A model generated the notes under the pieces. That model saw only the letters and a list, made by a program, of their open reading frames with translations, had not been told where the DNA came from and did not search any database. From Pseudomonas chlororaphis (GTDB taxonomy: Bacteria > Pseudomonadota > Gammaproteobacteria > Pseudomonadales > Pseudomonadaceae): DNA of 64,000 bases. Both the position numbers and the translations under genes were made by a program. This document shows positions 1-64,000 of this stretch, piece by piece. The stretch's first letter is position 1; each line of letters starts with the position of its first letter. The DNA is taken from assembly GCF_001921865.1 (NCBI RefSeq), contig NZ_MSCT01000002.1, forward strand, positions 124,001 to 188,000, read 5' to 3'.

Positions 1-465
1 GATGTACACCGCGTAGCCCGGCAGGTTCAGGGCCACCGTGGTGCTGGAGAAGTTGACGATGCGCCCGCCGGCGTTCAGGCGGGTGGCCGCTTCGCGCAGG
101 GTGTTGAAGGTGCCGCGGGTGTTGATGGCGAAGGTCTGCTCGAACAGCTCATCGCTGTGTTGCGCCAACGGCAGGACCTTGAGGATGCCGGCGTTGTTGA
201 TCAGCGCATCGACCTTGCCCAGTTGCGCTTCGGTCTCGTCGAACAGCCGGCGCACGTCGCTGGCATCGGCCACGTCGGCCTTGACCGCTATGGCCCGATG
301 CCCGGCCTGGCGCAGTTCCACCACCAGCGCCGAGGCTTCGGTGGCGCTGCTGGCGTAGTTGATGGCGACGGCGAAACCGTCGTGGGCCAGTTGCCTGGCG
401 ATGACGGCACCGATGCCGCGGGAGGCGCCGGTCACGATGGCAACTTTCGAAGTCTGTTCAGTCAT
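1..465 (-). CDS. SDR-family oxidoreductase (partial, C-terminus off the left edge)
   Basis: The 155 visible residues start MTEQTSKVAIVTGASRGIGA, which holds the classical Rossmann TGxxxGxG cofactor motif (TGASRGIG). They continue with the NNAG motif and a serine-rich strand (IVNFSS) of the short-chain dehydrogenase/reductase family. The catalytic YxxxK lies beyond the window, so the gene is cut by the edge and not broken. The family reduces ketones or 3-oxoacyl thioesters with NAD(P)H in the cytoplasm; the substrate cannot be read here. It is divergent from the LysR gene that follows, a common arrangement in which the regulator controls the oxidoreductase. Confidence 0.85.
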   Translation of the reverse strand, partial: MTEQTSKVAIVTGASRGIGAVIARQLAHDGFAVAINYASSATEASALVVELRQAGHRAIAVKADVADASDVRRLFDETEAQLGKVDALINNAGILKVLPLAQHSDELFEQTFAINTRGTFNTLREAATRLNAGGRIVNFSSTTVALNLPGYAVYI

Positions 466-592
466 GGCGAATTACCTGATGGGAGGAGTGTGCGGTGGAA
501 GCAGATTCACAGGTTTATCCCGGCGGATAAATGCGCCAGAGTTGGCTTGACTGTTCAATAATCGCCAACAATCAAGACCTCGGGAGGCCGGC

Positions 593-1483
593 GTGGATCA
601 AGTCAAAGCGATGAAGGTGTTCGTGCGGATCTACGAACGCGGCAGCTTCACCCTGGCCGCCGCGGACCTGAACCTGCCGCGCGCCACCCTGACCCATTCC
701 CTCAACCAGTTCGAGGCCTGGCTCGGCACCCGCCTGCTGGAGCGCAGCACCCGTCGCGTGCGCCCGACCCTCGACGGCGAGGCCTATTACCCGCGTTGCG
801 TGCAGTTGCTGGCGGAACTGGAAGAGGCCGAGCTGGCGTTTCGCACGGTGGCGCCCAAGGGCCGTTTGCGGGTCGACCTGCATGGCACCCTGGCCAAGTA
901 CTTCGTGATTCCGGCGCTGCCCGAATTCATGGCGCGCTACCCGGACATCGAGCTGTCGGTCAGCGAGGCCGACCGTTTTGTCGACCTGATCGCCGAAGGG
1001 GTGGACTGCGTGCTACGCGCCGGCAGCCTGGGCGACTCGACGCTGATCGGCCGGCGCGTGGCCAACCTGCAACAGATCACCTGCGCCAGCCCGGCGTACC
1101 TGCGCCAATACGGCGAGCCGAAGAGCCTCGACGACCTGGCGCGGCACCGTGCGGTGAACTACGTCTCGCGCACCACGGCCAAGCTGTTCCCGTTCGAGTT
1201 CATGGTCGACGGCGAGCTGCGGGAAGTCGCCATCGACGGCGCGCTGTCGGTGTTCGGCGCCGAAATCTACGCGGCCTCGGCGGTGGCCGGGCTGGGCATC
1301 ATCCAGTGCCCGCGCTACCGCATGGCCGAGCAGATATCCCAGGGGCTGGTGCGCGAGATCCTGGCCGATACGCCCCCGCCGCCGATGCCGGTGTCGGTGC
1401 TGTACCCGCACAACCGCCACATGTCGCCCCGGGTGCGGGTGTTCGTCGACTGGCTGGCGCAGGTGTTCGCCCGGGCGGTCTGA
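593..1483 (+). CDS. LysR-family transcriptional regulator
   Basis: A 296-residue protein, the normal LysR length. The N-terminal winged helix-turn-helix (about residues 1-60, with FTLAAADLNLPRATLTHSLNQ) is followed by a periplasmic-binding-protein-like effector domain (about 90-295). The start is GTG, chosen because GGGAGG lies 5 bases upstream. The gene is divergent from the SDR reductase across a 127-bp gap, so it probably regulates that gene. The effector is unknown. It resembles the subgroup of LysR repressors that sit beside short-chain dehydrogenases in Pseudomonas; that is inference from context. Confidence 0.85.
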   Translation: MDQVKAMKVFVRIYERGSFTLAAADLNLPRATLTHSLNQFEAWLGTRLLERSTRRVRPTLDGEAYYPRCVQLLAELEEAELAFRTVAPKGRLRVDLHGTLAKYFVIPALPEFMARYPDIELSVSEADRFVDLIAEGVDCVLRAGSLGDSTLIGRRVANLQQITCASPAYLRQYGEPKSLDDLARHRAVNYVSRTTAKLFPFEFMVDGELREVAIDGALSVFGAEIYAASAVAGLGIIQCPRYRMAEQISQGLVREILADTPPPPMPVSVLYPHNRHMSPRVRVFVDWLAQVFARAV

Positions 1484-1607
1484 AGCGTGCCCGAGCGACG
1501 CCAGTCATCGCCGTTTACTGTATTGAATGTCATGATGTGTATAGTGTGTATTGTTAGCTTTTGACTGTGTACGGTGGCTTTTCGTGACGCATCGAAAGGA
1601 CACGGCA

Positions 1608-1790
1608 ATGCGCAGTCGGGAACTGATCAGGATGATCGAGGAGGATGGGTGGTATCTGATCGCGGTCAAGGGCAGTCATCACCAGTACAAGCATCTGCAC
1701 AAGCCGGGGCGGGTTACTGTCCCCCACCCGGACGCGGATCTGCCCAGGGGTACGGTCCACAGCATCCTGAAGCAGGCGGGCCTGAAATGA
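1608..1790 (+). CDS. hicA: HicA-family mRNA interferase toxin
   Basis: A 60-residue protein with the HicA double-stranded-RNA-binding-like fold. It carries the GSHHQYKH segment with the catalytic His of the GSHH motif, followed by VTVPHPDADLPRGTVHSILKQAG, which matches the family's conserved HP...L..GT...ILKQAG tail. HicA toxins cleave mRNA and are neutralised by HicB. An upstream in-frame ATG at 1551 would add 19 residues not typical of the family, so 1608 is used (AAGGACA upstream). hicB follows directly, which is the usual toxin-first order. Confidence 0.9.
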   Translation: MRSRELIRMIEEDGWYLIAVKGSHHQYKHLHKPGRVTVPHPDADLPRGTVHSILKQAGLK

Positions 1791-1819
1791 GGCAGGTGTT
1801 CGATGAGAGGGTCAACGAC

Positions 1820-2221
1820 ATGAAATTTCCGGTGGTGCTGCACAAGGATGCCGACTCCGAGTACGGGGTCATCGTCCCCGATGTGCCGGGCTGCTTTTCC
1901 GCGGGCCCGAGCGTGGCCCAAGCGTTCGATAACGTGCAGGAGGCGCTGTCCCTGCACTACGAGGGCTTGGTGGCCGACGGCGAGCCGCTGCCCCAGGTAC
2001 GCGAGATCGACGCGCATATCGACAACCCCGATTACGCCGGCGGTGTCTGGGGCGTGGTCGAGTTCGATATCACTCCGTACTTCGGCAAGTCGGTGCGCTT
2101 CAACGCCACCCTGCCGGAGCAATTGCTGGAGCGCATCGACCAGACCGTCAAGCGCGACCAGCGCTACCGTTCGCGCTCGGGCTTCCTGGCGGCCGCGGCC
2201 TTGCGCGAGCTGTCGGTCTAG
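1820..2221 (+). CDS. hicB: HicB-family antitoxin
   Basis: A 133-residue protein. The N-terminal half (about 1-75) is the HicB RNase-H-like domain, with VVLHKD...YGVIVPDVPGCFSAG. The C-terminal part (about 85-133) is a ribbon-helix-helix-like DNA-binding segment containing RFNATLPEQLLERID and YRSRSGFLAAAALREL. It neutralises HicA and should repress the pair. The start at 1820 has GAGAGG 9 bases upstream. An alternative in-frame ATG at 1787 overlaps the hicA stop as ATGA and would add 11 residues (MRQVFDERVND); both are plausible. Confidence 0.9.
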   Translation: MKFPVVLHKDADSEYGVIVPDVPGCFSAGPSVAQAFDNVQEALSLHYEGLVADGEPLPQVREIDAHIDNPDYAGGVWGVVEFDITPYFGKSVRFNATLPEQLLERIDQTVKRDQRYRSRSGFLAAAALRELSV

Positions 2222-2225
2222 CCGC

Positions 2226-2250
2226 TGTAGGAGCGAGCTTGCTCGCGATA
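2226..2250 (+). repeat. REP element, family 1 (single)
   Basis: TGTAGGAGCGAGCTTGCTCGCGAT lies just after the hicB stop. It is the GC-rich palindromic Pseudomonas REP core (GCGAGC/GCTCGC), seen many times in this window between genes and never inside one. Confidence 0.85.
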
Positions 2251-2266
2251 AGGCCCGCAAGGGCCT

Positions 2267-3313
2267 TCACGCACTCTCGCGCTCGATTACCCGGCATTCC
2301 AGCAGGTTCAGGCGCTGCACGTCCTCTTCCACCGGCAACACGCCCAGGCTTTCCAGGACCCGCGTCGCCGCCAGCACGCCGATCTCCAGGGCCGGCGGCT
2401 TGATGGTGCTCAGGCTGGGCAGCAACATCTGGGCGAAGGGGTAATCGCCAAAGCCCAGCACCGCGCATTCCTCGGGGATCTTCAGCCCCGCCCGTTGCCC
2501 GGCCAGGGAGCCGCCGGCGGCCAGGTTGTCGTTGGCGAAGACGATCGCGTCCGGGCGCGGGCGGCTGTTCATCAAGGCTTCCATGGCCTGCTTGCCGGCC
2601 TCGAATGGCGGCCGGTCGGCATCCGGGGCGAACACCCAGGGTTCCAGGCCCAACTCGTTCAGGGTCGCGGCATAGCCGTCGCGGCGCTCCAGGGCGCTGA
2701 GGTCGCCGGGGGCGCTGTTCTGCACGAAGGCGATCCGCCGGTAGCCCTTGCCGTGCAGATAACGCGCCGCCGTCACCCCGACCTGATAGTGGGAAAAACC
2801 GATTTGCAGCGGTTCGCGCTGGGGCTGGTAGTCCCAGGTTTCGATCACCGGGATATCCGCCTCGGCGATCATCTTTTCGGTGCCCGGGCTGTGGAAGTGG
2901 CTGGTCAGCACCAGGGCCGCCGGCGACCAGCCGAGAAAGGCCCGCACGGCGTTTTCCTCCTGCTGCGCATCGAAGTAGCTCGACGCCAGCAGCAGCTGGT
3001 AGCCGTGGCGGCTGAGGGTATCGCTGAAGCCCTGGATGGTGTCGGCGAAGATCGGCCCGGAGATGTTCGGAATCACCATGGCGACGATCTTGCCCCGTGC
3101 CGAGGCCAGGCCGCCGGCCACCAGGTTCGGTACATAACCCAGTTCGGCCACGACCTGGGCGATGCGTTCGCGGCGTTCCGGCGAGACGCTGTCCGGCTGG
3201 TTGAAATAGCGCGACACGGTGATCGCCGAAACGCCGGCCTGGCGGGCGACAGTGTTCAGGGTCACCCGCCCGGCGCCGCGGCGTTTGCGGCCTGGGGATT
3301 TTTCAGCGGTCAA
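2267..3313 (-). CDS. LacI-family transcriptional regulator (GntR/gluconate-type subgroup)
   Basis: A 348-residue protein. An N-terminal LacI helix-turn-helix (about 17-40, VTLNTVARQAGVSAITVSRYFN) is followed by the hinge helix (about 60-75) and a periplasmic-binding-protein-like ligand domain (KIVAMVIPNISGPIFADTIQGF onward). The overall pattern is closest to GntR/IdnR-like regulators of sugar-acid use, but the ligand is not certain. It is divergent from the TonB-dependent receptor. The intervening 206 bp hold a perfect LacI-type palindrome at 3401-3414, so repression of the receptor is the likely role. Confidence 0.87.
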   Translation of the reverse strand: MTAEKSPGRKRRGAGRVTLNTVARQAGVSAITVSRYFNQPDSVSPERRERIAQVVAELGYVPNLVAGGLASARGKIVAMVIPNISGPIFADTIQGFSDTLSRHGYQLLLASSYFDAQQEENAVRAFLGWSPAALVLTSHFHSPGTEKMIAEADIPVIETWDYQPQREPLQIGFSHYQVGVTAARYLHGKGYRRIAFVQNSAPGDLSALERRDGYAATLNELGLEPWVFAPDADRPPFEAGKQAMEALMNSRPRPDAIVFANDNLAAGGSLAGQRAGLKIPEECAVLGFGDYPFAQMLLPSLSTIKPPALEIGVLAATRVLESLGVLPVEEDVQRLNLLECRVIERESA

Positions 3314-3400
3314 GACACGCTCCTTCCATGAAACGAAAAGGCATATAAAAGTAATTTTTCAGTATTGGACGCTCTATGTGCAGCGTACCGATACTGGCGA

Positions 3401-3414
3401 TGTTAGCGCTAACA
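3401..3414. promoter_or_regulatory. LacI-family operator palindrome
   Basis: TGTTAGCGCTAACA is a perfect 14-bp palindrome centred on CG, the hallmark of LacI/GntR-family operators (compare the GntR site TGTTACCGGTAACA). It lies between a divergent LacI-type regulator and a TonB-dependent receptor, about 105 bp upstream of the receptor start. The natural reading is the binding site of the adjacent regulator; binding itself is inferred. Confidence 0.75.
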
Positions 3415-3519
3415 AAGTCAGTTGTCTGCTACTCGCTCGAGCGAATGCCCACGACCTGTTTTTCGGCGCTGCCGGCGTAGATCGGCAGCGGTTCAGGGCA
3501 AATTCCGCGCAGGTGCAGC

Positions 3520-5778
3520 ATGCAGAACATTCATGGGGATCAGCAGAAACGGGCGCGGTCGATCCGCGCGGTCAACGCATCGCGAGCGCCTCTGGGCTGG
3601 CTGTTGGCAGGGCTGGCGGCGCTGCCGTCGCCGGGCGCGTTCGCCGCCGACAATGGCCAGGCGGCGCAGGTTCAGGAACCGACGCTGAAGTCGGTGACGG
3701 TCACCGCCACTCGCCGCGAAGAGTCGCTGCAAAAGGTGCCGGTGGCAGTGTCGGTGGTCGATGGCGAACAGTTGGAGCGCGACAACCGCAACGGCGTCGC
3801 CAGCATCGTGCAGCAGGTGCCTTCGCTGAACTTTCGCACGGGCGCCTCGAACAAGGACACGTCGCTGTTCATTCGCGGCGTAGGCACCATTTCCACCTCG
3901 CCGGGCGTCGAGCCGACCGTGGCCACGGTGATCGACGGCGTGGTCTATGGCCGGCCGGGCCAGGCCACCCTCGATCTGCTGGACCTGGAGCGCATCGAAG
4001 TGCTACGCGGCCCCCAGGGCACCCTGTTCGGCAAGAACGCTTCGGCCGGGGTGCTGAACATCGTGACCAAGGCGCCGACCGCCGAAACCCATGGCTACAT
4101 CGACCAGGGCTACTACAGCGGCAACGAAAGCCGCACCCGCTTCGGCATCGGCGGCAGCCTGATTCCCGACACGCTCAAGGGCTCGGTCACCACCCTGTTC
4201 GGCAGCTACGACGGCAACGTCGACAACCGGCACAACGGCCATGAGGTCAACGGCTACAACCGCAAAGGCGTGCGCGGCAAGCTGGAGTTCACCCCTAGCG
4301 ACGACCTCACCTTCACCCTGGCGGCCGACTACATGCAGTCCCATGACGACGCGCCCAACGGCGTTGTCAGCAAGGCCCTGACGCCGGCCTTCGCCAGCGC
4401 GCTGAGCCCGTTCCGGGCCCGCAGCGACAACCGCGATATCAACACCGATACCCGCACTCACGTCGAAGACATCAACAAGGGCCTGTCCGGCCAGCTGGAC
4501 TGGAACCTCGGCGATTACACCCTGACCTCGATCACCGCCTGGCGCGGCTGGAACAACACCCAGTATCAGGATGGCGATCGCCTCGGCGCCGTCACCGCAG
4601 CGTTCCCCGGCACCGCCGACAAGGGCGACCTGGACTACAACCAGTACTCTCAGGAGCTGCGCCTGGCTTCGCCCAAGGGGCAGTTCCTCGAGTACGTCGG
4701 CGGGCTGTTCTACATGCACGGCAAGGACGAAGAAACCTATCGGCGCACCCTGACCACGACCACCGGCATCAACCGCGGCATTGCCGACTACAGCACCACC
4801 AGCGACAGCTATTCGGTGTTCGGCGAAACCACCCTGAACTTCACCTCGGATTTGCGCGGGATCGTCGGCCTACGCTGGACCCACGACGACCTGGAATACG
4901 ATCACCGCCGCGTGTCCACGTCGGCCACCACCGTCAGCGGCATCCAGCCCGGCACCAGCAGTTCGGGGTCGGTGGACGAGGATGGCTGGTCCGGGCGCCT
5001 GGGCCTGCAGTACGACCTGAGCGAGGCGGTCACCACCTACCTGACCTATTCGCGCGGCTACAAGGGGCCGGCCTACAACGTGTTCTTCAACATGCAGCCG
5101 CGGGACACCGAGGCGCTGAAACCGGAAACCTCCAACACCTGGGAAGCCGGGGTCAAGGCCACGGCCTGGAACAAGCGCCTGACTGCCAACCTGGCGATCT
5201 TCCACAGCGATTACGACAACTACCAGGCGAACTTCTTCGACACGGTCGCCGGTCAGGTGGTGACCCGCCTGATCAACGCCGGCAGCGTCAGCACTGAAGG
5301 CGTCGAGCTGGATTACGCTTTGCAGGCGACCCAGCAGTTGAAGATCTCCGGCGCCCTGGCCTACACCCGTGCGCGGATCGACGAGTTCGCATGCCCGGTG
5401 GGCGCGGCGGCCTCCTGCAACGTCAACGGCAAGCCGCTGCCGTTCACCCCGGACTGGAAGAGCTACGTGCGCGCCGATTACAGCATCCCGCTGGATAACG
5501 GCCTGGATATCGAACTGGGCACCGACTACAGCTGGCAGAGCGAAGTGCAGTACGACATCAGCCAGAACGCCGACACCAAGCAGGGCGCCTATGGCATCTG
5601 GAACGCCAGCATCGCCCTGGCCGACTACAACCAGGGCTGGCGGGTGGCGCTGCTGGGCAAGAACCTCGCCGACAAGTCCTATTCGCCACTGCTGGCCAGC
5701 GGCGGCAACTACATCTATCGCGCCGTGCCACGGGACGACGAACGCTATTTCGGGGTGCAGCTGCGCAAGGATTTCTGA
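3520..5778 (+). CDS. TonB-dependent outer-membrane receptor
   Basis: A 752-residue protein with a long basic N-terminus and a hydrophobic export segment (about residues 24-43, GWLLAGLAALPSPGAFA). A TonB-box-like SVTVTATRREES is followed by the plug domain (VPVAVSVVDGEQL... LERIEVLRGPQGTLFGKNASAGVLNIVTK). The rest is a 22-strand barrel ending in the typical aromatic residue (QLRKDF). It imports a large or scarce ligand through the outer membrane using TonB energy. There is no siderophore-type signature or N-terminal signalling domain. The LacI-type regulator upstream and the monooxygenase downstream argue for a carbon or organosulfur substrate over iron. Confidence 0.88.
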   Translation: MQNIHGDQQKRARSIRAVNASRAPLGWLLAGLAALPSPGAFAADNGQAAQVQEPTLKSVTVTATRREESLQKVPVAVSVVDGEQLERDNRNGVASIVQQVPSLNFRTGASNKDTSLFIRGVGTISTSPGVEPTVATVIDGVVYGRPGQATLDLLDLERIEVLRGPQGTLFGKNASAGVLNIVTKAPTAETHGYIDQGYYSGNESRTRFGIGGSLIPDTLKGSVTTLFGSYDGNVDNRHNGHEVNGYNRKGVRGKLEFTPSDDLTFTLAADYMQSHDDAPNGVVSKALTPAFASALSPFRARSDNRDINTDTRTHVEDINKGLSGQLDWNLGDYTLTSITAWRGWNNTQYQDGDRLGAVTAAFPGTADKGDLDYNQYSQELRLASPKGQFLEYVGGLFYMHGKDEETYRRTLTTTTGINRGIADYSTTSDSYSVFGETTLNFTSDLRGIVGLRWTHDDLEYDHRRVSTSATTVSGIQPGTSSSGSVDEDGWSGRLGLQYDLSEAVTTYLTYSRGYKGPAYNVFFNMQPRDTEALKPETSNTWEAGVKATAWNKRLTANLAIFHSDYDNYQANFFDTVAGQVVTRLINAGSVSTEGVELDYALQATQQLKISGALAYTRARIDEFACPVGAAASCNVNGKPLPFTPDWKSYVRADYSIPLDNGLDIELGTDYSWQSEVQYDISQNADTKQGAYGIWNASIALADYNQGWRVALLGKNLADKSYSPLLASGGNYIYRAVPRDDERYFGVQLRKDF

Positions 5779-5807
5779 GCACTCGAGAAGAGGGGGCACG
5801 CCCCCCT

Positions 5808-5831
5808 TGTAGGAGCGAGCTTGCTCGCGAT
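5808..5831 (+). repeat. REP element, family 1 (single)
   Basis: The same 24-bp core as at 2226, located between the TonB receptor and the flavin monooxygenase gene. Confidence 0.8.
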
Positions 5832-5888
5832 AGCGCACCCAGGCTCGCCCCCCGCCTGAACCCGTCCACATGCTCCAAGGACCCGCCC

Positions 5889-7217
5889 ATGCCCCAAGCT
5901 CCTCGCCAACTCAAGCTCGGCGCCTTCCTGATGGCGACCGGTCATCACGTTGCCGCCTGGCGGCATCCGTACGTACCAGCGGATGCTGGACTAGACTTTT
6001 TTGCGTACCGGCAATTGGCCCGGATCGCTGAAGACGCGAAGTTCGACGCGCTGTTCCTGGCCGACAGCGTGGCTGCCGCCATAGGCCCCGGGGCCAGCAG
6101 GATGGCGCGTTCCGACCAGTTTGAACCCTTGACTTTATTGGCCGCCCTCAGCGTCGTCACCGCGCATATTGGGCTGATTGCCACTAGTACTACGAGCTAT
6201 AACGTACCGTACCACGTAGCACGTAAGTACGCTTCGCTGGATCACCTGTCGGGCGGTCGAGCGGGTTGGAATCTGGTGACTTCCGATAATGCGGCCGAAG
6301 CGCAGAATTTCGGTCTCGAACAGCATCTTGGCCACGCCGAGCGCTACCGCCGTGCCCGCGAGTTCCATGAGGTGGTCACCGGGCTCTGGGACAGTTGGCA
6401 GGACGACGCCTTCGTCCGCGACAAGGCCAGCGGCCTGTACTACGACCCGGACAAGCTGCACGTGCTGGATCACCAGGGCGAACACTTCCGGGTCAAGGGG
6501 CCGCTGAATGTGGCGCGCCCGCCCCAGGGCCACCCGGTGGTCGTCCAGGCCGGCTCCTCCGAAGCCGGGCGCGAACTGGCGGCGCAGACCGCCGACGTGG
6601 TGTTCACCGCCCAGGCTTCGCTGGCCGGCGCCCAGGCGTTTTACGCCGACCTCAAGGGCCGCCTTGCGCGCTACGGGCGCGAGGCCGATTCGTTGAAAGT
6701 CATGCCCGGGGTGTTCGTGGTGGTGGGGCAGAGCGAAAGCGAAGCCCGGGAAAAATATGAATCGTTTCAGCAGTGGGTCGAACCCGAGGTTGGCGTGGCC
6801 TTGCTTGGGCGTATGCTGGGCAACTTCGACTTGTCGCCGTACCCGCTGGACGGCCCGCTACCCGAATTGCCGTTGACCGAAAGCGGTCAGCAAAGCCGGC
6901 AGAAACTGCTGACCGAACTGGCCGGCCAGGACAACCTGAGCCTGGCCGAGCTGGGGCGGAAAATCGCCGGCGGCCGCGGGCATTACAGCCTGATCGGTAC
7001 GCCGACGCAGATCGCCGACGAGTTGCAGAGCTGGTTCGAGGAGGGCGCGGCGGACGGTTTCAACGTGCTGGTCCCGCACCTGCCGGGCGGGTTGCAGGAC
7101 TTTGCCGATGCCGTGGTTCCGGAACTGCAGCGCCGCGGGTTGTTCAGAACCGAATACGAAGGCAAGACGTTGCGCGAGAACCTGGGGCTGGCGCGACCGA
7201 AGAACCGTTTTGCATAG
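5889..7217 (+). CDS. NtaA/DmoA-family FMN-dependent monooxygenase
   Basis: A 442-residue protein of the bacterial-luciferase-like fold, NtaA/SnaA/DszA/DmoA subgroup. Visible features are the start PRQLKLGAFLMATGHHVAAWRHP, the LADS strand near residue 57, TTSYNVPYHVARKYASLDHLSGGRAGWNLVTS (about 99-130, flavin pocket), and SSEAGRELAAQTADVVFTAQ (about 220). These enzymes use reduced flavin from a partner reductase to oxidise sulfonates, thioethers or aminopolycarboxylates. Nearby tauABCD suggests organosulfur use, which is inference. Codons between about 5960 and 6260 are clearly atypical for this genome while the protein stays intact. Confidence 0.88.
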   Translation: MPQAPRQLKLGAFLMATGHHVAAWRHPYVPADAGLDFFAYRQLARIAEDAKFDALFLADSVAAAIGPGASRMARSDQFEPLTLLAALSVVTAHIGLIATSTTSYNVPYHVARKYASLDHLSGGRAGWNLVTSDNAAEAQNFGLEQHLGHAERYRRAREFHEVVTGLWDSWQDDAFVRDKASGLYYDPDKLHVLDHQGEHFRVKGPLNVARPPQGHPVVVQAGSSEAGRELAAQTADVVFTAQASLAGAQAFYADLKGRLARYGREADSLKVMPGVFVVVGQSESEAREKYESFQQWVEPEVGVALLGRMLGNFDLSPYPLDGPLPELPLTESGQQSRQKLLTELAGQDNLSLAELGRKIAGGRGHYSLIGTPTQIADELQSWFEEGAADGFNVLVPHLPGGLQDFADAVVPELQRRGLFRTEYEGKTLRENLGLARPKNRFA

Positions 7218-7239
7218 ATAGACGACCGCTGCGCGGTCG

Positions 7240-7302
7240 ATCGCGAGCACGCTCGCTCCTACAGGATTGCGCTCCCTCTGTAGGAGCGAGCTTGCTCGCG
7301 AT
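7240..7302. repeat. REP doublet (inverted pair, family 1)
   Basis: Two family-1 cores face each other: ATCGCGAGCACGCTCGCTCC, then about 16 bp, then TGTAGGAGCGAGCTTGCTCG. This is the REPIN-like inverted doublet arrangement. It lies between the monooxygenase and the aldo/keto reductase. Confidence 0.85.
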
Positions 7303-7363
7303 AAGGTCCGCAGGACCTGAAGGCTTTACCCCACACATAGTCCCGCCAATGAGAGAGGATCTG

Positions 7364-8401
7364 ATGACGTATATCGCTGCCGAAAACCGTTACGACTCCA
7401 TTCCCTACCGCCGCGTCGGGCGCAGCGGCCTGGTGCTGCCGGCGCTGTCCCTGGGCCTGTGGCACAACTTCGGCGACAGCACGCCGATCGACACCCAGCG
7501 CGCGCTGCTGCGCACCGCCTTCGACCTGGGCATCAACCACTTCGACCTGGCCAACAACTACGGCCCGCCCTACGGCAGCGCCGAGATCAACTTCGGGCGC
7601 CTGTTGCGCGAAGACTTCAAGCACTACCGCGACGAGTTGATCATCTCCAGCAAGGCCGGCTGGGACATGTGGCCCGGTCCCTATGGCCAGGGCGGCGGTT
7701 CGCGCAAGTACGTGCTGGCCAGCCTCGACCAGAGCCTGCAGCGCCTGGGCCTGGACTATGTGGATATCTTCTATTCCCACCGTTTCGACCCGGACACGCC
7801 GCTGGAAGAAACCGCCAGCGCCCTGGCCACCGCGGTGCAGCAGGGCAAGGCGCTGTACATCGGCATCTCGTCTTACTCCGGGGTTAAAACCCGCGAAATC
7901 GCCGCCCTGCTCAAGGAATGGAAGGTGCCGCTGCTGATCCATCAGCCGGCCTATAACCTGCTCAACCGCTGGGTGGAAAAGGACCTGCTGGACACCACCG
8001 ACGAGCTCGGCGCCGGGGTGATCGCCTTTACGCCGTTGGCCCAGGGCCTGCTGACCGACAAGTACCTCAATGGCATTCCCGAGGATGCGCGGGTCAACCG
8101 CCCGGGCGGCGGTTCGTTGCAAGCCTCGCACCTGTCCGAGGCCAATATCGCCCATGTACGGGCCTTGAACGAGATCGCCAAAAGCCGCGGCCAGAGCCTG
8201 GCGCAACTGGCCCTGGCCTGGACCCTGCGTGACCCGCGGGTGACCTCGGCGCTGATCGGCGCCAGCCGCCCGGAGCAGATTGTCGAGAACGTCGGCGCGT
8301 TGCGTAACCTGAGCTTCAGCGCCGAAGAGCTGGCGCAAATCGACCGCTTTGCCCAGGAAGGCGGGATCAATCTGTGGGAGAAACCCTCGACGGCGGAGTG
8401 A
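7364..8401 (+). CDS. Aldo/keto reductase (YghZ/L-glyceraldehyde-3-phosphate reductase type)
   Basis: A 345-residue protein with an AKR (alpha/beta)8 barrel. The catalytic tetrad region shows FDLANNYGPPYGSAE (Asp, Tyr), ISSKAG (Lys) and DIFYSHRFDP (His). The C-terminal NADPH-binding loop is ALIGASRPEQIVENV. It is closest to the YghZ/Gpr (AKR14) group that reduces small aldehydes. The start at 7364 follows GAGAGGA; an upstream in-frame ATG at 7349 adds only five residues. It follows the flavin monooxygenase in the same direction after a REP doublet, so it may be transcribed separately. Confidence 0.9.
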   Translation: MTYIAAENRYDSIPYRRVGRSGLVLPALSLGLWHNFGDSTPIDTQRALLRTAFDLGINHFDLANNYGPPYGSAEINFGRLLREDFKHYRDELIISSKAGWDMWPGPYGQGGGSRKYVLASLDQSLQRLGLDYVDIFYSHRFDPDTPLEETASALATAVQQGKALYIGISSYSGVKTREIAALLKEWKVPLLIHQPAYNLLNRWVEKDLLDTTDELGAGVIAFTPLAQGLLTDKYLNGIPEDARVNRPGGGSLQASHLSEANIAHVRALNEIAKSRGQSLAQLALAWTLRDPRVTSALIGASRPEQIVENVGALRNLSFSAEELAQIDRFAQEGGINLWEKPSTAE

Positions 8402-8427
8402 GGCCGGCACGCGGCCCTTCGGGCCGC

Positions 8428-8491
8428 ATCGCGAGCACGCTCGCTCCTACAAGGTCCGACAGAATCCTGTAGGAGCGAGCTTGCTCGCGAT
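8428..8491. repeat. REP doublet (inverted pair, family 1)
   Basis: ATCGCGAGCACGCTCGCTCC faces TGTAGGAGCGAGCTTGCTCG with a short spacer. It sits between the converging aldo/keto reductase and the VapC-type toxin gene, where it could form a strong hairpin in either transcript. Confidence 0.85.
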
Positions 8492-8508
8492 GACTGCCAA
8501 GCAGTCGC

Positions 8509-8937
8509 TCAACCCTCGAGCGGCAACCAGGGGTTGATAACGATCAGCCCGGTGTCGGCGAAGTCCCTGGTATTGCGGGTGGCGATGGCGGCGTCGTGGA
8601 CCCGGCAGATCGCTGCAATCTGCGCATCCACCAGGCTGATCGGACGGCCCGACTTTTCCCGGTGCGAGATCAGGTGCGCGTAGTACAGCGCGGCCTGGGT
8701 GCCGAAGGGCATGATGCGGTCGATGAAGTCTTCCTCGAACATGGCCAGCGCCGAGGCATGCAGCGTCTGCTTGCGTTTGCCGTGGGGCAGGCGCGCGATG
8801 CCGTGGAGAATCTCGGCCATGGTCATGGCGCTGATATAGAGGTCTTCGATGGGTTGCGACTCGATCCACAGCAGCACCGAGGCATCCGGTTGAGGACGCA
8901 TCAGTTCTGACAGCACGTTGGTATCGAGCACGATCAT
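8509..8937 (-). CDS. VapC/FitB-type PIN-domain toxin
   Basis: A 142-residue PIN-domain ribonuclease. Acidic active-site residues are visible in MIVLDTNVLSELMRP (Asp5), a mid-protein Glu (TMAEILHG), and the C-terminal pair region VDAQIAAICRVHDAAIATRNTRDF. The sequence is most like FitB and other VapC proteins that cleave RNA with Mg2+. The start overlaps the stop of the upstream antitoxin gene by 4 bases (ATGA), so the pair is translationally coupled. The frame stays open upstream to 9219, but that part is only overlap with the antitoxin. Confidence 0.9.
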   Translation of the reverse strand: MIVLDTNVLSELMRPQPDASVLLWIESQPIEDLYISAMTMAEILHGIARLPHGKRKQTLHASALAMFEEDFIDRIMPFGTQAALYYAHLISHREKSGRPISLVDAQIAAICRVHDAAIATRNTRDFADTGLIVINPWLPLEG

Positions 8938-9179
8938 TCGTTCAGGTCCGCTGCGCGGGCCGGCTCGGTGCGCTCGGGCAGTTCCAGTTCCACCCCGCCG
9001 GTCGCGGCAAAACGTGTGCGGATGCGGCTGCCCAGGCCCTGGCCGTCGGTCGTGCGGCTCAGGGCGCGGCGCAGGATCAGTCGGGCTTCTTCTTCCATGG
9101 AATGACCGTTGTGGGCGGCCTCGATACGCAGGCGCTCTTTGATCTGGTCGTCCAGATTGCGGATGGTAAGGCTGGCCAT
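8934..9179 (-). CDS. FitA/StbC-type ribbon-helix-helix antitoxin
   Basis: An 81-residue protein. The N-terminal ribbon-helix-helix, MASLTIRNLDDQIKERLRIEAA, is followed by the EEEARLILRRAL helix, typical of FitA and plasmid-stability StbC proteins. The C-terminal tail should wrap the PIN toxin. It probably autorepresses the pair. GAGGAG lies directly upstream of the ATG. The antitoxin-first order is normal for VapBC/FitAB modules. Confidence 0.88.
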   Translation of the reverse strand: MASLTIRNLDDQIKERLRIEAAHNGHSMEEEARLILRRALSRTTDGQGLGSRIRTRFAATGGVELELPERTEPARAADLNE

Positions 9180-9286
9180 GGGCTCCTCCGGATGAAATCA
9201 ATGCAATCATTGATAGCATAACGGCGAGTTGGCGGAGGCGAGCAACCGCTGGTCGTCTGGGTGGCCCGCTCTATGCGGGCCATGCG

Positions 9287-10135
9287 CTACGGGAGCTCTT
9301 TGAAAAACGGCGCATCCCCCAGAATCGTCGCGCGGTGCATCACGCGGCGCTGCGGGCGGTAGTCGTCGACCGCGTAATGCTGGGTCACGCGGTTGTCCCA
9401 GAAGGCCACGTCGTTGGTTTGCCAGCGCCAGCGGAGGGTGAATTCGGGGCGGGTGGCATGGGCGAACAGCAGTTTGAGGATGACCTCGCTTTCGCTGTCC
9501 GACAGCTCGTTGATCTTCGTTGTGAAGCCTTCGTTGACGAACAGCGACTGGCGTCCGCTGACCGGGTGGGTGCGGATCACCGGGTGCGACAGCGGCGGGT
9601 TTTTCCGCTTGGTTTCTTCCCAGCGCGCCAGGTCCTCGGGGGTATTGCCGAAGCGCTCCAGCGGAAAGGACTTGATGAAGTCGTGGGTCGCGGTCAGCCC
9701 TTGCAGCAGCTTCTTCATCGGCTCCGAAAGCGCCTCGAAGGCCGCGATGCCGCTGGCCCACAGGGTATCGCCGCCGTAGGCCGGCAGTAGCTTGGCGCTG
9801 AGCACCGCGCCCAGGGCCGGGGTCGGCAGGAAAGTCACGTCGGTGTGCCAGATGGCGTTGTCGCGCACATCGGTTTCGGCGGTGTCGAGGATCAGCACCT
9901 GCGGTTGTTCCGGCACGTTGGGGTAGATCGGATGGATATGCAGGTCGCCGAAATTGGCCGCGAAGCGCGCTTGTTGCTGCGGCGAGATCGATTGGTCGCG
10001 CAAGAACAGCACCTGATGCTGGAGCAGCGCCTGTTCGATGGCGTCGCGCTGTTCGGCGTCCAGCGGCTGGCGGATATCGACGCCGCCGATCTGGGCGCCC
10101 AGGGCGGAGCTTAAAGGGGTGACGGTCAGGCTCAT
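9287..10135 (-). CDS. tauD: Taurine dioxygenase
   Basis: A 282-residue Fe(II)/2-oxoglutarate-dependent dioxygenase, close to E. coli TauD in length (283). The iron-binding facial triad is visible as His97 and Asp99 in IWHTDVTF and His253 in TQHYAVDDY; Arg264 is placed to bind 2-oxoglutarate. It hydroxylates taurine, which breaks down to aminoacetaldehyde and sulfite used as a sulfur source. It is the last gene of tauABCD, 75 bp after tauC. Expression under sulfate limitation is established for the family. Confidence 0.93.
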
Positions 10136-10210
10136 GGTCGTTCTCGGATTAGGGCGCCGAATTGCCGGCGTGGTCAGCTTTTTCGGTAAAAATATGCCCG
10201 CTACAGGGTT

Positions 10211-11050
10211 TCAATGGCCCTGGCCATGCCAGGGCACCAGCTTGCGTTGCAGGGCGCGCAGGCCCATTTCCATGGCGAAGGCGATCAGGGCGATGACCAG
10301 GATTCCCAGTACCACCACGTCGGTGACCAGGAACTGCGCGGCGGACTGCACCATGAAGCCCAGGCCGCTGGTGGCGGCGATCAGTTCGGCGGCGACCAGG
10401 GTCGACCAGCCCACGCCGAGGCCGATGCGCACGCCGGTGAGGATGTCGGGCAGGGCGCTGGGCAGGATCACATGGCGAATCAGCTGGGCCCGGGTCGCGC
10501 CCAGGGACTGCGCGGCGCGCAGCCGGACCGGGTCCACGGTGCGTACGCCGGTCGCGGTGGCGATGGCGATCGGCGCGAAGATCGCCAGGTAGATCAGCAG
10601 CACCTTGGACAGCTCGCCGATGCCGCACCAGATGACGATCAGCGGCAGGTAGGCCAGGGGCGGAATCGGCCGGTAGAACTCGATCAGCGGGTCCAGCACG
10701 CCACGGGCGATGCGGTTGTGGCCGATGGCGATGCCCACCGGAATCGCGGTCAGCACGGCAAAGCCCAGGGCCAGGCCGATGCGCCCGAGGCTCGCGCCCA
10801 GGTGCTGCCACAAGGTGGAATCCATATAGCCGCTGGTCGCCAGCAGCCAGCCTTTTTGCAGCACGGCGCCGGGCGACGGCAGGAACAGCGGCTCGATCAG
10901 CCCGCTGGCGGTCACTGCCCACCACAGCGCGAGCAGCACGACCAGGGTCAGGACGCTGATCCAGCGCGTGCTCAGGCTGCGACGCACAGGCAGCGCCGTG
11001 GGCGCGGTGGTGGTTTTGGCCGTGGCGGCCGGAAGGTCATAGCTGCTCAT
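10211..11050 (-). CDS. tauC: Taurine/sulfonate ABC transporter permease
   Basis: A 279-residue inner-membrane protein with about six hydrophobic segments. The first is [21 protein letters not shown]. The binding-protein-dependent transport EAA motif is visible as [31 protein letters not shown], which contacts TauB. The start overlaps the tauB stop by 4 bases (ATGA), so translation is coupled. It forms the membrane channel for taurine and related alkanesulfonates. Confidence 0.92.
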
Positions 11051-11841
11051 GCGGGCTCCTGCCGCGAGGCGGCGCTGCGTTGGGAGAACACCCGGGCCAG
11101 CACGTGTTCGCGGGTTTCGATGAAGCGCGGGTCGGACTTGATCGCCCGCGCCGACTCGCCGGCCGCATAGCGCTGGCCGAAGTCCAGGCTCAGGCGCTCG
11201 ACGATCTGCCCCGGGTTGGGCGCCAGGAGGATCAGCTCGGTGGCGAGGAACACCGCTTCTTCGATGTCGTGGGTAATCAGGAACACCGGCTTGGCGGTGC
11301 GGCGCCAGACTTGCAGCAACAGCTCCTGCATCTGCTCGCGGGTGAAGGCATCGAGGGCGCCGAAAGGTTCGTCCATCAGCAATACGCGCGGGTCGGCGGC
11401 CAGGGCCCGGGCCAGGCCGACGCGCTGGCGTTGGCCGCCGGACAGCTGCCAGATGCGCCGCGTGTCGAAGCCGGCCAGGTCCACCAGCGCCAGCATCTCC
11501 CGGGCCCGGGCCTCACGCTGCTCACGGGCGACGCCGGCCAGTTCGAGGCCGAAGCCAACGTTGGCCAGCACGTTTTGCCAGGGCAGCAGGGCATCGTCCT
11601 GGAACACCACGCCGCGTTCGGCGCTGGGGCCGGCGACGGGTACGCCATCCAGGGTGATGCGTCCGGCGCTGGGGGCGACGAAGCCGGCGATCAGGTTCAG
11701 CAGTGATGTCTTGCCGCTGCCGGAAGGGCCGAGGGCAACCAGCAGTTGCCGGGGGCCGAGCGTCAGGGAGATATCCGCCAGCACCGGTTCGGCGGCGCCG
11801 GGGTACTGTGCGCTGATGCGCTCCAGTTGTAGCAAAGCCAT
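11047..11841 (-). CDS. tauB: Taurine/sulfonate ABC transporter ATP-binding protein
   Basis: A 264-residue ABC ATPase. Walker A is [12 protein letters not shown] (about residues 38-49), the Q-loop is [13 protein letters not shown], the signature [15 protein letters not shown], Walker [13 protein letters not shown], and the switch His is in [12 protein letters not shown]. The set is complete, so the protein should be active. It energises taurine import with TauC and TauA and sits between them in the operon. Confidence 0.93.
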
Positions 11842-11947
11842 GACGGCTCTCCTTTATAGATGCCTTTTTACAGATGCAGCGGTTACCGCGGCGCCAAGCG
11901 TGACGAAGAACGCCGGGCCAGTGCCCGGCGACTCCAGCGGCAGGCCT

Positions 11948-12925
11948 TTACTGGGTGATGTACCGGGCGCTGACGTAAGGCGCGTAGTCCGGCAGCACCG
12001 CTTCGACCTTGCCTTGCTCCTTGAGGAACGCCGCGGTGTCGGTGATCGCTTGGGTGGTCGGCGCGCCGAGGCTGCTGATCTGGTCGGCGGCCAGCGGGTA
12101 GACGTTGCCCTGCAACAGCAGCGGGATGTCGCTGGCCTTGGCGCCGGACAGCTTCACCAGCTTGTCGACGTTGCCCTGGTTGGCCAGCCAGGCGGCCGGG
12201 TCCTTGCGGTAGTCGGCATAGGCATCCAGGGTCACCTTGGCGAAGGCGGTGACGATTTCCGGGTGCTTCTCGGCGAAGTCCTTGCGCACGATCCAGGCGT
12301 CGAAGGTCGGCGCGCCGAACTTGGCCAGTTCGCCGGAGGTGATCAGCACCTTGCCGTTTTCCTTGGCCACGCCCAACGCCGGGTCCCAGACGTAGGTGGC
12401 GTCGATGTCGCCGCGCTTCCAGGCGGCGATGATCGCCGGTGGCGCGAGGTTGAGGACCTGGACTTTCGCCGGATCGATGTTCCAGTGCTTGAGCGCGGCC
12501 AGCAGGCTGTAGTGGCCGGTGGAAACGAACGGCACGGCGACCTTCTTGCCGACCAGGTCCTGGGGCGTCTTGATCCCGGAACCGTCACGGGCCACCAGGG
12601 CCTCGGCGGCGCCGATCTGGGTGGCGATCAGAAAGGTTTGCACCGGTACCTTGCGGGTGATCGCGGCGGTCAGCGGGCTGGAACCCAGGTAGCCGATCTG
12701 CACGTCGCCGGAGGCGATGGCGGCGATGATGTCGGCGCCGTTGTCGAATTTGCGCCAGTCGATGTTGGCCTTGGTGACCTTTTCGTAGGTGCCGTCGGCC
12801 TGGGCGACTTTCGCCGGATCGACGGTGGTCTGGTAGGCGACGGTGACGTCGGCGGCCTGGGCGAAGAAGCTCGCGGTGGCCAGCGATGCGGCCGCCAGCA
12901 GGCGAAGGGGGGCGTGCAGTTTCAT
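11948..12925 (-). CDS. tauA: Taurine ABC transporter substrate-binding protein
   Basis: A 325-residue periplasmic binding protein. MKLHAPLRLLAAASLATASFFAQA is a clear Sec signal peptide with an AxA-type cleavage site, and the mature part begins ADVTVAYQTTVDP as in TauA/SsuA proteins. The start at 12925 has GAGGAG 7 bases upstream; an upstream in-frame start at 12940 would spoil the signal peptide. It is the first gene of tauABCD. The AT-rich stretch upstream (about 12970-13040) is the likely promoter region; a CysB/Cbl site there is expected from the family but was not identified. Confidence 0.92.
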   Translation of the reverse strand: MKLHAPLRLLAAASLATASFFAQAADVTVAYQTTVDPAKVAQADGTYEKVTKANIDWRKFDNGADIIAAIASGDVQIGYLGSSPLTAAITRKVPVQTFLIATQIGAAEALVARDGSGIKTPQDLVGKKVAVPFVSTGHYSLLAALKHWNIDPAKVQVLNLAPPAIIAAWKRGDIDATYVWDPALGVAKENGKVLITSGELAKFGAPTFDAWIVRKDFAEKHPEIVTAFAKVTLDAYADYRKDPAAWLANQGNVDKLVKLSGAKASDIPLLLQGNVYPLAADQISSLGAPTTQAITDTAAFLKEQGKVEAVLPDYAPYVSARYITQ

Positions 12926-13077
12926 TGTGAAGCTCCTCAAGACAGGCGGCCGGGTGTGGGGCGTGTAAGGAGACTAAATGATCTAAGAACTCTGAAATAA
13001 ATAACTTTTTGGAATTAGCTTAAAAGGGGAATGTTCTAATGAGGGCGTTTTGCCGGGAGGGAGCGCTTTGCGCTCCA

Positions 13078-13141
13078 TCGCGAGCAAGCTCGCTCCTACA
13101 GGGGCCGTATGATTCTGTAGGAGCGAGGCTTGCCCGCGATA
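13078..13141. repeat. REP doublet (inverted pair, family 1)
   Basis: ATCGCGAGCAAGCTCGCTCC faces TGTAGGAGCGAGGCTTGCCC with a short spacer. It lies just beyond the gshA stop, upstream of the tau operon, where it may limit read-through from gshA. Confidence 0.82.
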
Positions 13142-13160
13142 AGCGCCGCAGGCGCTTGGC

Positions 13161-14759
13161 TTAATTGCTGATCGCCAGGATGCTCGCCTGGTACGAGCCG
13201 ACGAACACATCGAAGTCGCCGACTTCGTTCTGTTCCAGCTCGGCCTGTTGTTGCAGCGAGTTGCGCGCCGCTTCCTCGAAGCGCGCCTGGTCTTCCTTGC
13301 TCAGGGGCTCGCTGCGGAAGAACTCGGCGTGGGCCAGGCTCTGGCGCAGGGAAAACTGGCTGAAGCTTTCCTTGTGCTCCTGCATGGCGGCCAGGACCTG
13401 GGCCGAAGGGGTCAGGGACGGGTCCTTGACCTTGTCCAACTGGGCGTCCAGCGCCTTGCTGTGGGCATCGCTGTCCTGGCTGCGGTCGAGCAGGGCGGCC
13501 AGCGGCGCGATCTTCTCCAGCAATTCGCCGGCCCACTCCTTGAGCTCCACCGGCTGCCCCTGGCGCTGCAGTTGCAGCCCCGGGCGGCGTCCTTCCTTGA
13601 CCACGCTGAGGAAGTTCGAGGTGGCGTTGCCGCACTCGTTGTTCTCCAGCAGCGGGCTCTCGTTGAGCGCACAATACAGCAGGAAGGCGTCGAGGAAGCG
13701 CGCCTCCTGCACGTCGATGCCCATCGGTAGGAACGGGTTGATGTCCAGGCAGCGCACTTCGACGTACTGGATGCCCCGGGCCATCAGCGCCTGGATCGGC
13801 CGCTCGCCGGTGTAGGTCACGCGTTTCGGGCGGATGTTGGAGTAGTACTCGTTTTCGATCTGCAGGATGTTGGTGTTGAGCTGGACCCACTCGCCGTCCT
13901 GGTGGGTGCCGATCTCCACGTAAGGCGCGTACGGCGTGGCGACGGCCTTGCGCAGGCTGTCGGTGTAGCTGTTCAGGTCGTTGTAGCAAGGGGTCAGGCC
14001 GGCCTGGGCGTTGCTCTGGTAGCCCAGGTCGCTCATGCGCAGGCTCGTGGCGTACGGCAGGTACAGGGTCTCGGCGTCCAGTTGTTCCAGCTGGTGCGAG
14101 CGCCCACGCAGGAAGCCTGCGTCCAGCGCCGGCGAAGCGCCGAACAGGTACATCAACAGCCAGCTGTAGCGGCGGAAGTTGCGGATCAGCGCGATATAGG
14201 CCGAGGACTGATAGTCGCGGTCGCTGCCGACGAACCCTTCGGCCTGCTTGAGCAGCGGCCAGAGTTTCTCCGGCAGGGAGAAGTTGTAGTGGATCCCGGC
14301 GATGCACTGCATGGTCTTGCCGTAGCGCAGGGCCAGGCCCTGGCGGTAGACATACTTGAGGCGGCCGATGTTGGAGGTGCCGTAGTAGGCGATCGGGATG
14401 TCTTCCTCGGCCGGCAACGGGCACGGCATCGATGGACTCCACAGGTACTCGTTGCCGAGCTTGCTGTAGGCGAAGCGGTGGATCTTGTCGAGGCTGGCCA
14501 GGGTGTCGGCCGGATCGGCCAGGGCCGGGGTGATGAATTCCAGCAGCGACTCGGAATAATCGGTGGTGATCTGTTCGTTGGTCAGCGCGGAACCCAGCTC
14601 TTCCGGGTGCGGGGTCTGCGCCAGGCGCGCCTCGCCGGTCACGCGCAGGCATTCGCGCTCGATACCGTGCAGGCACTGCTCGAGCAGAGAGAGGTTGGCG
14701 CGCTCGCCGAGCAGGGCCAGGCGGCGGTTGAGAAGTTCGCTCAAGTTGGATTCCTTCAC
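13161..14759 (-). CDS. gshA: Glutamate-cysteine ligase
   Basis: A 532-residue protein of the proteobacterial GshA family (E. coli enzyme 518). Recognisable segments are [55 protein letters not shown] and [14 protein letters not shown]. It joins glutamate and cysteine with ATP, the first and rate-limiting step of glutathione synthesis. The start codon is GTG with no clear ribosome binding site, so a slightly internal start is possible. It is downstream of tex and a thioesterase gene on the same strand, with a 276-bp gap (14760-15036) in which nothing further was recognised. Confidence 0.95.
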
Positions 14760-15036
14760 GCGTCAGTCGCCCCAATATGGGGGTGGGCAGGACGGTCTAC
14801 AAGGGTGAAGTTGAAACTGGCGTTTTCGCCTGGTCGTTGAGCCGTCTCGGCCCGTTTTGCAAGCACCACGCTTCATCCCTGAATCTGGTTTTGGCGCACG
14901 CGGAAAACTCCGACGCCGCTTTCGCAGCGCCGAAATTAACTCAAATCGAGGGCGCGGAGCTAGGTTTGTCGCTGTTCGGGGGCGGGCCGCGTCGCTACCG
15001 GATGAGTTTGCGTCGCGGCTGTCGCCAACCGGGGCC

Positions 15037-15420
15037 TCAGAGGACCGCGAACGTGCCTTGTGCCTTGGCGATCAGTTTGTCGCCCTGCACCACATCGGCC
15101 TCGACCACCAGGGTGCGGCGGCCGGGGTGGATGACCTTGGCGCGGCACAGCACCTCGCCTTCGGCCACCGCGCGGATGTAGTTGATCTTGCACTCGATGG
15201 TCGCGCTCTGCTGGTCGAAACCGTGGGAGCTGGAACAGGCCAGCCCCATGGCAATGTCCACCAGGCTGAAGATCGCCCCGCCATGCAGCTTCTGGCCGCG
15301 ATTGCGCAACTGCGGGGTCAGCGCCAGGGCGACGTCCGCCTCGCCTGTTTCCAGGCGTTGCAGGCGGCAGCCGAGCAATTGGCTGAAGGCGCTTTCGGTC
15401 AGGCCGGCAGGGATTTCCAT
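15037..15420 (-). CDS. PaaI-family hotdog thioesterase
   Basis: A 127-residue hotdog-fold protein. The thioesterase motif LHGGAIFSLVDIAMGLA holds the HGG and the catalytic acidic residue position seen in PaaI and YbgC-like enzymes; INYIRAVAEGEVLCRAKV is the central strand pair. It probably hydrolyses an acyl-CoA. The start overlaps the tex stop by one base (TGATG), so the two are translationally coupled. Confidence 0.85.
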   Translation of the reverse strand: MEIPAGLTESAFSQLLGCRLQRLETGEADVALALTPQLRNRGQKLHGGAIFSLVDIAMGLACSSSHGFDQQSATIECKINYIRAVAEGEVLCRAKVIHPGRRTLVVEADVVQGDKLIAKAQGTFAVL

Positions 15421-17744
15421 CAGCGTTTCTTCAACTGTTTGGCGTTGGCGAACAGCGAGGCCATGGCGTTGTTGCTTGGCGCCGCGGCCGTGGTTTCCTT
15501 GCGTGGAGCGTTGCCCTGGGAAGAGCGCGGCGCCGAACCTGGACGCGAACCGCGGGCGCCGTCGATTTTCTCGCCCGGGGTGTCACTCATGCGCATCGAC
15601 AGGCCCACGCGTTTGCGCGGAATGTCGACTTCCATGACCTTGACCTTGACCACGTCGCCGGCCTTCACCGCCTCGCGCGGGTCCTTGATGAATTTCTCCG
15701 ATAGCGCGGAGATATGCACCAGGCCGTCCTGATGCACGCCGATGTCGACGAAGGCGCCGAAGTTGGTGACGTTGGTCACCACGCCTTCGAGGATCATCCC
15801 CAGTTGCAGGTCCTTGAGGTCTTCGACGCCTTCCTGGAACTCGGCGGTCTTGAACTCGGGGCGCGGGTCGCGGCCGGGCTTGTCCAGTTCCTGGAGAATG
15901 TCGGTGACGGTCGGCAGGCCGAAAGTCTCGTCGGTGAACTTCTTCGGGTCCAGGCGCTTGAGGAAGCCGCTGTCGCCGATCAGCGAGCGGATGTCGCGGT
16001 CGGTTTCGGCGGCGATGCGTTGCACCAGCGGATAAGCCTCAGGGTGCACCGCGGAGGCGTCCAGCGGGTTGTCGCCGTTCATCACACGCAGGAAGCCGGC
16101 GGCCTGTTCGAAGGTCTTCTCGCCCAGGCGGGCGACCTTCTTCAGCGCGGCGCGGGTCTTGAACACACCGTTTTCATCGCGGTGGCTGACGATGTTCTGC
16201 GCCAGGGTGGTGTTGAGGCCGGAGATCCGCGCCAGCAGCGCCACGGAGGCGGTGTTCACGTCCACGCCGACGGCGTTCACGCAGTCCTCGACCACCGCGT
16301 CCAGGCCGCGTGCCAGCTTCAACTGCGACACGTCATGCTGGTACTGGCCGACGCCGATGGATTTCGGATCGATCTTCACCAGCTCGGCCAAAGGGTCCTG
16401 CAGGCGGCGGGCGATGGACACCGCGCCACGGATCGACACGTCCAGGTCGGGGAATTCCTTGGCCGCCAGTTCCGAGGCCGAGTACACCGAGGCGCCAGCC
16501 TCGGAGACCATGACCTTGGTCATGCGCATGGCCGGGTATTGCTTGATCAGGTCGGCGGCCAGCTTGTCGGTCTCGCGGCTGGCGGTGCCGTTGCCGATGG
16601 CGATCAGGTCCACCGAATGCTTGGCGCACAGGGCGGCCAGCACGGCGAGGGTCTGGTCCCACTTGTTGTGCGGCACGTGCGGGTAGACGGTGGCGTGGTC
16701 CAGCAGTTTGCCGGTGGCATCCACCACCGCGACCTTGCAGCCGGTGCGCAGGCCCGGGTCCAGGCCCAGGGTGGCGCGCGGGCCGGCCGGCGCGGCCAGC
16801 AGCAGGTCGTGCAGGTTGTGGGCGAAGACGTTGATCGCCTCGGTTTCCGCGCCGTCGCGCAGCTCGCCCAGCAGGTCGGTTTCCAGGTGGGTGTAGAGCT
16901 TGACCTTCCAGGTCCAGCGCACCACTTCGCCGAGCCATTTGTCCGCCGCGCGGTTCTGGTTCTGGATGCCGACTTGCTGGCCGATCATGCCTTCGCACGG
17001 GTGCATGGTGCCCGGCAGCTCGTCGCCGACTTTCAGCGCGGAGCTGAGGATGCCTTCGTTGCGGCCGCGGAAAATCGCCAGGGCGCGGTGCGACGGCATG
17101 CTTTTCAGCGGCTCGTCGTGCTCGAAGTAGTCGCGGAACTTGGCGCCTTCCTCTTCCTTGCCGGCGATCACGCGGGCGCTGAGGGTGGCTTCCTGCTTGA
17201 GGTAGTTGCGCAGCTTGTCCAGGAGGCTCGCGTCTTCGGCGAAGCGTTCCATGAGGATGTACTTGGCGCCTTCGAGCGCCGCCTTGACGTCGGCCACGCC
17301 TTTTTCGGCGTCGACGAAGCGCGCGGCTTCGCTTTCCGGGGCCAGGTTCGGGTCGTTGAACAGGCCGTCCGCCAGTTCGCCGAGGCCGGCTTCCAGGGCG
17401 ATCTGGCCCTTGGTGCGGCGCTTCTGCTTGTACGGCAGGTAGAGGTCTTCGAGGCGGGTCTTGGTGTCGGCGAGCTTGATGTCGCGGGCCAGCTCCGGGG
17501 TCAGCTTGCCTTGTTCCTCGATGCTGGCGAGGATGCTGGCGCGCCGCTCGTCGAGTTCTCGCAGGTAGCGCAGGCGCTCTTCCAGATGACGCAACTGGGT
17601 GTCATCGAGGCTGCCGGTCACTTCCTTCCGGTAGCGGGCGATGAAGGGCACGGTGGAGCCTTCATCCAATAGAGCGACGGCCGCTTCGACCTGTTGTGGG
17701 CGTACGCCGAGTTCCTCGGCAATGCGGCTGTTGATGCTGTCCAT
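15420..17744 (-). CDS. tex: Tex-family transcription accessory protein
   Basis: A 774-residue cytoplasmic RNA-binding protein. An N-terminal helical Tex domain starts [24 protein letters not shown] YqgF/RuvC-like domain follows ([17 protein letters not shown], about 330), then helix-hairpin-helix motifs (about 490-570). A C-terminal S1 domain is at about 645-720 ([32 protein letters not shown]), and the tail is basic and low complexity. The start at 17744 has CAGGTGG upstream; the frame is open further upstream to 17825 but that part is not family-like. It is followed by the coupled thioesterase gene. Confidence 0.95.
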
Positions 17745-18104
17745 AAAACCACCTGACAAATTGTGAAAGCAGGCCCGCCGGCACGGAGCATTGGGCTCGG
17801 CGAGTCTGGTTGAGCGGCCTGGCATGCGCCGCTACCTGGATCAAAAGGCAGCCTGTTGACCCGTGAAATCGAACAATTACTGCCTGGCCGGGAAAAATAA
17901 AAAGGGGCCGCGGGCGATAACGATAAGAGGTTGCCTGACACAAAAGGCGGCGCATTATAACCAGCGTTCCGGACTTGAGGAGCATCGGAGGGCGCCGGCC
18001 GACGGCGGGTTTTCTGGCGATTGAGGAAAAATCTGCTAACAATGCACACGGTGCGTATAACGGCAGCTACGCCATAATGCGCACCGAGATAAAAGGAGCA
18101 TCCG
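17745..18104. promoter_or_regulatory. Divergent tex / ompR intergenic region
   Basis: This 360-bp gene-free stretch must carry both promoters. On the minus strand TATAAT at 17954-17959 is a perfect -10 for tex, giving a leader of about 200 nt; its -35 is weak. On the plus strand CATAAT at about 18073-18078 is a possible -10 close to ompR, and AAAAGGAG precedes the ompR start. No repeat or RNA gene was recognised. Confidence 0.4.
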
Positions 18105-18845
18105 ATGAGCAGCACCGCACAAACTGCTGAAGGCGAAAAAATTCTGATTGTTGACGACGACCCGGGGCTGAGCAGCCTGCTGGAGCGCTTTTTCGTCAGC
18201 AAGGGCTACCGTGCCCGCGCGGTTCCCAACACCGAGCAGATGGACCGTCTGCTGGGCCGCGAAGTATTCAACCTGGTCGTCCTCGACCTGATGCTGCCTG
18301 GCGAAGACGGCCTGACCGCATGCCGCCGCCTGCGCAGCGCGAACAACCAGATCCCGATCATCATGCTGACCGCCAAGGGTGACGAGCTGAGCCGGATCAA
18401 GGGCCTGGAACTGGGCGCCGACGATTACCTGGCCAAGCCGTTCAACCCCGACGAGCTGATGGCGCGGGTCAAGGCCGTGTTGCGTCGCCAGTCGGCCCCG
18501 GTGCCGGGCGCGCCGGGCAGCGAAGACGAGAACGTCACCTTCGGCGACTACGAGCTGTCCCTGGCCACCCGCGAACTCAAGCGCGGCGAAGAAGTGCACA
18601 TGCTCACCACCGGTGAGTTCGCGGTGCTCAAGGCGCTGGTGATGAACGCCCGTCAGCCGCTGACCCGCGACAAGCTGATGAACCTGGCCCGCGGCCGCGA
18701 GTGGGATGCCCTGGAGCGTTCCATCGACGTGCAGATCTCTCGCCTGCGCCGGATGATCGAGCCCGATCCGTCCAAGCCGCGGTATATCCAGACGGTCTGG
18801 GGCGTGGGTTATGTGTTCGTGCCGGACGGCACCGCGACCAAGTGA
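18105..18845 (+). CDS. ompR: OmpR-family response regulator
   Basis: A 246-residue protein. The receiver domain (about 12-125) has the acidic pair in ILIVDDDP, phosphoacceptor Asp61 in VVLDLMLPGEDG, and the switch Thr and Lys in LTAKG and LAKPFNPDEL. The winged-helix DNA-binding domain (about 145-242) has LTTGEFAVLKAL and RSIDVQISRLRRMIEPDPSKPRYIQTVWGVGYVF. Length and motifs match OmpR closely. It pairs with EnvZ downstream for osmotic and envelope responses. Confidence 0.94.
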   Translation: MSSTAQTAEGEKILIVDDDPGLSSLLERFFVSKGYRARAVPNTEQMDRLLGREVFNLVVLDLMLPGEDGLTACRRLRSANNQIPIIMLTAKGDELSRIKGLELGADDYLAKPFNPDELMARVKAVLRRQSAPVPGAPGSEDENVTFGDYELSLATRELKRGEEVHMLTTGEFAVLKALVMNARQPLTRDKLMNLARGREWDALERSIDVQISRLRRMIEPDPSKPRYIQTVWGVGYVFVPDGTATK

Positions 18846-18854
18846 TCGGTGATT

Positions 18855-18930
18855 TGTAGGAGCGAGCGCCCGGGCCGTTGACCCGGGCGTTCGCATTCCG
18901 CAACGCTGCGAGCGTGGCTCGCTCCTGCAA
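18855..18930 (+). repeat. REP-like palindrome between ompR and envZ
   Basis: TGTAGGAGCGAG is followed 50 bases later by its inverted partner CTCGCTCCTGCA. A further hairpin lies inside, CCCGGGCCGTTGACCCGGG. The whole element fills most of the 102-bp gap between the two genes and would fold strongly in the ompR-envZ mRNA. Confidence 0.75.
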
Positions 18931-18947
18931 AGTGTGTATTGGCTGTT

Positions 18948-20261
18948 ATGAAAACCCCGCTGTGGTTCCCCCAGAGTTTCTTCTCCCGCACCCTGTGGCT
19001 GGTGCTGATCGTGGTGCTGTTCTCCAAGGCGCTGACCCTGGTTTATCTGCTGATGAACGAGGACGTGCTGGTGGACCGCCAGTACAGCCACGGCGTGGCC
19101 CTGACCCTGCGCGCCTATTGGGCCGCCGACGAGTCCAACCGCGACCAGATCGCCGAGGCCGCGGGGCTGATCAAGGTGGTCGGCAGCGGTGTGCCGGCGG
19201 GCGAGCAGCATTGGCCGTATAGCGAGATCTATCAGCGGCAGATGCAGGCCGAACTGGGCGCCGACACCGAAGTCCGCTTGCGCATGCATGCGCCGCCGGC
19301 GCTCTGGGTGCGCGCGCCGAGCCTAGGCGATGGCTGGCTGAAAGTGCCGTTGTATCCGCACCCGCTGCGGGGCCAGAAGATCTGGAGCGTGCTGGGCTGG
19401 TTCCTGGCCATCGGCCTGTTGTCCACGGCCTCGGCGTGGATCTTCGTCAGCCAGCTCAACCAACCGTTGAAGCGCCTGGTCTATGCCGCCCGGCAACTGG
19501 GCCAGGGCCGCAGTGTGCGCCTGCCGATCAGCGATACGCCGAGCGAGATGACCGAGGTGTACCGCGCCTTCAACCAGATGGCCGAGGACGTGGAACAAGC
19601 CGGTCGCGAACGCGAGTTGATGCTGGCGGGGGTGTCCCACGACCTGCGCACGCCGTTGACCCGCCTGCGCCTGTCCCTGGAGCTGATGGGCGACCACACC
19701 GACCTGACCGACGACATGGTCCGCGACATCGAAGACATGGACGCGATCCTCGATCAGTTCCTGGCCTTTATCCGCGACGGTCGCGACGAGTCGGTGGAGG
19801 AGGTCGACCTCAGCGACCTGGTGCGCGAAGTGGCGGCGCCCTACAACCAGAACGAGGAGCAGGTGCGCCTGCGCCTGGAGCCGATCCCGCCGTTTCCGCT
19901 GCGTCGGGTCTCGATGAAGCGCCTGTTGAACAATCTGATCGGCAACGCCTTGAACCACGCCGGCACCGACGTCGAAGTGGCGGCCTATGTGTCGGGCGAC
20001 ACCAGTGCGCCTTATGTGGTGCTGAGCGTGATGGACCGCGGCGCGGGCATCGATCCATCGGAGCTGGAGGCGATCTTCAACCCCTTCACCCGCGGCGACC
20101 GTGCCCGGGGCGGCAAGGGCACTGGCCTGGGCCTGGCGATCGTCAAGCGAATCGCCTCGATGCACGGCGGCAACGTCGAACTGCGCAACCGCGCCGACGG
20201 TGGGCTGGAAGCGCGGGTGCGCTTGCCGTTGGGGCTGCTACTGCCCAGGGATGCGGTTTGA
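18948..20261 (+). CDS. envZ: EnvZ-family sensor histidine kinase
   Basis: A 437-residue inner-membrane kinase. TM1 is about residues 15-36 (LWLVLIVVLFSKALTLVYLL), a periplasmic loop of about 110 residues follows, and TM2 is about 147-168. Then come a HAMP domain, a dimerisation helix with His231 in LAGVSHDLRTPLTRLRLSLEL, and an ATPase domain with N (RLLNNLIGNALNHAG), G1 (DRGAGID), F and G2 (GGKGTGLGLAI) boxes. ATG at 18948 is used; a TTG three codons upstream is also possible. No strong ribosome binding site is visible, so expression may be low relative to ompR. Confidence 0.93.
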   Translation: MKTPLWFPQSFFSRTLWLVLIVVLFSKALTLVYLLMNEDVLVDRQYSHGVALTLRAYWAADESNRDQIAEAAGLIKVVGSGVPAGEQHWPYSEIYQRQMQAELGADTEVRLRMHAPPALWVRAPSLGDGWLKVPLYPHPLRGQKIWSVLGWFLAIGLLSTASAWIFVSQLNQPLKRLVYAARQLGQGRSVRLPISDTPSEMTEVYRAFNQMAEDVEQAGRERELMLAGVSHDLRTPLTRLRLSLELMGDHTDLTDDMVRDIEDMDAILDQFLAFIRDGRDESVEEVDLSDLVREVAAPYNQNEEQVRLRLEPIPPFPLRRVSMKRLLNNLIGNALNHAGTDVEVAAYVSGDTSAPYVVLSVMDRGAGIDPSELEAIFNPFTRGDRARGGKGTGLGLAIVKRIASMHGGNVELRNRADGGLEARVRLPLGLLLPRDAV

Positions 20262-20263
20262 CC

Positions 20264-20367
20264 TGTAGCCGCTGCCGAAGGCTGCGATAAGGGCCGCAGG
20301 ACCTTCGCTCGATTTGCGAATGCTGCGTCTGCTACGCAGCCGATCGCAGCCTGCGGCAGCGGCTACA
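20264..20367. repeat. REP doublet, family 2
   Basis: TGTAGCCGCTGCCGAAGGCT at the left faces GCCTGCGGCAGCGGCTACA at the right, enclosing shorter palindromes (AAGGGCCGCAGGACCTT and CTGCGTCTGCTACGCAG). It starts 3 bases after the envZ stop, between converging envZ and rimK. Confidence 0.85.
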
Positions 20368-20369
20368 AC

Positions 20370-21275
20370 TCAACCCTTGCCTTTGGTCCGGGTCATGTTT
20401 GGCCCGCCGTTCTTCTCGATGTGCTCGATGATGATCCCCGCCACGTTCTTGCCGGTGGTGGTCTCGATGCCTTCCAGGCCCGGTGAGGAATTCACCTCCA
20501 TCACCAGCGGCCCGTGGTTCGAGCGCAGGATGTCCACGCCGGCCACGCTCAGGCCCATGACCTTGGCCGCGCGCAGGGCGGTCATGCGTTCTTCCGGGGT
20601 GATCTTGATCAGGCTGGCGCTGCCGCCGCGGTGCAGGTTGGAGCGGAACTCGCCGGGCTTGGCCTGGCGCTTCATCGCGGCGATCACCTTGTCGCCGACC
20701 ACGAAGCAGCGGATGTCGGCGCCGCCGGCTTCCTTGATGTACTCCTGGACCATGATGTTCTGCTTCAGGCCCATGAAGGCCTCGATCACCGACTCCGCCG
20801 CGGTGGCGGTTTCGCACAGCACCACGCCAATGCCCTGGGTGCCTTCCAGCACCTTGATCACCAGCGGCGCGCCGTTGACCATCTCGATCAGGTCGGGGAT
20901 GTCGTCCGGCGAGTGGGCGAAACCGGTCACCGGCAGGCCGATGCCGCGCCGCGACAGCAGTTGCAGCGAGCGCAGCTTGTCCCGCGAGCGGGCGATGGCC
21001 ACCGACTCGTTGAGCGGGAACACCCCCATCATTTCGAACTGGCGCAGCACCGCGCAGCCGTAGAACGTCACCGAGGCGCCGATCCGCGGAATCACCGCGT
21101 CGAAACCTTCCAGCGGCTTGCCGCGATAGTGGATCTGCGGCTTGTGGCTGGCGATGTTCATATAGGCGCGCAGGGTATCGACCACCACCATTTCATGGCC
21201 ACGCTCGGTACCGGCTTCGACCAGGCGACGAGTGGAATACAGACGCGGGTTACGCGACAGCACAGCGATCTTCAT
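20370..21275 (-). CDS. rimK: RimK, ribosomal protein S6 glutamate ligase
   Basis: A 301-residue ATP-grasp ligase, the same size as E. coli RimK (300). Visible segments are the N-terminal Rossmann-like part ([18 protein letters not shown]), ATP-grasp lysine and loop ([20 protein letters not shown]), [16 protein letters not shown], and the Mg-binding [12 protein letters not shown]. It adds glutamate residues to the C-terminus of S6 and so alters ribosome function. In P. fluorescens it is the output of the RimABK system linked to c-di-GMP and plant colonisation (published for SBW25). It overlaps rimB by 4 bases (ATGA). Confidence 0.95.
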
Positions 21276-21754
21276 GCAACACCTGTGGCAGAGGTAGTGG
21301 ACACCGGGAACACCGGTTTGTCTTGAACGTATTTGATCCCCGGATTGACCACCAGCTGGCCGTCGATCAGGGCTTTGGAGCCCAGTAGCAGGCGATAGCG
21401 CATGGCCTTGCGGCAGGCGAGGGTGAACTCCACCCGCCACACCCGGTCGCCGAGCGCCAGGGTAGTGCTGATCACATAGCGCACCTGGGCCTGGCCGTTG
21501 GAACTCTTGATGGTTTTCATCGCCACCAGCGGCGCTTCGCAGCGCCGGTGACGCAATTGCACCACGCTGCCCAGATGCGCGTTGAAGCGCACCCATTGCT
21601 CGCCGTCGCGCTGGAACGGCTCGATTTCGGTGGCGTGCAGGCTGGAGGTGCTGGCGCCGGTATCGATCTTGGCGCGCAGGCCGGCGACTCCCAGATCCGG
21701 GAGCGCCACCCACTCGCGCAGACCCACGACGGTCAAATGGTCAAATGTCTTCAA
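21272..21754 (-). CDS. rimB: RimB-type retropepsin-like protease (ATP-dependent zinc protease family)
   Basis: A 160-residue protein with [14 protein letters not shown], the DTGA active-site motif of retropepsin-like aspartic peptidases (the family was first named for zinc protease activity). [20 protein letters not shown] is also conserved. It works with RimK in control of S6 glutamylation. The start is TTG at 21754 ([16 protein letters not shown]); a GTG nine codons in is the main alternative. A short upstream ORF ends in a TGA that overlaps this TTG. Its stop overlaps the rimK start, so translation is coupled. Confidence 0.88.
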
Positions 21755-21915
21755 ATGTGCTCAACCGCTGGGGAACCCGCTCGCGCCGTCGAGCGGCCGA
21801 ATTCGCGGTATTCACGCAGAATAATGGGTAAAAGGCGACAGATATCTAAGGCCCGGTTCCCAGCCCCCGGACGGGCGACTGTGGAGTCTCGCATTCTAAA
21901 CCGAGCCATCGTCAT
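21751..21915 (-). CDS. Possible 54-residue ORF upstream of rimB
   Basis: A short frame starting MTMARFRMRDSTVARPG and ending [19 protein letters not shown]. Its TGA overlaps the TTG start of rimB as TTGA, the same kind of 4-base overlap that couples rimB to rimK. In P. fluorescens SBW25 a small gene, rimA, precedes rimB, so this could be a RimA-like small protein; I could not confirm homology. Internal ATGs at 21909 and 21894 are alternative starts. No clear ribosome binding site was seen, and chance is a real alternative. Confidence 0.3.
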   Translation of the reverse strand: MTMARFRMRDSTVARPGAGNRALDICRLLPIILREYREFGRSTARAGSPAVEHI

Positions 21916-21973
21916 TCATGGCACGAGAGAAACGGTAGTACAGTTCGAAAATATTTCAGAATGAGGAAATGCC

Positions 21974-22372
21974 ATGGCACAAAAGGCCGAGGACGACGAC
22001 AAGGTCCGTCTGGATAAATGGCTGTGGGCGGCGCGCTTCTACAAGACCCGCGCGCTGGCCAAGGCCGCCATCGAGAGCGGCAAGGTGCATCACCGCGGCG
22101 AGCGCTGTAAGCCGGGCAAGGAGCCGAGGGTTGGCGACGAGTACGAGATACGTACCGGTTTCGACGAGCGCACCGTGGTGGTCCAGGCGCTGTCGATCGT
22201 GCGGCGTGGCGCGCCGCAAGCGCAGACTCTCTACGAGGAAACCGCGGCCAGCATCGCCAAGCGGGAAAACGCCGCGGCGCTGCGCAAGGCCGGCGCCCTG
22301 GGCGTGAGTACTGACGGCAAGCCGACCAAGAAGCAGAGGCGCGACTTGTTCAAGTTCCGCAGCAGCGAATAG
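21974..22372 (+). CDS. hslR: Heat-shock protein Hsp15 (ribosome recycling factor)
   Basis: A 132-residue protein. The S4 RNA-binding domain is at about 11-75 (VRLDKWLWAARFYKTRALAKAAIESGKVHHRGERCKPGKEPRVGDE), followed by a basic C-terminal tail (GKPTKKQRRDLFKFRS). It matches E. coli Hsp15 (133 residues), which binds 50S subunits carrying stalled nascent chains. ATGAGGAAATGCC gives an adequate ribosome binding site. Divergent from rimB. Confidence 0.93.
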   Translation: MAQKAEDDDKVRLDKWLWAARFYKTRALAKAAIESGKVHHRGERCKPGKEPRVGDEYEIRTGFDERTVVVQALSIVRRGAPQAQTLYEETAASIAKRENAAALRKAGALGVSTDGKPTKKQRRDLFKFRSSE

Positions 22373-22399
22373 ACCCTTGGCCCTCTGCGCCCTGCGGGC

Positions 22400-22477
22400 T
22401 CAATCGCCAGCAAGTGGGCTCCTACCCAGACGGCGCATGCGCTCAAACTTCCTGTAGAAGCGAGCTTGCCCGCGATC
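22400..22477. repeat. Degenerate REP pair, family 1
   Basis: CAATCGCCAGCAAGTGGGCT and CTGTAGAAGCGAGCTTGCCC are decayed copies of the family-1 core in inverted orientation, between converging hslR and the PAP2 gene. Confidence 0.6.
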
Positions 22478-22510
22478 AGCGGCAAAGACGCGAGACAGCA
22501 GCACGCCCAG

Positions 22511-23311
22511 TCAGGCCGCCCGCACCACACTCAGGCGCGACACCACCGGTAGCTTGCCCAGCAGATTGAACAGCGGGTCGGTGACGCGCATCAGGAAGTT
22601 CGAGGCCTTGGCCGCGTATGGGGTGTAGTAGCCCCAGCCGAGGGCCCAGACCGCCAGCAGCACGCCGCCGATATAGTCGTCCTGCCCCCAGTGCGCGCCG
22701 GCCACCAGGCGCGGCATCATGAACAGCAGGGTCAGGCCCCAGATCACCAGGAACTGGCCGACGCTACGGCTGAAAATTCCCATGAACAATCCCCAGATCA
22801 GCAGCACCGAGGCGTGGTCGCCGGGGAAGCTCTGGCGGGAGCGGTCTTTGAGCTCCCAGGCCTTTTCCCAGGACGGGAAGTAGTCGCTCATGCGCACAGC
22901 GCCCTCGAGCATTATTGACGGGCTGTCATGCTGCCAGCCCAGGGTATCGGCGAGCTTGGAAAACAGCAGGCGGATAATCAGCATCAGCACCAGGATCGAC
23001 AGGAAGCCGAAAAAGGCTCGGCGTACGTCCACGGCCTTGAACACCCAGTCGCCGCGAATCAAAAGGGTCAGCAGAATCAGCCCGACCACCGCGTCGAAAG
23101 GCCGCAGGCTGGCCACGGCCCAGATATGCAGCCAGGTGGAGTTGCTCGCAAGGGGAGTATTCAGCAGGCGGAACAACCATTCGTCGAACATCGTGCAAAG
23201 CATCTGTCCGTTTGGCCATAACCAGAAACCCAACAGTGCCAGGGGGAGTAAATTGCACAGCGCCAGCTTGCCGAGGTTCCACCTTGCTTGGAACAAACCC
23301 GGATTGTTCAT
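22511..23311 (-). CDS. PAP2-superfamily membrane phosphatase
   Basis: A 266-residue polytopic inner-membrane protein with several hydrophobic helices ([18 protein letters not shown] near the start, then [14 protein letters not shown] and [14 protein letters not shown]). The three PAP2 active-site motifs are visible in degenerate form: [17 protein letters not shown] covers motifs 1 and 2 (with the catalytic His of the PGDH segment), and [12 protein letters not shown] covers motif 3. Such enzymes dephosphorylate lipid pyrophosphates or phosphatidate; substrate unknown. Divergent from hslO. Confidence 0.82.
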
Positions 23312-23411
23312 AAAATGCCTCCAATGGCAGAAAATCGCGCACCGTTATAGTGCAAAAATACGATTTTCATGTCTTGTAACTATTTTGTCATCATTTCAGA
23401 TACCCAAACCT

Positions 23412-24314
23412 ATGACTCATTTGCCGGATACCGACTTCACCCAACGCTTCATCTTCGATGAGAGCGACACCCGCGGCGAGCTGGTGGCGTTGGAACTCAG
23501 CTATGCCGAAGTCCTTGCCAAACACGCTTACCCGGAGCCGGTCGCGCAGTTGCTCGGCGAGCTGATGGCGGCCGCCGCGCTGCTGGTCGGCACCCTGAAG
23601 TTCGATGGCTTGCTGATTCTCCAGGCGCGTTCCGAAGGCCCGGTGCCGTTGCTGATGATCGAGTGCTCCAGCGAGCGCGAGATCCGCGGCCTGGCCCGTT
23701 ACGACGCTGAGCAGATCGCGCCGGATGCGACCCTGGCCGACATGATGCCCAATGGCGTACTGGCCCTGACCGTCGACCCAAGACAAGGCCAGCGCTACCA
23801 GGGCATCGTCGACCTGGACGGCGCGACCCTGTCGGAATGCTTCACCAACTACTTCGTCATGTCCCAGCAGACCGGTACCCGTTTCTGGCTGCACGCCGAC
23901 GGTCGTCGCGCCCGCGGCCTGCTGTTGCAGCAACTGCCGGCCGACCGCCTCAAGGACGAAGAAGAACGCGCCGCCAGCTGGCAGCACATCACCGCGCTGG
24001 CCAGTACCCTGAGCGCCGACGAATTGCTGAGCCTGGACAACGAAACCGTGCTCCATCGCCTTTACCATGAAGAAGCCGTGCGCCTGTTCGACGTGCAGTC
24101 GTTGCGTTTTCGCTGCAGCTGCTCACGGGAGCGTTCGGGCAATGCGTTGGTCAGCCTGGGCCTGGAAGATGCGCAAAAACTGGTGGTCGAACACGGCGGC
24201 AGCATCGAGATCGATTGCCAGTTCTGCAACGAGCGCTACCTGTTCGATGCGGCCGATATCAGCCAGTTGTTCGCCGGAGCGGGTGTCGAGTCACCGTCAG
24301 ATACTCGTCACTAA
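23412..24314 (+). CDS. hslO: Hsp33 redox-regulated chaperone
   Basis: A 300-residue protein. The four zinc-binding cysteines are present as CSC (about 233-235) and CQFC (about 269-272), which is the Hsp33 redox switch CxC...CxxC. The N-terminal core ([26 protein letters not shown]) is typical. Oxidation releases zinc and activates holdase activity. The frame is open far upstream, but the family start is the ATG at 23412; its ribosome binding site is weak. It is followed by pckA after 179 bp. Confidence 0.93.
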
Positions 24315-24433
24315 AACGTTTCAGCGCAGGTAAATCACCTGGCAAGTGCCGGATTAACGCCGTTCTGACGGGAGGGCCCTACTCTTTTTGGGCTTTTCTG
24401 GCATAATCCGGCGCACTTTTTTCGCGGTAGTAG

Positions 24434-26035
<1,602 letters not shown>

Positions 26036-26056
26036 GCGTCGGGTCAGTGGTTTGAG

Positions 26057-26083
26057 AAGCCGCCCTTAGGGGCGGCTTTTTTG
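26057..26083 (+). terminator. Rho-independent terminator of pckA
   Basis: AAGCCGCCCTTAGGGGCGGC followed by TTTTTT, 20 bases after the pckA stop. A GCCGCC/GGCGGC stem with a T-run. Confidence 0.9.
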
Positions 26084-26175
26084 TGGGCGTCATCGCACGG
26101 GTGAATGCGCAGTGGGGCGCCTTGACGATAGAGGGTGAAGCTTCGTTGCCGGCTGGCGAGGGGCCGGCACGGCGC

Positions 26176-26529
26176 TCAGGCCCCTTCCAATTCCCGCGTA
26201 TCCCAACACTTGGCCTTGATCGCCCGGTACAGCATGCCGATGGTCAGCGGGAGCTTGTCGCCGCGTCCCTTGGCCCGGCGCTTGAGGAAGACGTCGTAGC
26301 CTTCGGGCTGGAAATAGCGGTAGGCGTCGTAGTCGATAAACTCGATGGCGAACTGTTCTTCCAACAGCTGCACTAACTGTTCGGCGTCCGCGCCGTCGCA
26401 GCCCAGGTCGTGGTTGATAGCGGTCTTGAGGCTGATGCTCTTGCGTTCGGGTAGGCCGATTTCTTCGTGCAGCAACTGCATGAGCTGGCGCATGGTCGGG
26501 TCGTCGGGGAAGCCGGGGGCGAGGTGCAT
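26176..26529 (-). CDS. DUF1493-like small acidic protein
   Basis: A 117-residue protein. The segment LMQLLHEEIGLPERKSISLKTAINHDLGCDGADAEQLVQLLEEQFAIEF resembles the acyl-carrier-like DUF1493 family (LGLDGDDAEELLEEF pattern), followed by YFQPEGYD and a basic patch. Function is unknown in the family. The start at 26529 is a family-based choice; the frame is open to 26625. It is convergent with pckA and divergent from the toxin remnant. Confidence 0.6.
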   Translation of the reverse strand: MHLAPGFPDDPTMRQLMQLLHEEIGLPERKSISLKTAINHDLGCDGADAEQLVQLLEEQFAIEFIDYDAYRYFQPEGYDVFLKRRAKGRGDKLPLTIGMLYRAIKAKCWDTRELEGA

Positions 26530-26717
26530 GGTGGAGTGTCCGCAGGGTTTGTCGGTGATGCCGGTCGGCCTCCAGTTTAGGAGTAATCGGTCGGGTTGAA
26601 CGAAAAAGAAAAGTCGTTCGAGCAACTCGGATTTGCCTGACAGCCAGCTTCGCTTGCGCTGGTTAACGTGAGGGTCCGGTTGAAGGCCGGGATCCTCAGG
26701 CGACCGAGCAAAGGACT

Positions 26718-27140
26718 ATGCCCCGTGACAAGGATGATGTGCCCCAGGTATGGCAGCACCACGACGCTGACGGCGGTGGCTACCGCCGCTTGCGCAAGAT
26801 GACCGCGAGCGAGCTGGCCGAGCGGGATGAGGCGCAGCGGCACTATGAGCAGATGCTCGCTCGCCAGCAAGCTTATGAAGACCGCTTGCCGCCTCCGCGG
26901 GTGGAGGCGCCACCAGTACTTACCGGTTGCGTATTCGCCAAGTCGTGCAAGCTGCCGGATGCAGTTATCGACTACGTCACCCCGACAGGCTTTATCCCGA
27001 CCGATGCGGTGGCGAATTACGGTGCTCTGACGCTGTTGGGTGGTCGCAAGGATTGGAAAATCCCAACCCTAAACGGAGAACGGCTAAATGAAACACTCAG
27101 TCAGAGCATTTTACAGAACGACGGAACGTCTGGCTTTTAA
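26718..27140 (+). CDS. N-terminal remnant of a pyocin-like polymorphic toxin
   Basis: A 140-residue protein. Residues about 65-110 (VLTGCVFAKSCKLPDAVIDYVTPTGF, then ALTLLGGR) look like the conserved region near the N-terminus of Pseudomonas S-type pyocin / colicin-like toxins, as I recall the family. After LGGRKDWK the similarity ends and a short tail overlaps the next gene. No nuclease, pore or translocation domain remains, so this is best read as a truncated toxin gene whose C-terminal part was lost by deletion near 27055-27065. The immunity-like genes directly downstream support that reading. Confidence 0.55.
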   Translation: MPRDKDDVPQVWQHHDADGGGYRRLRKMTASELAERDEAQRHYEQMLARQQAYEDRLPPPRVEAPPVLTGCVFAKSCKLPDAVIDYVTPTGFIPTDAVANYGALTLLGGRKDWKIPTLNGERLNETLSQSILQNDGTSGF

Positions 27141-27318
27141 GGTGGAGATTCCCTCGGAAAACTTTGAGCAGCTAACAGGGTTGATGGAATGGCAAGAGCC
27201 TGATGACCCGATCTATGAGTACGAGCTATCAGATGAGCAGATAGCTGATTTGGAGAAGCTGATAGGGCACCAATTTCACAGCCCGGAGTACCTGTTTTTC
27301 CTGTCGTGCAGTGCGTAG
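27088..27318 (+). CDS. Putative immunity protein, copy 1 (DUF7683-like)
   Basis: A 76-residue acidic protein: VRAFYRTTERLAFKVEIPSE, EYELSDEQIADLEKLIG, FHSPEYLFFL. It is a clear paralogue of the next gene (same length and pattern: [IV]xAFxRxTExLxFxVxxP, LMxW, YxLSxxQ, LExxxGxxF). Small acidic tandem proteins behind a pyocin-like toxin are typical immunity genes. ACGGAGAA lies upstream of the ATG. GC is visibly lower than the surrounding genome, as in acquired islands. Confidence 0.6.
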   Translation: MKHSVRAFYRTTERLAFKVEIPSENFEQLTGLMEWQEPDDPIYEYELSDEQIADLEKLIGHQFHSPEYLFFLSCSA

Positions 27319-27359
27319 ATCTATGCCTCCCATCTTGAAACGACATGGAGCAGAGTTTC

Positions 27360-27590
27360 ATGGAGTATCGGATTGAAGCCTTTGATAGGCAGACCGAATG
27401 CTTGGTCTTTGAAGTGGGGCTACCCGCTGGTTGCGATGAGCAGCTCAAGCGCCTGATGGGGTGGACGGTGGAGCAGCAAGGTTGGGAGGGATACGATCTG
27501 AGTGCTGCTCAACTGGTGGTGCTGGAGGAAATCTCAGGGAAGAAGTTTGATATTTCGGCTTATGACTTCCAGCTCACAGTAAATGGCTGA
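27360..27590 (+). CDS. Putative immunity protein, copy 2 (DUF7683-like)
   Basis: A 76-residue protein: MEYRIEAFDRQTECLVFEV, LKRLMGW, YDLSAAQLVVLEEISGKKF. It is homologous to the gene 42 bp upstream but diverged, so it may neutralise a different toxin variant. The ATG at 27360 has GGAG 9 bases upstream; an ATG at 27345 lacks one. Immunity function is inferred from context only. Confidence 0.6.
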   Translation: MEYRIEAFDRQTECLVFEVGLPAGCDEQLKRLMGWTVEQQGWEGYDLSAAQLVVLEEISGKKFDISAYDFQLTVNG

Positions 27591-27765
27591 GCGTTTCCTG
27601 GGAGTTGCTGTCATCCCCCACTTCTCAGCAAATTTCAAGAATCCCCGCAGACACTCGCTTTCCCGATGGATTAGCGAGCAAACCCCGAAAATTCTGTGTA
27701 TCGTGCCCGCCAAATCTGCCGGGCGCCCTTGGGTGCCGACTTCATACACTTAAAGGGAATTAGGT

Positions 27766-28941
27766 ATGCGCTTGTTTCGCGTGACTTCGATTTTTTCGTT
27801 GTGGGCATTGGCGTTTTCGGTGACGGCGCAGCAGCTGCCGGTCGAGGTGCTGAGTGCGGTGGTCAAGGATCAGAAGATCGCTGACGCCGAAGTGCTGGTG
27901 CAGCGCAATGGCGCGCAGAGCGTGGTCGGCCGTACCGATGCGCAAGGCCAGGTGACCCTCAATACCGACTTCGCCGATGACGCCAGCAACCTGCTGATCA
28001 TCAAGAAACCCGGCTATTCCAACCTGGTAGTCAAGTGCCCGTGCAGCGGCATGACCTACGCCATCAGCCCGGTGATGCAGAACCTCGACGGTTTGCGGGT
28101 GGTGCTGACCTGGGGCGCTAACCCCAGCGACCTCGATTCGCACATGATCTTCCCGGGCAACAACATCTACTTCCGCAACCAGCAAGGCGATGACGCCCAC
28201 CTGGACGTCGACGATATCGACAGCTACGGCCCGGAAACCATCACCCTGGAAAAGAAACACTACGGCGAAAGCTACGTGTACGCGGTGCATGACTACAGCA
28301 ACCAGACCCGTCCGAACTCCAGCCAGCTCTCCGCCAGCCAGGCCAAGGTGTTCGTGTACATGGGCCAGTCGCTGGTGCGCACCTACTACGTGCCGCAGAA
28401 CCGCAGCGGCAACCTGTGGACGGTGTTCCGCATGACCGGTAACGGCGACTTCCAGGACATCAACACCCTGACTGGCGTGACCGTCGACGCCCAGGACGTG
28501 TTGAACGAAGTGTCGCCGTTGCTCGACGACAAAGTGGAAGTCGCGGCCGTCGCCGTCAGCAGCAGCGCGCAAGCCGATGCGAAAACCCTGAACCGTAAAG
28601 GCGAAGAGGCTTACCACGCCGGTAACCTGCAGCAAGCCATCGACTTCTACCGCCAGGCCATCGAGCTGAACAACGGCTACGGCCAGGCTTACAGCAACCT
28701 CGGCCTGGCTTATCAGAAGGCCGGCAACACCGCCGAGTCGATCTGGGCCAACCGCAAGGCCATCGCCCTGGCCAGCGGCAATTCGGCGGCCACCGTGCGC
28801 GCCAGCTCCTACTACAACATTGCCCGTATCTATGAAGCGGCCGGCCAGTTCGCCGATGCCCTGCGGCACTATCAGTTGGCCAAGCAGCAAAAGGCCAATC
28901 CGGTGTACGACAAAGCCATCGAGCGCGTACAGAACCGCTGA
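27766..28941 (+). CDS. Secreted YfaP/DUF2135-like protein with C-terminal TPR repeats
   Basis: A 391-residue protein. Sec signal peptide at residues 1-21 (LFRVTSIFSLWALAFSVTAQ). A carboxypeptidase-regulatory-like beta domain (about 25-85, VVKDQKIADAEVLVQRNGAQ) is followed by a DUF2135/YfaP-type domain (about 100-220) with TWGANPSDLDSHMIFPG, the conserved W...P.DLD.H motif. Three TPR repeats (about 275-385) follow: LNRKGEEAYHAGNLQQAIDFYRQAIEL and YGQAYSNLGLAYQKAGN. Probably periplasmic, in protein complexes; function unknown. AAAGGGA lies upstream. Confidence 0.75.
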   Translation: MRLFRVTSIFSLWALAFSVTAQQLPVEVLSAVVKDQKIADAEVLVQRNGAQSVVGRTDAQGQVTLNTDFADDASNLLIIKKPGYSNLVVKCPCSGMTYAISPVMQNLDGLRVVLTWGANPSDLDSHMIFPGNNIYFRNQQGDDAHLDVDDIDSYGPETITLEKKHYGESYVYAVHDYSNQTRPNSSQLSASQAKVFVYMGQSLVRTYYVPQNRSGNLWTVFRMTGNGDFQDINTLTGVTVDAQDVLNEVSPLLDDKVEVAAVAVSSSAQADAKTLNRKGEEAYHAGNLQQAIDFYRQAIELNNGYGQAYSNLGLAYQKAGNTAESIWANRKAIALASGNSAATVRASSYYNIARIYEAAGQFADALRHYQLAKQQKANPVYDKAIERVQNR

Positions 28942-29007
28942 TTCACGGATGTTGGACCCCATAACGCGCCGTTCCCCGGCGCGTTATGCATTTATGGAGG
29001 TTGTGTC

Positions 29008-30132
29008 ATGCGGGTTTTGCTCGTTGCCTTGATGTTGTCCCTGTGGACCGCCGTTGCCCAGGCTGCCGGTCCGCTGGTGTTCGCCACCCTCGACCGCAGC
29101 ACCTGGCCGGGTTCGCTAGCCACCGCGGCGGGCTTCGATACCGCTTCGCGCGCGGAAATCCTGATGTTCGGCAAGGCCCTGCTGGCCAGTGAGGCTCTGG
29201 ACGATGCCAGCCTGCAGCAGCGCCTGGGCGTCAAAACCCTGGACCATCATTCGGTGGAGCAAGTACGCGAGCGTTTCTGGATCCGTTTGCTCGCCGGCTA
29301 CCACAGCGCCAGCCAGAATTGCGCAGGCGCGATCTTCTGCCCGCCGGTACGCAACCTGGACGACCTGCGACAACTGGCCCAGAGCTTTACCGGAACGACC
29401 AGCCCGGCCTACGACGGGTGGGCCCAGGCGAGCCGACTGTTTCATGAGCAGTACCTGAACGAGCAACTGCGCCTGGCCGCGCTGTTTCCCAAGATCAGCA
29501 GCGAGATTGAGCGTTTCGACAGCAGCGAGCTCATGGGCGACGAACTGGCGGACCGGCAGTTCCTGCTGACCTTCGACGACGGTCCTACGGCAGCGGGCGG
29601 GCACACCGATACCCTGGCTAACGTACTGCGGGCCAACGACCTGCATGGCCTGTTCTTCGTCTTGGGCGAGCCGTTCCAAGCCCGCCTGCGCCAGTCGTCG
29701 CCGGCCAAGATGCGCGAGTTGTACAGCGGCCAATGCGTTGCCCTGCATGGCTGGGCGCACAAGTCTCACAGCGCCTGGAGCGAATGGCAGCAATCCGTCA
29801 CCCGCTCTGTGACCCTGGTACGCGGCACGTTGCCGGATGACTACCAGCCGTTGTTCCGCCCGCCTTATGGCCAGCGCCAGAGCGACAGCGCGGTATTTTT
29901 CAAGGCCCAGGGAATCAAGGTGATGCTCTGGGGCATCGACTCCCAGGACTGGAGCAAATCGATCAGCGCCAGCGCGGCGAACCAGCGGGTGCAGACGCTG
30001 ATGTTGCTATGGCGCCGGGGGATCATTTTGTTCCACGATATCCACAACAAGGCGCCTGCTGCGGTGCCGGCGCTGATTGCCGCGAACAAGAGCAATGGCG
30101 TGAGGTGGGTGGATTGTCGCGCGACGCGGTGA
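29008..30132 (+). CDS. Secreted polysaccharide deacetylase (NodB-fold)
   Basis: A 374-residue protein with a Sec signal (LLVALMLSLWTAVAQA, residues 4-19). NodB deacetylase motifs: TFDDGPTAAGGHT (metal Asp and catalytic Asp, about 188-200), HGWAHKSHSAWS (metal His pair), RPPYGQRQSD, WGIDSQDWSKS and the final ILFHDIHNK. It removes acetyl groups from a polysaccharide in the periplasm or outside. GGAGG precedes the ATG. It follows the TPR protein by 66 bp on the same strand, so the two may act together. Confidence 0.87.
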   Translation: MRVLLVALMLSLWTAVAQAAGPLVFATLDRSTWPGSLATAAGFDTASRAEILMFGKALLASEALDDASLQQRLGVKTLDHHSVEQVRERFWIRLLAGYHSASQNCAGAIFCPPVRNLDDLRQLAQSFTGTTSPAYDGWAQASRLFHEQYLNEQLRLAALFPKISSEIERFDSSELMGDELADRQFLLTFDDGPTAAGGHTDTLANVLRANDLHGLFFVLGEPFQARLRQSSPAKMRELYSGQCVALHGWAHKSHSAWSEWQQSVTRSVTLVRGTLPDDYQPLFRPPYGQRQSDSAVFFKAQGIKVMLWGIDSQDWSKSISASAANQRVQTLMLLWRRGIILFHDIHNKAPAAVPALIAANKSNGVRWVDCRATR

Positions 30133-30147
30133 TGACCTGAAATCGCC

Positions 30148-30226
30148 ATCGCGAGCAAGCTCGCTCCTACAGGGGACGACGCGGTCGACGTAGGAGCAGC
30201 CGGTCGACGCTCGATTGCTCGCGATA
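30148..30226. repeat. REP pair, family 1 (one copy diverged)
   Basis: ATCGCGAGCAAGCTCGCTCC is followed by GTAGGAGCAGCCGGTCGACG ... TTGCTCGCGATA, the second copy carrying an insertion between its arms. It lies between the deacetylase and recQ genes. Confidence 0.75.
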
Positions 30227-30367
30227 CACCCTGAAAAACACCGCGTAACCCTCGCCATACGCGGCTCTCCGTCCCCCTGTATCATCCCGTATCCTTTCCT
30301 CTCCCGACCTTTCCCGACCGCTGTGCCAGGCTGCAAGGCACGTCAGCGGTCAAAGGAGTGACAGCTC

Positions 30368-32302
30368 ATGCACGACACCCTCGAACAGGTCTTCGGTTAT
30401 CCACAGTTTCGTCCTGGCCAGGAGGCGGCGGTCAGCGCGGTGCTGGCCGGGCGCTCGGCGGCGGCGATCTTTCCCACGGGGTCCGGCAAGTCGCTGTGCT
30501 ATCAGTTGCCAGCGCTGCTGCTGCCGCACCTGACACTGGTGGTCTCGCCATTGTTGGCGCTGATGCAAGACCAGCTGGCGTTCCTGCAACGGCACGGCAT
30601 CGCCGCGGCGAGCATCGATTCGGTGCAGAGTCGCGACGACGCCAACAACGTCATGGCGCGAGCCCGGGCCGGCGAGTTGAAGATCCTGATGATCTCGGTG
30701 GAGCGCTTGAAGAACGAACGCTTTCGCAACTTCCTGCAGCAGGTGCGGATTTCCCTGCTGGTGGTGGACGAGGCGCACTGCATCTCCGAATGGGGCCACA
30801 ACTTCCGTCCCGACTACCTCAAGCTGCCGGACTACCAGCGCCAGTTCAATATCCCCCAGACCTTATTGCTGACCGCTACCGCCACACCCAAGGTGATCGC
30901 CGACATGCAGGCGAAATTCGCCATCGCCGCGGAGGACGTGGTGACCACCGGCTTCTACCGGCCCAACCTCAACCTGTTGGTGGAACCGGTGCGTGGCCAG
31001 GACAAGCGCCGGCGTCTGGTGGAGTGGCTGGGCGCTCGCTCCGGGCAGCCGAGCATCGTCTACGTCACCTTGCAAAAAACCGCCGAGCACATCGCCGAAC
31101 ACCTGGGTCGTAACGGTATCCAGGCCGAGGCCTATCACGCCGGCCTGCCTCACGAGCAGCGCGAGGCCATCCAGCGCCGGTTCATGGCCGGCCAGTCCAA
31201 TTGCATCGTCGCCACCATCGCCTTTGGCATGGGCATCGACAAGAGCGACATCCGCAACGTGGTGCATTTCGACCTGCCCAAGTCCATCGAGAACTACAGC
31301 CAGGAAATCGGCCGCGCCGGGCGCGACGGCAAGCCGTCCGACTGCCTGGTGCTGGCCAACCGCGACAGCCTCAACGTGCTGGAGAACTTCGTCTACGGCG
31401 ATACGCCGGAGCTGGAAGGCATTCGCTGCGTTCTGGAGGAACTGCAGGGGGCGGTGCCCGAAGGGCAGTGGGAGTTCCTGCTGGGGCCGCTGGCGGACCA
31501 GAGCAATATTCGCCAACTGCCGCTCAAGACGCTGCTGGTGCAGCTGGAGCTGCGTGGCCTGATCGCGCCGCGGTATGCCTACTTCGCCGAATACCGCTTC
31601 AAGTTTCTCGAAGAGCCGCAGGCGCTGCTGGCGCGTTTCGAGGGCGAGCGTCGAGCGTTCGTGGCGGCGATCATCGAGACCTCCAGCCGCGCCCGGACCT
31701 GGGCCACGGTGGATTTCGACGCGCTTTACCAGCAGCATCGGGCTGAACGTAACCGGGTGGTGAAGGCCCTGGATTATTTCCAGGAGCGGGGCTGGATTGA
31801 GCTGGAAAGCAAGCAGATGACCGAGGTCTACAACCTGCTGGAAACGGGGGGCGATGCCGTGGCCTTGAGCCAACAATTGCACGATTACTTCAAGCAGCAC
31901 GAAAGCAGCGAGATCGCCCGGATCCACGCCATGCTCGAGCTGTTCGCCACCGAGCAGTGCCTGGGCTATCGCCTGGCGCAGTACTTTGGTGATAGCCAGG
32001 CACCACGGCAATGCGGGCATTGCTCGGTGTGCCATGGCCAGGTGGCTCGTCTACCGGAGCCACCGGCGCTGCCCGCGCTTGTGGATAAAAATTTCGAGGC
32101 GTTGTGTAGCGACTTTATCCACAGGCACCAACAGCACAACGGCACGGTTCCGGGAGCGGAACGGCTGACCCGGTTTCTGTGCGGCCTCAGCGTGCCGCTG
32201 TTCACCAAGCTCAAGGCGCGCTCGATTCCAGGTTTTGCGGTGCTCGAGGATTACCCCTACGCCGAGGTGCGAAAGTGGGTGCAAGCCTGCCTGCGGCAAT
32301 GA
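30368..32302 (+). CDS. RecQ-type ATP-dependent DNA helicase
   Basis: A 644-residue SF2 helicase. Motif 0 is FGYPQFRPGQEAAV, Walker A FPTGSGKSLCYQLP, motif II VVDEAHCISEWGHNFRPDYLKL, motif III LLTATATPK, motif V ATIAFGMGIDKSDIRNVVHFD and motif VI QEIGRAGRDG. A zinc-binding cluster follows (CLGYRLAQYFGD, then CGHCSVC). A typical HRDC domain is not evident at the C-terminus, so it may be a second RecQ paralogue, not the housekeeping one. GGAGTGAC precedes the ATG. Role: unwinding of recombination and repair intermediates. Confidence 0.88.
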   Translation: MHDTLEQVFGYPQFRPGQEAAVSAVLAGRSAAAIFPTGSGKSLCYQLPALLLPHLTLVVSPLLALMQDQLAFLQRHGIAAASIDSVQSRDDANNVMARARAGELKILMISVERLKNERFRNFLQQVRISLLVVDEAHCISEWGHNFRPDYLKLPDYQRQFNIPQTLLLTATATPKVIADMQAKFAIAAEDVVTTGFYRPNLNLLVEPVRGQDKRRRLVEWLGARSGQPSIVYVTLQKTAEHIAEHLGRNGIQAEAYHAGLPHEQREAIQRRFMAGQSNCIVATIAFGMGIDKSDIRNVVHFDLPKSIENYSQEIGRAGRDGKPSDCLVLANRDSLNVLENFVYGDTPELEGIRCVLEELQGAVPEGQWEFLLGPLADQSNIRQLPLKTLLVQLELRGLIAPRYAYFAEYRFKFLEEPQALLARFEGERRAFVAAIIETSSRARTWATVDFDALYQQHRAERNRVVKALDYFQERGWIELESKQMTEVYNLLETGGDAVALSQQLHDYFKQHESSEIARIHAMLELFATEQCLGYRLAQYFGDSQAPRQCGHCSVCHGQVARLPEPPALPALVDKNFEALCSDFIHRHQQHNGTVPGAERLTRFLCGLSVPLFTKLKARSIPGFAVLEDYPYAEVRKWVQACLRQ

Positions 32303-32383
32303 ACGCACTTCTGTAGTCGCTGGTGAAATCTGCGTCGCGGCCACGGTTATGTGGAGTCGAGTGTTAGTTTGATAAAACAAGAT

Positions 32384-32423
32384 GATAATGATACTTGATC
32401 GCGTTTGTCCGGGCTGCTAGCAT
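32384..32423 (+). promoter_or_regulatory. sigma70 promoter with overlapping Fur-like site
   Basis: TTGATC (32395-32400), a 17-bp spacer and TAGCAT (32418-32423) form a sound sigma70 promoter 45 bp upstream of the small peptide gene. GATAATGATACTTGATCGC (32384-32402) overlaps the -35; its first ten bases match the Fur consensus exactly and the rest matches weakly, about 13 of 19 overall. Iron control is therefore possible but unproven. Confidence 0.5.
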
Positions 32424-32467
32424 CCGCTCGCTTTGATTTTTCAAGCGACCTAAAAGGGAATATTTAG

Positions 32468-32674
32468 ATGAAAAAAGTTACTGCAGTTGGCTTGATGCTT
32501 TTTGCTGCCCAGAGCTTTGCAATGGAAACAGGATCTTCCGCTGTCAACTCTCACTCCAATCTCGGCTTGAAGTCCGTGGCCGAGAAAAAGATCGAATCGG
32601 TGCCGCAAGGCTGGTGCTCTAATATCCCGCTCAGCTATCAGGATGCACGGGCGATGGGATTGAAGTGTAACTAA
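32468..32674 (+). CDS. Small secreted peptide ending in Asn; candidate microcin C-like precursor
   Basis: A 68-residue peptide. Residues 1-18 (MKKVTAVGLMLFAAQSFA) form a Sec-type signal with an AxSFA cleavage site. The mature part is about 50 residues with two cysteines (GWC and LKC) and ends in GLKCN, a C-terminal Asn. AAGGGA lies 9 bases upstream of the ATG. It is the first gene of a low-GC cassette with a ThiF/MccB-like enzyme and a HIT hydrolase. Microcin C precursors always end in Asn, which MccB adenylates; here the export signal is unexpected. It could instead be an unrelated small periplasmic protein. Confidence 0.6.
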   Translation: MKKVTAVGLMLFAAQSFAMETGSSAVNSHSNLGLKSVAEKKIESVPQGWCSNIPLSYQDARAMGLKCN

Positions 32675-32687
32675 CTTATCAGGAGAG

Positions 32688-32712
32688 TGCCCTTTGCCGA
32701 CGGCAAGGGGCA
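32688..32712 (+). promoter_or_regulatory. Stem-loop between peptide gene and MccB-like gene
   Basis: TGCCCTTTGCC, loop GAC, GGCAAGGGGCA: an 11-bp stem (one G-U pair) just after the peptide stop and 14 bp before the next ATG. There is no T-run behind it. In the E. coli microcin C operon a hairpin between mccA and mccB causes partial termination and raises precursor mRNA over enzyme mRNA; this one may do the same or stabilise the upstream message. It also includes the AAGGGG that lies closest to a ribosome binding site for the next gene. Confidence 0.7.
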
Positions 32713-32725
32713 TTGGATGTGAAGC

Positions 32726-33703
32726 ATGGAAGAGTTGTTGTCTCAGGGACGAGAGAAGATAGTCGATGGCATTGCCTATAGCGACGATCAGCCATTGGCC
32801 ATCTTGGTCCCCTCGGTTATTTTCGGAACAGACCGGAGTGGGGCCAATTACGTTTCTGGTCCCGCGTGCGTCATAAAGATTGAAGCCCTTACACATGAAT
32901 CCTTATGGTCCGCTCTGGTGCAGAGCGGTTCGTTGATCTTTGGCCAGGCGGAGGAAATCCGCCAAGTAAAAGAACGGCTTCAGGCGGGCAGAACCAGTCG
33001 GACATCGTCCTATCTGCTGGGCCGTATCAAGAACTGCCATGACTTTCTTTCTGCCGCCGAGCGCCTCGAGGCGCTAAAAGTGCTGATTGTCGGTTGTGGC
33101 GGAATCGGTTCGATGACGGCATTGAACCTGGCCGGCGCAGGCGTTCGGCATATCACGTTGATCGATGGCGACCGGATCGAGAAAAGCAACCTGAACCGTC
33201 AGTTCTTCTGGGAGGATGCCGATGTCGGGAAGCTCAAGGCGGATCAGCTAAAGCAAGTCATTGGCAACAGGTTTGCCGATGTTGACTGCATTATCGCTAA
33301 CGAATTTCTTTCCGAGGACGAAATAACAGAACGTTCTCGCGACCACGACGTGACCATCATTACCGCCGACGAGCCTCTCGGGCTCGGCCAATCGGCGATG
33401 AACGGCGCGTTGCATACGGCCGATAGATTGGTCATCAGCAGCGGCTATTTTCACCAGTACTTGTCCATTGAAGCTGGCAATGCTTCCACCTCGTACAACA
33501 GCGCGACGGAAGACATTCAGTGGCGACGCAGCCCTGGTTTCATCGGCCCAAGTTTCGGGCCGTCGAATACTGAACTGGCCGGACTCATTGCCTCGTTTAC
33601 CGTCAATTATGTTGTCGATAAAGGCCATGGGCTGAATTGGCAAGAAGGTTTCAAGGACGTCTGGGATTCAAGGGTATTTCCAAGAAAGTCATTACGGGAG
33701 TGA
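32726..33703 (+). CDS. ThiF/MccB-like E1 adenylating enzyme
   Basis: A 325-residue protein. Residues about 115-320 are an E1-like adenylation domain: LIVGCGGIGSMTALNLAGAG (nucleotide loop), LIDGDRIEKSNLNRQFF (Asp and Arg for ATP), and DVTIITADEP (Mg-binding Asp). The 110-residue N-terminal extension could be a peptide-clamp domain as in MccB. The CxxC pairs of zinc-binding MoeB/ThiF proteins are absent, and no ThiS or MoaD gene is nearby. Size, architecture and neighbours fit MccB, which adenylates the terminal Asn of a ribosomal peptide. Low GC relative to neighbours suggests transfer. Confidence 0.75.
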   Translation: MEELLSQGREKIVDGIAYSDDQPLAILVPSVIFGTDRSGANYVSGPACVIKIEALTHESLWSALVQSGSLIFGQAEEIRQVKERLQAGRTSRTSSYLLGRIKNCHDFLSAAERLEALKVLIVGCGGIGSMTALNLAGAGVRHITLIDGDRIEKSNLNRQFFWEDADVGKLKADQLKQVIGNRFADVDCIIANEFLSEDEITERSRDHDVTIITADEPLGLGQSAMNGALHTADRLVISSGYFHQYLSIEAGNASTSYNSATEDIQWRRSPGFIGPSFGPSNTELAGLIASFTVNYVVDKGHGLNWQEGFKDVWDSRVFPRKSLRE

Positions 33704-33709
33704 TGTCCG

Positions 33710-34165
33710 ATGTCGTGCATTTTTTGCGATATTGTCAGCGGGGAAGCTCCCTGTCATAAGATTTGGGAAGATGAAAAACACATTGCCATACTTTCGATCT
33801 ATCCCAATACGGAAGGCTTTAGTGTGGTCTTGCCGAAAAAGCATTATTCCAGTTATGCCTTCGAGCTTGATGATGTAGTGCTCAGCGAATTGGTTATTGC
33901 TTGCAAGAAAGTAGCGCAGTTGATAGATCGGGCATTTGATGATGTGGGCAGAACCGGAATGATGCTTGAGGGGTTTGGCGTCAATCATGTTCATGCCAAG
34001 TTGTTCCCGATGCATGGTACCGGCGGGCAGAAAGAGTGGCGCCAGGTCAAGTCCAATGTCGATAAGTATTTCCAGACTTACGAAGGCTATATCTCTTCAC
34101 ATGACCATGTTCGCGAGAGCGACGAAAAGTTGCGGGAAATAGCCAGGCTTATAAGCGGTAGTTAG
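33710..34165 (+). CDS. Histidine-triad (HIT) family hydrolase
   Basis: A 151-residue HIT protein. CIFCDIVSGEAPCHKIWED is the N-terminal signature; the active-site strand is FGVNHVHAKLFPMHG, giving HxHxK in place of the usual HxHxH. The middle His, the nucleophile in the family, is present. HIT enzymes cleave nucleotide phosphoramidates; HIT hydrolases beside microcin C-like clusters are known to give self-resistance by splitting the peptide-nucleotide bond. It starts 6 bp after the MccB-like stop, so the two form an operon. Immunity is the inferred role. Confidence 0.8.
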   Translation: MSCIFCDIVSGEAPCHKIWEDEKHIAILSIYPNTEGFSVVLPKKHYSSYAFELDDVVLSELVIACKKVAQLIDRAFDDVGRTGMMLEGFGVNHVHAKLFPMHGTGGQKEWRQVKSNVDKYFQTYEGYISSHDHVRESDEKLREIARLISGS

Positions 34166-34254
34166 ATCGGTAGCGTACTTCGGGGTCAGTGTCGGGGTGA
34201 ACGCCAGGGTGGGTGTTTTGCCGGGCACTGGATAAGATGACCGCCGCTACAGGA

Positions 34255-34297
34255 GCGGACGCCAGCGTCCGCGCAGGCTTTCCCGCATGGCGCGGGA
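34255..34297 (+). promoter_or_regulatory. Paired hairpins in the leader of the thioesterase gene
   Basis: GCGGACGCCAGCGTCCGC (8-bp perfect stem) is followed by TTCCCGCATGGCGCGGGAA (7-bp stem), 25 bases before the ATG at 34322. Neither is followed by T residues. They could be a decayed palindromic repeat or a leader structure; function unknown. Confidence 0.4.
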
Positions 34298-34321
34298 AGG
34301 CGTATCGCCGCCGGGGGCCCC

Positions 34322-34753
34322 ATGACTGACCGCATGCCGCAACGTACCGACTACCGCCATTTCCAGCCGATCATCACGCGTTGGCACGACAACGATGTCT
34401 ATGGCCATGTGAACAACGTCACTTACTACAGCTTTTTCGACACGGCGGTGAATACCTACCTGATCGAAGAGGGCGGCCTGGATATCCACGATGGCGAGGT
34501 GGTGGGCTTCGTGGTGAGTTCGGCCTGCGATTATTTTGCCTCGATCGCTTTTCCCGAGCGCATCGAGATTGGCTTGCGCGTCGGCAAGCTGGGCAACAGT
34601 TCGGTGCAGTACGAGTTGGCGGTGTTCAAGGCAGATGAAGCGGATGCCTGCGCGGCAGGGCGCTTCGTGCATGTATTCGTCGATCGGGCGTCGAACCAGC
34701 CGGTAGGGATTCCCGTCGGGTTGCGGGAGGCGTTGGAGCGTTTGCTGGTGTAA
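34322..34753 (+). CDS. YbgC/4HBT-type acyl-CoA thioesterase
   Basis: A 143-residue hotdog-fold protein. RWHDNDVYGHVNNVTYYSFFDTAVN holds the 4-hydroxybenzoyl-CoA thioesterase signature, with the catalytic Asp in WHDND and the HVNN segment. A second conserved strand is SACDYFASIAFPERIEIGLRVGKLG. It hydrolyses an acyl-CoA of unknown identity in the cytoplasm. GC returns to the genome norm here, so it lies outside the low-GC cassette upstream. Confidence 0.87.
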   Translation: MTDRMPQRTDYRHFQPIITRWHDNDVYGHVNNVTYYSFFDTAVNTYLIEEGGLDIHDGEVVGFVVSSACDYFASIAFPERIEIGLRVGKLGNSSVQYELAVFKADEADACAAGRFVHVFVDRASNQPVGIPVGLREALERLLV

Positions 34754-34759
34754 GGCACA

Positions 34760-34853
34760 AAAACGACCGCAGCCTTCGGGCGGGCTCCTTGGGTTCATCC
34801 CGGGGGTGATGAACCCTGTTTTACAGGAGCTGCCGTCAGGCTGCGGTCGTTTT
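34760..34853. terminator. Nested bidirectional hairpin (terminator-like)
   Basis: Three nested inverted repeats: AAAACGACCGCAGCC (34760-34774) with GGCTGCGGTCGTTTT (34839-34853), GGGCTCCT with AGGAGC, and GGGTTCATC (34791-34799) with GATGAACCC (34808-34816). The outer arms give A- and T-runs on both strands. It lies between converging thioesterase and glycine-zipper genes, so it can terminate both. It is unusually long and layered for a simple terminator. Confidence 0.7.
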
Positions 34854-34881
34854 CGTCAGCGGGTTGCGACCGTTTCAGGTC

Positions 34882-35364
34882 TTAGTCGCGCCAGTGACGT
34901 TTATGCTTGCGATGCCCGTAGGCATGACCATGACCCCGGCGGCCGTCGCGGTAGTAGCGGCGGTCATCGCGATCACGATCGCGGTAGTGGCGATCATCGC
35001 GATCGCTGTCGTTACCCATGTAGTTACCCAGCGCGCCACCGGCGCCGCCGCCTGCTGCCGCGCCGATCAGGCTGCCGGTGGTACCGCCCATGCTGCGGCC
35101 AACCACGTTGCCGCCGGCGGCGCCCAGCGCGCCGCCGATAGCGGCTTCGCCACGGCTGCGTTTGTCCGCGCCGACCGCACTGCCGCCTGCGCCGCCCAGG
35201 GCTGCGCCGATGGTAGAGCCGGTGCTACCACCCAGGGATTGACCGACGACCGAGCCTAGAACCCCGCCCAATGCGCCGCCCACACCTGCTTCAGTGGTGC
35301 CGCCGGCAGAGGCGATGCCGCTGACGAGGCCAAGGGACAACAAGAGAATCGAGGAGAACTTCAT
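34882..35364 (-). CDS. Glycine-zipper surface or periplasmic protein
   Basis: A 160-residue protein. Sec signal (SSILLLSLGLVSGIASA, residues 3-19). The central region (about 24-115) is a repeated glycine-zipper of the YMGG/Gly-zipper type with GGALGGVLGSVVGQSLGG repeated twice in variant form. The C-terminal 40 residues are an Asp/Arg/His/Tyr-rich hydrophilic tail (DRDDRHYRDRDRDDRRYYRDG). Such proteins associate with membranes or form oligomers; the function is unknown. Confidence 0.75.
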   Translation of the reverse strand: MKFSSILLLSLGLVSGIASAGGTTEAGVGGALGGVLGSVVGQSLGGSTGSTIGAALGGAGGSAVGADKRSRGEAAIGGALGAAGGNVVGRSMGGTTGSLIGAAAGGGAGGALGNYMGNDSDRDDRHYRDRDRDDRRYYRDGRRGHGHAYGHRKHKRHWRD

Positions 35365-35521
35365 AGAGGAGCCTCAAAGGGATGACGGCGCGATCCTGAG
35401 GCTGTGTTGAGGGGCTTACAATCGAAATCCGACGAATAACACGAGTTGTACACAATCTCGTAACTTATTGTTTTTAATGCGGAACTTAAGTGATTTTCGT
35501 CGGTCTTTAGCTACTTGGAAC

Positions 35522-35555
35522 AAGGCCGCTTTCGCAGGAAAGCGGCCTTTTTTGT
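35522..35555. terminator. Strong hairpin terminator, T-run on plus strand
   Basis: AAGGCCGCTTTCGCAGGAAA then GCGGCCTTTTTT: a perfect 12-bp stem with GCAG loop. It is 90 bp from the end of the minus-strand fdhF gene and could end that transcript, but the better T-run is on the plus strand, where no upstream gene was found. Confidence 0.75.
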
Positions 35556-35586
35556 GCCCGGGATTTGTTGGGTGGGGGGAGGGCGC

Positions 35587-35610
35587 TTCGCGAGCAAGCT
35601 CGCTCCTACA
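35587..35610 (-). repeat. REP element, family 1 (single)
   Basis: TTCGCGAGCAAGCTCGCTCC followed by TACA, reverse orientation of the family-1 core, downstream of the fdhF stop. Confidence 0.75.
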
Positions 35611-35644
35611 AGGGATATAGGAGCTGGCTGGCCCACGATAAGGC

Positions 35645-37993
35645 TCAGGCCGACTTGGCCATGATCAAGCCATTGTCGCTGGCTGCTTCCAGGCGGATCG
35701 CGATGAACTTCGAGGTCGGGGTGTGGCTGCCGTCCCCGGTGCTTTCCAGCGGCACCAGCGGGTTCACTTCCGGGTAGTAGGCCGCGGCCTGTCCTGCCGG
35801 AATGTCGAAGGCCAGCAGGGTGAAACCCTTGACCCGGCGTTCGCGGCCGTCGTCCCACAGCGAAACGATGTCGGCTTTCTGCCCCGGCTTGAAGCCCAGG
35901 CGGATGATGTCGGCTTCGTTGGCGAACAACACGTCGCGCTGGCCCTTCACGCCGCGATAGCGGTCGTCCAGGCCATAGATGGTGGTGTTGTACTGGTCAT
36001 GGGAGCGCATCGATTGCAGGATCAGGTCCGGCAATTGCCCGGTGGCGCGGGTGCGCTCGTGTACCAGGTCCTTGGGCAGCAGGTTCGGGCGGAAATTGGC
36101 ACGGCCCGACGGAGTATTCCAGCGCCGCATGCCGGCGGTGTTGCCGAGGTAGAAACCGCCGGGGTTCTTCAGCCGTTCGTTGAAGTCCTTGAAGCCTGGG
36201 ATGGTGTCGGCGATCAGGTCGCGGATGCGGCCGTAGTCGGCCACCAGCCAGTTCCAGTCCACCGGATGGCTGCCCAGGGTGGCAGCGGCGATGCCGGCGA
36301 GGATCGCCGGTTCCGAGCGCATGTGCTGCGACAGCGGCTGCAATTGGCCGTTGGAGGCATGGACCATGCTGAAGGAGTCTTCCACTGTCACCGCTTGCGC
36401 GCCTTCGGTCTGCAGGTCGATGTCGGTACGGCCCAGGCACGGCAGGATCAGCGCCTCCTTGCCGTGGGCCAGGTGGCTGCGGTTGAGCTTGGTGCTGATT
36501 TGCACGGTCAGGTCGCAGTTGCTCAGGGCCTGGAAGGTCCGTGGGCTGTCCGGCGTGGCCTGGGCGAAGTTGCCGCCCAGGCCGATGAAGACTTTCGAGC
36601 GGCCGTCGAGCATGGCGTGGATCGCCTCGACCACGTTATGGCCGTTCTCGCGAGGCACCTTGAACTGGAAGCGCCGCTCCAGGCTGTCGAGGAAGGTGAC
36701 CGGCGGGCGTTCGTTGATGCCCATGGTGCGGTCGCCCTGCACGTTGCTGTGGCCGCGTACCGGGCACAGGCCGGCGCCGGGACGGCCGATGTTGCCGCGC
36801 AGCAGCATCAGGTTGGCGATTTCCTGGATGGTCGGCACCGAGTGGCGATGCTGGGTCAGGCCCATGGCCCAGCACATGATCACGTTCTTGCCTTTGGCGT
36901 ACATGCGCGCCGCTCGTTCGATCTCCACCAGGGTCAGGCCGGACTGCTCGACGATCTGCTCCCAGGGGGTGTCGTCGATGACGCCCAGGTAGTCGAGAAC
37001 GGCGGCGGTGTGCTCGTTGAGGAAGTCATGATCGAACACGGCCGGCGCGCCGCTCTTCTGCGCGTCGCGTTCCCATTGCAGAAGGAACTTGGCCATGCCC
37101 CGCACCAGGGCCATGTCGCCGCCCAGGGCCGGGCGGAAGAAGGCGGTGTTGGTCGGCTTGTCGCCGTTGGTGAGCATTTCGAACGGGTGTTGCGGGTGCT
37201 GGAAACGTTCCAGGCCACGCTCTTTCAGCGGGTTGACGCACACCACCTGAGCCCCGCGTTTCACGGCTTCGCGCAACGGTTCGAGCATCCGCGGGTGGTT
37301 GGTGCCGGGGTTCTGGCCCCAGACGAAAATCGCGTCGGCATGCTCGAAGTCGTCGAAGGTCACGGTGCCTTTGCCGACGCCGACGCTTTGCGCCAGGGCT
37401 ACGCCGCTGGCTTCGTGGCACATGTTCGAGCAGTCGGGGAAGTTGTTGGTGCCGTAGGCGCGCACGAACAACTGGTAGAGGTAGGCGGCTTCGTTGCTGG
37501 CGCGGCCGGAAGTGTAGAACTCGGCCATGTCCGGGCTGGGCAGCGCCTGCAGGTGCTTGCCGATCAGGGCGAAGGCCGCCTCCCAGCTGATGGGCTTATA
37601 GCGATCAGTCTCGGCGTCGTAGCTCAGGGGCTCGGTCAGGCGGCCCTGATATTCGAGCCAATAGTCGCTCTGTTCCAGCAGCGAGGCGACGCTGTGCTTG
37701 GCGAAGAACTTGCCGTCCACGCGGCGTTTGGTGGCTTCCCAGTTCACCGCCTTGGCGCCGTTTTCGCAGAACTTGACCATGCCGCTTTCCGGCGAGTCGC
37801 CCCAGGCGCAGCCCGGGCAGTCGAAACCGCCGTTCTGGTTGGTCTTGAGCATCATGCGCAGGTTCTTCAGCGCGTTGTCGCTGGTCAGCCAGGCTTGGGC
37901 GACGCTGATGAGCGCGCCCCAGCCGCCCGCCGGCCCCTTGTAGGGCTTGTAGCGTGGAGTGGGAGTCTGGTCGGCTTGTTGATGAGTGCTCAC
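35645..37993 (-). CDS. FdhF/YdeP-family molybdopterin oxidoreductase
   Basis: A 782-residue molybdoenzyme of the FdhF/YdeP group. Key segments are the N-terminal FDCPGCAWGD cysteine pair, YTSGRASNEAAYLYQLFVRAYGTNNFPDCSNMCHEASG (active-site region), FVWGQNPGTNHPRML, the MGLTQHRHSVPTIQEIANLMLLRGNIGRPGAG cofactor-binding part, and a C-terminal molydopterin dinucleotide domain (about 640-775). It is a soluble, probably cytoplasmic, formate dehydrogenase-like enzyme; the substrate is unproven, and YdeP in E. coli is tied to acid resistance. It is last in an operon with fdhD. Confidence 0.88.
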   Translation of the reverse strand: MSTHQQADQTPTPRYKPYKGPAGGWGALISVAQAWLTSDNALKNLRMMLKTNQNGGFDCPGCAWGDSPESGMVKFCENGAKAVNWEATKRRVDGKFFAKHSVASLLEQSDYWLEYQGRLTEPLSYDAETDRYKPISWEAAFALIGKHLQALPSPDMAEFYTSGRASNEAAYLYQLFVRAYGTNNFPDCSNMCHEASGVALAQSVGVGKGTVTFDDFEHADAIFVWGQNPGTNHPRMLEPLREAVKRGAQVVCVNPLKERGLERFQHPQHPFEMLTNGDKPTNTAFFRPALGGDMALVRGMAKFLLQWERDAQKSGAPAVFDHDFLNEHTAAVLDYLGVIDDTPWEQIVEQSGLTLVEIERAARMYAKGKNVIMCWAMGLTQHRHSVPTIQEIANLMLLRGNIGRPGAGLCPVRGHSNVQGDRTMGINERPPVTFLDSLERRFQFKVPRENGHNVVEAIHAMLDGRSKVFIGLGGNFAQATPDSPRTFQALSNCDLTVQISTKLNRSHLAHGKEALILPCLGRTDIDLQTEGAQAVTVEDSFSMVHASNGQLQPLSQHMRSEPAILAGIAAATLGSHPVDWNWLVADYGRIRDLIADTIPGFKDFNERLKNPGGFYLGNTAGMRRWNTPSGRANFRPNLLPKDLVHERTRATGQLPDLILQSMRSHDQYNTTIYGLDDRYRGVKGQRDVLFANEADIIRLGFKPGQKADIVSLWDDGRERRVKGFTLLAFDIPAGQAAAYYPEVNPLVPLESTGDGSHTPTSKFIAIRLEAASDNGLIMAKSA

Positions 37994-38829
37994 GCTTGAT
38001 TTTCCATGGCTGGGCTATAGACCCGCGGCGCACTTTTCTGCGGCAGGTGGATGAGATTGAGGTTGTGCCGGCGCGCCCATTGCAGGGCCAGGCCGGTGGG
38101 CGCCGAGAGGCTGACCAGGGTCTGGATGCCGGCGCGCAGGACTTTCTGGATCAGTTCCAGGCTGCAGCGGCTGGTGACGATGGCCACGCCGCCGGCCGTG
38201 GGGATGTCCTGGCGGATCAAGGCGCCGATCAGTTTGTCCAGGGCGTTGTGCCGGCCGATATCTTCGCGGCCCAGCAGCAGTTCGCCCTGGGCGTTCATGA
38301 ACACCGCCGCATGCACCGCGCCGGAGTGTTGGCCCAGCGGCTGGAAGGCGCTGATGCGCTGGCGCAGGCCGTCGAGCCATTGGGCGGGCGGCAAGGGTGC
38401 GCCGGGCAGGACCTTGAGATCCGGCAGCGCCTGTTCCACTGCTTCCACGCCGCACAGGCCGCAACCGCTGGTACCGGCCATTTGGCGGCGCTGCTGCTTG
38501 AGGCTCCAGAAGGCGCGGCTGGAAATCTGCACCTGGGCGTACTGGGCCGAGCCGTTGCCGCTCAATTGCAGGTCGTAGAGATCCGAGGCGTCTTCGATGA
38601 TGCCGCTGCCGAGGCTGAAACCGACGATAAAGTCTTCCAGGTCGCTGGGGGTGACCAGCATCACGGCCTGGTTGATGCCGTTATAGGCGATCGCCAGCGC
38701 GACTTCCTCGGCGAGCGCCGTGCTGGCCGACTCGCTGCGGTCGAGGTTGCTGTAGCGGTAGCTCTGACTGGCGGCGGGCGCGGGCGTTTGTGGTGCAGGC
38801 GTCGCGCGGGCCGGGCGCTGGGGTTTCAT
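37990..38829 (-). CDS. fdhD: FdhD, sulfurtransferase for formate dehydrogenase
   Basis: A 279-residue protein. The cysteine loop is GTSGCGLCGVEAVEQALPDL, matching the family's CGxCG; GREDIGRHNALDKLIGALI and VSLSAPTGLAL are also conserved. FdhD passes sulfur from IscS to the molybdenum cofactor, which is needed for active FdhF-type enzymes. Its stop overlaps the fdhF start by 4 bases (ATGA), so the maturation factor and its client are coupled. Translation begins at the ATG at 38829. Confidence 0.93.
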   Translation of the reverse strand: MKPQRPARATPAPQTPAPAASQSYRYSNLDRSESASTALAEEVALAIAYNGINQAVMLVTPSDLEDFIVGFSLGSGIIEDASDLYDLQLSGNGSAQYAQVQISSRAFWSLKQQRRQMAGTSGCGLCGVEAVEQALPDLKVLPGAPLPPAQWLDGLRQRISAFQPLGQHSGAVHAAVFMNAQGELLLGREDIGRHNALDKLIGALIRQDIPTAGGVAIVTSRCSLELIQKVLRAGIQTLVSLSAPTGLALQWARRHNLNLIHLPQKSAPRVYSPAMENQA

Positions 38830-38924
38830 GGGGGCATCACCGGCGGAATATCCAGCCCCTAGACTAAGCGCGTCAAAGTGTCGCGTCTAATTGCTAGTAC
38901 TGATGCTCCGATAGATGACGTCGA

Positions 38925-39812
38925 TCAAGGTTCGATTGGTGATTCCTGGTACAGCGCGAAGCAGGCCTCGGCCAGCGCCGAACGCGGTGCGCTGCGACGC
39001 ATGATCAAACCCAACTGCGCCAGGGTATGGGCGTCGGCTATCGGTTGCAGGCGCAGGTGTTCGGTGAAGGCTTCCAGGCCGCCGTCCAGCGGCATGACCG
39101 CGCAACACAGGCCGCCTTGCACCATTTGCATCAGTTGGTGCACGGCATCGGTTTGCAGCAACGGTTGCGGAGTGAGGCCGCGACTGTGGAAGTTGTGGTC
39201 GATGGACTGACGGAAATGCATGCCGCTGGTCAGCATGCCCAGCGGCAGTTCGATCAACGCCTCCCAGCTCAGCGGCTGCTCGCCGAAGCTGAAGAAGCGC
39301 TGGTCATAGAGCAAGCCCATGCGGGTTTTGCCGAGGGCCCGGGACTCGAAGCGTTCGTTGTCCAGGCGCTCCAGGTAGGACACGCCCAGGTCCAGCCGAT
39401 TGCTCGCCAGCTGTTCGAGGATCTGCTCGGAGCTCAAGGCCGACAGCTCGAAGCGCAGGTTCGGGTGGGCCTGGTGCAATTGCTGCATCAGCGGCAGGGG
39501 GTCGAAGCTCGACAGCGGCACCACACCCAGGCGCAGGGTGCCGACCAGGCTACCGCGACAGGCCGCCGCCTCGGCCTGCAGCCCGTCGTAGGCGGCCAGC
39601 ACGCTGCGGGCCCAGGCCAGCACCCGCTCCCCCGGCGCGGTAAAACCCTCGAACCGCTGGCCGCGGTTGACCAACGGCAGCTCGAGTTCTTCCTCGAGGC
39701 TGCGCAGGCGCATGGACAGGGTCGGCTGGGTGATGTGGCAGCGCGCGGCGGCTTGGCCGAAGTGGCGGGTTTCGTCGAGGGCGATGAGGAATTTCAGCTG
39801 TTTGATGTCCAT
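38925..39812 (-). CDS. LysR-family transcriptional regulator
   Basis: A 295-residue protein. The winged HTH is MDIKQLKFLIALDETRHFGQAAARCHITQPTLSMRLRSLEEELELPLV; a LysR substrate domain follows (about 90-290, LVGTLRLGVVPLSSFDPLPLMQQL). AGGAGCG precedes the ATG at 39812; the frame is open to 39863. It lies directly upstream of fdhD-fdhF on the same strand with a 95-bp gap, so it may control that operon. It is divergent from the LysM gene. Confidence 0.85.
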   Translation of the reverse strand: MDIKQLKFLIALDETRHFGQAAARCHITQPTLSMRLRSLEEELELPLVNRGQRFEGFTAPGERVLAWARSVLAAYDGLQAEAAACRGSLVGTLRLGVVPLSSFDPLPLMQQLHQAHPNLRFELSALSSEQILEQLASNRLDLGVSYLERLDNERFESRALGKTRMGLLYDQRFFSFGEQPLSWEALIELPLGMLTSGMHFRQSIDHNFHSRGLTPQPLLQTDAVHQLMQMVQGGLCCAVMPLDGGLEAFTEHLRLQPIADAHTLAQLGLIMRRSAPRSALAEACFALYQESPIEP

Positions 39813-39950
39813 CTTCGCTCCTGGCGGCGGGGGGTAGGCGATTCTAGCGTGCTTGCCGGGCACAGAGTCATTGGTCGATTTTGAACCTCGCCTCTGCGCT
39901 CTGGTCTAGTCTTTCGCGTCTGGACCCATAAAACCCAAGGAGTGTGCACC

Positions 39951-40391
39951 ATGAGTATTTTTAGCTTTGTGAAAGAAGCGGGCGAAAAGCTTATCGATTT
40001 GTTGACGCCGGGTAATGCCAATGCGAGCGAACAGCTCAAGGACCACATCGCCAAGGTCGGCCTGGGCAACCCCAACGTCCAGGCAACCGTGGAAGGCGAC
40101 AAGGTCATCGTGACCGGCGAAGTCGCGAGCCAGGAAGAAAAGGAAAAGATTCTGCTGGCCGTGGGCAACATCGCCGGCGTGGGTAGCGTGGACGACCAGA
40201 TCACCGTCACCGGTCCTGTGGCCGCCGCCGCGCGTTTCGTCACCGTGAAAAAAGGCGACACCCTCAGCGCCATTTCCAAGGCCGAGTACGGCGACGCCAA
40301 CAAGTACAACAAGATCTTCGAGGCCAACAAGCCGCTGCTGTCGCACCCGGACAAGATCTACCCGGGCCAGGTACTGCGCATTCCTGAGTAA
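39951..40391 (+). CDS. BON-LysM protein (Kbp/YgaU type)
   Basis: A 146-residue protein with an N-terminal BON domain (about 25-85, [42 protein letters not shown]) and a C-terminal LysM domain (about 95-145, [33 protein letters not shown]). It matches E. coli Kbp/YgaU (149 residues), a potassium-binding stress protein; no signal peptide is present. AAGGAG lies 8 bases upstream of the ATG. Domain order and size are diagnostic. Confidence 0.9.
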
Positions 40392-40400
40392 TGCTCGGTC

Positions 40401-40502
40401 TGTAGCCGCTGCCGAAGGCTGCGATAAGGTCCGAAGGACCTTCTGCGATGGATATCGCTACGACCGTTTCACGGTCGATCGCAGCCTGCGGCAGCGGCTA
40501 CA
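40401..40502. repeat. REP doublet, family 2
   Basis: TGTAGCCGCTGCCGAAGGCT faces AGCCTGCGGCAGCGGCTACA, enclosing AAGGTCCGAAGGACCTT, a perfect short palindrome around GAA. It lies between converging kbp-like and HAD phosphatase genes. Confidence 0.85.
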
Positions 40503-40510
40503 GGGTTGCT

Positions 40511-41173
40511 CTACAACCCTTCTATCAACTCCCGATAATCCCCCACCGCGGCAAATTCGGCCGTGTCTTTCGGCCCTTTGCGGCTGTCCGGTTCACTCAC
40601 CGCCAACAGATGGGCCACGCCGAAAATCTTCGCGCTGCGCAGGATCGGCAAGGTGTCGTCGATAAACAGGCTGCGCGCCGGATCGAAGCCGATATCCGCT
40701 TGCAGGGCGTCCCAGAATTGCGGGTTTTCCTTGGCGAAGCCGTAATCGTGGGAGCTGATCAACCGCTCGAAATAGGGCGCCAGTTCGATTTTTTCCAGCT
40801 TCAATGACAGCGAGTCGCGGTGCGCGTTGGTGATCAGCACCACACGTTTGCCGGCCTGTTTGATCGCCGCGAGAAAAGTATCGGCATCCGGGCGCAGGGC
40901 GATCAGGTGGGCGGTCTCCAGCTTCAGTTCGCGCACCGGCAGTTTCAGTTCGGCGCTCCAGAAGTCCAGGCAATACCACTGCAATTGTCCGGCGTTACGC
41001 TCGAACAGCGGGCGCAGTTCCATTTCCGCCATGGCGCGGCTGACGCCATGCAGTTCGGCATAACGCTGGGGCAGGTGTTCCAGCCAGAAGTGGTTGTCGT
41101 AGTGCAGGTCCAGCAGGGTGCCGTCCATATCCAGCAGAACGGTATCGATGTCGCGCCAGGGCAGTGAAGGCAT
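40511..41173 (-). CDS. HAD-family hydrolase, GMP/IMP nucleotidase YrfG type
   Basis: A 220-residue HAD phosphatase. Motif I is VLLDMDGTLLDL (nucleophile Asp), motif II VVLITNAHRDS, motif III Lys in FAKENPQFW, and motif IV FIDDTLPIL. YrfG in E. coli dephosphorylates purine 5'-nucleotides and sits next to nudE, as here. The start at 41173 (MPSLPWRDID) is family-based; the frame stays open 14 codons upstream. It is divergent from nudE. Confidence 0.88.
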   Translation of the reverse strand: MPSLPWRDIDTVLLDMDGTLLDLHYDNHFWLEHLPQRYAELHGVSRAMAEMELRPLFERNAGQLQWYCLDFWSAELKLPVRELKLETAHLIALRPDADTFLAAIKQAGKRVVLITNAHRDSLSLKLEKIELAPYFERLISSHDYGFAKENPQFWDALQADIGFDPARSLFIDDTLPILRSAKIFGVAHLLAVSEPDSRKGPKDTAEFAAVGDYRELIEGL

Positions 41174-41262
41174 GGAAAACGTCTCGAGCGGTAGAAAGAT
41201 ATCCGACACAAACAATCGGGAAAGCCGCGCTATAGTAGCGCGTTCACGCCAAGGAGCCTTTT

Positions 41263-41829
41263 ATGCGCCAGAAACCCACCGTACTCGCCCGCGAGATCGT
41301 CGCCACCAGCCGTCTGTTTTGCGTCGAGGCGGTGCAGTTGCGCTTTTCCAATGGCGTGGAGCGTACCTACGAGCGGCTGGTGGGCAAGGGCAACGGTTAC
41401 GGCGCGGTGATGATCGTGGCGATGCTCGATGCCGACCACGCGGTGTTGGTCGAGGAATATTGCGGCGGCACCGACGCCTATGAGCTGTCGCTGCCCAAGG
41501 GCCTGATCGAGCCGGGCGAGGATGTGCTGGCGGCCGCCGAGCGTGAGCTCAAGGAAGAGGCCGGTTTCGGCGCGCGGCAACTGGAGCACCTGACCGAGTT
41601 GTCGTTGTCCCCCGGCTACATGAGCCAGAAGATCCAGGTGGTGTTGGCCACCGATCTCTATGAGGAGCGGCTCGAAGGCGACGAGCCCGAGCCGATGCGC
41701 GTGGACAAGATCAACCTGCGCGAACTGTCGGGCCTGGCGCAGAATCCGCAGTTCACCGAGGGCCGTGCCCTGGCCGCGCTGTACCTGGCCCGCGACCTGT
41801 TGATCCAGCGCGGCGCCTTTCAAGCATGA
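41263..41829 (+). CDS. nudE: ADP compounds hydrolase NudE
   Basis: A 188-residue Nudix hydrolase. The Nudix box is GLIEPGEDVLAAAERELKEE followed by AGFG, an exact GX5EX7REUXEEXGU match. NudE cleaves ADP-ribose, NADH and adenosine polyphosphates. AAGGAGCC precedes the ATG. Its stop overlaps the cysQ start by 4 bases, so the two are coupled. Confidence 0.93.
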   Translation: MRQKPTVLAREIVATSRLFCVEAVQLRFSNGVERTYERLVGKGNGYGAVMIVAMLDADHAVLVEEYCGGTDAYELSLPKGLIEPGEDVLAAAERELKEEAGFGARQLEHLTELSLSPGYMSQKIQVVLATDLYEERLEGDEPEPMRVDKINLRELSGLAQNPQFTEGRALAALYLARDLLIQRGAFQA

Positions 41830-42668
41830 GCGAGCCATCGATGAATTTCCCCCACCCGCTGCTGGCCCCGGTGATCGACCTGGCCTTGCAGGCCGGCGAG
41901 GCCATCCTGCCGTTCTGGCGCTCCGGCGTCGCGGTCGCGAGCAAGGCTGACGAGTCGCCGGTGACGGCGGCCGACCTCGCGGCCCACCACCTGATCCTGC
42001 AAGGCCTGACCGCGCTGGACCCGAGCATCCCGGTGCTCTCCGAAGAAGACGCCGATATCTCGCGCGAGGTGCGTGCCGGTTGGCAGCGCTGGTGGCTGGT
42101 GGACCCGCTGGACGGGACCAAGGAATTCATCGCCGGCAGCGAAGAGTTCACCGTCAATATCGCCCTGATCGAACAAGGCCGGGTGGTGTTCGGCGTGGTG
42201 TCGATGCCGACCAGCGGTCGCTGCTATTTCGGCGGCGCCGGCCTCGGCGCGTGGCGCGTCGACCAGGGCGAGGCGCCGGTGGCGATCCAGGTTCGCGACA
42301 GTCTTTCGGCGGGCCAGGCCTTCACCGTGGTCGCCAGCCGGCGGCACAGCAGCCCCGAACAGGAGCGTCTGCTGGCCGGGTTGAGCGCGACCCTGGGCGA
42401 GCTGCAACTGGCGAACATCGGCAGTTCGCTGAAGTTCTGCCTGCTGGCCGAGGGCGTGGCGGATTGTTATCCGCGGCTGGCGCCGACCTCGCAGTGGGAC
42501 ACCGCGGCGGCCCAGGGTGTACTGGAAGGCGCGGGCGGCGAGGTGCTGGACCTGAGCGGCGCGCCGTTCCGTTACCCGGCGCGGGAGTCGCTGCTCAATG
42601 GTTTCTTCCTGGCGCTGCCGGCCAAGGCCGCCTGGCGCGGGCGCTTGCTGGAACTGGCGCAGGGCTGA
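41826..42668 (+). CDS. cysQ: 3'(2'),5'-bisphosphate nucleotidase CysQ
   Basis: A 280-residue inositol-monophosphatase-fold enzyme. The metal-binding motifs are SEEDAD (Glu, about residue 74) and WLVDPLDGTKEFIAGSEEFTVNIAL, with WDTAAAQGVLEGAGG at the C-terminal site. It turns 3'-phosphoadenosine 5'-phosphate into AMP, which relieves inhibition in sulfate assimilation. The start overlaps nudE (ATGA). An internal ATG at 41841 is a possible alternative. Confidence 0.93.
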   Translation: MSEPSMNFPHPLLAPVIDLALQAGEAILPFWRSGVAVASKADESPVTAADLAAHHLILQGLTALDPSIPVLSEEDADISREVRAGWQRWWLVDPLDGTKEFIAGSEEFTVNIALIEQGRVVFGVVSMPTSGRCYFGGAGLGAWRVDQGEAPVAIQVRDSLSAGQAFTVVASRRHSSPEQERLLAGLSATLGELQLANIGSSLKFCLLAEGVADCYPRLAPTSQWDTAAAQGVLEGAGGEVLDLSGAPFRYPARESLLNGFFLALPAKAAWRGRLLELAQG

Positions 42669-42701
42669 AGGCGAGCGCTTTGCGCTCGCTCGCGAAGGAA
42701 T

Positions 42702-43157
42702 CTAGCGGTGCAACACGTACTGCCCGGTAAAACGCACCGCATCCTCGTCGCTGCCATCATTCACCACCCGCGTGTGCAGGATCAGCCGCGCCCGACCGTA
42801 GCGCTGGTACATGGCGATAAACCGGTGCCACACCTCTTCGCTCGGCGCGGCGCAAATGGCCGTGGCGTCACTGGTCACCGGCAGGGGGTAATTGATCTGC
42901 CCTTCCTGGATCACGATGTGCCCGTCGTCGATTCCCGCTTCCTTCAACCGCAGGTGCAGCCAGCCCCAGCCGGCCAACACTGCGCCGCAATACAGGCTGC
43001 CGCCGAACATGGTGCTCTTGTGGTTGACGTTGGCGTCCAGCGGCAGTTGCAGGCGCAGTTCCTGGGCGCGCCAGTCGAGCACCTTGAGGCCCATGTCCCG
43101 GGTGAGGGGAATGTCGTGATGGAGGATGGATTCCAGGTAACGACTGTCGCGGTTCAT
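42702..43157 (-). CDS. YiiD C-terminal-type thioesterase domain protein
   Basis: A 151-residue hotdog-fold protein: LESILHHDIPLTRDMGLKVLDW, NHKSTMFGGSLYCGAVLAGWGWLHLRLKEAG and WHRFIAMYQRYGRARLILHTRV. It matches the YiiD C-terminal domain family of putative thioesterases, present here as a stand-alone protein without the acetyltransferase half. The start at 43157 removes a proline-rich stretch open to 43205. Role unknown. Confidence 0.75.
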   Translation of the reverse strand: MNRDSRYLESILHHDIPLTRDMGLKVLDWRAQELRLQLPLDANVNHKSTMFGGSLYCGAVLAGWGWLHLRLKEAGIDDGHIVIQEGQINYPLPVTSDATAICAAPSEEVWHRFIAMYQRYGRARLILHTRVVNDGSDEDAVRFTGQYVLHR

Positions 43158-43208
43158 GCGGGGCCTCGGTGGTGAAGGAGGTGCTTTAACAAGATTAGTC
43201 GGCATCGT

Positions 43209-44606
43209 TCAGTCGATATCGTCGCCGGTACTGGCGCCGCTGTCGCCGAAGTTCAGGCCGTGCTTGCGCAGTTTGTCGTGCAGGGTCTTGCGCGGTAAGC
43301 CCAGGGCTTCGGCCAGGCTGCGCATGGAGTTGTGGGAGCGTGCCAGTTCGGCGGCGATCAGGCTCTTCTCGAAGTTCTCCACCTGTTCGCTGAGGCCGCC
43401 CTCGACCACCGTCTGCGCCGGTTGTGGGGTGCCGTCCGGGGCGCTGTTGTCCAGGGCCAACTCCAGGCCGAGGGCGAAGCGCTCGGCGGCGTTCTGCAGT
43501 TCGCGTACGTTGCCCGGCCAGCTATGGCGCAGCAGCAGGGCGCGTTGCCCCGGTTGCAGTTCGTGGGGCGGCAGGCCGTGGCGGGCGCTGGCTTCGTCGG
43601 CGAAATGCTGGAACAGCAACAAAGCGTCCTCGCCGCGCTCGCGCAGCGGCGGGATGCGCAGCGGCGCGACATTCAAGCGGTAATACAGGTCGGCGCGAAA
43701 GCGTCCCTGGTCGGCCGCCTGGCGCAGGTCTTCCTTGGTCGCGGCGATGATGCGGATGTCCAGCGGGATCAACTGGTTGCCGCCCAGGCGCTCGACCACC
43801 CGCTCCTGCAACATGCGCAGCAGCTTGACCTGGACGTCCAGGCTCATGCTTTCGATTTCATCGAGGAACAGCGTGCCGCCGTTGGCGAATTCGAACTTGC
43901 CGATGCGGCGTTTCTGCGCGCCGGTAAAGGCTCCCGGCTCATGGCCGAACAGCTCGCTTTCGACCACCGATTCGGCCAGGGCCCCGGCGTTGATCGCCAC
44001 GAACGGGCCGTTGCGCCGGCTCGACAGGTCGTGCAGCGCCCGCGCCACCACTTCCTTGCCGGCGCCGGTCTCGCCGAGGATCAGCACGTCGGCCTTGGTG
44101 GCCGCTAGGGCGCCGATTTGCTCGCGTAAGCGCAGGATCGGTGCCGACAGCCCGACCAGCCGCGCGCTGAGTTCCTGGCGGTCGCTCAGGGCCAGGCGCA
44201 GGCTGCGGTTGTCCAGCACCAGGCGGCGCAACGCCAGGGCCCGGCGCACGCTGTCGAGCAGGGCGTCGCTGGCAAAGGGTTTTTCCAGGAAGTCATAGGC
44301 GCCGGCGCGCATTGCCTGTACCGCCAGCGGCACGTCGCCGTGGCCGGTGATCAGCAGCACCGGCAGCTCCGGGTCCTGGGCGTGCAGTTCGCCGAGCAGT
44401 TCGAGGCCGTCCATGCCGGGCATGCGGATGTCGCTGACCACCACCCCCGGCCAGTCGCGTTCCAGGCGCGCGGCCAGGCCCCGGGCTTCGCCCAGGGGCA
44501 GGATCTTCAGCCCGGCCAGGTCCAGGGTCTGGCTCAGGGCCTGGCGCAGGTGCGGATCGTCGTCGATCAACACCACCTGCACATCGCGGGGGATCGGTGT
44601 ACTCAT
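43209..44606 (-). CDS. dctD: C4-dicarboxylate response regulator DctD (sigma54 activator)
   Basis: A 465-residue protein in three domains. The receiver has Asp59 in VVVSDIRMPGMDGLEL and Lys in FLEKPF. The AAA+ domain has Walker A ILGETGAGKEVVARAL, the sigma54-contact motif GAFTGAQKR and the Arg finger region. The C-terminal Fis-type HTH is LIAAELARSHNSMRSLAEALGLPRKTLHDKLRKHG. Activates sigma54 promoters of C4-dicarboxylate transport genes; dctA is not in this window. The start overlaps the dctB stop by 4 bases. Confidence 0.92.
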   Translation of the reverse strand: MSTPIPRDVQVVLIDDDPHLRQALSQTLDLAGLKILPLGEARGLAARLERDWPGVVVSDIRMPGMDGLELLGELHAQDPELPVLLITGHGDVPLAVQAMRAGAYDFLEKPFASDALLDSVRRALALRRLVLDNRSLRLALSDRQELSARLVGLSAPILRLREQIGALAATKADVLILGETGAGKEVVARALHDLSSRRNGPFVAINAGALAESVVESELFGHEPGAFTGAQKRRIGKFEFANGGTLFLDEIESMSLDVQVKLLRMLQERVVERLGGNQLIPLDIRIIAATKEDLRQAADQGRFRADLYYRLNVAPLRIPPLRERGEDALLLFQHFADEASARHGLPPHELQPGQRALLLRHSWPGNVRELQNAAERFALGLELALDNSAPDGTPQPAQTVVEGGLSEQVENFEKSLIAAELARSHNSMRSLAEALGLPRKTLHDKLRKHGLNFGDSGASTGDDID

Positions 44607-46420
44607 ACGCTGCGGTCCTCGGACGGTTGCAGGCTCACTCCCGGCGCGCCGGCGCGCAGCCGCAGGGTAATCAGGGCGCCGCCTTCGCGGTAGTTGGCGA
44701 ACGACAGTTCACCGCCGAAGGCGCGCATCAGGGTGTCGCAGATCGCCAGGCCCAGGCCAAGGCCCTGGGTGCGGGTCTTGGTGGTGTAGAACGGCTCGCC
44801 GGCACGGCCCAGGGCTTCCATGCAGAAGCCCGGGCCATTGTCGCGAATGTACAGGTTGACGCCGGTGGCGGTGGATTCGGCACTCAGCCAGAGCCGGCGC
44901 GGCGGAGCTTTCTCGGTCAGGGCGTCCAGGGCATTGGCCAGCAGGTTGCCGAGCACTTGGCGCAGACGCGTCTCCCCGGCCTCGACCCACAGGGTGGCCG
45001 CCGGCAGGTCGCGGATCAGTTCCACTTCCATTGCCCGTCGGCGCTTGGCCAGTAGCGCCAGGGCGTCGTCGAGCGCCGGTTGCAGGGCGACGCTTTCCGG
45101 CGCGTGGCGGTCGCGCCGGGCGAAGGCGCGCAGGTGGGCGATGATCGAGGCCATGCGCCCGGTCAGTTCGCTGATCAGCTTGAGGTTGCCGCGCGCGTCC
45201 TCGGTACGCTGATGGTCCAGCAGCACCTCGGCGTTTTCCGCGTAGCTGCGGATCGCCGCCAGCGGCTGGTTGAGTTCGTGGCTGATGCTCGCCGACATGG
45301 TGCCCAGGGCCGAGAGCTTGCCGGCCTGCACCAGGTCGTCCTGGGCGCGCACCAGCTCTTGCTGGGCGTGTTCGCGTTCCAGCACTTCCTGCTTGAGACG
45401 GCGGTTGAGGCCTTCCAGGTCGCTGGTGCGTTCGGCCACGCGCATCTCCAGCTCGCGCCGGGCCTTGGCTTCGAAGGCGATGCGTTCCAGGTAATGGCGC
45501 CGCCGCTGCATCATCAATCCGAGCAGCAGCATCAGCACCAGCAGCGTGGCGCCGCCGACCGCCATCACGGTACGCACCGGACGGTCGATCAGGGTGCGCG
45601 GGGCGAGGATGCTCACGCTCCAGCCGGTTTCGTCGATCTGTTGGGTCTGGGTCAGCCAGGCATTGGCGTCGAGGTTCAACGGTCGCGGATCGCGGGTCGG
45701 GTAGGGCTGGATGGCGACGATGGCCCGGCTTTCTTCTTCGCTCAGCGGCCGGGTCGAACGAAAGCGCCACTCGGCCCGCGAGGTGAGGATCACCACGCCG
45801 TTGTGATCGGTGACCACCAGTTGCTCGGGGGTCTTGCCCCAGAGGCTTTCGGTGTGGTCCAGGTCGACCTTGACCACCAGCACGCCGATGACTTTCTCCC
45901 CGCTGCGCACGGCGGCGGCGAAGAAATAACCGCGCTTGGCCGAGGTGGTGCCCAGGCCGAAGAAGCGCCCCAGGCGCCCGGCCATGGCCTCGCTGAAATA
46001 CGGCCGGAAGGAAAAATTACGGCCGACGAAACTGTCGTGCTTGTCCCAGTTGGACGCCGCCAGGGTCTTGCCCGAGGTGTCCATCAGGTACATGACTTCG
46101 GCCCCGGTCTGGGCGCTGATGTTGTTCAGCAGGCGGTTGGCGTTGCCCTGGGTCACGCCGTCGTCCGGCGCCCCGAGGACCGCGCGCAGCGCCGGCAGGT
46201 CGCCGAGAATCTGCGGCAGCACTTCGTAGCGGTGCAGGGTGCCCAGCAGGTTGGCGACGTAGAGGTCGAGGGTCTGGCGGTTCTGCCCCGCCAGTTCGCT
46301 ACGGTAGTAACGCTCGGCCAGGTGCTCCAGCGGCCACAGCAGCGGTGCCAGGCACAGGGCCAGCAACGCCAGGCTACGCCAGCGGGGGCGTCGGGGAAGA
46401 GGTGGGGTCATGAGGGCCAT
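44603..46420 (-). CDS. dctB: C4-dicarboxylate sensor kinase DctB
   Basis: A 605-residue inner-membrane histidine kinase. TM1 is about residues 15-31, the periplasmic double-PAS/Cache sensor about 35-285 (DTSGKTLAASNWDKHDSFVGRNFSFRPYF) and TM2 about 287-306 (VMAVGGATLLVLMLLLGLMM). A coiled coil follows (about 315-365). The H-box is SASISHELNQPLAAIRSYAENAEVLL, and the ATPase has NLLANALDAL, DNGPGF and GLGLGLAICD. It detects succinate, fumarate or malate and phosphorylates DctD. An internal ATG at 46411 is an equal start. Confidence 0.92.
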   Translation of the reverse strand: MALMTPPLPRRPRWRSLALLALCLAPLLWPLEHLAERYYRSELAGQNRQTLDLYVANLLGTLHRYEVLPQILGDLPALRAVLGAPDDGVTQGNANRLLNNISAQTGAEVMYLMDTSGKTLAASNWDKHDSFVGRNFSFRPYFSEAMAGRLGRFFGLGTTSAKRGYFFAAAVRSGEKVIGVLVVKVDLDHTESLWGKTPEQLVVTDHNGVVILTSRAEWRFRSTRPLSEEESRAIVAIQPYPTRDPRPLNLDANAWLTQTQQIDETGWSVSILAPRTLIDRPVRTVMAVGGATLLVLMLLLGLMMQRRRHYLERIAFEAKARRELEMRVAERTSDLEGLNRRLKQEVLEREHAQQELVRAQDDLVQAGKLSALGTMSASISHELNQPLAAIRSYAENAEVLLDHQRTEDARGNLKLISELTGRMASIIAHLRAFARRDRHAPESVALQPALDDALALLAKRRRAMEVELIRDLPAATLWVEAGETRLRQVLGNLLANALDALTEKAPPRRLWLSAESTATGVNLYIRDNGPGFCMEALGRAGEPFYTTKTRTQGLGLGLAICDTLMRAFGGELSFANYREGGALITLRLRAGAPGVSLQPSEDRSV

Positions 46421-46533
46421 GCGCCTGTGGGTACAGGCGCATTATGCCTAGGCCTGCCTGGCAAGGCACAAGTGTCGCTGACAGTCGCCGCCGGTGTGCT
46501 GCTCAGTCCCAGCGACGGGCTTGAGTAACGGGG

Positions 46534-47079
46534 TCAGGGGAATACGTCCGCTTCGGTCAGCAGCTTGCCGGCCTGGTCCTTGGCCGAGAGTTGTGGCGCT
46601 TCATCGAGTTGCCAGTCGATGGCCAGGGTCGGATCGTCCCAGCGAATGCTGCGCTCGGCTGACGGGGTGTAGTAGTCGGTGGTTTTGTAGAGGAATTCGG
46701 CGAACTCGCTCAGTACCACGAAACCGTGGGCGAAACCTTCCGGGACCCACAGTTGACGGTTGTTTTCGGCCGACAGGCGTACCGCCACCCATTTGCCGAA
46801 GTGCGGCGAGCTGCGACGGATATCCACCGCCACATCGAGGACTTCACCGGCGATGACGCGCACCAGTTTTCCTTGGGTATTTTCCAGTTGGTAGTGCAGG
46901 CCGCGCAGTACACCTTTCTGCGAGCGGGAATGGTTGTCCTGGACGAACTGGGTATCCAGGCCGGTTGCCTGCGCAAAAGCCTTGGCATTGAAGCTTTCGT
47001 AGAAGAAGCCTCGCTCGTCACCAAATACCTTGGGCTCAATGATCAGAACACCGGGTAAGTCGGTGGTGACTACATTCAT
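46534..47079 (-). CDS. rfbC: dTDP-4-dehydrorhamnose 3,5-epimerase
   Basis: A 181-residue cupin enzyme, typical size for RmlC. Motifs are IEPKVFGDERGFFYESFN, FVQDNHSRSQKGVLRGLHYQ (catalytic His in LRGLHYQ), VDIRRSSPHFGKWVAVRLS and LWVPEGFAHGFVVLSE. It makes the third intermediate of dTDP-L-rhamnose synthesis for lipopolysaccharide or exopolysaccharide. It follows rfbB by 65 bp. The other two pathway genes, rfbA and rfbD, are not in the window. Confidence 0.95.
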   Translation of the reverse strand: MNVVTTDLPGVLIIEPKVFGDERGFFYESFNAKAFAQATGLDTQFVQDNHSRSQKGVLRGLHYQLENTQGKLVRVIAGEVLDVAVDIRRSSPHFGKWVAVRLSAENNRQLWVPEGFAHGFVVLSEFAEFLYKTTDYYTPSAERSIRWDDPTLAIDWQLDEAPQLSAKDQAGKLLTEADVFP

Positions 47080-47144
47080 GGGGTTTCTCCAGCAAAATGA
47101 ATTTGTTGCGGCCGTGGCCGGGAATTGTCTAGTACGGATGACGT

Positions 47145-48227
47145 TCAGGCAATTAGATCACGGGGGGCGCTGAAGCCGAGTCGTTGCCCTTGGTAGCTGC
47201 CGTCCTGCACGCGCCGGCACCATTCCTGGTTGTCGAGGTACCACTGCACGGTCTTGCGCAGGCCGCTGGCGAAGGTTTCGTCCGGCACCCAGCCCAGCTC
47301 GCGTTCGATCTTGCCGGCGTCGATGGCGTAGCGCAGATCGTGGCCGGGGCGGTCCTGGACGAAGGTGATCAGGTCGGCGTAATGCCCCACGCCTTCGGGT
47401 TTGTGCGGCGCCAGTTCTTCCAGCAATTGGCAGATGCCGCGCACCACGTCGATGTTCTTCTGTTCGTTGTGGCCGCCGATGTTGTAGGTCTCGCCGACCG
47501 TGCCTTCGGTGACCACCTTGAGCAGGGCGCGGGCGTGGTCTTCGACGTACAGCCAGTCGCGCACTTGCAGGCCGTTGCCGTACACCGGCAGCGGTTTCCC
47601 GGCCAGGGCGTTGAGGATCACCAGCGGGATGAGTTTTTCCGGGAAGTGGAACGGCCCGTAGTTGTTCGAGCAGTTGGTGACCAGCACCGGCAAGCCATAG
47701 GTGCGCTGCCAGGCGCGAACCAGGTGGTCGGACGCGGCCTTGCTGGCGGAGTAGGGCGAGCTGGGCGCATAGGGCGTGGTTTCGGTGAACAGGTCGTCGA
47801 CGCCGTGCAGGTCGCCGTACACCTCGTCGGTGGAAATATGGTGGAAGCGGAAGGCGTTTTTTTCCGCCGCCGGCAGGCCCTGCCAGTAAGCGCGGGTGGC
47901 TTCCAGCAGGCTGTAGGTGCCGACGATATTGGTCTGGATGAAGTCCGACGGGCCGTCGATGGAGCGGTCGACGTGGGACTCGGCGGCCAGGTGCATGATC
48001 GCCTGTGGCCGGAAGCGCTCGAGCAGCGCGCTGACGGTGGCCTGGTCGACGATATCGGCCTGGACGAACTCGTAGCGGGTATCGGTGGCGATGCTCGACA
48101 GCGATTCCAGGTTGCCGGCGTAGGTCAGCTTGTCGAGGTTGAGCACTTCGTGCCCGGTGTTGCGGATCAGGTGGCGAACCAGCGCCGATCCAATAAAACC
48201 GGCGCCGCCGGTAACGAGAATGCGCAT
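47145..48227 (-). CDS. rfbB: dTDP-glucose 4,6-dehydratase
   Basis: A 360-residue extended SDR. The NAD-binding motif is [21 protein letters not shown], the active-site region [11 protein letters not shown], the [12 protein letters not shown] (Tyr-x-x-x-Lys) catalytic pair, and [20 protein letters not shown] is conserved. It converts dTDP-glucose to dTDP-4-keto-6-deoxyglucose. First gene of an rfbBC pair. The 222-bp gap to the divergent fusion gene (48228-48449) holds their promoters, not individually recognised. Confidence 0.96.
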
Positions 48228-48449
48228 AGTGGTAGGCCTTTTTCCCTAAGACGTGGATCGCGAATGGAGCATAGCTTGTCGGCAGCCAGCGGCCGCCGCA
48301 AGGGTCGCCGACGTCTGGTCCGGGGATTCGCGCCCCGTTCACCGTGCCAGGGCGGCGCGGGGCTTGCCGACGGCCTGGAGGAAGGGGGTTGCGTAACGCC
48401 CGACGCAGTGGCGATATAAGCGTCTGACAATAATTCCAGGGGTCGTTCC

Positions 48450-51362
48450 ATGTTGCTCGCCACATTGCTTCACCGCGCCAGCCTGCCCGGTCCGCAGGTC
48501 ACCCCGCAGCAGGCGCTGGACCTGCTGGAGGTGCACTACGGCCTCAGCGGCACGCTGCAGTCGTTGGGCAGCCAGCAGGACCTCAATTACCGGCTCGACA
48601 GCGTTCAGGGCCGCTTTGTACTGAAGGTCTGTCGCGGCGACTACGATGCCCAGGAGTTGCAGGCCCAGCATGCGGCGCTCAAGCACCTCGGCGCGCACCC
48701 CGAACTGCATGTACCGCGGGTGATCCCGGCGAAGAACGGCGCCGACCTGTTGTCCCTGGAGGTCGGCGGCCAGGCGGTGCATGTACGCCTGCTCGACTAT
48801 ATCGAAGGCCAGCCCCTGACCCACCTGGCGCACCTGGGCCCTGAGCTGGCGGCCGGGTTCGGCCGGCTGTGCGGGCAGATGGACCTGGCCCTGGCGGACT
48901 TCCAGCACCCGGGCCTGGAACGCACCCTGCAATGGGACGCGCGCCATGCCCACACCCTGACCCGTCACCTGCTGCCGGTGATCGCCGACGAGCGGCAGCG
49001 CAGCCTGATTGCCGAGGTAGCCGAACAGGCCGAGCGCCGGGTGCAGCGCCTGGCCGAGCAGTTGCCGGTGCAGCCGATCCACATGGATATCACCGACGAC
49101 AATGTGGTCTGGCAGCGCGATGCCCAGCGCCACTGGCAGGTGCAGGGGGTGATCGATTTCGGCGACCTGATCCGCACTTGGCGCATCACCGACCTCTCGG
49201 TGACCTGCGCGGCGCTGCTGCACCATGCCGAGGGCGATCCGTTCTGCATCCTGCCGGCGGTGCGCGCCTACCACGCGGTCAATCCGTTGCAAGAGGCCGA
49301 GTTGCTGGCGCTGTGGCCGCTGATCGTGGCCCGCGCCGCGGTGCTGGTGCTCAGTGGCGAACAGCAGGTGAGCATCGACCCCGGCAACCAGTACAGCCGC
49401 GACAACCTGAACCATGAATGGGAGATCTTCCGCGTCGCCGCCTCGGTGCCGTTCGAGTTGATGGAAGCGGCGATCCTCGGCGCGGTTGGCCAGGCGTTGC
49501 CGGCCATCGCCAGCGAAGGTTTCGCGCCGTTGTTGCCGGGCCTGGTGGGGCGCGAATTCGCCCTGATCGACCTGGGCGTGCTCAGCCCGCACTTCGAGGC
49601 CGGCAACTGGGAGCAGCCGGACATCGACACACAACTGTTGCGACAGGCCGCGGCGGCCCATGGCCTGGCGGCCAGTCGCTACGGGCAGTACCGCTTGTCC
49701 CGGACCCGCCCGGACAGTGCGGTCGAGCCGGACACCCTGGCGCTGCATGTGCAGTTGCAGGTGCCGTCGGGCACGACGGTCGAAGCGCCGTTCGCCGGGG
49801 TGCTGCACCGCGCCGCCGACGGGTCGTTGCGCCTCGACGGCCCGCAGTCGAGCGTGCGCTTGTGGGGCGTCGAGCCTTCGCTGCATGCCGGTGCGGCGCT
49901 GGTCAAAGGCCAGGTGTTGGGGACTGTGGACGGCGAGCTCAAGGTCCAGCTGTGCCGCGGCGCGCCACTCGATCCGCCGTTGTTCTGCACGCCTTCGCGG
50001 GCGCTCGCATGGCAGGCGCTGTGCCCGTCGCCAGCGGCGCTGCTGGGCCTGGCCTGCGACGCCGAGCCGGAGCTCGATCCGCAGGCCCTGCTGGCGCGGC
50101 GCGATGCCAGTTTTGCGCGCATGCAGAAGCACTATTACGTCGACCCGCCGCGTATCGAGCGCGGCTGGCGCAACCACCTGATCGACATGCAGGGCCGTTC
50201 CTACCTGGACATGCTCAATAACGTCGCGGTCCTCGGCCACGGCCACCCGCGCATGGCCGCGGAGGCCAGCCGCCAGTGGTCGCTGCTCAACACCAACTCG
50301 CGGTTCCACTACGCGGCGATCACTGAGTTTTCCGAGCGGCTTCTCGAACTGGCGCCGGACTCGATGGACCGGGTGTTCCTGGTCAACAGCGGCAGCGAGG
50401 CCGCCGACCTGGCGATCCGCCTGGCCTGGGCCTACAGCGGCGGGCGCGACATGCTCAGCGTGCTGGAGGCCTATCACGGCTGGACGGTGGGCGCGGACGC
50501 GGTGTCGACCTCGATCGCCGACAACCCCCAAGCCTTGAGCAGCCGTCCGGACTGGGTGCATCCGGTGACCGCGCCCAATACCTACCGCGGCGAATTCCGC
50601 GGCCCCGACAGCACCGCCGATTACGTGCGCAGCGTTGACCAGCACCTGGCCCGGCTGGAGCAGCAGAATCGCCAGCTGGCCGGGTTCATTTGCGAGCCGG
50701 TGTACGGCAACGCGGGCGGTATCGCCTTGCCGCCGGGTTACCTGGAACAGGTTTACGCGCGGGTCCGGGCCCGGGGCGGGGTGTGCATCGCCGACGAGGT
50801 GCAGGTCGGTTACGGACGCATGGGTAAATTTTTCTGGGGCTTCGAGGAACAGGGCGTGGTGCCGGACATCATCACCATGGCCAAAGGCATGGGCAACGGC
50901 CAGCCGCTGGGGGCGGTGATTACCCGCCGGGAGATCGCCGAAGCGCTGGAAGCCGAAGGTTATTTCTTCTCCTCGGCCGGCGGCAGCCCGGTGAGTTGCC
51001 GGATCGGCATGGCGGTGCTGGACGTAATGGCGGAAGAACGGCTGTGGGAGAACGCCCAGGTGGTCGGCGACCATTTCAAGGCGCGCCTCGAGGCCCTGAT
51101 CGAGCGCCATCCGCTGGTGGGCGCGGTGCATGGCTCGGGTTTCTACCTGGGCCTGGAGCTGGTCCGCGATCGCCAGACCCTGGAGCCGGCCACCGAGGAG
51201 ACCGCGTTGCTGTGCGAACGCTTGCGCGAGCTGGGGATCTTCATGCAACCCACCGGCGACGACCTGAACATCCTCAAGATCAAGCCGCCGATGGTCACCA
51301 CGCGCCAGAGCGTCGACTTCTTCGTCGACATGCTGGCCAAGGTGCTGGACGAGGGGCTCTAA
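48450..51362 (+). CDS. APH-type kinase / hybrid-motif / class III aminotransferase fusion
   Basis: A 970-residue multidomain protein. Residues about 25-285 are an aminoglycoside-phosphotransferase-like kinase (IHMDITDDNVVWQ catalytic loop, VIDFGDLIRTWRITD metal Asp). About 440-500 is a short M23/lipoyl-like beta segment (APFAGVLHR, KGQVLGTVDGE). About 540-965 is a class III PLP aminotransferase (VNSGSEAADLAIRLA, CIADEVQVGYGRMGKFFWGFE, and the PLP-lysine in ITMAKGMGNGQPLG). Known in many bacteria as one polypeptide; the C-terminal part resembles the ethanolamine-phosphate phospho-lyase group. Substrate unknown. It is divergent from rfbB. Confidence 0.87.
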   Translation: MLLATLLHRASLPGPQVTPQQALDLLEVHYGLSGTLQSLGSQQDLNYRLDSVQGRFVLKVCRGDYDAQELQAQHAALKHLGAHPELHVPRVIPAKNGADLLSLEVGGQAVHVRLLDYIEGQPLTHLAHLGPELAAGFGRLCGQMDLALADFQHPGLERTLQWDARHAHTLTRHLLPVIADERQRSLIAEVAEQAERRVQRLAEQLPVQPIHMDITDDNVVWQRDAQRHWQVQGVIDFGDLIRTWRITDLSVTCAALLHHAEGDPFCILPAVRAYHAVNPLQEAELLALWPLIVARAAVLVLSGEQQVSIDPGNQYSRDNLNHEWEIFRVAASVPFELMEAAILGAVGQALPAIASEGFAPLLPGLVGREFALIDLGVLSPHFEAGNWEQPDIDTQLLRQAAAAHGLAASRYGQYRLSRTRPDSAVEPDTLALHVQLQVPSGTTVEAPFAGVLHRAADGSLRLDGPQSSVRLWGVEPSLHAGAALVKGQVLGTVDGELKVQLCRGAPLDPPLFCTPSRALAWQALCPSPAALLGLACDAEPELDPQALLARRDASFARMQKHYYVDPPRIERGWRNHLIDMQGRSYLDMLNNVAVLGHGHPRMAAEASRQWSLLNTNSRFHYAAITEFSERLLELAPDSMDRVFLVNSGSEAADLAIRLAWAYSGGRDMLSVLEAYHGWTVGADAVSTSIADNPQALSSRPDWVHPVTAPNTYRGEFRGPDSTADYVRSVDQHLARLEQQNRQLAGFICEPVYGNAGGIALPPGYLEQVYARVRARGGVCIADEVQVGYGRMGKFFWGFEEQGVVPDIITMAKGMGNGQPLGAVITRREIAEALEAEGYFFSSAGGSPVSCRIGMAVLDVMAEERLWENAQVVGDHFKARLEALIERHPLVGAVHGSGFYLGLELVRDRQTLEPATEETALLCERLRELGIFMQPTGDDLNILKIKPPMVTTRQSVDFFVDMLAKVLDEGL

Positions 51363-51386
51363 GCCCCCCGAATGCTGCGCATTCGG

Positions 51387-51450
51387 ATCGCGAGCATGCC
51401 TGCTCCTACAGGAATCACCTCAACTCTGTAGGAGCGAGCTTGCTCGCGAT
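51387..51450. repeat. REP doublet (inverted pair, family 1)
   Basis: ATCGCGAGCATGCCTGCTCC faces TGTAGGAGCGAGCTTGCTCG. It is in the 309-bp gap between the fusion gene and aguB. Confidence 0.82.
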
Positions 51451-51472
51451 AGCGCCAGAACAGACACCCTCG

Positions 51473-51520
51473 AACCCCGATAAATACCGATAACAATCGG
51501 TATTTATCGGGGTTTATTTT
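51473..51520 (+). terminator. Long AT-containing palindrome with T-rich tail
   Basis: CCCCGATAAATACCGAT (51475-51491), loop AACA, ATCGGTATTTATCGGGG (51496-51512): a perfect 17-bp stem, 19 with flanking AA/TT, followed by TTTATTTTT. It could end the fusion-gene transcript. The half-site CGATAAATACCGAT is also operator-like and lies 160 bp upstream of aguB. The rest of this gap to 51671 is AT-rich with no gene. Confidence 0.65.
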
Positions 51521-51671
51521 TAATAGCTCGATTTATTAGCTTTTAAAGTCGATTTTTATCGGATATAAATCCCTCCAGCCCCGGTTTCGGTCACGCCGTG
51601 CCCGGCCTTTCCTTTTTCTGTCATCGACCGCTGCCACCCTCGGTCCCTGGCTGTTGCCCTGGAGATGATTC

Positions 51672-52550
<879 letters not shown>

Positions 52551-52555
52551 TCGAC

Positions 52556-53662
52556 ATGACCACATTGAAAAGCACCCCTCGCGCCGACGGCTTCTACATG
52601 CCCGCCGAGTGGGCCACGCAGACCCAGGCCTGGATGATCTGGCCCGAGCGCCCGGACAACTGGCGCCTGGGCGGCAAGCCGGCGCAAGCCGCGCACGTCG
52701 CCGTGGCCAAGGCCATCGCCCGCTTCGAACCGGTGACCGTGGCGGTCTCCGCGGGCCAGTACGAGAACGCCCGGGCCCGCCTGGACGTGCCGAATATCCG
52801 CCTGGTGGAGATGTCCAGCGATGACGCCTGGGTCCGCGATACCGGCCCGACCTTCGTCATCAACGACCACGGCGAAGTCCGTGGCGTGAACTGGGATTTC
52901 AACGCCTGGGGCGGTTTCGACGGCGGCCTGTATTCGCCGTGGAACCGCGACTCGCAGGTCGGCGGCAAGATCCTCGAGATCGAGCGCAGCCCGCGTTACC
53001 GCACCGAAGGCTTCGTGCTCGAAGGCGGCTCGATCCACGTCGACGGCGAAGGTACGGTGATCACCACCGAAGAGTGCCTGCTCAACCGCAATCGCAACCC
53101 GCACCTGGACCGTGCCGAGATCGAAGCGGTGCTCAGCGCCAACCTGGCGGTGGACAAGGTCATCTGGTTGCCGGACGGCCTGTACAACGACGAAACCGAC
53201 GGCCATGTGGATAACTTCTGCTGCTACGTGCGCCCGGGCGAAGTATTGCTGGCCTGGACCGACGACCCGCAGGACCCGAACTACCCGCGCTGCCAGGCGG
53301 CGCTGAAGGTGCTGCAAGACAGCACCGACGCTAAGGGGCGCCCGTTCACGGTGCACAAGATGCCGATTCCGGGGCCGCTGTACGCCACCGAAGAAGAGTG
53401 CGCGGGAGTCGATCCGGTGGACGGCACCCAGGAACGCAATCCGTCGGTGCGCCTGGCCGGTTCCTATGTGAACTTCCTGATCGTCAACGGCGGCATCATC
53501 GCCCCGAGTTTCGACGACCCGCTGGATGCCCGCGCCAAGGACATCCTGCAGGCCCTGTTCCCGCAGCACGAAGTGGTGATGGTGCCGGGTCGCGAGTTGT
53601 TACTGGGGGGCGGAAATATCCATTGCCTTACCCAACAGCAACCGGCGCCGCACAAGGTTTGA
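52556..53662 (+). CDS. aguA: Agmatine deiminase
   Basis: A 368-residue guanidino-modifying enzyme. Conserved segments are [72 protein letters not shown] (catalytic His), and the C-terminal catalytic cysteine in [16 protein letters not shown]. It makes N-carbamoylputrescine and ammonia from agmatine. Last gene of aguBA. Confidence 0.96.
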
Positions 53663-53736
53663 GTGTTGTTGTAACAGCCCGCGGCGCCTGATTGCGCGGT
53701 TGTTACATGGATCCAATCCGGCAGCCACCGGCAAGC

Positions 53737-53767
53737 CCGCAGCCCTGATGGACTGCGGGTTTTTTTG
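53737..53767 (+). terminator. Rho-independent terminator of aguBA
   Basis: CCCGCAG, loop CCCTGATGGA, CTGCGGG, then TTTTTTT. It is 75 bases after the aguA stop. Confidence 0.9.
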
Positions 53768-53794
53768 TATCTGGAACCGCGTAATTACGAGGGT

Positions 53795-53811
53795 TTGGCA
53801 TAGCTCTTGTA
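53795..53811 (+). promoter_or_regulatory. sigma54-like promoter (weak match)
   Basis: TTGGCATAGCTCTTGTA matches the sigma54 pattern TGGCAC-N5-TTGCA at the -24 element and TTG, but has GT where the -12 GC is expected. It is about 98 bp upstream of a 66-residue ORF. Because the -12 is imperfect, function is uncertain. Confidence 0.3.
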
Positions 53812-53908
53812 TCTTCCGTGAGGTCACTCGGAGACATGTCGAACTGCGATGTTCTGTCATAAACCTTGGATAAGTTAGCCGCTCACAAACCGGGAGAGAG
53901 CGCTGGAT

Positions 53909-54109
53909 ATGAATATGGTCAGCGAGCGGGCACCACATCCCATGGCAATGAATAGCGAATCGCTTCAGGTTCTGGCGCAATGGCTGAAGTCCAACGGAAC
54001 GCGACAGGTTCGGGAAACCGATCCGCGCCGGATGATCCTCGATCGTTACCCCGCTGGTTTGTTCAGCGAGGCGGAACTCGAAGCGTTGTGGGATGTGCTG
54101 GAAGGATAA
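53909..54109 (+). CDS. Small conserved-looking hypothetical protein
   Basis: A 66-residue soluble protein: MNSESLQVLAQWLKSNGTRQVRETDPRRMILDRYPAGLFSEAELEALWDVLEG after a short leader (MNMVSERAPHPMA). GGGAGAGAG lies upstream of the ATG, and a strong terminator follows 17 bp after the stop, so it is a monocistronic unit. An internal ATG at 53948 would give a tighter 53-residue protein. I do not recognise a function. Confidence 0.65.
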   Translation: MNMVSERAPHPMAMNSESLQVLAQWLKSNGTRQVRETDPRRMILDRYPAGLFSEAELEALWDVLEG

Positions 54110-54126
54110 GCAAACAACGGATTGGT

Positions 54127-54159
54127 AAAAGCGCTGCCCGGATGGCAGCGCTTTTTTTT
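54127..54159 (+). terminator. Rho-independent terminator
   Basis: AAAAGCGCTGCC, loop CGGAT, GGCAGCGCTTTTTTTT, directly after the 66-residue ORF. Confidence 0.92.
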
Positions 54160-54248
54160 GCGCGCAGTTTTGTGGCTGCTGATGCGCTTGCGCGGTGTGT
54201 CAGGCGGACGGCGGGCTCAGGTTTTGCGCTGGCTGCGCCATCGAACAC

Positions 54249-54330
54249 AGGCTGCGCCAGCGGCTACAGGGAGCGTGCGAGATCAGGCTTCTGTAGCCGC
54301 TGCCGAAGGCTGCGATCGGCCGCGTAGCGG
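54249..54330. repeat. REP doublet, family 2
   Basis: GGCTGCGCCAGCGGCTACAG (reverse arm) is followed by CTGTAGCCGCTGCCGAAGGC (forward arm). The arms point outwards, the reverse of the doublets at 20264 and 40401. It lies downstream of the siderophore receptor stop. Confidence 0.7.
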
Positions 54331-54354
54331 ACGTGGGGCTGCCGGCGCGGTGTG

Positions 54355-56448
54355 TCAGAAGCTGTAGGTACCGGTTACCACCAGGCTGCGTGGATCGCCG
54401 AACTGGATCTGCCCGGCGCTGGTGGCCGAGGAGTAGTAGGTGCGGTCGCTGATGTTGTTCAGCGCGGCGCGCAGGTCCCAGTCCTTCTGGCGGAAGCCGG
54501 CCAGGGCGTCCCAGCGGCCGTAGCCCGGCAGCACCACGGTGTTGGCGTTGTCGGCATAACGATCGCCGACCAGGGTCAGGCCGGTTTCGGCGTACCAGCC
54601 CATTTCCGGTTTCCAGGTCACGAACAGGCTGCCATTGCGCTTGGCGACGTTGTTCACGCGGTTGCCCTCGTCGCCGTTGTTGCTCTTGACCACGGTCGCG
54701 TCCTGCAAGCCGATGCCGCCGCGGATCGACCAGTTGCCGACGATCTTGCCCGCCGCGGTCAGCTCCACGCCGCGCGAGCGTTGCAAGCCGGTCAGCAGGA
54801 TCACGTTCGGGTCTTCGACGCTGCGGGTGCGGCGGTTGTACAGCTCCAGTTCATAGACCGCCAGGGTGGTGCTGAAGCGGTCGTCGAGCCAGTCGCTCTT
54901 GACCCCGATTTCCTTCTGCCGGGTGCGTTCCGGGCTCAGGTCGTTGGTGTTGCCGTTGGCGTTCGGGGTGATGCCGATCAGGCCTCCGCCGACCGGGGAG
55001 AAGCTCTTGCTCCAGGAGGCGTAGAAGGAGTGGTTTTCCAGCGGGGTCCAGACCACGCCCAGGCGCGGGCTGGTGCTGTGGCTGTCGCGGTCGTCCTTGC
55101 GATCCAGGATCTTGTTGTGGGTCTCGACGTTGAAATTGTCGTAGCGCAGGCCGGCGAGCACTTGCCACTGATCGTTCAGGCGCAGTTGGTCCTGGACATA
55201 GACGGCGCGGCTTTCCACCTCGCTGTGGTTGTAACTGGACGCCACCATCTTTCCGGTGTGGCGCATGTTTTTATCCGGGTTGAACAGGTCCAGGGCGGGC
55301 ACGGCCTGGCCACCGGCGTTGATCGCCGCTGTGGTGTAGAGCTTCGGATCGCGGCGCTGGCTGCCCAGCTCGACGCCCGTCAGCACCCGGTGTTCGAGGC
55401 CGAAGGTATCGAAAGTGCCTTCGACTTCGAGGTTGTTATAGATGTTGCGGGTGTTCAGGTCCTGCTGCCAGCGCTGGCGATTCACCTGTTTGGTAAGCGG
55501 GTTGTAGCCGGTCAGGTAGGTGTTGTCGAAATCGCTGTTGAGCTTGAACACGCTGAGGGTGTGGCGCAGTTGCCAGTTGTCGTTCAGCTCGTAGCTCAGC
55601 TTGGAGCGCAGGGACTGGGACTTGTCGTCGATGTAGTCGCGCTTGTCGCCGTAAGTGGTGTCGCGGCTCACGTCCGCCGGGCGCCCGTCGACCCCGGGAA
55701 TACCACGGTCCGGTGTGCGGTTGTAGCGGCTGTATTCGTACTGCACCAGCCAGTTGAGGTCTGGCGTCAGCTGCCAGCTCATGGACGGCGCGAACAACTG
55801 ACGGTTGCCGCTGACGCCGTCGCGGAAGCTGTTGTTGTCCTGGTTGCCCATGTTCAGGCGCAGGCTGATGTTCTCGCTGGGGTCGGCGCTGAGGTCGGCA
55901 TACAGGCTGCGCAGGTCTTCGCTGCCACCCTGGACCTCGACCGTGGAGCGTCGCCCGAACTGCGGCAACTTGCTCACCCGGTTGATGATCCCGCCCTGGC
56001 TGCCACGGCCGTAGAGCACCGCCGCCGGGCCCTTGAGGACCTCGATGCGCTCGATATTGTGCAGGTCGCGCACGTACTGGCTGTCGTCGCGAACGCCGTC
56101 GAGGTAGAAATCGTTGCTGGCGTCGAAACCGCGGATGCGCAGGCTGTCGAAGCGCGTATCGGCGCCGCTGCTGACGTTGGGAATACCGCTCAGGGCCTGG
56201 CCCAGATCGTTGGTGCCGTAGTCCAGCACATTGCTGGTCTTCAGCGAGTCGATGGCTTGCGGTACGTAGCGCACGGGCGTGGCGGTGCGGGTCGCGGTGC
56301 TGACTTCCTTGACCCGCGGATCGTCGGCGTCGGCTTCTGCGCTGATCGCAGTGGCCGGTAGCGTAGTCGGGGCGGCGAAGCTCAAGCCGGCGGTGAGCGA
56401 GGCGCAAAAACCGAGGGTAAGGGGAGTCAGGCGGAAGGGGGCAGGCAT
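54355..56448 (-). CDS. TonB-dependent siderophore receptor
   Basis: A 697-residue outer-membrane protein. Sec signal at residues 1-26 (LTLGFCASLTAGLSFA), plug domain with VRYVPQAIDSLKTSNVLDYG, SLRIRGFDASNDFYLDGVRDD and IERIEVLKGPAAVLYGRGSQGGIINRVSK, all typical of the FhuE/Fiu/FoxA siderophore class. The barrel ends in the aromatic GTYSF. No N-terminal signalling domain is present, so it is not linked to a FecIR system. Probably imports a catecholate or hydroxamate ferric siderophore. A Fur-like region lies upstream. Confidence 0.9.
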   Translation of the reverse strand: MPAPFRLTPLTLGFCASLTAGLSFAAPTTLPATAISAEADADDPRVKEVSTATRTATPVRYVPQAIDSLKTSNVLDYGTNDLGQALSGIPNVSSGADTRFDSLRIRGFDASNDFYLDGVRDDSQYVRDLHNIERIEVLKGPAAVLYGRGSQGGIINRVSKLPQFGRRSTVEVQGGSEDLRSLYADLSADPSENISLRLNMGNQDNNSFRDGVSGNRQLFAPSMSWQLTPDLNWLVQYEYSRYNRTPDRGIPGVDGRPADVSRDTTYGDKRDYIDDKSQSLRSKLSYELNDNWQLRHTLSVFKLNSDFDNTYLTGYNPLTKQVNRQRWQQDLNTRNIYNNLEVEGTFDTFGLEHRVLTGVELGSQRRDPKLYTTAAINAGGQAVPALDLFNPDKNMRHTGKMVASSYNHSEVESRAVYVQDQLRLNDQWQVLAGLRYDNFNVETHNKILDRKDDRDSHSTSPRLGVVWTPLENHSFYASWSKSFSPVGGGLIGITPNANGNTNDLSPERTRQKEIGVKSDWLDDRFSTTLAVYELELYNRRTRSVEDPNVILLTGLQRSRGVELTAAGKIVGNWSIRGGIGLQDATVVKSNNGDEGNRVNNVAKRNGSLFVTWKPEMGWYAETGLTLVGDRYADNANTVVLPGYGRWDALAGFRQKDWDLRAALNNISDRTYYSSATSAGQIQFGDPRSLVVTGTYSF

Positions 56449-56490
56449 TAAAAGCGCATCCTGAAGGGTTAGGGAATCAGTCGGCGCGAA

Positions 56491-56526
56491 TGGTAATGCT
56501 TACTATTTACTTATGTTAATGATTCG
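56491..56526 (-). promoter_or_regulatory. Fur-box-like region upstream of the siderophore receptor
   Basis: TGGTAATGCTTACTATTTAC followed by TTATGTTAATGATT, an AT-rich run of overlapping (A/T)ATGATT-like hexamers about 43-78 bp upstream of the receptor start. It matches the Fur consensus at about 12 of 19 positions. Iron repression is expected for the class. Confidence 0.5.
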
Positions 56527-56693
56527 CTAAAAGTTCCTTGGGTTGATTGTTTCAATTTGTGTCAAAGCTGATACAGGGTCGATTCGACCGATTCGCGAAA
56601 CAGACTAAAAGCCATTCCAGCGTTTTTCGCCGGCGGCCGCCGGCATAGTCTGCCGCCATCGAATCCATCGGCCTTTTATTCCTGGAGCCTTCC

Positions 56694-57389
56694 ATGTCGG
56701 CAGCGACCCTTCATTACATCTACGACCCCCTGTGCGGCTGGTGCTACGGCGCCAAGCCGCTGGTGCAGGCCGCCCGGGCCGTGCTGCCGGTGGTGGCCCA
56801 CGGCGGCGGGATGATGACCGGGCGCAACTGCCAGCAGGTTTCGCCGCAACTGCGCGACTACGTCATGCCCCATGACCGGCGCATCGCCGAGTACACCGGG
56901 CAGCCATTCGGCGAGGCCTATTTCGAAGGACTGTTGCGCGACCATTCGGCGCTCTTCGATTCCGCCCCGCCGATTGCCGCGGTACTGGCGGCGCAGGCCC
57001 TCGACGGGCGCGGTCTGGAACTGCTCGGGCGGTTGCAGACGGCGCACTACGTCGAAGGGCGGCGCATTGCCGATGTCGAGGTGTTGCTGGAGCTTGCCGA
57101 AGGCTTGGGTTTCGAGCGCGGCGAGTTCGAGGAAACCTTCGAATATGCGGCGGCGAACAGTCTGAACGAACACATCAAGGCCAGCCGGGCGCTGTTGGCC
57201 CAGGTCGGCGGCCAGGGTTTCCCGACCCTGGTGCTGGAGCAGGACGGCCAGTTCCAGCTGATCGACATCAGCCCCTGGCTGGGCAAGCCGCAAGCGTTCG
57301 CCACCTGGCTGCAAGACGCTTTCGGCGCGTCTGAGGCCGAGACAGCGGCCGGCTTGCAGACCTGCGGCCTGAGCGGTTGCACCCTTTAA
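56694..57389 (+). CDS. DsbA-family (FrnE-like) protein
   Basis: A 231-residue thioredoxin-fold protein with the active-site CGWC at residues 14-17 in YIYDPLCGWCYGAKPLV and the cis-Pro loop GFPTLVLEQDG. No signal peptide, so it is cytoplasmic like FrnE and 2-hydroxychromene-isomerase relatives. A C-terminal pair of Cys (TCGLSGC) is unusual and could bind metal. The start at 56694 follows TGGAGCC. It is 30 bp upstream of the SnoaL-like gene and probably co-transcribed. Confidence 0.85.
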   Translation: MSAATLHYIYDPLCGWCYGAKPLVQAARAVLPVVAHGGGMMTGRNCQQVSPQLRDYVMPHDRRIAEYTGQPFGEAYFEGLLRDHSALFDSAPPIAAVLAAQALDGRGLELLGRLQTAHYVEGRRIADVEVLLELAEGLGFERGEFEETFEYAAANSLNEHIKASRALLAQVGGQGFPTLVLEQDGQFQLIDISPWLGKPQAFATWLQDAFGASEAETAAGLQTCGLSGCTL

Positions 57390-57419
57390 CACCCCCCACT
57401 TAATTTTGCGGAGTCACCC

Positions 57420-57815
57420 ATGGATAACCTGGCACTGATCAAAAGCACCTACGAAGGGGCCACCTCCGAGGAAAACGGCCGCAACACCGCCGCCGCCCTG
57501 GCCGCCGATGCGCGTTGGACCGAAGCGGCGGGTTTTCCCTACGCCGGCACTTACGTCGGTTTCGATGCGGTGGTGGAAAACGTGTTCAAGCGCCTGGCCA
57601 CCGAGTGGGAAGGGTTTGCCTTCACCGTCGAGAACTATGTGGCCCAGGGCGACAAGGTGTTCGCCTACGGCAATTACACCGGCATCTATAAGGCCACGGG
57701 CAAGCCGCTGAACGCTCGCGTGGCGCATTTGTGGACCTTGAAGGAAGGCAAGGTCACCCACTTCGAGCAATTCGTCGACAGCCACACTGTGCAACTGGCC
57801 ATCAAGGATCGCTGA
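57420..57815 (+). CDS. SnoaL-like / NTF2-fold protein
   Basis: A 131-residue protein: LIKSTYEGATSEENGRNTAAALAADARWTEAAGFPYAGTYVG, NYVAQGDKVFAYGNYTGIYKATGKPLNARVAHLWTLKEGKVTHFEQFVDSH. This is the SnoaL/ketosteroid isomerase-like cone fold. Substrate unknown. GGAG lies upstream of the ATG. Likely in one unit with the FrnE-like gene. Confidence 0.85.
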   Translation: MDNLALIKSTYEGATSEENGRNTAAALAADARWTEAAGFPYAGTYVGFDAVVENVFKRLATEWEGFAFTVENYVAQGDKVFAYGNYTGIYKATGKPLNARVAHLWTLKEGKVTHFEQFVDSHTVQLAIKDR

Positions 57816-57856
57816 GTCTTAGACGATTTTTGCCTATTTTCAGACGATTCTTGAAA

Positions 57857-57886
57857 TTGACACATTGTTCGGGGCGCAGATAGGAT
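57857..57886 (+). promoter_or_regulatory. sigma70 promoter upstream of the OprD-family gene
   Basis: TTGACA (57857-57862), 18-bp spacer, TAGGAT (57881-57886). The -35 is perfect, the -10 matches 4 of 6. Transcription would begin near 57893, giving a leader of about 158 nt. Confidence 0.6.
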
Positions 57887-57892
57887 TCGCGC

Positions 57893-57966
57893 CAACGCCT
57901 GTGGCCAACGGCCATAACAAAAAAATCAATAAAGGCCCGCCGCGATTCTTCGTGGGCGGGTCTTTT
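57893..57966 (+). ncRNA. Candidate leader attenuator or short RNA before the porin gene
   Basis: From the predicted start to a terminator-like hairpin (CCCGCC ... GGGCGGG then TCTTTTTG at about 57936-57966) runs a 74-nt segment. It holds a GTGGCCAACGGCCA hairpin and an A-rich AACAAAAAAATCAATAAA stretch that fits the Hfq/Crc AANAANAA motif. It could be a free short RNA or an attenuator in the porin leader. Supported by sequence pattern only. Confidence 0.4.
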
Positions 57967-58050
57967 TGTCCTGGCCTGAAAAAAGAGCGCTTAAGCGCCG
58001 TTTCCAAGGAGCACCACAGCGCGTCATCAACCCGTAATAAGGAAAATAAA

Positions 58051-59355
58051 ATGTTGAATAAGCGGATCGGTCTGATCGCACTGGGGATTCTGAGCGCTAC
58101 TCAAGCCATGGCTAACGACCAGGCTGAGTCCAAGGGGTTTGTCGAAGACAGCAGCCTGAACATTCTGCTGCGCAATGCTTACATCAGCCGCGACAAGAAA
58201 GACGGCAATCACGATCAGCGTGAATGGGGCCAGGCCGCCATCGGCACCTTCTCGTCGGGCTTCACCCAAGGCACCGTGGGCGTGGGCGTCGACGCCTTCG
58301 GCCTGTACGCGCTGCGCCTGGACAAAGGCAGCCACAGCGGCGGCCAGGGCATCGATTTCTTCAAGCCAAGCGAAGGTGGCAACAAGTCGCCAGCGGGCGA
58401 CCTGGCCAAGGCCGGCGCCGCGGTGAAGTTCCGTGTATCCAACACCGTGCTGACCTACGGTGACCAGATGCCGGCCCTGCCGGTGCTGAACTACGACAAC
58501 TCGCGCCTGCTGCCGGAAAGCTATACCGGTACCTTGATCACCTCCAAAGAGATCAAGGGCCTGGAGCTGAACGCCGGTCGCTTCACCGCCGAATCGCGCA
58601 AGAGCGCCGAAGGTCGTGACAGTGGCGGCCTGAAGTCGATCAACGTGTTGGGCGGTAGCTACCAGTTCACCGAACAGTTCAAGGGCGCGCTGTACGCTTC
58701 CGACGTCGAAGACGTGCTGAAGAAGCAGTATGTGAACCTGAACTACGTGTTCCCGCTGGCCACCGATCAGTCGCTGACCTTCGACTTCAACGGCTACCGC
58801 ACCAAGCTGGACAAGTCCTATGCCGAGCTCAAGGACGCGGGCGGCCAGGACAACAAGATCTGGAGCCTGGCAGCCACCTACGCCCTGGGCGCGCACTCGT
58901 TCACCCTGGCGCACCAGCGCAGCACCGGCGACAGCAACCTGGGTTATGCCTACGGCGGCTACCAGAAAGAGCAGCGGCGCATTGGCGACGGTGGCAACAC
59001 CATCCTGCTGGCCAACTCCTACTGGTCCGACTTCAACGCCGAAGACGAGCGCAGCTGGCAGCTGGGCTACGGTCTGGATTTCGGCGCCTTCGGCGTGCCG
59101 GGCCTGACCTACAACCTGGCCTACGTGCGCGGTGACAACATCACCTCGACCAACAGTGCCGGCGACACCACCACTGGCGGCACCGAGCGCGAGATCTTCA
59201 ACCAGTTCAAGTACGTGGTCCAGAGCGGCCCGGCCAAGGACCTGAGCGTGAAAGTACGCAGCTCGATCCTGCGCGTATCGCAGAAATCCAGCGGCTACAA
59301 CGACAGCGGCAACGAACTGCGTGTGTTCGTCGACTACCCGATCAACGTGTTCTGA
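58051..59355 (+). CDS. OprD-family outer-membrane porin
   Basis: A 434-residue protein with Sec signal MLNKRIGLIALGILSATQAMA. The mature start is NDQAESKGFVEDSSLNILLRNAYISRDKK, diagnostic of OprD/OpdX-type 18-strand specific porins. Further hallmarks are QAAIGTFSSGFTQGTVGVGVDAFGLYALRLD and the C-terminal RSSILRVSQ...NELRVFVDYPINVF. It takes up small carboxylates or amino acids; the exact substrate cannot be read. AAGGAAAA precedes the ATG at 58051; the frame is open to 57865 but that is not porin sequence. Confidence 0.92.
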   Translation: MLNKRIGLIALGILSATQAMANDQAESKGFVEDSSLNILLRNAYISRDKKDGNHDQREWGQAAIGTFSSGFTQGTVGVGVDAFGLYALRLDKGSHSGGQGIDFFKPSEGGNKSPAGDLAKAGAAVKFRVSNTVLTYGDQMPALPVLNYDNSRLLPESYTGTLITSKEIKGLELNAGRFTAESRKSAEGRDSGGLKSINVLGGSYQFTEQFKGALYASDVEDVLKKQYVNLNYVFPLATDQSLTFDFNGYRTKLDKSYAELKDAGGQDNKIWSLAATYALGAHSFTLAHQRSTGDSNLGYAYGGYQKEQRRIGDGGNTILLANSYWSDFNAEDERSWQLGYGLDFGAFGVPGLTYNLAYVRGDNITSTNSAGDTTTGGTEREIFNQFKYVVQSGPAKDLSVKVRSSILRVSQKSSGYNDSGNELRVFVDYPINVF

Positions 59356-59394
59356 TGAACGCCTGATCGCGGCCTGATACTCGGCCGGCAATAG

Positions 59395-59424
59395 AAAAAG
59401 CCCCGACTGGTTCGGGGCTTTTTT
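59395..59424 (+). terminator. Rho-independent terminator of the porin gene
   Basis: AAAAAGCCCCGACTGGTTCG then GGGCTTTTTT: CCCCGA/TCGGGG stem with T-run, 40 bases after the stop. Confidence 0.92.
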
Positions 59425-59532
59425 ATGCTTGTGGATAAGTTTTCGCGAGTTCATATGAGAATAAAAACTACAAATCTATTCGTATCCGTACTAGGCTGAA
59501 GTTATCGCTCACTGATCCACGGAGGTTCGATC

Positions 59533-59943
59533 ATGACCGTTTCGTCCGCCGCCCAAGCCGCCCCCCATGCGCTGGACAGCCCGGAAGCCAGCCGGGTGGC
59601 GCTGAAATTCTTCTTCAGCCTCATGCAGCACTGGGGTTGTAGCGCCGAGCAACAGCGCACCCTGCTGGGCAAGGTCGGCAACACCACGCTCTACAAATAC
59701 AAACAGCTGCCGGCCAATGTGCGGCTGCCCCACGACACCCTGGAGCGCATCTCTTACCTGATGGGTATCCACAAGGCGCTGAGCATCATTTTCAGCAACA
59801 GCCGCGAGCGCGCCTATCAGTGGGTCAGCAGCCCGAATACGGCCGCGCCGTTCAACGGCCAGACCGCGCTCGACTACATGCTCGCCGGCCGCGTGGTGGA
59901 CATCGCCGACGTGCGCCGCTATCTCGACGGAGTGCGTGGTTGA
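59533..59943 (+). CDS. Xre/MbcA/ParS-type antitoxin
   Basis: A 136-residue protein. The N-terminal HTH (about 20-60, ALKFFFSLMQHWGCSAEQQRTLLGKVGNTTLYKYKQLP) is followed by the C-terminal DUF2384 toxin-binding domain (about 80-134, RISYLMGIHKALSIIFSN, WVSSPNTAAPFNGQTALDYMLAGRVVDIADVRRYLDGVRG). It neutralises the RES toxin encoded next and should repress the operon. GGAGG precedes the ATG. Its stop overlaps the toxin start by one base. Confidence 0.9.
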   Translation: MTVSSAAQAAPHALDSPEASRVALKFFFSLMQHWGCSAEQQRTLLGKVGNTTLYKYKQLPANVRLPHDTLERISYLMGIHKALSIIFSNSRERAYQWVSSPNTAAPFNGQTALDYMLAGRVVDIADVRRYLDGVRG

Positions 59944-60620
59944 TGGCGCCGCAACAGGTATTGCCGACGTGGCCGCGGGCCTATCGGATCGTCAACAGCT
60001 GCTTTCCGCCCATCAGCCTGTTCGAGGACGTGCTCGACCCCGAGGACCTGCAGACCGCCTACGCCCTGGAAGCCCTGACCAACGACCGGCTGCGCGAACA
60101 GGCCGGCGAGCTGTCGCGGGTGCTGCCGCAAGATCGCATCGCCGGGCCAGGCTCCACGCCGGTGATGGCGGCCTTCACCCACATCGGCAAGGCCAGCCGC
60201 TTCACCGACGGCAGCTACGGCGTCTATTACGCCGCCAGCAGCCAGGCCGCGGCCATCGCCGAAACCTGCTACCACCAGGAGCGTTTCCTCGCCGCGACCC
60301 ACGAGTCGGACCTGGAACTGACCATGCGTACCTACGTCAATCGGGTGCTCCAGCCCCTGCACGATATCCGTGCCGACCACCCGCAGTTGCACGACCCCGA
60401 CCCCAGCCGCTACGGCCCGGCCCAGGCCTTCGCCCGCGAATTGCGCGACGCCCAATCCTGGGGCCTGCTGTACAACAGCGTGCGCCTCGACGGCCACGAA
60501 TGTATCGCCGCTTTCCGCCCGCCCGCGGTATCGATCCCCAAACAAGGCAAGCACCTGCGCTACGTGTGGAATGCCGGCAGCCGGAAGATTTCGTTCGTGT
60601 TCGAGGTCAGTGAAGTCTGA
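59943..60620 (+). CDS. RES-domain NAD-degrading toxin
   Basis: A 225-residue protein. RES domain hallmarks are YRIVNSCFPPISLF, GPGSTPVMAAFTHIGKASRFTDGSYGVYYAASSQAAAIAETCYHQE (Arg, Ser/Tyr and Glu of the ADP-ribosyl-transferase-like pocket) and a C-terminal SRKISFVFEV strand. RES toxins deplete NAD+ when free of antitoxin. ATG at 59943 overlaps the antitoxin stop (TGATG), so the pair is coupled. Confidence 0.9.
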   Translation: MAPQQVLPTWPRAYRIVNSCFPPISLFEDVLDPEDLQTAYALEALTNDRLREQAGELSRVLPQDRIAGPGSTPVMAAFTHIGKASRFTDGSYGVYYAASSQAAAIAETCYHQERFLAATHESDLELTMRTYVNRVLQPLHDIRADHPQLHDPDPSRYGPAQAFARELRDAQSWGLLYNSVRLDGHECIAAFRPPAVSIPKQGKHLRYVWNAGSRKISFVFEVSEV

Positions 60621-60636
60621 GGTTGCGACATTACCC

Positions 60637-60660
60637 TGTAGCCGCTGCCGCAGGCTGCGA
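60637..60660 (+). repeat. REP element, family 2 (single)
   Basis: TGTAGCCGCTGCCGCAGGCT followed by GCGA, the family-2 core, after the RES toxin stop. Confidence 0.75.
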
Positions 60661-60732
60661 ACGGCTGCGTAGCAGCTGCGCTTTAAAGGGCTGCGGAAAA
60701 CTCCCGCAGCCCTCATCGTCTAAACCCGCTGC

Positions 60733-60996
60733 TTACTCCAGCACCTTCACCACATCATCGATCAGCGCCTTGCTCATCGTTTGTAGGTAATGCGAGGCCC
60801 ATGCATGTCGATCAGTGCTGCGCTCCATAGCAGCGTCTTCAGCCAATTTCTTGGCGATATGCAGCAGATCGGAAGCGAGGGACAAGGCGTCGCGAATCGG
60901 GATACCGCTGCTGACCTGGAACAACGGTTCACCTGCGTGGAAGGGGCAGGGGGTGAGGCCTGGGGTTTTTAGGTCCTTTGGATTGCTTGCGTACAT
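60733..60996 (-). CDS. DUF3077-family protein
   Basis: An 87-residue protein: PFHAGEPLFQVSSGIPIRDALSLASDLLHIAKKLAEDAAM followed by HAWASHYLQTMSKALIDDVVKVLE, the DUF3077 pattern common in Pseudomonas. Function unknown; the helical ASDLLHIAKKLA part suggests a small regulator. AAGGAG lies 8 bases upstream of the ATG. Its leader contains a C4-type antisense RNA, which in phages controls the downstream gene, so this protein is probably post-transcriptionally repressed. Confidence 0.8.
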   Translation of the reverse strand: MYASNPKDLKTPGLTPCPFHAGEPLFQVSSGIPIRDALSLASDLLHIAKKLAEDAAMERSTDRHAWASHYLQTMSKALIDDVVKVLE

Positions 60997-61049
60997 GGTC
61001 TGGCTCCTTGACTTATGAAGCTGCCACGAACCTTCTCACGGGTTGGGGT

Positions 61050-61124
61050 GGCAGCCGTACGCAGGGTGAGAAACCGGCAATCAAGGCAACCGGTAGACCC
61101 GAAGGTCTCCTACGCACGGCCGCC
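61050..61124 (-). ncRNA. C4-type antisense RNA in the DUF3077 leader
   Basis: On the minus strand a 16-bp outer stem pairs GGCGGCCGTGCGTAGG (61124-61109) with CCTGCGTACGGCTGCC (61065-61050), with G-U pairs but no mismatches. Inside lie two hairpins: AGACC-TTCG-GGTCT (61108-61095) and ACCGG...CCGGT (61094-61073). This three-way junction and its sequence match the C4 antisense RNA family of phages P1/P7. Its GCTGCCAC end and TTCTCAC segment are complementary to GTGGCAGC (61027-61020) and GTGAGAA (61039-61033) in the leader just before the DUF3077 start, the expected targets. Confidence 0.75.
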
Positions 61125-61145
61125 ATAAAGCACTCTCGCGGGCAC

Positions 61146-61176
61146 AAAAAAGCGCCTGCAACAGTATGGGGGCGCC
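61146..61176 (-). terminator. Weak hairpin with T-run upstream of the C4 RNA
   Basis: On the minus strand GCGCC, a loop of about 14 bases, GGCGC, then TTTTTT. The stem is short. A second GTGAGAA target-like site (61204-61198) and a GTCGTTG hairpin (61210-61229) lie further upstream. The stretch 60997-61336 holds no other gene. Confidence 0.4.
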
Positions 61177-61336
61177 TTGCGCCTTGATTGGTTCGGGTTC
61201 TCACGCCCGGTCGTTGAATTGGCAACGACGGAGGGGAGGTTAACGTGGGGTCTTGTGCGCCGCAACAGCGGGAAAAGCAAAGTGACAAATCGCAGGTTTA
61301 GGGACGCTTGTTGCAGGGTTGGATGGGGCTGGCCGC

Positions 61337-61732
61337 TCAGGGTTTTTGCGTCTGGAAAGTCTGCAAATAAGCCAGCAGATTATCGATCTTCTCCTGATCG
61401 CTCAGCCCCCAGAAAATCATCCGCGTGCCGGGCACCACACCCTTCGGGTCTTCGAGATAGGCCACCAGCTTGTCGCGGGTCCAGACGACGCCGGACGACT
61501 TCATCGCATCGGAGTACTGATAGTCCTCGACGCTCCCCGCCGTACGCCCAATAACGCCATTGAGCTGGGGCCCAAAAGAACTGCGCACCGAAGGCCCGAT
61601 ATTGTGGCAGCCGCTGCAGATGCGCTTGAACAACTTGCCGCCGGCTTCGGCGTCGCCCACTGCATCTGCCAGGGCATGGAATGACAGCAGATTCAGTATC
61701 AGGGCCAAGGCCAGGGTTGCGGTGATTTTCAT
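61337..61732 (-). CDS. Soluble class I cytochrome c (c552/c550 type)
   Basis: A 131-residue periplasmic protein. Sec signal MKITATLALALILNLLSFHALA, then the haem-binding motif CSGCH in KRICSGCHNIGP, and the axial Met near PGTRMIFWG. The layout matches small cytochromes of the c2/c550 type (VGDAEAGGKLFKRICSGCH ... FGPQLNGVIGRTAGS). It carries electrons in the periplasm. ATG at 61732 is required to give the signal peptide. Confidence 0.92.
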   Translation of the reverse strand: MKITATLALALILNLLSFHALADAVGDAEAGGKLFKRICSGCHNIGPSVRSSFGPQLNGVIGRTAGSVEDYQYSDAMKSSGVVWTRDKLVAYLEDPKGVVPGTRMIFWGLSDQEKIDNLLAYLQTFQTQKP

Positions 61733-61937
61733 GTACGGCTCCGGATCGGATGTGGCGGGTAACAAAAGCGGGGGCTATTTGAGCATGGCAGGCGGCTTTT
61801 CGGAAAAGAGGCGTTACTAGTGATGACGAATGATTGGTTATTGAAGCGACCCGTCCGTTGTTTTGAGAAATGTCTTAAATCCTTCTGGATACCCCGGTCG
61901 TTAGCATCCAGGCTCATTCCGCTAGCAGGATATAGCC

Positions 61938-63371
61938 ATGACTTTTGTGATCAGGGAGGGAGATCCGAGCACTACGGGAGGTCGGGTTCTCGTAGGGTCG
62001 ACGACTACGATTGTGGTGCATCGCCAGGCCGCGAGAATCAGCGATCCGGTGTGGTGCCCTCAATGCAACAGCATGGGGTTTATCGCCGAAGGCAATCCAA
62101 GCTTTATCGTTGAGGGCGTTGCAGTAGCGACCCACGGGCACGCAGTGCAATGCGGGTGTCCTCCTGGCAGCAACCGGTTGATCGCCACTCAAAGTACGGT
62201 GATGGCAGCCGAGGAAGGTAGTGTGGTCATCGCACCTGAGTTTGCCGCAATGGCGCAGGCAGCCACACATGCTTGGGCACGGGCAATCAGTGATGGTTCT
62301 TACAAGAGTGAGTTCACTCGAGATATCCCTACCCAAGGACTGACCGGGTTGACCAGTGCTGAGCCATTGTCAGCTGCGCCGACAGCGCTCCAGGAGGCCG
62401 AGCCTGGCTTCCATATTGTGCAAAGCGTTATCGCCCGCTCAGAGCTTGAAGCACTCCTGTTCGAACAGCCTAATGCCGCTGTGTTGGACAAGTTCCGCAC
62501 CCTGAATCCTCAACTGTCGAACTACGCGAAACCGGGGCAACTGATTGTCTTGAGTGATCCCAAGAACCATCAGTGCACCCGAGAAGAAGCGTTGCTAATG
62601 GAAGCAGCCGATAAGGTGAACAGCGCTCTTGGGGCGATGAGTGATGATGAGGCCGCTTTTATGGTCCGTCATCGAGCGGAAATCGAGTCGTTCTTGACTG
62701 AGGGCTCGGGGGCTATCGGTATTGGCGAGGTTATGTTTTCCAAGCATTTGGATAACTTGAAAAGCACCCTGGAACAACTGGAAAAGTTGCACCAGCAAAC
62801 ATTCCGGCAACACGGTCGGTTGCAGGTCCCGGAGTTTCTTATAGAGCGAAAGCGCTTGATGTCTCAGTTGGATAACAGCCTGGGCCCGCTGGTGCGTAAA
62901 GGTATAGGCATACCAGAGCATCCAAAACTGAAAAGCGCCCTGGGGATCTCCAGTCGTAGCCTGGTTCACCACTGGAGCAAAGCTGGAGCACCTGGGGGCA
63001 TTCCGGGCTATACGACCCATATCGAGGGCGTAGCCAAGGCCAGCAAATACATCAAAGCCGGGGGCTGGGTGGGGATTGGGCTTGGGGCATCTGCTTCGGC
63101 ACTGAAAGTACGAGAGGTATGTCGCATCGGCAGCGAACAGGACTGCCGCAAGGTTAGGTTTATCGAGGGCGGAAAATTTTCCGGCAGGCTTGCTGGTGGC
63201 GCTGTTGGTGGTCCGATAGGCGGTGCTGCATGTGTTGCCCTCAGTGCCACTGGTATTGGCGGCCTGCTGTGTGGCGTGGTCATGGTAGGTTTGGGCTCCG
63301 TTGCCGGTGGTGCTGTTGGCGAGAGCCTTGGAGAGGGAGTGGGAGAGAAAGTGTATGAATGGAGTGAATAG
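61938..63371 (+). CDS. PAAR-LysM type VI secretion effector with C-terminal glycine zipper
   Basis: A 477-residue protein. The N-terminal PAAR-like domain (about 1-92) starts MTFVIREGDPSTTGGRVLVGS and has two Cys pairs (WCPQC, CGCPPG). A LysM-like segment is at about 155-205 (FHIVQSVIARSELEALLFEQP, NPQLSNYAKPGQLIVLSDP). A long helical middle follows (about 210-390), and a hydrophobic Gly-rich end at about 400-470 (GRLAGGAVGGPIGGAACVA, GVVMVGLGSVAGGAVGE). PAAR proteins tip the type VI spike; the glycine-zipper end suggests a membrane-inserting toxin. GC is lower than the genome norm. The membrane protein gene 2 bp downstream is the probable immunity gene. Confidence 0.82.
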   Translation: MTFVIREGDPSTTGGRVLVGSTTTIVVHRQAARISDPVWCPQCNSMGFIAEGNPSFIVEGVAVATHGHAVQCGCPPGSNRLIATQSTVMAAEEGSVVIAPEFAAMAQAATHAWARAISDGSYKSEFTRDIPTQGLTGLTSAEPLSAAPTALQEAEPGFHIVQSVIARSELEALLFEQPNAAVLDKFRTLNPQLSNYAKPGQLIVLSDPKNHQCTREEALLMEAADKVNSALGAMSDDEAAFMVRHRAEIESFLTEGSGAIGIGEVMFSKHLDNLKSTLEQLEKLHQQTFRQHGRLQVPEFLIERKRLMSQLDNSLGPLVRKGIGIPEHPKLKSALGISSRSLVHHWSKAGAPGGIPGYTTHIEGVAKASKYIKAGGWVGIGLGASASALKVREVCRIGSEQDCRKVRFIEGGKFSGRLAGGAVGGPIGGAACVALSATGIGGLLCGVVMVGLGSVAGGAVGESLGEGVGEKVYEWSE

Positions 63372-63373
63372 GG

Positions 63374-63760
63374 ATGCTTGATGCTGAAGATGTTTTTTTC
63401 ATCTTTGTGATTGCGAATTTCACCTTGGTGTTTTTGTTTATCGGAACGCAACTGTACTTCGCCTATTTTCGGATGAACGAAATACTCAGCAGCTTGAGCC
63501 ATTCAAGGGGTGTCCAGTTGCGGCTCTCTTTCATGGGGAAAGATCCATTTACCCGTTTCCTCGTGCTGATTTGCGTTGGCAGCATGCTGACGTTCTACAA
63601 ACGCTCACTGAAAGGTGGGGATCTGGATGCTGAGGATCATCAAAATTTTCCAGGTTCGTTACGCCGAATGATAAAGCTTTCGTATATGGCAGCCCTTTTC
63701 GCGGGAGTGCTGCTATTTATTCTTTGGGGACTAGGAAAGTACATGGGATGGCTGAAGTAA
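63374..63760 (+). CDS. Polytopic membrane protein, candidate effector immunity
   Basis: A 128-residue protein with three predicted membrane helices: about 7-30 (FFIFVIANFTLVFLFIGTQLYF), about 59-73 (FTRFLVLICVGSMLTF) and about 101-121 (YMAALFAGVLLFILWGL). It starts 2 bp after the effector stop, so the two are co-translated. Membrane immunity proteins are the rule for pore-forming type VI effectors, and that is the inferred role. No family was recognised. Confidence 0.7.
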   Translation: MLDAEDVFFIFVIANFTLVFLFIGTQLYFAYFRMNEILSSLSHSRGVQLRLSFMGKDPFTRFLVLICVGSMLTFYKRSLKGGDLDAEDHQNFPGSLRRMIKLSYMAALFAGVLLFILWGLGKYMGWLK

Positions 63761-64000
63761 TCAGGCTGGCATGTAGGACTCTCGACAAGCAGCAGGCGGT
63801 GCTGGCACTAGGAGATAAAGGTATACCGGAACGGCTTGAGCGTGACAGAGAACAGTGGCCCAGAAACAACCAAGCCCGCGCATCGCTGCGAGGGCTCGGT
63901 TTGGTCTTTGCGCCTGGTGCTGGCAGATGGAGCACCCTGTGGCGCTTGTCTCTGCGCAGGCCGGGCGATTTACCCAGCCACTACTGGCTCAGTTTGACCG
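63748..64000 (+). CDS. Unknown ORF running off the right edge (partial)
   Basis: Eighty-four codons remain open to the end of the window, starting MAEVIRLACRTLDKQQAVLA and continuing with KGIPERLERDREQWPRNNQ and LGLVFAPGAGRWSTLWRLSL. The ATG overlaps the end of the candidate immunity gene, as in coupled genes, and AGGAAAG lies 12-18 bases upstream. It may be a further part of the effector module. I do not recognise the protein. Confidence 0.5.
   Translation, partial: MAEVIRLACRTLDKQQAVLALGDKGIPERLERDREQWPRNNQARASLRGLGLVFAPGAGRWSTLWRLSLRRPGDLPSHYWLSLT

Follow-up and report, generated by a model that had tools for sequence, protein, structure and literature searches.

The window, by which we mean the whole stretch of 64,000 nucleotides of Pseudomonas chlororaphis DNA that was analyzed, has three consecutive open reading frames on the forward strand. 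They encode a 68-residue peptide, a 325-residue E1-like protein and, 6 bp further on, a 151-residue HIT protein. The GC content of the three genes (49, 53, and 46 %, in this order) contrasts with the 63 % of the window. The cassette is flanked by genes encoding RecQ (DEAD/Helicase_C/RecQ_Zn) and a 4HBT thioesterase. Its features are the following.

32384..32402, + strand: Fur-box-like site matching 13/19 consensus positions (p about 0.02 relative to shuffled sequences); the peptide gene starts 84 bp downstream
32468..32674, + strand: MccA-like precursor peptide, 68 aa; open reading frame whose last codon is AAC (Asn)
32468..32521, + strand: predicted Sec signal peptide, residues 1-18 (MKKVTAVGLMLFAAQSFA); basic N-terminal end, hydrophobic core, AxA-type site after residue 18; heuristic only
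32603..32671, + strand: predicted core, residues 46-68, arranged as Cys50, 16 aa, Cys67, Asn68; segment conserved with locus L013
32686..32714, + strand: stem-loop between the peptide and E1 genes (MFE -25.0, z -3.9)
32726..33703, + strand: MccB-like E1/ThiF-fold adenylyltransferase, 325 aa (PF00899 ThiF, 2e-28)
32726..33019, + strand: N-terminal E1 domain (residues 1-98), the counterpart of the peptide-clamp/RRE region of MccB; pLDDT mostly 86-95
33710..34165, + strand: MccH-type HIT phosphoramidase, 151 aa, predicted self-immunity (PF01230, 2e-7)
33968..34000, + strand: MccH signature E87-x5-H93-x-H95-x-K97

Genomic setting and distribution

One relative (G017, L082) has no cassette, and there the thioesterase gene begins no more than about 45 bp after recQ. 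Since these genes adjoin at this empty site, we regard the cassette as an insertion between ordinary genes. No mobile-element ends were seen at its edges, only 7-base direct and 8-base inverted matches, and scans for sigma-70 promoters and intrinsic terminators gave nothing exceeding shuffled sequences. A GC-rich inverted repeat, possibly REP-like, is found between the HIT and thioesterase genes (34228-34310).

The same layout was identified at 14 further loci (15 in total) in Pseudomonas, Variovorax, Xylophilus, one Variovorax-family genome, and Methylophaga. The E1 search was positive in 10 of 399 Pseudomonas genomes, and a second draw of Pseudomonas returned the same genomes. The extra loci came from P. 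viridiflava, Variovorax, Xylophilus, and Methylophaga, then from one more Variovorax-family genome. At E 1e-40, we found no relatives of the E1 in about 765 class and phylum genomes besides the window's own genome. A short open reading frame precedes the E1 gene at all 15 loci. When the frames within roughly 5-7 kb of each cassette were compared, the only common ones were the E1 (15/15) and the HIT (13/15), and no exporter common to the 15 loci was found. Further extensive sharing of neighbors was restricted to two loci at the same site. Because the layout recurs at 14 more loci whose precursors mostly have little in common except the signal and the C terminus, the cassette is not a product of chance.

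An earlier, sequence-only reading had claimed a low-GC three-gene unit, made of a 68-residue peptide ending in Asn, a 325-residue E1 and a HIT gene 6 bp on, without a ThiS/MoaD partner and without the MccC MFS exporter and accessory genes. All of this held: every element is present, the neighbors are RecQ and the thioesterase, no MFS or ABC exporter adjoins the cassette, and MccD, MccE-N, and MccF are absent. The neighborhood search for peptide-ThiF-HIT triplets that it had proposed found them to recur, the HIT being present in 13 of the 15 loci.

The phage and plasmid collections gave no match covering 80 % of the E1, and the viral contigs gave no close relative. On this basis, phage or plasmid cargo was ruled out. 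The patchy distribution, the low GC, and the empty site in the relative fit a bacteriocin-like accessory gene.

Precursor peptides

The 68-residue peptide had no match in Pfam. An Asn is the last residue of all 15 precursors, encoded by AAC in some and AAT in others, and 14 of them have exactly two cysteines and the ending C-x(8-16)-C-x(0-1)-N. Control open reading frames of 45-110 aa from the same DNA end in Asn in only 2.1 % of the cases; a slightly wider pattern, C-x7-17-C-x0-1-N, was matched by 2 of 1055 of them, both in apparently spurious frames. The precursor of Xylophilus ampelinus (L016, 4644-4930) has an in-frame TAG and no cysteines, and reads on to a C-terminal Asn. We consider that it has probably decayed, because of the TAG and the missing cysteines; the E1 and HIT genes beside it are intact.

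The N termini resemble Sec signals. A hydrophobic core and an AxA-type site were found in 15/15 precursors and a basic start in 13/15, the exceptions being L024 and L026, which have no basic residue near the start. These calls rely on simple heuristics and not on a trained predictor, and the p-value of the signal hydrophobicity is weak for some precursors (0.30 for L019). The codons of the window and of L013 reveal how differently the parts of the peptide evolve. Among the 18 signal codons, 12 are identical, 5 synonymous, and 1 non-synonymous; among the 23 core codons, 9 are the same, 9 synonymous, and 5 non-synonymous. The middle is not conserved, with 22 of 27 codons non-synonymous. Hence, from sequence alone, we infer that the precursor probably has three parts: an export signal, a free linker, and a conserved loop ending in Asn.

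Intergenic and regulatory features

Of the 14 loci with a measured gap between the peptide and E1 genes, 13 have 26-78 bp and L021 has 235 bp. Nearly all loci have a hairpin in this gap, albeit a weak one at L019, and the sequences of these hairpins are unrelated. The E. coli mcc locus has one as well, and a terminator was described there between the peptide gene and mccB (PMC6495379). At L021 the long gap (6290-6526, oriented) gives an inverted fold of great length (MFE -116.6, z -8.7) and might represent the insertion of a small element. Better Fur-like sites than that of the window occur at L014 (17/19) and L021 (14/19). Since most other loci lack one, such a site can be no more than a local trait, and it is from these sites alone that we infer possible iron control in some carriers.

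The E1-like adenylyltransferase

Several comparisons place MccB closest to the E1. The family profile searched against the PDB ranked MccB first (118 bits over residues 109-312), ahead of Ube1 (90), PaaA (77), and ThiF/MoeB (77), and hhalign of the family against E. coli MccB gave a probability of 99.5 %. The AlphaFold model has a mean pLDDT of 78 and a pTM of 0.78, with a poor C-terminal end. Foldseek with this model returned MccB at the top, matched along its full length (6e-16); MccB chains filled 24 of the 26 top ranks and PaaA the other two. The VIA alignment to MccB starts at residue 23 and covers 275 residues, including the N-terminal domain (Z 22.4), whereas the alignment to ThiF/MoeB begins only at about residue 80. 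Because the VIA Z-scores are tied with those of ThiF/MoeB, it is the length of the alignment, and not Z, that carries the preference for MccB. The residues matching R157, Q158, K170, and D214 of MccB are invariant in the family.

The four MFS-linked proteins EcMccB, HpMccB, LpMccB, and SeMccB have two CxxC pairs near the C terminus. The window E1 has no CxxC pair, and none of the 15 family members has two pairs (L024 has one isolated CxxC). In the tree, the family forms a 100/100 clade on a long branch, and MoeB/ThiF form a separate 100/100 clade (the row MoeB_own is a fragment). Grouping the family with the four MFS-linked MccBs alone is disfavored (p-AU 0.013; long branches in play). The tree leaves the placement of the family among the RiPP E1s unresolved, again with long branches in play. 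A sulfur-carrier role of the MoeB/ThiF kind was ruled out by the tree, by the absence of CxxC pairs, and by the lack of a ThiS/MoaD-type partner beside the E1. By its fold, its site, and its context, the E1 probably acts like MccB, yet stands outside the canonical MccB group; its activity is an inference.

We also came across other ThiF-like genes. Two plasmids, of Lactobacillus gasseri (L086) and Streptococcus salivarius (L092), share a ThiF-like gene accompanied by ABC transporter genes; the proteins lack CxxC pairs and form a separate E1 branch (100/99). On a Macrococcus armenti plasmid (L093, 2312-5193), a ThiF-like gene is accompanied by genes of the arginase and isochorismatase families, which together may be a RiPP cluster of an unusual kind.

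The HIT protein and its replacements

The signature ExxxxxHxHxK is present in 13/13 cassette HIT proteins. It was defined, as ExxxxxHxHxK(xx), for the MccH clade in a study where the Lys and central His of Hyalangium minutum MccH were required to cleave aspartamide-adenylate and for resistance, and where MccH homologues conferred resistance to McC1120 (PMC7157772). The position of HinT His39 is a Phe in 9 of the 13 proteins, including that of the window, and an Ala or Val in the other 4; the F44H mutant of MccH is still active (PMC7157772). A cassette HIT is 61 % identical to a Salmonella HIT. A Salmonella MccH homologue was found to be active (PMC7157772), but we have not checked that it is the same protein.

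Two loci have no HIT in the immunity slot. At L019 the slot is occupied by an S51 peptidase (3e-42), and at L079 (6933-8507) a GNAT acetyltransferase domain (1e-15) is fused to the E1, an arrangement that puts synthesis and immunity in one protein. Both replacements belong to published classes of microcin C self-immunity: the S51 peptidase MccG (PMC9239234) and the GNAT-type C-terminal domain of MccE (PMC7157772). Three unrelated folds thus share one slot, and all belong to classes published as removing processed microcin C, which is the strongest evidence for the nature of the product.

A standalone HIT gene with the MccH signature was found beside vapBC on a 6.6-kb plasmid of Acinetobacter lwoffii (L094, 2992-3468), with similar genes in Pseudoalteromonas (L095) and Salmonella (L096). 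The plasmid gene could conceivably be a mobile microcin C resistance gene.

Comparison with known systems

The microcin C7 system of E. coli (mccABCDEF; plasmid MccC7-H22, L027) has a short precursor ending in Asn, then a hairpin, then an MccB with an N-terminal peptide clamp, and L079 offers a parallel to its GNAT-type immunity, the C-terminal domain of MccE. It differs in its precursor, which has 7 aa against the 68 aa, signal, and two cysteines in the window. The cassette lacks the MccC MFS exporter, the MccD/MccE-N aminopropylation genes, and MccF, and the E1 departs from E. coli MccB in its lack of the two CxxC pairs and its separate branch. An MFS gene adjoins MccB in the canonical clusters of E. 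coli, H. pylori, L. plantarum, and Salmonella, but the 15 cassette loci share no exporter.

The mcc locus of H. minutum (PMC7157772) shares long precursors (36 and 46 aa), an MccH with the same ExxxxxHxHxK and the absence of aminopropylation genes, and adenylation by its MccB was demonstrated in vitro (PMC7157772). However, it encodes an ABC/HlyD/C39-type exporter and two precursor-MccB pairs, and a Sec signal is not described for its precursors. The Nocardia vaccinii mcc with MccG (PMC9239234) has S51 peptidase self-immunity, as at L019, but also mccC, cytidylate-type modifications, and a 21-aa precursor. PaaA (pantocin A) and other RiPP ThiF-like enzymes share an E1 fold with an N-terminal recognition domain, but have other precursors and chemistry, and score lower against the E1 in profile and fold.

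For Pseudomonas, the 2020 study on MccH (PMC7157772) mentions "putative mcc-like clusters" that fall in the MccH clade. Their HIT is of the same clade, but neither precursor nor signal nor gene layout is given in the main text. These clusters probably include cassettes of the present kind. In the literature searched, which had few subscription journals and no supplements, we found no account of microcin C precursors that carry a Sec signal or a cysteine loop. The 14 intact precursors have 61-78 aa, whereas the size given for MccA peptides is 7-8 aa, with 17-56 aa for a group of long ones (PMC6495379). For these two reasons we consider a microcin C-like cassette with a Sec-like signal and two cysteines to be a new form of a known type.

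Proposed product and mechanism

The sequence evidence established here comprises the gene layout, the invariant Asn, the signal-like N termini, the two cysteines, the MccB-like fold, the MccH signature, the immunity swap, the hairpin, and the empty site. We think it likely that the cassette makes a microcin C-like peptide-nucleotide that is exported by Sec and from which the producer is protected by the HIT protein; adenylation, Sec export, the disulfide, release, target, and activity are all inferred. The 68-aa precursor would be synthesized in the cytoplasm, where the MccB-like E1 would use ATP on the C-terminal Asn to yield an isoaspartamide-AMP (a phosphoramidate). Modification should precede export, because adenylation needs ATP and a free C terminus, and the E1 and HIT proteins lack a signal peptide. 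The Sec signal would then carry the modified peptide to the periplasm, with a signal peptidase cut after about residue 18. Post-translational Sec export, as this ordering requires, is plausible for so short a protein. In the periplasm, the two cysteines may form a disulfide loop beside the nucleotide, and the product would leave the cell by a route that the cassette does not encode. In the target cell, reduction and proteolysis would release aspartamide-adenylate, an inhibitor of aspartyl-tRNA synthetase. In the producer, the HIT protein (or the S51 peptidase or GNAT domain of two relatives) would destroy the warhead.

The sequence-only reading had set two ways in which it could be refuted, and neither was borne out. 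The E1 family and MoeB/ThiF fall in separate 100/100 clades, MccB leads the PDB profile and fold searches, and the C-terminal Asn is kept in 15/15 cassettes. The structure and profile comparison with E. coli MccB that it proposed gave MccB as the best match, peptide-clamp region included. It was right that the E1 lacks zinc CxxC pairs, but this failed as a pointer to MccB, since two such pairs occur in MFS-linked MccBs, that of E. coli included. Its idea of a microcin C-like peptide-nucleotide system is supported, although the chemistry of the product, its export, and its antibiotic activity are inferences. The HIT as self-resistance is supported by the MccH-type signature and by the alternative immunity enzymes at two loci. 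Its different export route gains support from the Sec-like signals in all precursors and the lack of a shared exporter, export itself being inferred.

Some observations speak against the main reading. No exporter is encoded, though mcc clusters usually include mccC. The E1 family has a long branch to itself and is without the two zinc CxxC pairs of MFS-linked MccBs, and the precursors exceed the size of those of known long-precursor systems. The signal peptides rest on simple heuristics, and no cassette gene explains exit through the outer membrane or uptake.

Alternative explanations

A first alternative is that the E1 uses the adenylated C terminus for a different bond, for instance by joining Cys50 to the C-terminal carboxylate in a thiolactone, so that the product is a macrocycle and not a nucleotide conjugate. 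ThiF-like RiPP enzymes can form thiolactones (GrcB; PMC12250964), a Cys sits at a fairly constant position 8-16 residues ahead of the last Cys, and the family is distinct from E. coli-type MccB. However, this leaves unexplained the invariant final Asn and the MccH signature with its S51 and GNAT replacements, which are of kinds that detoxify isoAsp-AMP, and the best alignment of the E1 is to MccB. We regard it as unlikely.

The chemistry could also be microcin C-like with no involvement of Sec, the hydrophobic N terminus being a mere leader for recognition by the E1 or by a chromosomal pump. The signal calls are heuristic, the N terminus of L019 scores weakly, L024 and L026 lack the basic residue, and the N-terminal domain of MccB-type enzymes is a RiPP recognition element. 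Yet AxA-type sites and hydrophobic cores are found in 15/15 precursors that are otherwise largely dissimilar, the conserved cysteine pairs suit periplasmic oxidation, and no pump is common to the loci. This explanation also seems improbable.

That the modified peptide is a signal or a self-acting product whose level is controlled by the HIT protein is very improbable: the cassettes are compact and without genes for uptake or export, Fur-like sites precede a few of them, and there are no activity data, antibiotic activity being inferred, but a swap among three unrelated microcin C immunity classes is expected for a toxic warhead, and the patchy spread (10/399 Pseudomonas genomes), the low GC, and the empty site fit a bacteriocin-like accessory gene.

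Significance

We retain a Sec-exported, microcin C-like peptide-nucleotide as the preferred reading. A bolder version, in whose favor the balance tips only slightly, is that the cassettes represent a distinct, patchy subclass of peptide-nucleotide antibiotics. The warhead would be placed in the cytoplasm on the C terminus of a Sec pre-peptide, which the general secretory pathway would take across the inner membrane without a dedicated exporter; a disulfide loop would lie beside the warhead, and immunity would be interchangeable among HIT, S51, and GNAT proteins. With three interchangeable immunity classes, function can be tested sharply, and because the system has only three genes it is easy to rebuild in a laboratory strain. 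If the bolder version is true, Sec accepts a peptide that bears a nucleotide at its C terminus, as in no characterized microcin C system that we found, and a new branch of MccB enzymes would act on two-cysteine peptides. Pseudomonas would then make antibiotics against a target that differs from that of most drugs in use.
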